From: a virus
Length of the DNA: 23,118 bases
Reading direction: 5' to 3' (one strand)
IMG/VR virus record: IMGVR_UViG_3300025891_000010
Span: 1-23,118 of that record
Of the stretch, positions 1 to 23,118 are shown piece by piece; within the stretch, counting starts at the first letter, position 1; each line of letters starts with the position of its first letter. Position numbers and translations under genes: made by a program. The notes beneath the pieces are model-generated. The model did not search any database. It saw only the letters and a program-made list of their open reading frames with translations, and was not told where the DNA came from.

Positions 1-45
1 TCCATATGGTGATACGTTACAATAATCACACATTTTCTTCTTCAT
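1..45 (-). CDS. Partial CxxC-containing small protein (5' end only)
   Basis: An ATG at 45-43 is preceded by a GGGATAAGG ribosome-binding stretch and opens a frame that runs off the left edge. The visible residues are MKKKMCDYCNVSPYG, with a CxxC pair typical of the small zinc- or iron-binding proteins next to it. It starts three bases after the stop of the 43-residue gene upstream, so it is probably the next member of the same polycistronic array. Function is unknown. Only 15 codons are visible, so this call rests on the start signal and context. Confidence 0.5.
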   Translation of the reverse strand, partial: MKKKMCDYCNVSPYG

Positions 46-47
46 CC

Positions 48-179
48 TTATCCCTTCCATTTGGTTTTATATAACCATCTTTGTATTGAGCAATCTTGCC
101 CCTGTACTTTAAACAGGCATCCTCGGCATTCTCGCTGCTTACAATAATTATCTATTATTAATTGTTTTAATTTTCTCAT
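48..179 (-). CDS. Cysteine-rich microprotein, 43 aa
   Basis: A 43-codon frame starts with ATG at 179-177, directly after a GGGGAGAAC ribosome binding site, and ends with TAA at 50-48. The protein has a basic N-terminal helix followed by Cys-x4-Cys-x2-Cys-x8-Cys (the segment RECRGCLFKVQGQDCSIQ shows the core). The spacing resembles a small metal-binding knuckle and resembles the 62-residue protein further upstream in the array. It overlaps the end of the preceding 118-residue gene by 32 bases. No function is recognised. The strong ribosome binding site and the overlap arrangement, repeated across this array, are the main support that it is real. Confidence 0.6.
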   Translation of the reverse strand: MRKLKQLIIDNYCKQRECRGCLFKVQGQDCSIQRWLYKTKWKG

Positions 180-504
180 GTTCTCCCCTTTCTTCATCTA
201 GCCACCACTCAATTAAATCAACGTTGGCTTTTCTGTCTGAAAAACTCCAATCATAAATCTTATCAAGCACATCGGCCATTAAATCAATCGCTAAATCTTG
301 ATGCTCCTGACAGTAATCTTCACCAGGCTCACAATATCCTAAACATAATTTGCATTTATCCAGTTTGAAATAATCGCCAGATCCGCATTCAGGGCAAACA
401 TAAACAGGTTCATCTTGTCTATCATCAACCTCATAATGCGTGTTGACTGATTCTGCAGGTTCGTGAAACGTCTCGTCACAATCTAAACATCTATACATTA
501 GCAT
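148..504 (-). CDS. Zinc-ribbon-type phage protein, 118 aa
   Basis: The frame could open at a TTG at 519, but the ribosome binding site AAAGGAG lies at 516-510, inside that extension and five bases before the ATG at 504. The start at 504 is therefore preferred. The N-terminal half carries two CxxC pairs about 40 residues apart (CLDC and CPEC), the pattern of a zinc ribbon. A third cluster follows (CKLC, then C, C and H). The C-terminal third is acidic and helical, with a tryptophan-rich end. Small proteins of this layout are common in the early regions of Firmicutes phages, where their role is unknown. The gene overlaps the end of the upstream 62-residue gene by 14 bases, which suggests translational coupling. 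Confidence 0.75.
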   Translation of the reverse strand: MLMYRCLDCDETFHEPAESVNTHYEVDDRQDEPVYVCPECGSGDYFKLDKCKLCLGYCEPGEDYCQEHQDLAIDLMADVLDKIYDWSFSDRKANVDLIEWWLDEERGEHEKIKTINNR

Positions 505-679
505 TTGTTCTCCTTTCAAAATTCCATTTTATAGGAGTATAGTTTCGCATTTTATCGCATATATTTTTCAATTCGCACCCTTCACAAAAGTAAGTTGGTG
601 CAAACATCGGAGCTTCTGCAAAATGGTTGGTGCAATGAGCCTTTATTTCCTCCAAGGTGTAATCCATTAAGTCTTTCAT
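491..679 (-). CDS. Small cysteine-rich protein, 62 aa
   Basis: The start ATG at 679-677 follows AAAAGGAGAAGAA and overlaps the stop of the upstream 47-residue gene (ATGA). The protein has an acidic helical N-terminus and then the cluster CEGCELKNIC, a compact Cys-x2-Cys-x5-Cys arrangement preceded by one more cysteine about 18 residues earlier. Such a set could bind zinc or an iron-sulfur cluster, but the sequence alone does not decide. The function is unknown. It resembles the 43-residue protein two genes downstream in cysteine spacing. Confidence 0.65.
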   Translation of the reverse strand: MKDLMDYTLEEIKAHCTNHFAEAPMFAPTYFCEGCELKNICDKMRNYTPIKWNFERRTNANV

Positions 680-819
680 TTCTTCTCCTTTTCTATGTAA
701 CAGTCGAGCGTATCTACTACGGTTTCTATTGATTCGTTCACATCGCCATGATTTACGTTCATTCGTTTAATTAATTTTATATATTTTCTTAAAATTTTCA
801 TTGCTCTATTTGTGTTCAT
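676..819 (-). CDS. Small hypothetical protein, 47 aa
   Basis: A 47-codon frame with ATG at 819-817, a GGGAGG ribosome binding site five bases upstream, and a TGA that overlaps the next start. Its own start overlaps the stop of the upstream 66-residue gene (ATGA at 819-816). The protein begins MNTNRAMKILRKYIKLIKR, a basic amphipathic helix, and ends in an acidic helix with one cysteine. No family is recognised. ATGA junctions on both sides plus a good ribosome binding site make a real coding gene likely despite its length. Confidence 0.65.
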   Translation of the reverse strand: MNTNRAMKILRKYIKLIKRMNVNHGDVNESIETVVDTLDCYIEKEKK

Positions 820-1016
820 ATTTGCCTCCCTTTTTTATGCTGAGCCCTTAAAAAATTTGTAACTTGAACACAATTTGGGATTATGTAATCCATTTTTGCT
901 TGATTTATTATTTCACTTCGTGCTTTTCTTTTTTCACTTTCCTTTATTCCAGTGTCACATCTCGTCGTACAACCGGAAAATCTATCAGTACAATCTAAAC
1001 ATGGGTTTTTACACAT
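816..1016 (-). CDS. Small phage protein with four N-terminal cysteines, 66 aa
   Basis: The start at 1016 follows GAAAGGAGAATT. The N-terminus reads CKNPCLDCTDRFSGCTTRC, then a charged KESEKRKAR helix. The pattern 'C..C.DR..GC...C' followed by a lysine- and glutamate-rich helix matches a very common family of uncharacterised small Firmicutes phage proteins, in which the cysteines probably hold a metal. The C-terminus, with QVTNFLRAQHKKGRQ, is basic. The role is unknown. It is linked to the next gene by an ATGA overlap. Confidence 0.7.
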   Translation of the reverse strand: MCKNPCLDCTDRFSGCTTRCDTGIKESEKRKARSEIINQAKMDYIIPNCVQVTNFLRAQHKKGRQI

Positions 1017-1048
1017 AATTCTCCTTTCGGTTCATAACCCGTTAATGG

Positions 1049-1165
1049 TTAACATTTTGAAACTTTTACGGCTGTAACCGCACATTTTGTGACTTCAAGT
1101 ATAATTATTATAAGAATAAGTGGTACGAGACTTGTACGCCTTTGCGAAAGTAATTTACTTCTCAT
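1049..1165 (-). CDS. Putative single-span membrane micropeptide, 38 aa
   Basis: ATG at 1165-1163 is preceded by GAGAGG at a spacing of six bases. It overlaps the last codons of the upstream 74-residue gene by 11 bases. The frame ends with TAA at 1051-1049. The peptide has a basic N-terminus (RSKLLSQRR) and then a hydrophobic stretch, LVPLILIIIILEV, long enough to begin a membrane helix, followed by two cysteines and lysines. This is the usual charge layout of a small single-pass protein. It is short and has no recognised homologue. The alternative is that this 138-base gap is non-coding. Confidence 0.45.
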   Translation of the reverse strand: MRSKLLSQRRTSLVPLILIIIILEVTKCAVTAVKVSKC

Positions 1166-1379
1166 TCCGCACCTCTCTTGGCTTTCCATCAGGGCAGTGG
1201 AAGCATTCGGGAAAACAAGCATCTTTTGTTAAGGAACATTTGTAACCCATAGGCTCTCCATTGTAGGTGTAATGCGCTCCGTGTTTACAATCTTTACAAG
1301 TTACCTTTTCCATTTTTTCTCTGTGCTTCAGTATTACTGTTACTATCTGTTTAGATTGTTCGATTGTTAACATTGTCAT
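1155..1379 (-). CDS. Small cysteine-rich protein, 74 aa
   Basis: The start at 1379 follows TAGGAGGTTACAA, an excellent ribosome binding site. After a helical N-terminus of about 25 residues come CKDCKHG, then a single Cys, then CFPECFHC, giving six or seven cysteines in 40 residues. The pattern is like the short 'CKDCK' metal-binding proteins common in Firmicutes phage early regions. Their biochemical role is unknown. An internal second ATG six bases downstream is possible but has a less good spacing. Confidence 0.65.
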   Translation of the reverse strand: MTMLTIEQSKQIVTVILKHREKMEKVTCKDCKHGAHYTYNGEPMGYKCSLTKDACFPECFHCPDGKPREVRNEK

Positions 1380-1413
1380 TTTGTAACCTCCTAATTTGTT
1401 ATATTAGTAATCA

Positions 1414-1644
1414 CTATGTTGTGACTTTCTCACAATAAAAATCTCCATATCTTCGACTACAAGAATGACAAGATTTAGGCAATCCTTTTCCATTTTTATA
1501 CTCACAACCAACACAACCTTTTTCACGTTCTCGCTTCTCTTTGAGGGCTATAAGTGTTGTATGTAGTTTTATAGCAATACTTGGAGTGCTGTTTTCTACA
1601 ATTAAAAATTCAATGTATGATATTGCTCTTTCTACCATTTCCAT
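1414..1644 (-). CDS. Small protein with N-terminal helix pair and cysteine cluster, 76 aa
   Basis: The start at 1644 follows GGAAGGAGAAAATA. The first half is helical (ERAISYIEFLI, then TLIALKEKRER). The second half carries CVGCEYK, CHSC and a last cysteine. This 'AI..LE ... ALKEK ... CxxC' layout is shared with the 98-residue protein encoded at 2964-3260, so the two look like distant paralogues. The family is widespread in low-GC Gram-positive phages, usually next to other accessory genes, and has no assigned function. The cysteines are spaced as in a small zinc site. Confidence 0.65.
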   Translation of the reverse strand: MEMVERAISYIEFLIVENSTPSIAIKLHTTLIALKEKREREKGCVGCEYKNGKGLPKSCHSCSRRYGDFYCEKVTT

Positions 1645-1678
1645 TATTTTCTCCTTCCTATTAGAAATCCACTAATCA

Positions 1679-2332
1679 TTAATTGCGTAAATCATCTATC
1701 CGCTTTTGTGCTATGTTATAATAGTTTTTGTCCAGTTCAAATCCGATAAAATTTCTATTAGTATTAATACAAGCAATTGCGGTAGTACCACCACCTATAC
1801 AAGTGTCTAAAACTAAATCATTTGGATTAGTGCTTGTTTCTATGAGATATTGAAATAATTTTAAAGGTTTTTCTGTTGGATGGATTTTACTCCTACCATT
1901 AGGATTTTTAATAACTGCACTTTTACAATGTTCATTAAAAGTAGCACCCCCCTTTTTAGCAAATACACAGTTTTCTACACTAGATAACCATATATGTTGA
2001 CCATTCATAGGACTTGGGTTAGTTTTTTCCCATATTAATTGCCTTACACTTGTCTTATTATCTTTAAAAAATGCTATAATTTCAGAAACTTGTGTCGGGC
2101 CACAGAATATATAAATACTACCTTTAGTTATTCTTAAAACATCTTTTAAAAACGTTTGCAAATCAAAAGTTAATATATCTGCGTTGCCTTTATCTAAACT
2201 TCTTAACCCATTAGTTTTTCTATTTATAAAATCATAAGGTATATCTGTTAATACCATATCAATACTTTTATCTTTAATTTTCTGCATCCCAGCCAAGCAA
2301 TCCTCGTTATAAATCTTATTTAATTCAATCAT
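1679..2332 (-). CDS. DNA methyltransferase (N6-adenine/N4-cytosine type), 217 aa
   Basis: This is a site-specific DNA methyltransferase of the N6/N4 family (PF01555-like) that would use S-adenosylmethionine. The catalytic motif IV is seen as TDIPY near residue 30, in a family where DPPY-like forms are usual. The cofactor motif lies near the C-terminus as LDTCIGGGTTAI (the family norm is DPFxGSGTT), preceded by HPTEKPLKLFQYLI, a classic feature of this group. Motif IV before motif I gives the beta-class order. The frame is open upstream to 2413, but the ribosome binding site AAAGGATAATA points to the ATG at 2332. No restriction enzyme gene lies beside it, so it is probably an orphan protecting phage DNA or altering expression. 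The target site cannot be read from the sequence. Confidence 0.9.
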   Translation of the reverse strand: MIELNKIYNEDCLAGMQKIKDKSIDMVLTDIPYDFINRKTNGLRSLDKGNADILTFDLQTFLKDVLRITKGSIYIFCGPTQVSEIIAFFKDNKTSVRQLIWEKTNPSPMNGQHIWLSSVENCVFAKKGGATFNEHCKSAVIKNPNGRSKIHPTEKPLKLFQYLIETSTNPNDLVLDTCIGGGTTAIACINTNRNFIGFELDKNYYNIAQKRIDDLRN

Positions 2333-2372
2333 TATTATCCTTTCTTTTGTGGCATTAGTAGAAACTATGTTG

Positions 2373-2678
2373 TTATTCTTCATCTTCAAAATAACAGCCA
2401 ATTTCTTCTCCAACCATTGATTCTGCCATATTTAAAATCTTTTCGAGAAAATTCTGGGCAAAAGAATCAATAAATTCGCACAGTCCACAAACATCTTCTG
2501 TGTCTCCCCATTTTATTTCACATTCATCGGTATCAAGGGTTCTTTCTCCCATTTCTGCGGTTTTTAATAACCCTGTTTCTTCTACACAAGTCTGAACGAG
2601 CAATTCATAATCATATGATTCTTGTTCATTTTCCATCATTTTTCTAAATGCTAATAATGTCTTTTTATTTGCTTTCAT
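2373..2678 (-). CDS. Acidic hypothetical protein, 101 aa
   Basis: The start at 2678 follows GAGAAAGGATTTAAAA. The protein is strongly acidic, with a glutamate-rich C-terminus. It has a short basic N-terminus (MKANKKTLLAFRKMM) and one CxxC pair (CGLC). Helices are expected over most of its length. No family is recognised. It lies between the methyltransferase (40 bases downstream) and a micropeptide, in the same direction. An acidic protein of this size could mimic DNA or bind a basic partner, but nothing in the sequence proves that. Confidence 0.6.
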   Translation of the reverse strand: MKANKKTLLAFRKMMENEQESYDYELLVQTCVEETGLLKTAEMGERTLDTDECEIKWGDTEDVCGLCEFIDSFAQNFLEKILNMAESMVGEEIGCYFEDEE

Positions 2679-2708
2679 TTTTAAATCCTTTCTCTTAACT
2701 AGATAAAA

Positions 2709-2792
2709 CTAATTCATTATTGGTGCTACTAGTGCGAACACCCCAAGTAAAAATACTGCTAGGCTTATCCAAATTAATTGACTCAATTTCAT
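2709..2792 (-). CDS. Single-span membrane micropeptide, 27 aa
   Basis: A 27-codon frame whose ATG at 2792-2790 overlaps the stop of the upstream 51-residue gene (ATGA), with AAAGGGG eight bases upstream. It ends with TAG at 2711-2709. The product MKLSQLIWISLAVFLLGVFA (continuing for seven residues) is almost entirely one hydrophobic helix with a lysine at its start. It would sit in the host membrane. The function is unknown. Its coupling to the gene before it and its ribosome binding site support translation. Confidence 0.5.
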   Translation of the reverse strand: MKLSQLIWISLAVFLLGVFALVAPIMN

Positions 2793-2944
2793 TGTGTTAC
2801 CCCTTTCAACTTTTGAATAATAAATGCATCCGATGGTTTCAATTTACCTTCGAGTAACTTTCCAATAATACAGGCGTTGTCATACTGGGTTAATCCCATT
2901 GTGCTCAAATCAGATGTTTGCGGTGTTCTCGTTGTGACTGTCAT
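2789..2944 (-). CDS. Small hypothetical protein, 51 aa
   Basis: ATG at 2944-2942 follows AAGGAGGTAACACA, one of the strongest ribosome binding sites in the window. The frame of 51 codons ends in TGA overlapping the next start. The protein has a Thr/Ser-rich start (MTVTTRTPQTSDLST) and then a helical part with GKLLEGKLKPSDAFIIQKLK. No family is recognised. The quality of the start signal and the ATGA coupling to the membrane micropeptide support a real gene. Confidence 0.6.
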   Translation of the reverse strand: MTVTTRTPQTSDLSTMGLTQYDNACIIGKLLEGKLKPSDAFIIQKLKGVTQ

Positions 2945-2963
2945 TGTGTTACCTCCTTAAATT

Positions 2964-3260
2964 TTAATAATTACTATCATACATTCCTTCATAAATTAAA
3001 GTATCATCGTTCCATGATGTACATGGTGGCTCTTTATACCCACTAGGCGTTCCAGTAGCACCACCAGAACAATCATTTTTATAAAGAGGGCAACTTTCAC
3101 AATCTTTAATGTCTTTTGCGTATTTTTCTTCATTTCCTTGTTTTTCTTTTAACGCCGTAATTCCCATATTGAAAGCCTCAATTATTGATATTGTGCAATC
3201 TAAACGAGCATAATTCTTTTTCTGTATTTCTAAAAGTTTAATTGCTCTTTTAATTTCCAT
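2964..3260 (-). CDS. Small protein with helix pair and cysteine cluster, 98 aa
   Basis: The start at 3260 is preceded by AAGGGGG at a spacing of eight bases. The N-terminal half is helical (IKRAIKLLEIQKKNY, then GITALKEKQ). The C-terminal half holds CESCPLYKNDC, a glycine- and threonine-rich loop, and a final Cys-x-x-Trp. This matches the layout of the 76-residue protein at 1414-1644 and of a large uncharacterised family in Firmicutes phages. The cysteines suggest a metal site. The function is unknown. Confidence 0.65.
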   Translation of the reverse strand: MEIKRAIKLLEIQKKNYARLDCTISIIEAFNMGITALKEKQGNEEKYAKDIKDCESCPLYKNDCSGGATGTPSGYKEPPCTSWNDDTLIYEGMYDSNY

Positions 3261-3282
3261 TCATTTTTCCCCCTTAAATCTT

Positions 3283-3420
3283 CTATTTTGCTAAAAAGTT
3301 TATAACCGCTTCATTAATAATTGCGCTTATAGTTGTTTTTTCTTTAGCTGCCTTTATCTTAATTTTAGTTAGTAAAGATTCAGGCATTCTGCTTGTATAG
3401 CTTATTTTAACTTCTTTCAT
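3283..3420 (-). CDS. Ribbon-helix-helix (Arc/CopG-like) DNA-binding protein, 45 aa
   Basis: The 45 residues have the ribbon-helix-helix layout. A short beta strand comes first (EVKISYTSRMP), then helix one (ESLLTKIKIKAAKEK), the turn TTIS, and helix two (AIINEAVINFLAK). Such proteins dimerise through the strand and bind operators. The start at 3420 has AAGGAGAGCCA just upstream. The frame stays open back to 3516 but no ribosome binding site precedes the earlier possible starts, so the short form is preferred. It is the first gene of the leftward small-gene array, right below a long non-coding region with repeats, and could autoregulate that region. The operator assignment is inference. Confidence 0.8.
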   Translation of the reverse strand: MKEVKISYTSRMPESLLTKIKIKAAKEKTTISAIINEAVINFLAK

Positions 3421-3462
3421 TGGCTCTCCTTCCGTTATTTCATCTTTTTTTAGAATCATCAG

Positions 3463-3479
3463 TGCTGACAATATCAGCA
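3463..3479. promoter_or_regulatory. Inverted repeat TGCTGA-N5-TCAGCA, possible operator or 5' UTR hairpin
   Basis: A perfect six-base inverted repeat with a five-base spacer lies 43 bases upstream of the ribbon-helix-helix start. In DNA it could be an operator for a dimeric regulator such as the adjacent gene's product. In RNA it would form a small hairpin in the leader. No U-tract follows on either strand in the form of a terminator. Confidence 0.35.
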
Positions 3480-3511
3480 TATAACGGCGATACGTGTCTT
3501 TTGGCTCACGT

Positions 3512-3713
3512 CGCAAAATGCCACTAATGACCTAACCGCAATATATGCTTTGACCTCGTACCTTTTATCTATCTTTACTATATACCTATTTTAACATAAT
3601 GCAATACTTTTTTTTAAAATAATTATGTTTTTATTTCAGAACAAGATTAAGCATAAAGAAAAGAGAATAAATCAACTGTCGCAAATAATGCGCCAACCGC
3701 AAAACTTCGCAAA
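3512..3713 (+). repeat. Five direct copies of CGCAA(A) in two clusters
   Basis: Copies on the plus strand start at 3512, 3537, 3680, 3698 and 3708. The two clusters also share a longer layout: GTCGCAAA, then AATGC, then AACCGCAA, seen at 3510-3541 and at 3678-3702. In the left cluster the spacer between these parts is longer. The clusters flank the candidate promoter. This is the form of a diverged direct repeat and could be binding sites for a regulator or replication protein. The repeats are short and the function is inferred. Confidence 0.35.
3577..3604 (-). promoter_or_regulatory. Candidate promoter for the leftward small-gene array
   Basis: On the minus strand a -10-like TATAGT (3582-3577) lies 16 bases after TTGCAT (3604-3599). 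The -10 matches the consensus at five of six positions, while the -35 matches only three. Transcription would start near 3570 and give a leader of about 150 bases. The position fits: it lies just below the late terminator, and no other route to transcribe the array is visible apart from read-through. The call is weak on sequence grounds. Confidence 0.3.
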
Positions 3714-3782
3714 TATTAATTTTGTTCGGTTATAACTGTAAAACTTTTCCGTAGTTTGGCTGATAATTTTTCGGGTTTTTGG

Positions 3783-3812
3783 CAAAAAAAAGTAAGGGAA
3801 CCGAAGTTCCCT
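3783..3812 (-). terminator. Rho-independent terminator closing the late operon
   Basis: On the minus strand the hairpin AGGGAAC-TTCG-GTTCCCT (3812-3795) is a perfect seven-base stem with a UUCG tetraloop. It is followed by TTACTTTTTTTT. It begins nine bases after the stop of the last late gene, so it ends the transcript carrying lysis and virion genes. Confidence 0.9.
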
Positions 3813-3820
3813 CTAATTTA

Positions 3821-4303
3821 TTATACTATTACTAATTCAACTATAAACACTACTAGTCCACCGACAAGCCCTGCTATTAGCATTAGCAACGGTGCTGATA
3901 TACCCGATCTTCCTTTATTTTCATATTGTACTTTTTCAACTGCTGATATACGTTCTATTAATGAGTTGGTAATTTGCTGTAATTGCATTGCTATTACACT
4001 AGCTGTTTCAGCTACCGCTTTTCGTAGTACGTCAGCATTATCAGCGACTTGTTTTGCTAGTATTTCAGCCTGTTTAATTGCTCTTTCATTAGCATTAAAA
4101 ATATTGTCAATGTCCGCTTTTCTAAGTGAATCCCTTCTTTCTGATTCTGCTTCTGCTTGACGTTTCATATTGTTAAACTGTTCATCAAGCCTTTTTACTT
4201 CAACCGTACGGATGTCATCTTGCCGCTCAACTATTGATTCTAATAATTGATATATACCGTCCATAGATAATTCTTTGTTTTCTTTTTTTACTGCAGCTGT
4301 CAT
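3821..4303 (-). CDS. Coiled-coil protein with C-terminal membrane anchor, 160 aa
   Basis: The start at 4303 follows AGGAGGTTGGT. Residues about 10-130 are charged and helical with heptad-like spacing (for example VERQDDIRTVEVKRLDEQF), indicating a long coiled coil. Residues about 135-160 form one hydrophobic span (PLLMLIAGLVGGLVVFIVEL), with almost nothing after it. The protein would thus be a tail-anchored membrane protein with its helix on one side. It sits next to the holin-like gene and the lysin as the last late gene, so a role in lysis timing or as a holin accessory (XhlA-like in layout) is likely but not shown. A virion or superinfection role is the alternative. Confidence 0.7.
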   Translation of the reverse strand: MTAAVKKENKELSMDGIYQLLESIVERQDDIRTVEVKRLDEQFNNMKRQAEAESERRDSLRKADIDNIFNANERAIKQAEILAKQVADNADVLRKAVAETASVIAMQLQQITNSLIERISAVEKVQYENKGRSGISAPLLMLIAGLVGGLVVFIVELVIV

Positions 4304-4312
4304 ACCAACCTC

Positions 4313-4585
4313 CTACTTTAATGTTTTATTAAAATTAGCCAGCCCGTTTGCACCAAGTGAAACTGATATTGAGGTCAAGATGTACAGTACAATGTCAAAC
4401 GGCACAAATGTTGCAGCTTGGAACTGCACCAATAAAATCAATATGAATGCCACCGCCGCAGAATAGTACTTTGTTTCCAGTTCCTTGATAAATGGCAACC
4501 CTTTTGTGAATTCCACTACCATAAATACTATTGTTACAAAGGTTGCATATGCAGCCAATAAATCCCATGTTATATAATCGTTCAT
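4313..4585 (-). CDS. Putative holin, 90 aa
   Basis: A small hydrophobic protein with three likely membrane spans: about residues 8-27 (LLAAYATFVTIVFMVVEF), 42-58 (AAVAFILILLVQF) and 63-80 (IVLYILTSISVSLGA), with charged linkers. Size, topology and a direct ATGA overlap with the stop of the lysin gene all support a holin that would perforate the membrane so that the lysin can reach the wall. The ribosome binding site AGGAGAAAATTAA lies inside the end of the lysin gene. The holin family cannot be named from sequence alone. Confidence 0.75.
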   Translation of the reverse strand: MNDYITWDLLAAYATFVTIVFMVVEFTKGLPFIKELETKYYSAAVAFILILLVQFQAATFVPFDIVLYILTSISVSLGANGLANFNKTLK

Positions 4586-5931
4586 TTAATTTTCTCCTCT
4601 ATCCATACATACTTGCCTTGATTTTTTAAATCTGCAAGCATTCTTTCCGCACCGCTTCTTGTTGTAAATGAAGCGTGTTGCTCAATAACTCTGTACAATG
4701 TTCCAACTTCTGTCGCTGGTTCAGGTTCCTTGACAATTGTTGGTTCTTTTATATATGGGATGTTAAGGTAGTTTAAAATACCTTTCACGTAGGTTTTTGC
4801 AACCAAATCTCTGAACGATGATGATTTTAACCTTGCAAGATCGCTTTGATTTGTGTGAAATCCTGTTTCAATCAATACACAAGCCATTGTTGTATCTCGA
4901 ACCATTGCTAAATGTGAGCCATCTTTAATACCTCTGTCAGTTAACCCAAGTACTGGCATCTCATTGTGTATTGCTTTGGCAAGTTTCTGCCCTTCGCCTG
5001 ATAATTTATAGTCGAATATTTCCCACCCGTTTGCACTGTTAAAATCTGTTCCGTAAGCGTTAGAGTGAATTGATACGCATATATCGCCCTTTTCAGCGTT
5101 TATTTTCTTGATTAGGGCAACTAGTTCGGTTGTTGCATTTGCGTTGCTGTAATCGACCAGTAGAGCCTCACAGGGGTATTGTATGAGTAGTTTAAGCATA
5201 CGGTTAACAATATCCAGGTTAAACTCATATTCATGGTATGTTCCGTCTGGTGACATTTTGCCCGCAGTTTTAGCGCTATGTCCTGCATCAAGTATTATCT
5301 TTTTCTTTGTTGTTGTCATTGGTGCTCCTATTCCTTGTATTCCATAGCCTTGAACAGTGCTTAAGTTTATTTTAATATCTGTTGAGTTAATTGCTGCAAT
5401 ATGACCTCCGTCAAGCCAAACTGCTTTTTCAAATCCACATTGTTTGGCATATTCGTTGCCTTGTGAACCTGTCATATTCTTAACGTAACATAGGTAAATT
5501 TTATTATTTTTTACTCCTATCAATGTATGATTCGTTAATCTGGTCACATCTGAATAATCGTAACTCTTGCCATCCTTTACAAACTTGCTGAATCCTTCCG
5601 AAGAAGGTGCATATTTGTCAAGTAATCCCATTCCGCCAACAGCCCATAGTACATTTGAACGATTAGGTATTTCCGAAGCGTTGATAAATCTGCCTATACC
5701 GAATGTACCGTCTTTGTATCGGTATAGTACAGTTTCAGGGAACCCCAACCAACCATGACATGAAGCTGGATAAATATTCACCCCTTTGTTTATCATAATT
5801 GAGCAAGGTTTTTGACCGCTTGGGTATGTGAATGAGCCACTAATTGTATTAGCCCACTTTGACAGTCCTGAATTGGGATCAAACAGCAGAATGTCATCTG
5901 CTACTATGCAAGGCATATTGTTTAATTTCAT
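4582..5931 (-). CDS. Phage lysin: phosphodiester-glycosidase-like domain, amidase_3 and SPOR-like domain, 449 aa
   Basis: This is a peptidoglycan-cutting enzyme with three parts. Residues about 1-200 resemble the phosphodiester glycosidase (NAGPA, PF09992) fold, including LIGVKNNKIYLCYV and the signature WLDGGH. Residues about 210-395 form an N-acetylmuramoyl-L-alanine amidase_3 domain, with zinc and catalytic residues visible in ILDAGH, HEYEFNL, SIHSNA and IETGF. Residues about 407-449 (LYRVIEQHASFTTRSGAERM) look like a SPOR-type wall-binding repeat. The start at 5931 is chosen because GGAGGAAATT precedes it, although the frame is open further upstream to 6021, inside the previous gene. There is no signal peptide, so release by the adjacent holin is expected. 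The amidase call is firm. The substrate of the first domain is unproven. Confidence 0.92.
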   Translation of the reverse strand: MKLNNMPCIVADDILLFDPNSGLSKWANTISGSFTYPSGQKPCSIMINKGVNIYPASCHGWLGFPETVLYRYKDGTFGIGRFINASEIPNRSNVLWAVGGMGLLDKYAPSSEGFSKFVKDGKSYDYSDVTRLTNHTLIGVKNNKIYLCYVKNMTGSQGNEYAKQCGFEKAVWLDGGHIAAINSTDIKINLSTVQGYGIQGIGAPMTTTKKKIILDAGHSAKTAGKMSPDGTYHEYEFNLDIVNRMLKLLIQYPCEALLVDYSNANATTELVALIKKINAEKGDICVSIHSNAYGTDFNSANGWEIFDYKLSGEGQKLAKAIHNEMPVLGLTDRGIKDGSHLAMVRDTTMACVLIETGFHTNQSDLARLKSSSFRDLVAKTYVKGILNYLNIPYIKEPTIVKEPEPATEVGTLYRVIEQHASFTTRSGAERMLADLKNQGKYVWIEEKIK

Positions 5932-5940
5932 AATTTCCTC

Positions 5941-5967
5941 CAATAAAAAGGGATCCGAAGATCCCTT
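5941..5967 (-). terminator. Rho-independent terminator overlapping the stop of the ejection protein gene
   Basis: The minus strand reads AAGGGATC-TTCG-GATCCCTT (5967-5948), a perfect eight-base stem with a UUCG loop, followed by TTTATTG. The stop codon TAA of the 1227-residue gene overlaps the first bases of the stem, and the lysin ribosome binding site follows within a few bases. The U-tract is shorter than at the end of the operon. It may act as a partial terminator that lowers lysin and holin expression relative to virion genes. Confidence 0.75.
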
Positions 5968-8900
5968 AACTAAACTGCCTCCCATATCTGCCAACTCCTT
6001 GTGAGATGTCAAAGGCTTCATATAAGATAACTAATTGGTTGTATGACAATCCAGGGTTTGCCTTGTCAATCATTCTCTTTTTAACTTCCGAACCAGTAAA
6101 GCCTTTTAGTGTTTCATAGGTCGAATTGTATTTACCGCCAAGACCACTTTTTTTAAGTGCTGTTGCGATGTCCGTACTAGTTTTACTAATTTCAAAAGTG
6201 CTGTACATATTATTTATGCTTTTATTCTGCAAGGCAAGAGCCTTTCCAATATTAGAAGATGCTTTTTTCTGTGCAAAATAGCCATCGTAAAACTGGTTAT
6301 AGCTTATACCATTTGATATTTGTTTTTGTGCTTTTGCGTAAATATCTTTGTTGTATAGTTTTAAAGCATATTCAGAACCGAAAACCTTTTTATTGACTTC
6401 TCTGTAAAGATCATCGGTGTCTTTGTAACTTACGGATAATTCTTCTGTGGCTTTTTCAACTTCTGAAAGCGAGTCAAGTGCTGTTTGTTCAATTCCATTG
6501 ATTAGGCTTTTTATGGTTTTAACTTTAGCTTTTTTCATTTGGTCGCTTTCCGAACTATTTTCAATTATTCGTATTTCGCTGTATAAATCGGAAGCCATAC
6601 TATTTTGCTTAGTCATATATCTGTATAGAATATCATTTGCATCTTGTCCATCGGAATCATTTTTTGCATAGTATATTTCATCTTTTTTATCATAAAACTG
6701 TTGGGTTACTTTATTACTTGTGACACTGTCAATAGTGAATGCTTTTGCAAACGGATTTGATTCTGCCTTTGGTGTTGTTAGTGGCATAGCAAAATCGCCA
6801 ATCACACCAGAATAAGCATTTAGCAAATAGTCAATTTTTTTAGGTGAATAATTTATTTTGCCACCTATCCATTTGGCTATTTCGGTTGTATTTTCATCGT
6901 ATCTTAACCCAGGTGAAAACTTTTCAAGTCTTTGCGGTTCTATCTTCCCACCAAACCAACTCTTATTGTTTGAGATTGCTATGGATGGTGAAAGTATGTT
7001 ACTGCTTATTGGCGAGATTGGAGCGACTTGTTCACTCATTGTTTTTAATAGCCCAGCATAAGCGTTTTCTTCTCCACCTATTGCCCTTAAAGTTCTTTGT
7101 GCTGTTGCTCCAAATAATGATAAAACTCTGCCTTTAGGTATTTTTAGCCATTCATTATCACCAAGTTTGATGATATAGTTAATGTCCTTATCTCTGTCAT
7201 ACAACTGTTGATATTGTGGATCATCTTTGTAAACCATTTCATTTATGAGTGATGGTGCAACCCCTAACGAGCCTGCTTTTAAAACAAGTTCTGTCCAACC
7301 TTTAACGCCTTTAGTTTCGGTAAATCTTCTTATCATCTTATCAGCCCCCTGCATTGCAGGATTGAAAAATGGAACGAATGTCGAGTTCAGGGTTTTACCC
7401 CATTTCCCGCTTCTTCCAAAGTTAACCGTTACATCTGCTGAATTGAACATTGCTTCCATTAGATTGTCATAAGAGCCATCGCCTTTAGAAACTGTTGCCA
7501 TAAACTCTGTAAATCTTGGTAGTTGCTCAATTGACATATTAAGTGTTTCAACTCTGTCTATTGTATTTTTTCTTAACCATGTAGGATCATTTTTGTAGCC
7601 TCTTGCATAATCAAAAAATGAGTTACCTGCGCCACCTAACGCTTTGTATTGTTGCCACATTTCACCATTTGTTGACATTTGTTTTACGGCTTCGGGATAC
7701 TTTTGTGCAAACTTCTTCAAGTTTTTAGAGTACAACCCTACATCTTGAATATCTCTTGCACCATTTCTCACTAAGAACATTGGATTCCAACCAGTGATAA
7801 GTTGCTTAAATGTTTTATTCCCTTCTGTCGCTGCTGCAATAAACGCATTTGGAGTGTCTTTTCCACCTGATATAGCTTGTAGTCCTTCAAATAGACTATC
7901 GTCAACTTTAACTTCGTATGCTTCACCATCCTTATAAATTCTAAAATGGTTTTTTAAGTCAGGTATATCTTTTAATTCTTTGTCTAAGTCTAAATCATCA
8001 ACTACACTTTGAATATCTTGAACATACTTTGAAGTTTTTTCGGTAGCATCTTTTATTAATCTATTGCCAAATATATTTTTATGTGCTGCTTCAACTACTT
8101 GCATTGTTTGTTTTGACATATTTTCATGTAAAGGCAGAATATCAGTGTTGCCACCCTTTGCAGTTTTAACGGTTTTTTCTACTGCCGCCATGTTTTTACC
8201 CGCTATTATACCTTTTGTCTTTGGGTTTGATCTGAATGTCGGTACATAATGAGGATACATTTCATCCCACATTTTAGCCTGTTCAGGTGTTACAAGCCCA
8301 CTATCTATTCTATATTGCATGTTGTTTTTATTAAAGTTATAAATTTCTTGTGCTAAGTTTGAAAATTCAGGGTTTGCTTTTAGCAAATCATCTGCTGCTT
8401 GTCTACTCATATCGGCTGTTACTGCCTCGCCAAATACAGGTTTGCCTTGTGCCATTCTATCAATGTTATGTTCATGCAAAAGGTAAAGCTGGAAGTCTTT
8501 GTAATATCCGTCACCCTTTTTTCTAATAGGGTTAAATATATCTTTGATTGATTTTCCAATTTTTTTACCATTAATGTTAGTTTGTGCTTCACCAATCATA
8601 TTTTCTGCTCTGCGCCTTGAATTTCTTGCGTTATTATAGACATGGTAAAGTCCTTTATCTTCGGAAATCTTACCAATCTTAGCAACGCTATCACCAGCAT
8701 CAATGAATTTTCTTTTCATATCACTGCCGAAATCTAAAACTTTTTCTTTAATGGTAGATTGCGTTTGCTTGCTAGATGTTAAAACATCCGCAATTTCTCC
8801 ATTATCAGTATATGGTTTATCTAAAACTACACCTTTACTTGGCTTCGTTATATTGGCGTTTGTAGCGAACACTTGTTCTTTTGGTATGTTTGTACCTAAA

Positions 8901-9649
8901 ATAGGTTTAACAGGCTGTACGGGGATATTAGAGGCTTGTGCTATGGTCTGTGTGCCTTTAGGTTGTATAGCATTATTAATTGTACTTGCATTTTTATCTT
9001 TTGCTGTTTTTGCTATCTTCTCAATTTCAGGTTGTGTTAAATCTTCAATTTTAGTTGCAGTTTTACCGCTTACCATTTTAATAGGTTTTATCTTTAATAG
9101 TTCTTTTACATAAGCAGAACTTCCCGCTATCTTCAAACCTTTAACTGTTAGCATTGCTGCTGCGTCAAACAAACTTAACGGATCTTCCACAATCTCTCCT
9201 ATTGTTAAATAAGCACTTGATAATTTAGGACTAATCTTTGCAATCCTTTTATATATTGGGGTTGCACCTGTCAACTTTGCAATTTGGTTTTCATATTCTT
9301 TCTTTGTTACATTTGCCTTATACGGTACAAACCCTTTTCCGCTTGCCACAGATGATATGTTGCTACTAGCACTTCTCAAGACATCTTGGTATGAAGTTAC
9401 AGTAGACAGCGCTAAATTTCCAAACCCCTTGCCTAAATTACCCTTTTGAAATTCTTGAACATATGTTGGCATTTTCTTATTTGGAGCAGGAACTACAACA
9501 GGTTTCTTCAATGTTATAGGGCTATTTGAAGCAAGTGCTATTTTTGGTTGAATAAAAGTGCTTCTACCTACTAACTTTTGTGGTCTTTCCGAAGGGTTCA
9601 CATATGGTTTAATATTATTATTAGCTTTTATTTTTTTCCAATCTATCAT
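5966..9649 (-). CDS. Large internal virion / DNA-ejection protein with LPD38-type domain, 1227 aa
   Basis: This is the largest gene of the window. Residues about 610-950 carry features of the large polyvalent protein domain LPD38, such as GWNPMFLVRNGARDI, VTVNFGRSGKWGKTL, FVPFFNPAMQG and IDYLLNAYSGVIGDF. That domain is known from very large proteins of short-tailed phages that are packed in the virion and ejected with the DNA. The N-terminal 100 residues are basic and proline-rich. The region from about 200 to 300 is low in order, and the C-terminal third is charged and helical. The start at 9649 follows AAAAGGGGGACATT. It follows the nozzle and coiled-coil ejection genes, as in other podovirus gene orders. 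No lysozyme or protease motif was seen. A tape measure is unlikely given the short-tail gene set. Confidence 0.8.
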   Translation of the reverse strand: MIDWKKIKANNNIKPYVNPSERPQKLVGRSTFIQPKIALASNSPITLKKPVVVPAPNKKMPTYVQEFQKGNLGKGFGNLALSTVTSYQDVLRSASSNISSVASGKGFVPYKANVTKKEYENQIAKLTGATPIYKRIAKISPKLSSAYLTIGEIVEDPLSLFDAAAMLTVKGLKIAGSSAYVKELLKIKPIKMVSGKTATKIEDLTQPEIEKIAKTAKDKNASTINNAIQPKGTQTIAQASNIPVQPVKPILGTNIPKEQVFATNANITKPSKGVVLDKPYTDNGEIADVLTSSKQTQSTIKEKVLDFGSDMKRKFIDAGDSVAKIGKISEDKGLYHVYNNARNSRRRAENMIGEAQTNINGKKIGKSIKDIFNPIRKKGDGYYKDFQLYLLHEHNIDRMAQGKPVFGEAVTADMSRQAADDLLKANPEFSNLAQEIYNFNKNNMQYRIDSGLVTPEQAKMWDEMYPHYVPTFRSNPKTKGIIAGKNMAAVEKTVKTAKGGNTDILPLHENMSKQTMQVVEAAHKNIFGNRLIKDATEKTSKYVQDIQSVVDDLDLDKELKDIPDLKNHFRIYKDGEAYEVKVDDSLFEGLQAISGGKDTPNAFIAAATEGNKTFKQLITGWNPMFLVRNGARDIQDVGLYSKNLKKFAQKYPEAVKQMSTNGEMWQQYKALGGAGNSFFDYARGYKNDPTWLRKNTIDRVETLNMSIEQLPRFTEFMATVSKGDGSYDNLMEAMFNSADVTVNFGRSGKWGKTLNSTFVPFFNPAMQGADKMIRRFTETKGVKGWTELVLKAGSLGVAPSLINEMVYKDDPQYQQLYDRDKDINYIIKLGDNEWLKIPKGRVLSLFGATAQRTLRAIGGEENAYAGLLKTMSEQVAPISPISSNILSPSIAISNNKSWFGGKIEPQRLEKFSPGLRYDENTTEIAKWIGGKINYSPKKIDYLLNAYSGVIGDFAMPLTTPKAESNPFAKAFTIDSVTSNKVTQQFYDKKDEIYYAKNDSDGQDANDILYRYMTKQNSMASDLYSEIRIIENSSESDQMKKAKVKTIKSLINGIEQTALDSLSEVEKATEELSVSYKDTDDLYREVNKKVFGSEYALKLYNKDIYAKAQKQISNGISYNQFYDGYFAQKKASSNIGKALALQNKSINNMYSTFEISKTSTDIATALKKSGLGGKYNSTYETLKGFTGSEVKKRMIDKANPGLSYNQLVILYEAFDISQGVGRYGRQFS

Positions 9650-9661
9650 AATGTCCCCCTT

Positions 9662-10762
9662 TTATTGTAACCCGTATTTTGTTAGAAGTTGATTTGCTTC
9701 TGCTTCTGATATAATACCCTTGTTGTAAGCACTCTGAATTCCAGTTATTTTGTATTCATCCTTTGTGTTAGGAAGTTGAGCATCTAAGGCGAGATATGCG
9801 GCTGTAGGTGCAGCTGTTTTAGCAGTTGTTTTAGTAGTTGCTGCCTTTTTGGTAGATGTGTTACTAGATGAACCACTAGAAGAACTGCCACTGCTTGAAC
9901 TACCGCTTGTTTTATAAGCGTTATATCTTGATATTCCCAACTTCTCTAACGCTATAGCATTGTCAAATTCTTGCTGTGCTTGCTCTGCTGCTGATGTTGC
10001 CATTCCACCTAATTTTGCGTTTCTCTGTGCTTGTAAATATGGAATAGTTGGGTCGTTAGGGTTGATGGCCATTCTTCTGTTAATTTCAGCTTGTATATCC
10101 TGGTTGTATGCTTCTGCCTGTATCTGTGCTATGTCTTGTGCTAGTGCTGTCGCCTGTGCATCAATCTGTCTTTGTTCCTGTACTCCTGCCAAATCTGCTT
10201 GCTGACTTAATGCTTGATTTTCTGCATCAACCCTCTGTGCTTGAATATTAGCAAGCGTTCCTTCTCTTGTGGCTTCTAGTCCACCCAACCCCTGTTGAAG
10301 GTTGCCTATAGCGTTAATCTCGCCTTGTGCGCCTATGCCTGAACCTGTTAAACCTCGCTGTGATAAATACTCTGCAAGGCTTTTTCTACCTGTTTGAGTT
10401 TGACCACCAAGTAAAGCACTTCCAGTATTGTACTGATTTTGTGTTTCTACTTCGCTTCTATTTAACGCTGACAGTGTACCTTGCTTTTGTGCTTCGATTG
10501 CTTTAAGTCTTGCTCGTTCTGCCGAAGTCCACTGATTTACAGGTTGCTGCTGTGTTGCTTGCACTGGTGTTGTAGTGCCAAGATAATTTTTATAATCTGC
10601 TGCTGCTGTTCCCATATTGAGTACGCCACCACCTAAATAATTAGTATTACCTTGAATATTAGAATTAAGCATTGACGAGGCTGTACTTAAATCGACATTA
10701 TTTGTTTTTGCAAGACCTGCTATGTTAGTTGCATATTTATTTTCAAATGCATTTGTTGCCAT
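9662..10762 (-). CDS. Alanine/glutamine-rich coiled-coil ejection protein, 366 aa
   Basis: The start at 10762 follows AAATAGGAGGCTAAA. Residues about 80-280 are rich in Gln, Ala and Glu with long helices (for example QQADLAGVQEQRQIDAQA). They include the segment QRGLTGSGIGAQGEI, a turn often seen in small podovirus ejection proteins ahead of such helices. Residues about 286-303 are a pure Ser/Gly linker, followed by a Thr/Lys/Ala stretch. The last 45 residues form a small folded end with a helix pair. It lies between the nozzle-like protein and the LPD38 giant, the usual place for internal core proteins. A role in forming a channel through the cell envelope during DNA entry is inferred from position and composition. 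Confidence 0.65.
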   Translation of the reverse strand: MATNAFENKYATNIAGLAKTNNVDLSTASSMLNSNIQGNTNYLGGGVLNMGTAAADYKNYLGTTTPVQATQQQPVNQWTSAERARLKAIEAQKQGTLSALNRSEVETQNQYNTGSALLGGQTQTGRKSLAEYLSQRGLTGSGIGAQGEINAIGNLQQGLGGLEATREGTLANIQAQRVDAENQALSQQADLAGVQEQRQIDAQATALAQDIAQIQAEAYNQDIQAEINRRMAINPNDPTIPYLQAQRNAKLGGMATSAAEQAQQEFDNAIALEKLGISRYNAYKTSGSSSSGSSSSGSSSNTSTKKAATTKTTAKTAAPTAAYLALDAQLPNTKDEYKITGIQSAYNKGIISEAEANQLLTKYGLQ

Positions 10763-10771
10763 TTTAGCCTC

Positions 10772-12931
10772 CTATTTGCTAATTCCACCGATAATCGCTG
10801 GTGCTGAAATACCTAATATTCTACATTTTTGTGTTGTAGAGCTGTTCTTAATTATGAACTTACCATTAACAAACCCTTTCATTTTAGGTTTCATATACTT
10901 TGCTTTTGGATTAGTTTCAGTTGTAAAGGCTAAAGACTTAATAAGAGTTTCCGGGTCCTTATCAGTCTGATAATAAACATCTGCTTTCGTTGCTGTTCCA
11001 TCTAAAAATAATTCAACCCATATAAAATTTACAAATTTCTTATACATGATAGTTCCGTAATTTATAAACCCTGTTTTAAAGTATGCTGTTATTGCTGTTC
11101 CATTATCTGTCAAACTTCCGTCAAGTGACATTAATTGCCCTGCGCTTGTGCCTAACGTAATCTTGTCAGCCTTGCATATAGAAGTTACAGTATCGGCAAA
11201 CTCGTAATAATACCAAGCATCTAAAACATAATTATAAATATAACATTCTTTAGCAAAACTAATCCAATATTCACCATCTTCCTCGTTGTCAAATGTGATA
11301 GCGTTTGTTAAAGTCTCTGCATCTAGTAAAGGTTGAACCTTAGTTGACATCAATACTGCATTGCGTTCATCACGAACATTTGATGACACAAATTGGTATA
11401 CTTTATTTTTATGAATTACTACTGGATTGTTTAGTATTACTTGTGTTGAACCTTTTACCATACAACCAACAACATCATTTAGTGGATAGATTGGGAATTC
11501 AACCCCTAATGTACTGGTGTACTCATAACTAGCCCATCCTGTCGAATCTTCTTTGAATATGATTAATCTATCATACTGCTTTGACAAGTCCATAACTTTG
11601 CTGTTATCGCTTCCCACTTTGATAAAGTTTAATGCAGGGAAGTATTCTGCCGAAGGAACACCGTCTGCTAACCCTGAATAGTAAATGTTATTATCTACTC
11701 CGAATATAAATACCCTTGTGTCATTCTTACCACCATAAAGCCTTGAATTGGTTTGTGCTGAAATGGTAGGGTATTCCGTTGTAGAACTTTGATATATAAC
11801 TGAAATGTTTTTATTACCAGCTGTTGGCATATCATATATTGTAATTAATCCCGTAGTTAAATTAGGACTATAACAGTAAGAACTGCCATATGTCATTGTG
11901 CCACTTCCTGCATCGCCATAGGTTATATAAGTCGTTCCACCTGATGTTGCTACAAGATAGAAATAATCTGCTTGCGGTTGTTTAACATAATATATTGTCC
12001 CTGCAACTAATGGTTGTGGTAAGTCTGCTCCCAAAAATACAACTTTAGTATATTGTGCCAGTCCATGAGATACTGAATTTATTTTTAAATCTCCTGTTGC
12101 ATTTGAGGCAGTAAAACTTTTAAATGCAGTTACCGCCACATCATTAAGTGTTACAGAAGTTACTGATGTAATATTTGTTTCATCTAATTGGAAACTGCTT
12201 TGTGAACCCGTACCATCAAACAATTGTGTCTTTGCTAAATTTGTCCAAACTATTTCAACATTGTCAACGCCAACTGCGGGTGCTGTTCCAAATGTAATTG
12301 TGCCAGCAGTTAAACTAACTGTATAATCCGTAGTCACTGTCATAAGTGCGCCAGCAACGTAAACCTTATCTACTGATGTAATGTTTACTTCTGGTAGAGT
12401 TGCAACCGTTTGACCTGCTACGCCATTAAATTTCATTCTTCTCTGTATAGATAAGTTATTGATACCCTCTTGTGCGGTTCCTGTACTTAGATCACCAATA
12501 TTACGTGAGTTCATCACTAAAGGAACATAACCTACTACATCAGATATAACCCCACTACCTGTCCATTTTTTAAATTCTGTACCGCTTTGAATATAAACTG
12601 CTGTACCAAAATAGAAGAAGTTAGTAGGTGCATCTGTAAGTGTGCCTAAATCGGTTGTCCCACCACCAGTATTGAATTTATAAATGTGTCCGTTGCTCGC
12701 AAATATGTGATAAAATGTTCCTGCTATATTACCGTACCATTGCCCTTTGATTGCGTGAGCTGTTGGAGCTGTCAACAAGGCAGTATACCCGCCCCGCTTT
12801 TCAGCATTATAACCTTTAGTAATGGTGAAGTTCTTCATATCTGACAGTTCGCCAACCGCAAGTTCGGTATCTCCTAAAGCATCGCTGTGTAGTCCGAGAA
12901 ATTTATCTATATTCAGATTTACTGTTTTCAT
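10772..12931 (-). CDS. Podovirus tail nozzle / tail-tubular-B-like protein, 719 aa
   Basis: The N-terminus (GLHSDALGDTELAVGELSDM, then KNFTITKGYNAEKRGGY) is the usual opening of tail nozzle proteins in short-tailed phages, in which residues around 'N-T-RKRPGY' are typical. The later half has repeated beta segments with many Tyr, Trp and Asp, such as YDRLIIFKEDSTGWASY and YYYEFADTVTSICKAD, as in a beta-propeller. Two related beta modules occupy about residues 165-235 and 237-380, the second interrupted at about 272-350 by another small domain. The protein would form the distal tail tube attached to the adaptor. The start at 12931 follows GGAGGAATTTAA. The nozzle identity rests on N-terminal pattern, length and gene order. 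Confidence 0.72.
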   Translation of the reverse strand: MKTVNLNIDKFLGLHSDALGDTELAVGELSDMKNFTITKGYNAEKRGGYTALLTAPTAHAIKGQWYGNIAGTFYHIFASNGHIYKFNTGGGTTDLGTLTDAPTNFFYFGTAVYIQSGTEFKKWTGSGVISDVVGYVPLVMNSRNIGDLSTGTAQEGINNLSIQRRMKFNGVAGQTVATLPEVNITSVDKVYVAGALMTVTTDYTVSLTAGTITFGTAPAVGVDNVEIVWTNLAKTQLFDGTGSQSSFQLDETNITSVTSVTLNDVAVTAFKSFTASNATGDLKINSVSHGLAQYTKVVFLGADLPQPLVAGTIYYVKQPQADYFYLVATSGGTTYITYGDAGSGTMTYGSSYCYSPNLTTGLITIYDMPTAGNKNISVIYQSSTTEYPTISAQTNSRLYGGKNDTRVFIFGVDNNIYYSGLADGVPSAEYFPALNFIKVGSDNSKVMDLSKQYDRLIIFKEDSTGWASYEYTSTLGVEFPIYPLNDVVGCMVKGSTQVILNNPVVIHKNKVYQFVSSNVRDERNAVLMSTKVQPLLDAETLTNAITFDNEEDGEYWISFAKECYIYNYVLDAWYYYEFADTVTSICKADKITLGTSAGQLMSLDGSLTDNGTAITAYFKTGFINYGTIMYKKFVNFIWVELFLDGTATKADVYYQTDKDPETLIKSLAFTTETNPKAKYMKPKMKGFVNGKFIIKNSSTTQKCRILGISAPAIIGGISK

Positions 12932-12942
12932 TTAAATTCCTC

Positions 12943-13263
12943 CTATTCTATCAAGTCTTTAATTATCTTTAGTTTCCCTGTCATTACTGTTGAAACGTTT
13001 CCGCTTAAATCTGTAACTTGTGCTTCGTGTAAATACGTTCCTTCTAAATTTTCAGTGTCCTCTGGTAATAATGCTACCGTGAAAGTGGTTGCACCAGTTA
13101 TTGATATTCCTGCTGTTGTAGTTTTAGTCACAGCAGGTACATAATCCATTCCAGCACTCCATTTAATAGTTGAACCTACCAGAGTGCCAGTAAGCGTAAC
13201 TGTAACATTTAATGTTTTAGAATCGCCAGAATACATCTCTACATTTTGGTTTATTGTTGTCAT
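12943..13263 (-). CDS. Small Ig-like virion protein, 106 aa
   Basis: The start at 13263 follows AGAAAGGATAAGAA. The protein is all beta by composition, with alternating hydrophobic and Thr/Ser residues. It contains LPEDTENLEGTYLHEAQVTD and a following GNVSTVMTGKLKI, the hallmark of small Ig-like modules found next to tail fibre genes in Firmicutes phages, similar in flavour to the N-terminal part of BppU. It probably forms part of the tail tip or attaches the tailspike. There are no cysteines and no membrane segments. The partner is not known. Confidence 0.6.
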   Translation of the reverse strand: MTTINQNVEMYSGDSKTLNVTVTLTGTLVGSTIKWSAGMDYVPAVTKTTTAGISITGATTFTVALLPEDTENLEGTYLHEAQVTDLSGNVSTVMTGKLKIIKDLIE

Positions 13264-13275
13264 TTCTTATCCTTT

Positions 13276-13452
13276 CTAATCAAGACTTCCAGTTAAAGCA
13301 ACATCTGTTGACAGTTCACCGAGTATGTCTGATTCAGTGCTTATTTCTCCTACTAAATCTGTTCCATAACTTACATCTGAAACCAGTTCTTCTGCTTCTG
13401 CATATACGCCATACAAAGATTGCAGATATACAAATTCATCATATTTTGACAT
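13276..13452 (-). CDS. Very small acidic repeat protein in the tail module, 58 aa
   Basis: The start at 13452 is chosen because GGAG is placed six bases before it. An ATG 12 bases earlier is in frame but has no ribosome binding site. After a short aromatic helix (EFVYLQSLYGVYAEAEE) the C-terminal half repeats a short unit: VGEIST, LGELST, then TGSLD. Units of the form 'L-x-G-x-[IL]-S' recur in phage tail proteins, where they form short beta turns. The net charge is very negative. The function is unknown, and its position between the tailspike and the Ig-like gene suggests a tail accessory protein. Confidence 0.5.
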   Translation of the reverse strand: MSKYDEFVYLQSLYGVYAEAEELVSDVSYGTDLVGEISTESDILGELSTDVALTGSLD

Positions 13453-13489
13453 TTCTCGCTCCATTCTTTGTATAATTAGTTACCTACGG

Positions 13490-15358
13490 CTAAAAACTTG
13501 CAGAGACAGCATTATAAGTATTATTAGGAATATATACAGACGTATTTCCATCGCAGACGCTTATTTCTCCAACGTAAAATATATCTCCTGAAACACCCAA
13601 CATTTGAAGGGTAGGTAAAATTTTATCCCCAATATTCATCCACATTCTACTTCTTATCGTTATCCATTTGTCACGTGCTATTAATGTGGTAGTACAATTC
13701 AGTCCAACGCCAACACTTACATATGTACTACTAGCCGAAGGAATATACACTAAGGCTGTTAGAGTCACAACTCCTGCAGCTGTAACCGCTTGACCATTAG
13801 CGGTTGCTAATAACATTCGTCTATTACTCGTATCAGTGTTTAATGTTATCTTGGTAAAAGCTGTACTCCCAGTTGTTCTTCCAATTGGCAATGGTATGTC
13901 TACAGCAGCACTAACACATCCTTGATAAGTATAATCCCCACTATTTACAATATTTGTATTTTTACTAGAACGGCACGTAAATTCCCCTTGTGCTTTTGTA
14001 TTTGAGCCAACAACATCCGCAATTGTCCCAGCTTTATTATCTTTAAATATGAATCTATTTTTTAAATTGTTATATTTAATAGATGTCCATTCTGTTTTAT
14101 AAGCTGCATTAAGTAGGGTTGTTTGATAGTCATTATATATAGCATTATATTCAACTATATTTCCTTCTGCTGTTGCACCAAAACTGATTAGCCCATAGTT
14201 ATATGGTGCTATATCTGCAATTTCAATTTTATTATAGTTACTATTTACTTGATATACAGGGTAATCTGGTGATTGGCTCGCACCACTTTGATTTAACCCT
14301 ATATTAATCATTTTGCAATTATCACCGTTAAATATAAACCAAGGGAAAGCAGAATATAAAGCCCCATGTATAACATAATAATCCATTCTTTCGGCTCTAA
14401 TATCTCTAAAAACACAATCTTTCCCCAATATAAATGAATTACTTGCAGGTTCAATATCAATACATTGGGTAATAGTTCCTGGCATACTGGTCAAATCCCA
14501 ACTTGTGTTATTAATCCACCCACCAATTATATGATTATTGTTAGATGATGATTCTCCTGCTTCATCAAGTGTGCCGTCAGCACTCAAACCAACGCCTCTA
14601 TTATGGAGTGCTAAAGTTGTAACACTAGAATCCATATTGCCTTGGTAGAGATTATAAAAAGTATTTAAGTGAGCACCCTTCATAACAATATGTTTGGCAA
14701 AACCGCTTGTATATAAATTAGTAAAACTAGATGCGTATATCCATTGTAGCCACAATCCCGTGCCACTTGTAATAGCATCCCCCTCTGCACATATTGCAAT
14801 ATTGTCTGTATGAAATTTGCAGTATGATACACTTGTATACGGATTGCCGTTATATAAAGGTTTTATTAATAATGCAACATCTGCATAGGTTGATATTATT
14901 CTTGATTTTCTGTTACTAACTCCAATTAATCTTAATCCTGTTTTGTTGCATGTAACGGTACTTGATATTCTTAAATCACCTGCTATCTGAATCGCTCCTG
15001 CTATATTACCTGTGAAAGAATCAATAGCACGCTGTAATCTTTGCGTATCATCTGTTTCACCATTTAATCTTGGGAAACTACTCATATATACAATATCAGC
15101 AAGTTTTGCATCGGAATCATCAAGTCTTGCTTTTAGGGTGTCAAATGTATACGCATCTGCATTAACCCTCGCTTGTGCTGCTTCAACTGATGAATCTCCC
15201 ACCACTACTAATACATCTACTTCTGCCTTTACAACGTCTAATTCTGTTTCTACTGCAATTATTTCCTCATAAGCACCGTTTATATGTGAGGCATCAACGT
15301 TTTCTAAGTTGTTTGTTACTGGTGTCCATGTTTTTATTCCACCTGGATATACTGCCAT
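13490..15358 (-). CDS. Tailspike / receptor-binding protein with beta-helix, 622 aa
   Basis: Three parts are visible. Residues 1-100 form a virion-attachment part, with DASHINGAYEEIIAVETEL followed by SSVEAAQARVNADAYTF and TLKARLDDSD, a helical module frequent at the N-terminus of Firmicutes phage fibres. Residues about 105-450 have the short repeated turns of a right-handed parallel beta-helix of the pectate-lyase type, with the opening DDTQRLQRAIDSF. Residues about 460-622 look like a carbohydrate-binding jelly roll. Such proteins bind, and often cut, surface polysaccharide. No catalytic acid pair could be named. The start at 15358 follows AGGAGGCATTAA. It is the best candidate for the main host-recognition protein besides the lectin-like protein upstream. 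Confidence 0.82.
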   Translation of the reverse strand: MAVYPGGIKTWTPVTNNLENVDASHINGAYEEIIAVETELDVVKAEVDVLVVVGDSSVEAAQARVNADAYTFDTLKARLDDSDAKLADIVYMSSFPRLNGETDDTQRLQRAIDSFTGNIAGAIQIAGDLRISSTVTCNKTGLRLIGVSNRKSRIISTYADVALLIKPLYNGNPYTSVSYCKFHTDNIAICAEGDAITSGTGLWLQWIYASSFTNLYTSGFAKHIVMKGAHLNTFYNLYQGNMDSSVTTLALHNRGVGLSADGTLDEAGESSSNNNHIIGGWINNTSWDLTSMPGTITQCIDIEPASNSFILGKDCVFRDIRAERMDYYVIHGALYSAFPWFIFNGDNCKMINIGLNQSGASQSPDYPVYQVNSNYNKIEIADIAPYNYGLISFGATAEGNIVEYNAIYNDYQTTLLNAAYKTEWTSIKYNNLKNRFIFKDNKAGTIADVVGSNTKAQGEFTCRSSKNTNIVNSGDYTYQGCVSAAVDIPLPIGRTTGSTAFTKITLNTDTSNRRMLLATANGQAVTAAGVVTLTALVYIPSASSTYVSVGVGLNCTTTLIARDKWITIRSRMWMNIGDKILPTLQMLGVSGDIFYVGEISVCDGNTSVYIPNNTYNAVSASF

Positions 15359-15368
15359 TTAATGCCTC

Positions 15369-16295
15369 CTATACACTTCCATATTTGTTAATAATTCTAA
15401 TTACTGGTTTTGGCTTTTTAATTTGAGATTTTGCCATTAATACTTGATACTTGTTTTTAAATAGTCCTGCAAGGTAATCGTTTTGTTCTACATTCATAAA
15501 GGCTTCTGCTAACATGTATGACATAATATTCCCTGAAAAATCGTCAATCATTATATCATCTGTTACTGCTGTTATTTCTTCTGGATTAGGAACGTACGTT
15601 ATTAAAACTTCTCCTTCAAAATTTCTGCCAAATAGTATTTCCGTTCTATTACCTTTTCGTTCAACTTCATATTCAGGACTTACTGCATAATTATCTCTGT
15701 ACCATTTGAATATCACATCTTTAATCGAGTGGCAGTCTATTGGCATTGGTATTCTAACCCTTGCACCATAGTCAAAGAACCTGCTTATATTGGATAATGC
15801 TTCTGTGTGCAAAGCAACGTTTCTATACCTATAATAGTACGAACCACTGAATACTATACGAGACTTTGTTGCGCCCGCTGTAGGCGTTATTAGAGCCTTG
15901 TAAGGCGTAAATCCATAACCTATGTTTGTTAGATTTACTGTTGCTAAAGTAGTCCATGCTCCGTTGTAATCTTCAATCTTAACTATTCCGCTTGATGCAT
16001 CGCTTTCAAAATAATATATTCTGGCAACATCGGTTGACTCAATTGTGACATCAGTGTCAAAATGCTCACTGACAGAAAAGTGATCACCTCCTGATAGAAT
16101 GTTCTTAAAAGGCTTATATGCGATTGGATATTTTGTAAACAAGTCTCCGCTTTTAATTAACTCCATCTGAAACAGGTTAATAAGGAACGGAGTTCTTGCT
16201 AAATAATCGGCTGTATTGGCAGTATCGACTATCCCTGCATCGGTTATCCCGTCAACGAGTGCTATTGCCCGTTCAAATATTTCATTAACTGTCAT
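15369..16295 (-). CDS. Head-tail adaptor-like protein with inserted jelly-roll-like domain, 308 aa
   Basis: The outer parts (residues about 1-75 and 165-308) are helical and resemble the portal-binding adaptor of short-tailed phages, including ARVRIPMPIDCHSIKDVI and a C-terminal basic tail. Between them, residues about 78-165 form a beta-rich insert with VTIESTDVARIYYFESDAS and RIVFSGSYYYRYRNVAL, an arrangement seen in adaptor proteins of other podoviruses, where it decorates the connector. The start at 16295 follows AAGAAGGAGAAAATA. It lies between the lectin-like target protein and the tailspike. The assignment is based on layout and gene order. A different tail-base protein is possible. 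Confidence 0.65.
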   Translation of the reverse strand: MTVNEIFERAIALVDGITDAGIVDTANTADYLARTPFLINLFQMELIKSGDLFTKYPIAYKPFKNILSGGDHFSVSEHFDTDVTIESTDVARIYYFESDASSGIVKIEDYNGAWTTLATVNLTNIGYGFTPYKALITPTAGATKSRIVFSGSYYYRYRNVALHTEALSNISRFFDYGARVRIPMPIDCHSIKDVIFKWYRDNYAVSPEYEVERKGNRTEILFGRNFEGEVLITYVPNPEEITAVTDDIMIDDFSGNIMSYMLAEAFMNVEQNDYLAGLFKNKYQVLMAKSQIKKPKPVIRIINKYGSV

Positions 16296-16312
16296 TATTT
16301 TCTCCTTCTTAG

Positions 16313-16330
16313 GCAGAATGCAATATCTGC
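16313..16330. repeat. Short inverted repeat downstream of the variable region
   Basis: The sequence GCAGA-N8-TCTGC forms a five-base stem about 60 bases after the variable region, between the target gene and the adaptor gene. Diversity-generating retroelements often have a hairpin or cruciform just downstream of the variable region. This one is weaker and further away than in the well-studied example, so the link is tentative. Confidence 0.25.
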
Positions 16331-16367
16331 TTCTTTTCTACCATATTATATTTTTGTATTTGTTTTA

Positions 16368-17549
16368 TTATGTAGCACTTAAAAATGAAAGGCGAGAGCC
16401 GAAGTGCGTGTCCGTAATCGAAGCAAGAGCGTGCAAAGCCGCACAATGCGAACCAACAAGAAGACCATAGTACCAAGTGCCACCGACTAAAGCATAGTCA
16501 ACTTGTGAAGTGTTGAAATATAATCCATCACAATAATATGTTGTTCCACTTCCGCTTGCAGTTTTAGGTATAAACCCCATTTCACTATCTACTTTTGCAG
16601 TATTTACGTATCCACCATTAGTTCCACTTGGCGTTATAGTAGTATCTGTATACCCTGTTGCATCAAAATTATAAGGAGGAGTTAGCTTGGTTTTTATTGT
16701 AGTTGCTAAAATTAATCCTGCCATGCCCTCCCAAACATTACCCCAAAATCCTTCTATACCGAATACTTTGACATCACTTGTCTCATCATTGTATCCAATA
16801 AATTGTGGAAGTGTTTTAAGTGTGCCTGTTGCAATGGCAGTTGTATTTGTTGATTTACTTCTACCACTTCCAAAAGAAACTTGGGAATTATCTGATTTTG
16901 AGATTAATGTAAGTAAATTTCCAATGTAATCCCATCCACTCTTATAAATTGTGTAATACCCTGCGCCATTATCAGTCGCCCTTGATACTTCAACATTTCG
17001 TGTTTGCCCAGACATAACTGCTTGGTCTGCAATACTTCTTAGATGGGTGGAATAAATTCCCTTAAATGCTCCCCAATAGAATGTATCTTTTATATTGGCA
17101 TTTGCATTTTGAAATGCGTATGCCTTATAATTTGCGTCCCATTTTACATTTGAGCAGATAAAATACTCATAGTTTGCATCTTCATACTGATACACCCATT
17201 TGTATTTTTTAAATTCAATCATTGCATTTCCTGCGTATGCGGTATCTGATATATCACTTGCCGATCCATCTATTTTTTTAGTAAAGTCTGCCCGTGATAA
17301 TTCATAATCTACTGTACCGTCAGTTTTTAGCATTACTGGTCTTTGCACTTCGTTTACAAATGCTTCCCAACCACCATAATTAAATGCACCACCAGCAAAA
17401 TCCATATATGCAGGAGTTAACCCAACTGCATCATATAAATATGTTATTCTTGTTGCAGCGTTTGATTCTGTCTTTGTTCGCATAAATCCGTATCTTTTAG
17501 CAGATTCCAACTTACTAGTTAAAACTGTTCTTTCAATTGTAGGGTTCAT
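16368..17549 (-). CDS. Putative DGR target protein with C-type-lectin-like fold, 393 aa
   Basis: The C-terminal 150 or so residues have the pattern of the lectin-like (FGE-sulfatase/Mtd) fold used by diversity-generating retroelements. GIEGFWGNVWEGMAGL is the core motif, and the end reads ALVGGTWYYGLLVGSHC followed by GSRLSFL. In such proteins the last loop is hypervariable and binds ligand. The N-terminal half is mixed alpha and beta (for example VLTSKLESAKRYGFMRTKTE) and would anchor it in the virion. The start at 17549 follows TATAAGGAGGGTAAT. The gene sits between a probable head protein and the adaptor. The last 30 or so codons are adenine-poor, as described in the separate entry. No reverse transcriptase lies nearby. 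Confidence in the fold is high, and in active diversification moderate. Confidence 0.85.
   Translation of the reverse strand: MNPTIERTVLTSKLESAKRYGFMRTKTESNAATRITYLYDAVGLTPAYMDFAGGAFNYGGWEAFVNEVQRPVMLKTDGTVDYELSRADFTKKIDGSASDISDTAYAGNAMIEFKKYKWVYQYEDANYEYFICSNVKWDANYKAYAFQNANANIKDTFYWGAFKGIYSTHLRSIADQAVMSGQTRNVEVSRATDNGAGYYTIYKSGWDYIGNLLTLISKSDNSQVSFGSGRSKSTNTTAIATGTLKTLPQFIGYNDETSDVKVFGIEGFWGNVWEGMAGLILATTIKTKLTPPYNFDATGYTDTTITPSGTNGGYVNTAKVDSEMGFIPKTASGSGTTYYCDGLYFNTSQVDYALVGGTWYYGLLVGSHCAALHALASITDTHFGSRLSFLSAT
16391..16484 (-). other. Candidate DGR variable region (VR)
   Basis: This is the 94-base 3' part of the target gene, from the codons for GGTW to GSR. By hand count the coding strand has 10 adenines (about 11%) and about 55% G+C, although the surrounding gene is A-rich and AT-rich. 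Most codons at the lectin binding loop are NNY: ACT, TAC, TAT, CTT, CAT, CAC, GCT, ATT and GAC. This is the outcome expected when AAY codons of a template are mutated at adenines. The invariant frame (Gly-Gly, Trp, Gly-Ser-Arg-Leu) is retained. Confidence 0.75.
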
Positions 17550-17559
17550 ATTACCCTCC

Positions 17560-18084
17560 TTATACCGTTACAGTATTTAATAAAATTGTGTAAACTGCTG
17601 AAACTGCTGGTGTTTCTGCGCCAATACATTGTAACTGACCGTACAGTGCAGTTCCTGCAAGTTTGCAAGTGAAGTTCATATTATTGTCAATTGCAATGCA
17701 GTTATCCCCACAATCTACCAATAATGACAATGTTATATAACCCAAGTATTTTGCTGCGTCTGCTGCTATTACATTGAACGCTGCATTGTCTGCTATTGCG
17801 GTTGGTGCTGCATTATATAAGTGTAGTCGATATCCTGCGTGTGCTGTTGGAAGTGCGTTGATTGCATACTTAACTCTTGATCCTAATATACATATCATAT
17901 CCCCTGCTGTACCTAATGATGAGAAGGTCATTACTTCCCCTGCTGCTGTTGATACCACATCTAAAGCGCCATGTATGGCTGTATCTCCTGCTAGTGTAAT
18001 TGTTGCAGATGCTTGTCTACCTGCATTTGATGTACTTTTATCAAGCCAAGTATAAAGTTTTGCAGCTATTTGATTTTGTAACAT
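17560..18084 (-). CDS. Probable virion (head or head-fibre) protein, 174 aa
   Basis: The start at 18084 follows CCGAAAGGGGAAAAACAA. It is an alanine-, threonine- and glycine-rich beta protein. The segment LYNAAPTAIADNAAFNVIAA followed by AKYLGYITL recurs in structural proteins of many phages of Gram-positive and other hosts, found near the capsid genes. Its cysteines do not form a metal site pattern. It is separated from the lectin-like target gene by ten bases, so it might form the base to which that protein attaches. That pairing is inference. No enzyme motif is seen. Confidence 0.6.
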   Translation of the reverse strand: MLQNQIAAKLYTWLDKSTSNAGRQASATITLAGDTAIHGALDVVSTAAGEVMTFSSLGTAGDMICILGSRVKYAINALPTAHAGYRLHLYNAAPTAIADNAAFNVIAADAAKYLGYITLSLLVDCGDNCIAIDNNMNFTCKLAGTALYGQLQCIGAETPAVSAVYTILLNTVTV

Positions 18085-18133
18085 TTGTTTTTCCCCTTTC
18101 GGTTATGGCTTGATTCACAAGCTCTATTTAGAT

Positions 18134-18433
18134 TTATTCTTTTGGATGCTTTTCGCTATAATGTTTCATTAAGACACCTTGATTCGTACAGGTATAATCA
18201 CATTTTTTGCAGTGCCTTATTGTTTCTTTCTTAATTATTGTGTCCTTTGTTATTATAATTTCTTCATCTTCTTCTATTACCTGAAAGTGCTTTTTCATTC
18301 TGTTAATTACTTTGGTGTCATTCGTTTCAAATATCCCATCAGCACTGAATCTGCCTATTTTTTTATTCTTTCTTACAAACCCTACTCTGTAAACCATACT
18401 TACTAGGGTGTTTGGCTCTCCTTTAAATTTCAT
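18134..18433 (-). CDS. Small head-module protein with C-terminal C2H2 zinc finger, 99 aa
   Basis: Residues 1-60 are like the small protein that often follows the coat gene in phage head modules, including FSADGIFETNDTKVI, where a strand is followed by a helix. The C-terminus carries a classical zinc finger, CKKCDYTC with later histidines, spaced C-x2-C-x12-H-x4-H with hydrophobic residues at core positions, at residues about 74-95. The start overlaps the stop of the endonuclease gene (ATGA), and its GGAGGAG ribosome binding site is made of the last codons of that gene. Such eukaryote-like fingers are rare but known in phages. The finger may bind nucleic acid or protein. The N-terminal assignment is tentative. 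Confidence 0.7.
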   Translation of the reverse strand: MKFKGEPNTLVSMVYRVGFVRKNKKIGRFSADGIFETNDTKVINRMKKHFQVIEEDEEIIITKDTIIKKETIRHCKKCDYTCTNQGVLMKHYSEKHPKE

Positions 18434-18981
18434 TGCTCCTCCTTTGCTAAATAATTAATAGCAGATTGAAGGATATCAATATTATCTTCAACCATTCCAA
18501 GCATTAAATTACATCTTGAACATAACAAGCCTCTAACATCGCCGCTTTTATGACAATGGTCAATTGATATCTGTTTACACTGATCTAGTTCAATGTAGCA
18601 AACGCAACATTTATTGTCTTGTTCTAGTAGCATTTTGTCATAAGTACCTGGTTCAATACCGTAATTCTTTTTTCTTTTCCGTTCTTTAATTTGTTCTAAA
18701 TTATTTTCTCTGTATTTTTTAACTCCTGCAATTATAGCTTCTTTATTTTTTTGATAGTATTCTTTTCTTTTTTCTGTATATTCTTCTTTACTTTCTTGAT
18801 AGTATTTTGCTCTAGACTTTGCCACTTTTTCTTTATTGTTTTCACGATATATTTTCATTTTGGCTAATGCTTCTTTTCTGTGTTCTTTATAATGTATTTT
18901 TCGTTTCTTATTAATTTCTTCTTTATGCTCTTGCCACCAACTATTTTTATATTCTGCTAAATATGGTATTGCTTTTTCCAT
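18430..18981 (-). CDS. Endonuclease VII-type HNH homing endonuclease, 183 aa
   Basis: The C-terminal half is a His-Me finger nuclease of the recombination endonuclease VII type. It has a CCVC pair, then ISIDHCHKSGDVRGLLCSRC followed by N, with the histidine pair for catalysis and two CxxC pairs for zinc. Residues 15-104 are six tandem units of exactly 15 residues, for example YRENNKEKVAKSRAK and YYQKNKEAIIAGVKK, giving long basic helices likely to contact DNA. The start at 18981 has GGAGGTG upstream, although the frame is open 15 codons earlier. It lies inside the head module, where such free-standing mobile genes often insert. No intron borders were seen, so a free-standing homing gene is the best call. 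Debranching of phage DNA is the alternative. Confidence 0.88.
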   Translation of the reverse strand: MEKAIPYLAEYKNSWWQEHKEEINKKRKIHYKEHRKEALAKMKIYRENNKEKVAKSRAKYYQESKEEYTEKRKEYYQKNKEAIIAGVKKYRENNLEQIKERKRKKNYGIEPGTYDKMLLEQDNKCCVCYIELDQCKQISIDHCHKSGDVRGLLCSRCNLMLGMVEDNIDILQSAINYLAKEEQ

Positions 18982-19012
18982 AATACACCTCCGATATGTA
19001 TCCGAAATAATA

Positions 19013-19066
19013 GGGGAAGAAGGCAATTCGGAAGTTGCTTTTCAGTCTGCATAACTTATCTTCCCC
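19013..19066. repeat. Nested inverted repeats upstream of the endonuclease gene
   Basis: An eight-base inverted repeat, GGGGAAGA and TCTTCCCC, encloses about 38 bases. Inside it a second small stem, GCAA with TTGC around an eight-base loop, lies off centre. On the transcript of the minus strand this could fold as a long hairpin with a side stem between the decoration gene and the endonuclease. No U-tract follows, so it is not a clear terminator. It may help processing or mark the edge of the mobile gene. Confidence 0.4.
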
Positions 19067-19102
19067 ATTTATTATTTAGTTAGAAACGTTGCAAACAGTG
19101 GC

Positions 19103-19510
19103 TTATATTATCTCAATTATGCAAACTGATGCTGCATTAGTATCAAGCATATCTTCACCAGTGTAAGGTGTTGCCACGACAACAAACGAACCTGCTGCGT
19201 TTTTATATCTACCGTCTAACTGACAAACATAAGTGTTAGCTGCTGTTGGTGCTAAAACTAGTGCTGTAGGTGCTGCCATTCCATTCACGCCTTTAGCGAA
19301 TGAATAAGATGAAGCTCCACCAGCTCCTGTGTGTCTAATTATCATAATGCACTTGGAATCTGCCTTTGTAGGTGTGAAAGTCCAAGTCTGTGTTGCATTA
19401 ACTGCTGTTGCTGTTGCTGCGTTTGCTGTGAATGCTGCATTTAAACTGTAAAGTGTATTTGTTTTTGCTATTGTAACGTTGGTTACTGCAATGTTATCTC
19501 CTGCTGCCAT
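19103..19510 (-). CDS. Probable head decoration or stabilising protein, 135 aa
   Basis: The start at 19510 follows AAGGAGAGTAAAA. The protein is small, rich in Ala, Thr and Val, and all beta by pattern, with ANAATATAVNATQTWTFTPT and later LDGRYKNAAGSFVVVATPY. It lies 65 bases after the coat gene, the usual place of a capsid decoration protein. No strict family signature was recognised. A fibre base or minor capsid protein is the alternative. Confidence 0.6.
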   Translation of the reverse strand: MAAGDNIAVTNVTIAKTNTLYSLNAAFTANAATATAVNATQTWTFTPTKADSKCIMIIRHTGAGGASSYSFAKGVNGMAAPTALVLAPTAANTYVCQLDGRYKNAAGSFVVVATPYTGEDMLDTNAASVCIIEII

Positions 19511-19530
19511 TTTTACTCTCCTTTTTTATA

Positions 19531-19546
19531 GGGGGATTGCTCCCCC
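19531..19546. other. GC-rich hairpin after the capsid gene
   Basis: GGGGGA and TCCCCC form a perfect six-base stem around a four-base loop (GCAA in the minus-strand transcript), 29 bases after the coat gene stop. No U-tract follows on the minus strand, so full termination is unlikely. A 3' end stabiliser or processing site that raises coat mRNA over downstream mRNA is a fair guess. Confidence 0.5.
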
Positions 19547-19575
19547 ATAATACTATAACTATTAATTTTTAATGC

Positions 19576-20442
19576 TTAAATTGCACTTTCTGCAGCCCAA
19601 GTACAAATCATCTTGCATAATTCGGCTGGTTTAACAACTTTAGCTCCGAATACCAATAGACCCGAAAGCCCCTTGTCAAATGAAGATTCCAAATCCATCA
19701 TTCTTGATTCGCTTAATACATCTTCATAGACGATAGCATTGTAAGAACCACCAATTATTGTGGAAACTGGTGCTGCTGCTGTCCCTGAATTATAAACATT
19801 GTTTGATACAAATACATCAAGGTCAAGGTAATTAGCCCATTCCATACCGCCAGTACCACTGATACCATTGTTGATCTGGAATTTAACTCCTGCCAGGATT
19901 AGTTTTTCTTTAATCCAAGGTGGAATAACAACAAATTTGTCGCCCGAATTAACATTCTGTTCCTCAAGCACTCTTGAGAATGTTGAAATATCTGATAGAA
20001 TAGTTGCTGAATCGCAAGTTGCGTCTGCAGTTAAAGTGTTTCCTGCGTCTACAATTGCTGGTGAAGTGGATGTCCCAAAGATATAAGTATCTACTGCCTT
20101 TTTCAAGGTGTAAGCTGCTCTTGATGCCTGCGAACCCTTAAGGTCTACATTAGCCATGAATGCTTCTACATCAGTTACTTTGAATGCATATTTGTACTGT
20201 TGGTCGATTAACAATGCAACCTGAGATGAAACCAAAGTCTCATAAATGATTGAACCTGTGTAAGCGTCAACTGTTGGGTCTGCAAGTCCGTTAAAATAAA
20301 CTGTATCTCCTGCGCCCTTTGCTTTGATTGATGGTACTGCTTTACAAATCTGTCTTGCAATTAAATTATCTTCTAGTGTACGTAAAATTTGTGTATCCCA
20401 AATCTGAGGTACGAACGCATCTGCGTTTATATTTGCTGTCAT
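19576..20442 (-). CDS. Major capsid protein, 288 aa
   Basis: The coat protein expected in the HK97 fold. The N-terminus (TANINADAFVPQIWDTQILR) and the helix NLIARQICKAVPSIKAKGAGD are typical of the phage coat N-arm and E-loop region. FVVIPPWIKEKLILAG and GGSYNAIVYEDVL correspond to the P-domain and A-domain strands in similar proteins. Place and length fit: it follows a scaffold and is followed by a decoration protein. The start at 20442 follows AAAGGAGAAACACA. It would form the icosahedral shell together with the scaffold. The assignment is firm, while the subtype (P22-like or other) is not resolved. Confidence 0.88.
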   Translation of the reverse strand: MTANINADAFVPQIWDTQILRTLEDNLIARQICKAVPSIKAKGAGDTVYFNGLADPTVDAYTGSIIYETLVSSQVALLIDQQYKYAFKVTDVEAFMANVDLKGSQASRAAYTLKKAVDTYIFGTSTSPAIVDAGNTLTADATCDSATILSDISTFSRVLEEQNVNSGDKFVVIPPWIKEKLILAGVKFQINNGISGTGGMEWANYLDLDVFVSNNVYNSGTAAAPVSTIIGGSYNAIVYEDVLSESRMMDLESSFDKGLSGLLVFGAKVVKPAELCKMICTWAAESAI

Positions 20443-20471
20443 TGTGTTTCTCCTTTATTTTTTCAATAAAG

Positions 20472-21329
20472 TTATTTTTTCCAAGATGGTAACTTCATTG
20501 ACTTTGTGATAGCTGGCCAATTCTTTTTAACTTCATCTCTACTCATTGTCTTTACCTCCGTCTCCGTGAATGCTGTCTTGTCAAGCACTGTGGAAGACAT
20601 AGAAGGTGCAGACGATTCAAGATTATCGTTATTTACTTTTTCTGTTTTTACTTTTTTTATTGATTGCTGTGCGATATAGTCTGCGTAAGCATACTTTAAA
20701 GGCGTTCCGTTCTTTTCCTCTTTCAACACTTCTGCTGGTATCTTGTCCGAGTCTGAAAATGGTCTTCCATTAACCAGTTCAAAGTATTTAATAAATTCAA
20801 GATCGTTACGTTTCTTTTCCTCGCCTTTTTGATATTCAGTTTTAAATTTAGTGAGTTCTTCCTTCTCCTTGCGAAGTTCTATTAACTCTTTAGCTTCATC
20901 TTCTGAATATCCTTTTTCAACTAAACTGTTTACTTGCGTTTTTTCAAAGTCCTGTTTAATTGTTTCTAAAAACTCATCTACAGTTCCCTGACCGTTTTCA
21001 TCACGATAGCCATACAGTCTTGCGACTGCTTCCGCTTTACCCAGTGTAGTTTTAGCGGTTTCCCACTTCTCCTGAATCCTGTCTGAATTCTTTCCCTTTT
21101 GCAAAAGAGTCTTTAATCCTTCTAAATCGTCAAGAGATATTTTTTCTTTGTTGCCGAGATATTCAATTTCAATTTCTCTAGGGCTTGTTGGCTCTGGAGT
21201 AGTTTGTTGAATAGATTCCACAACTGGTTCTGTTTTTTCTGTTTCTTTTGTTTCTGCGTTTGGTTGCGCAGTGCCACCACTTACTACTTCATCTTCGTCA
21301 AATAATGGCATGAATTTTGTATTAAACAT
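20472..21329 (-). CDS. Capsid scaffolding protein, 285 aa
   Basis: The start at 21329 follows AAAAGGAGAACTAA. The protein is very charged and rich in Glu and Lys. Residues about 15-50 are disordered and rich in Pro, Thr and Glu, and residues about 95-185 form long helices (for example SEDEAKELIELRKEKEELTK). The end is short and basic, with NWPAITKSMKLPSWKK, as in scaffolds that bind the coat with a C-terminal helix. It lies between portal and coat. It would be lost or cleaved on maturation. No protease motif is seen. Confidence 0.85.
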   Translation of the reverse strand: MFNTKFMPLFDEDEVVSGGTAQPNAETKETEKTEPVVESIQQTTPEPTSPREIEIEYLGNKEKISLDDLEGLKTLLQKGKNSDRIQEKWETAKTTLGKAEAVARLYGYRDENGQGTVDEFLETIKQDFEKTQVNSLVEKGYSEDEAKELIELRKEKEELTKFKTEYQKGEEKKRNDLEFIKYFELVNGRPFSDSDKIPAEVLKEEKNGTPLKYAYADYIAQQSIKKVKTEKVNNDNLESSAPSMSSTVLDKTAFTETEVKTMSRDEVKKNWPAITKSMKLPSWKK

Positions 21330-21363
21330 TTAGTTCTCCTTTTCGGTATGGTTGCCGATTTAT

Positions 21364-23091
21364 CTATTGCGTTGGCTGTTGTTCTTGCGGTTGTGACATC
21401 ATCTGTATTACTTGCTGTTCCATTTGGTCTGCTGGTAACGACTTTAACGCTGTCTGTTGCTCTACTGGTAGACTGTCAAAGAATGCTGCCATCTGTTCGT
21501 TGTCTGCTTCTGTGAGCATATTACCTTGTGGTTGTGGTTCTGGCATTGATGCCATTGCTTTAAGTTCCGCTATTAAACCTTCTTTGTCTTTAAGCATTCC
21601 ATCATCTAATTGATCCAAGAATTGAATAGGTGTTAATACTGAATTTTGTAACATTTCAGTTAGAAGTATTCTTGATTCTTGTGCATCCCATATAGGCGAA
21701 TATCCAACTTCTATTTTAGTATTTAATATCATTTTCTTTCTTAAACTAGCATCAAATTTCTTATAAATAACTTTGCCATTTTCTTTAACAGGCATTAATC
21801 TTCCATCGCCATATTTCTCAACAATAAAGTCGCCCCATATTGCGTAAATATCTTCAACAAATTGGAATGTTCTGTCTTGGTTGCCTTTAAGTAATATTGA
21901 CGATTGCTTGATGTTTGTTATCTGTGCTGATGTATTATATGAAGTTCCTGCACCTAAAGCAGCTTCTGTAACTCCGCAAAATCTTAATGTTGTATTAATT
22001 GCATTATCTATTACAGATAAAATTGCTGAATTAAAGTCTCCTGACCTTAATTGCATTATTACATCACTAACTGCACCATTTACTGGTTGTGCTACTCCAA
22101 CATCATTTGTAATACCCTCACATCTGTTTTCGTCATAAACTATTTTACCAAATGCGTTATTTATCATCCAAAGCATACACAAAGCGTACATTTTATTGAT
22201 AAATCTTTGAGTTGTATGAAGTCCGGACGATTCAGGTCTGCCATGATATGAGTTTTCCTGTGTTTCCCAATTACCCCAGGTTATAGGATAGCCACCTTCC
22301 TTTATCTTTGATTTCATTTTAAGATGAACCAGTGGAGTTTCTTCATCAAGATAAACAACATCATCTTCTATGTAATAAGTCAAATAAGTATCAACTATAC
22401 TGTCGTCATCATCTACATTATCAGCTCCAATATTTTTTAATTGGCCTAATTGTATATCCGTGTTTTCATTTGATACAATTTTATCAATTTTATCTTTTGA
22501 AAGTCCAAATGCTTTAGCTCTTTTTTTAACTGACGAAACAGTTTCAGGCTTTAATATCAATATATAAGGTTGTCCTTTGACTGTATTCAGTTTTGGATTG
22601 CCGAAAAATACGTTTCCACCACTGATTCGTTCAGTTATGAAGTCACCTTTAAGTTCTTGATTGGTTTTTTTACCATGATCCCAGTAGGTATGAGTACACA
22701 TATCGCCTGTTAGCCAAGAATCTTCAACACATTTACGCAAAACTGATATCATTTTATTGCGTTCCCATCTAACTGATGCTGAATCTGACAATAATTTAGC
22801 CATATCTGCTAAAGCTTTGTTATCTTCATCTATTGCTTCTTCATCTACTGCATCTATCAAGTATTTTGCCTTTACAGATGGTGATATAATTGAAGAAGTC
22901 TTATATCTAAATATCATTTTTTCAACATTAAACACAGGCGTAGGTGTAGAACCTTCTCCAAGTTTACTACCCCACTGTTTGTCTGCGTTATAATCAATAT
23001 TTTCTGATACTTCTGCATAATAATCCAATTTGAGATTATAATTATAACCTCGTTGAAATCTCGCAAAGGCTTTCGTTTTTGTGTTTTCCAT
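21364..23091 (-). CDS. Portal protein, 575 aa
   Basis: The dodecameric gate of the head for DNA entry and exit, and the base of the tail. The N-terminus shows YAEVSENIDYNADKQWGS, a common portal opening. The middle part has an alternating strand and helix pattern with FITERISGGNVFFGNPKL and the long stem helix RPESSGLHTTQRFINKMYA. The last 60 residues are rich in Gln and Pro, as in the tail of many P22-like portals. The start at 23091 has AAAGG six bases upstream, with a second AAAGG slightly further away. It is the first gene of the visible late operon, and terminase would be expected beyond the right edge. Confidence 0.87.
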   Translation of the reverse strand: MENTKTKAFARFQRGYNYNLKLDYYAEVSENIDYNADKQWGSKLGEGSTPTPVFNVEKMIFRYKTSSIISPSVKAKYLIDAVDEEAIDEDNKALADMAKLLSDSASVRWERNKMISVLRKCVEDSWLTGDMCTHTYWDHGKKTNQELKGDFITERISGGNVFFGNPKLNTVKGQPYILILKPETVSSVKKRAKAFGLSKDKIDKIVSNENTDIQLGQLKNIGADNVDDDDSIVDTYLTYYIEDDVVYLDEETPLVHLKMKSKIKEGGYPITWGNWETQENSYHGRPESSGLHTTQRFINKMYALCMLWMINNAFGKIVYDENRCEGITNDVGVAQPVNGAVSDVIMQLRSGDFNSAILSVIDNAINTTLRFCGVTEAALGAGTSYNTSAQITNIKQSSILLKGNQDRTFQFVEDIYAIWGDFIVEKYGDGRLMPVKENGKVIYKKFDASLRKKMILNTKIEVGYSPIWDAQESRILLTEMLQNSVLTPIQFLDQLDDGMLKDKEGLIAELKAMASMPEPQPQGNMLTEADNEQMAAFFDSLPVEQQTALKSLPADQMEQQVIQMMSQPQEQQPTQ

Positions 23092-23118
23092 TATACCTTT
23101 GTCCTTTCTCCATTAAAG

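Follow-up and report, generated by a model that had tools for sequence, protein, structure and literature searches.

A phage tail-family gene of lectin fold with the probably orphaned variable region of a diversity-generating retroelement

Efficient homing by the diversity-generating retroelement (DGR) of BPP-1 requires a GC-rich inverted repeat that directly follows the variable region (VR) (PMC3240598). In a reconstituted system, deletion of the stem-loop impaired homing severely, not completely (PMC12875486), so that a missing hairpin is no proof of inactivity. TaqVP (5vf4) is a DGR variable protein whose crystal structure shows a C-type-lectin fold (PMC6328139). Among crAss-like phages of genus I, VRs were reported in 80 analysed genomes, and template repeats (TRs) in only 30 of these (PMC7290462). 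Targets that have lost the reverse transcriptase (RT) go uncounted, because DGR surveys start from the RT.

The DNA considered here, hereafter the window, is a stretch of 23,118 nt, positions 1 to 23,118 of the IMG/VR virus record IMGVR_UViG_3300025891_000010. The features relevant to the analysis all lie on its minus strand:

15369..16295 (-), next structural gene, 308 aa, conserved in the phage relatives L005 and L025.
16296..16367 (-), 72-bp gap past the VP stop, the site of the target hairpin, the TR and then the RT in RT-carrying relatives; here AT-rich, with no GC hairpin, TR or RT.
16368..17549 (-), variable-protein (VP) gene, 393 aa, a free-standing C-type-lectin-fold protein, phrog_5302 'tail protein'.
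16371..16400 (-), conserved 3' end GGCTCTCGCCTTTC..., with the GSRLSFL end; putatively where relatives have their IMH element, judging by position and conservation.
16392..16484 (-), VR core, 31 codons from GGTW to GSR, aligned without gaps to the VR and TR of relatives.
16725..16742 (-), GNVWEG motif, residues 270-275, invariant among near relatives.
17560..18084 (-), preceding gene, 174 aa, in the head-gene cluster.
19576..20442 (-), major capsid protein (phrog_267; Phage_capsid_4), which marks the head-gene cluster holding VP.

The VP sequence was assigned to the tail protein family phrog_5302 by a PHROGs search (E = 9e-72), and no Pfam model matched it in a Pfam search. A profile of 21 VP relatives, run by hmmsearch, found a single PDB sequence, 5vf4 (E = 4.4e-9). 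The AlphaFold model of VP was obtained from a 21-sequence input, an earlier 9-sequence model being too poor, and reached a pTM of 0.83, with the VR loop modelled at low confidence. Structure alignment of this model with TaqVP gave Z = 17.0 over 251 residues, spanning residues 70-391, the next chain scoring 2.9. VP therefore shows, by profile match and by model, the C-type-lectin fold with a C-terminal VR that characterizes DGR variable proteins. The motifs named in the original prediction, GNVWEG, GGTW (residues 356-359) and GSRLSFL (residues 384-390), were all found in VP at the places given for them. The domain would bind a ligand on the host surface.

The base composition of the VR was recounted on the coding strand. 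The reverse complement of 16391-16484 contains 10 A, 26 C, 26 G and 32 T, that is 10.6% A and 55.3% G+C, in agreement with the predicted 10 adenines (about 11%) and about 55% G+C within an AT-rich gene; the VP gene body (first 1060 bases) has 36.9% A and 35.6% G+C. This segment is the 94-base A minimum of the coding strand, and all tied stretches overlap it. The lowest 93-base stretch not overlapping the VR has 17 A, and 100,000 rounds of 31-codon resampling from the gene body gave a minimum of 16 A. As also predicted, the loop has no AAN codon (0/31) and mostly NNY codons, 24 of the 31 ending in a pyrimidine. The templates of the relatives are themselves low in A (only 21-24 per 93 bases), because their fixed positions avoid this base; A-mutagenesis would then remove more.

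VP relatives were collected from IMG/VR and GTDB genomes, for a total of 25 loci, including L002, a contig near-identical to the window; the VP alignment search of GTDB genomes yielded one VP locus, with TR and RT. Homologues 53-72% identical to VP carry a VR, a TR and an RT, and their VR and TR differ at A only. Complete DGR anatomy was found in 15 loci, always in the order VR loop, GC-rich hairpin, TR, RT, with the RT adjoining VP downstream in each of the 15; since several of these loci are near-duplicates, the independent cases are fewer than 15. Where VR and TR are separate copies, the TR of the RT-carrying relatives starts 49-121 bp past the VP stop. One locus (L013, 10001-11164) has VR and TR apparently merged into one copy, with a VR-like start and a TR-like end, directly before the RT, which seems to be the result of assembly collapse or of VR-TR recombination.

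Seven relatives (L003, L004, L006, L007, L009, L010 and L036) were aligned over the VR core. Compared with its own TR, each VR is equal at all 69-72 non-A sites and shows 10-14 changes at A sites. The closest template for the window is the TR of L004, whose VP is 71% identical to that of the window. At its 21 A sites, 8 are kept and 13 are changed in the window VR, and of the 72 non-A sites 58 agree (P = 3.6e-4); the 14 non-A differences may reflect lineage divergence, mutation after freezing or both. All eight AAY codons of the L004 TR are replaced in the window by other NNY codons (ACT, TAC, TAT, GCT, CAC, GCT, GAC, CAC), which is the signature of A-mutagenesis. A DGR origin of 16391-16484 is strongly supported by these relatives. 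The proposal that the segment is a DGR variable region thus stands as far as descent is concerned, on the VR, TR and RT of the relatives and the TaqVP fold; it does not extend to a DGR acting in this phage, as the record contains no TR, RT or hairpin.

The gene is also free-standing. In the 13 loci of relatives for which the full reading frame was examined, the VP domain terminates a larger protein of 479-1240 aa; the window alone has it as a gene of its own, of 393 aa. This gene is flanked by the capsid cluster and by the conserved 308-aa structural gene. In L005, which shares 85% capsid identity with the window, there is no VP at the corresponding site between the conserved neighbours, and L025 has a short gene at the site matching the VP position. 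VP may be placed on the head surface or act as a separately attached tail part.

Within the same head-gene cluster, the window contains an Endonuclease VII-type HNH gene (phrog_2914; 18430-19026, minus strand), of which L005 and L025 have no homologue there. Elsewhere in the window, the minus-strand gene at 4582-6021 codes for an endolysin-like protein, with a weak phosphodiester-glycosidase (NAGPA) match and an N-acetylmuramoyl-L-alanine amidase; a homologue of this protein lies directly after VP, TR and RT in L003.

The remaining parts of a DGR were sought in the window and beyond. A check proposed with the original prediction, for a close copy that carries A wherever the VR mismatches it, gave a negative result: no TR is present in the 23.1-kb record, in which no ungapped partner of the VR rises above random level. 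No PF00078 match was found in the record, while 9 of 12 relatives' records match in the same search. The near-identical contig L002 (9.5 kb) has a VR identical to that of the window and contributes a further 2.2 kb, with what reads, from its translation, as a terminase-like gene; it contains no RT and no TR, the best ungapped partner of the VR being again at random level. IMG/VR was also scanned with three patterns, one strict and one relaxed for the 5' half and one relaxed for the 3' half; none gave a TR matching the window VR, and only the known VR and TR copies of L002, L003, L004 and L027/L038 were returned. Extension of the contig leftward by exact 47-mer gave no match. The window and L002 differ at 33 positions, all of them in a portal-gene stretch of about 650 bp at the window edge (22459-23112 in the window, 2220-2873 in L002), with no differences in the next 6.6 kb; our reading of this cluster is a strain mosaic or an assembly switch.

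The target hairpin is located 8-21 bp past the stop codon in 15 of 15 RT-carrying loci, with imperfect stems in L004 and L037. Its loop in the near clade is GCCCA, GACCA, GCTCA, GGCCA or GGGCA, i.e. GNNCA; such five-nucleotide loops occur just past the VP stop in L003, L004, L006, L007, L009, L010, L036 and L037. In the three loci without RT (the window, L005 and L038), no GC-rich hairpin follows the VP stop, which suggests that loss of the hairpin goes together with loss of TR and RT.

L038 (record IMGVR_UViG_3300033562_000310) is informative in this respect. From its ORFs, this 31.9-kb genome is apparently a near-complete siphophage, extending from terminase through tail genes, lysis, integrase and early genes, and neither RT nor TR was found in it. 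Past the VP stop it reads TAGTCGGGGTTTGGGGCTGACCAA, the same as L004 through the left arm and loop of the hairpin, and then breaks into the leader of the next gene, found in place of right arm, TR and RT; the half hairpin itself, left arm and loop TTTGGGGCTGACCAA followed directly by that leader, lies at 11141-11165. This half hairpin is the legible scar left by deletion of a TR-RT cassette. In L005 the junction is clean, and the small gene downstream is the same. Between the L038 VR and the L004 template, 69 of 72 non-A sites agree; silent sites of the two loci agree at 17 of 19 positions in the VR vs 8 of 31 in the gene body (P = 1.1e-5). Because its silent sites match so much better, the VR of L038 was either copied from an L004-like DGR or exchanged with one after the gene bodies had diverged, and most likely the cassette was lost after this copying or exchange. 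A general silent-site excess in VRs was also considered; it became weaker once A-ending codons were removed, was strongest for the pair L038-L004, and was not applied to the window.

Taken together, the window VR is probably that of a receptor-binding domain made by a DGR, now orphaned and frozen. A cDNA copied from the template repeat, with errors at A, would have replaced the VR segment. The domain would then have lost TR, RT and target-site hairpin, or have been acquired without them; the window has no deletion scar. It would also have become detached from a large tail protein, and it now stands alone within the head-gene cluster. One variant would thereby be fixed, its VR changing from then on by ordinary mutation, and the remainder of the genome would presumably be without TR, RT and hairpin as well.

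The strongest competitor is a DGR that is still active, with TR and RT in the part of the genome outside the contigs and still rewriting the VR. The related Bacillus phages Pascal, Pony and Page have genomes of about 40 kb, their relation to the window being through one structural protein; about 25.3 kb have been seen, L002 included, and roughly 15 kb are unseen. The record is thus an incomplete fragment, and the missing stretch may contain a remote RT and TR. An adjacency-based survey would miss remote targets, according to Roux et al. (PMC8144416), and the VR 3' end GGCTCTCGCC is intact. Against this, every one of the RT-carrying relatives has its RT directly downstream of VP, the hairpin is gone from the window, the IMG/VR scans for a TR were negative, and L038 presents the orphan state within a near-complete genome; an active remote element is therefore considered unlikely.

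Supply in trans, by which a co-infecting phage, a prophage or a host DGR would provide TR and RT and rewrite the orphan VR, is suggested by L038 itself, an RT-less locus whose VR follows the L004 template at non-A and silent sites as given above. This match is explained equally well by writing or recombination before the cassette was deleted, because the same block also contains the hairpin scar. Moreover, with 14 non-A mismatches to the closest template, pairing of the window VR would be poor, and the hairpin is missing from the window, L005 and L038 alike, which makes this alternative very unlikely. That the locus is unrelated to DGRs, a lectin-like tail protein with a GC-rich, A-poor 3' end due to chance or codon choice, agrees with the lack of a template in the record but is extremely improbable given the extreme A depletion, the DGR variable protein as best structural match and the A-templates paired with the homologous loops of relatives, whose TR/VR pairs rule out a chance GC-rich gene end.

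A more general proposal, in our opinion quite unlikely, is that DGR-made binding domains are detachable cargo, moved without the mutator from a tail protein to a head-cluster gene, and either keeping the winning variant or borrowing TR and RT in trans. For the window itself, the preferred reading of an orphaned and probably frozen VR shifts the interpretation from active hypermutation to a probably frozen product of hypermutation. Within the VP family, L038 documents at least one loss of RT, its scar still legible inside the target hairpin, and the family forms a natural set for following the fate of a hypervariable binding site after diversification stops.

Comparison with known systems places the locus as follows. 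TaqVP, from a Thermus aquaticus prophage (5vf4, PMC6328139), shares with VP the FGE-type C-type-lectin fold over residues 70-391 and a VR at the very C-terminus, framed by GGxW...GxR; identity is 14-16%, and TaqVP has a complete DGR cassette, whereas neither TR nor RT is seen for VP. Closer in sequence are the IMG/VR loci L003, L004 and L037, with a VP domain 65-71% identical (the VR frame and length being the same in L003 and L004), and the Butyrivibrio phages Idris and Arawn, in which the gene for the homologous tail protein is followed by an RT gene and the VP domain is 42-43% identical. Unlike the window, all of these have the RT beside VP and the VP domain at the end of a larger tail protein, and the IMG/VR relatives also have hairpin and TR. 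The loops of the near relatives' hairpins, of five nucleotides (GNNCA), differ from the four-nucleotide GRNA consensus described in other phage DGRs. The mtd/avd/brt DGR of BPP-1 likewise has an A-directed VR in a receptor-binding protein of lectin fold, but with hairpin past the stop codon, TR and RT, none of which is seen in the window. The incomplete cassettes of crAss-like genus I phages (PMC7290462) resemble the window in having a VR-bearing target without template; those phages often retain truncated RT and target genes, while in the window no RT remnant is seen and the target gene is whole and relocated. As orphaned targets are already known from crAss-like phages, the window would be a further example of an orphaned DGR target, and its distinctive points among these are the relocated, free-standing gene and the missing target hairpin.
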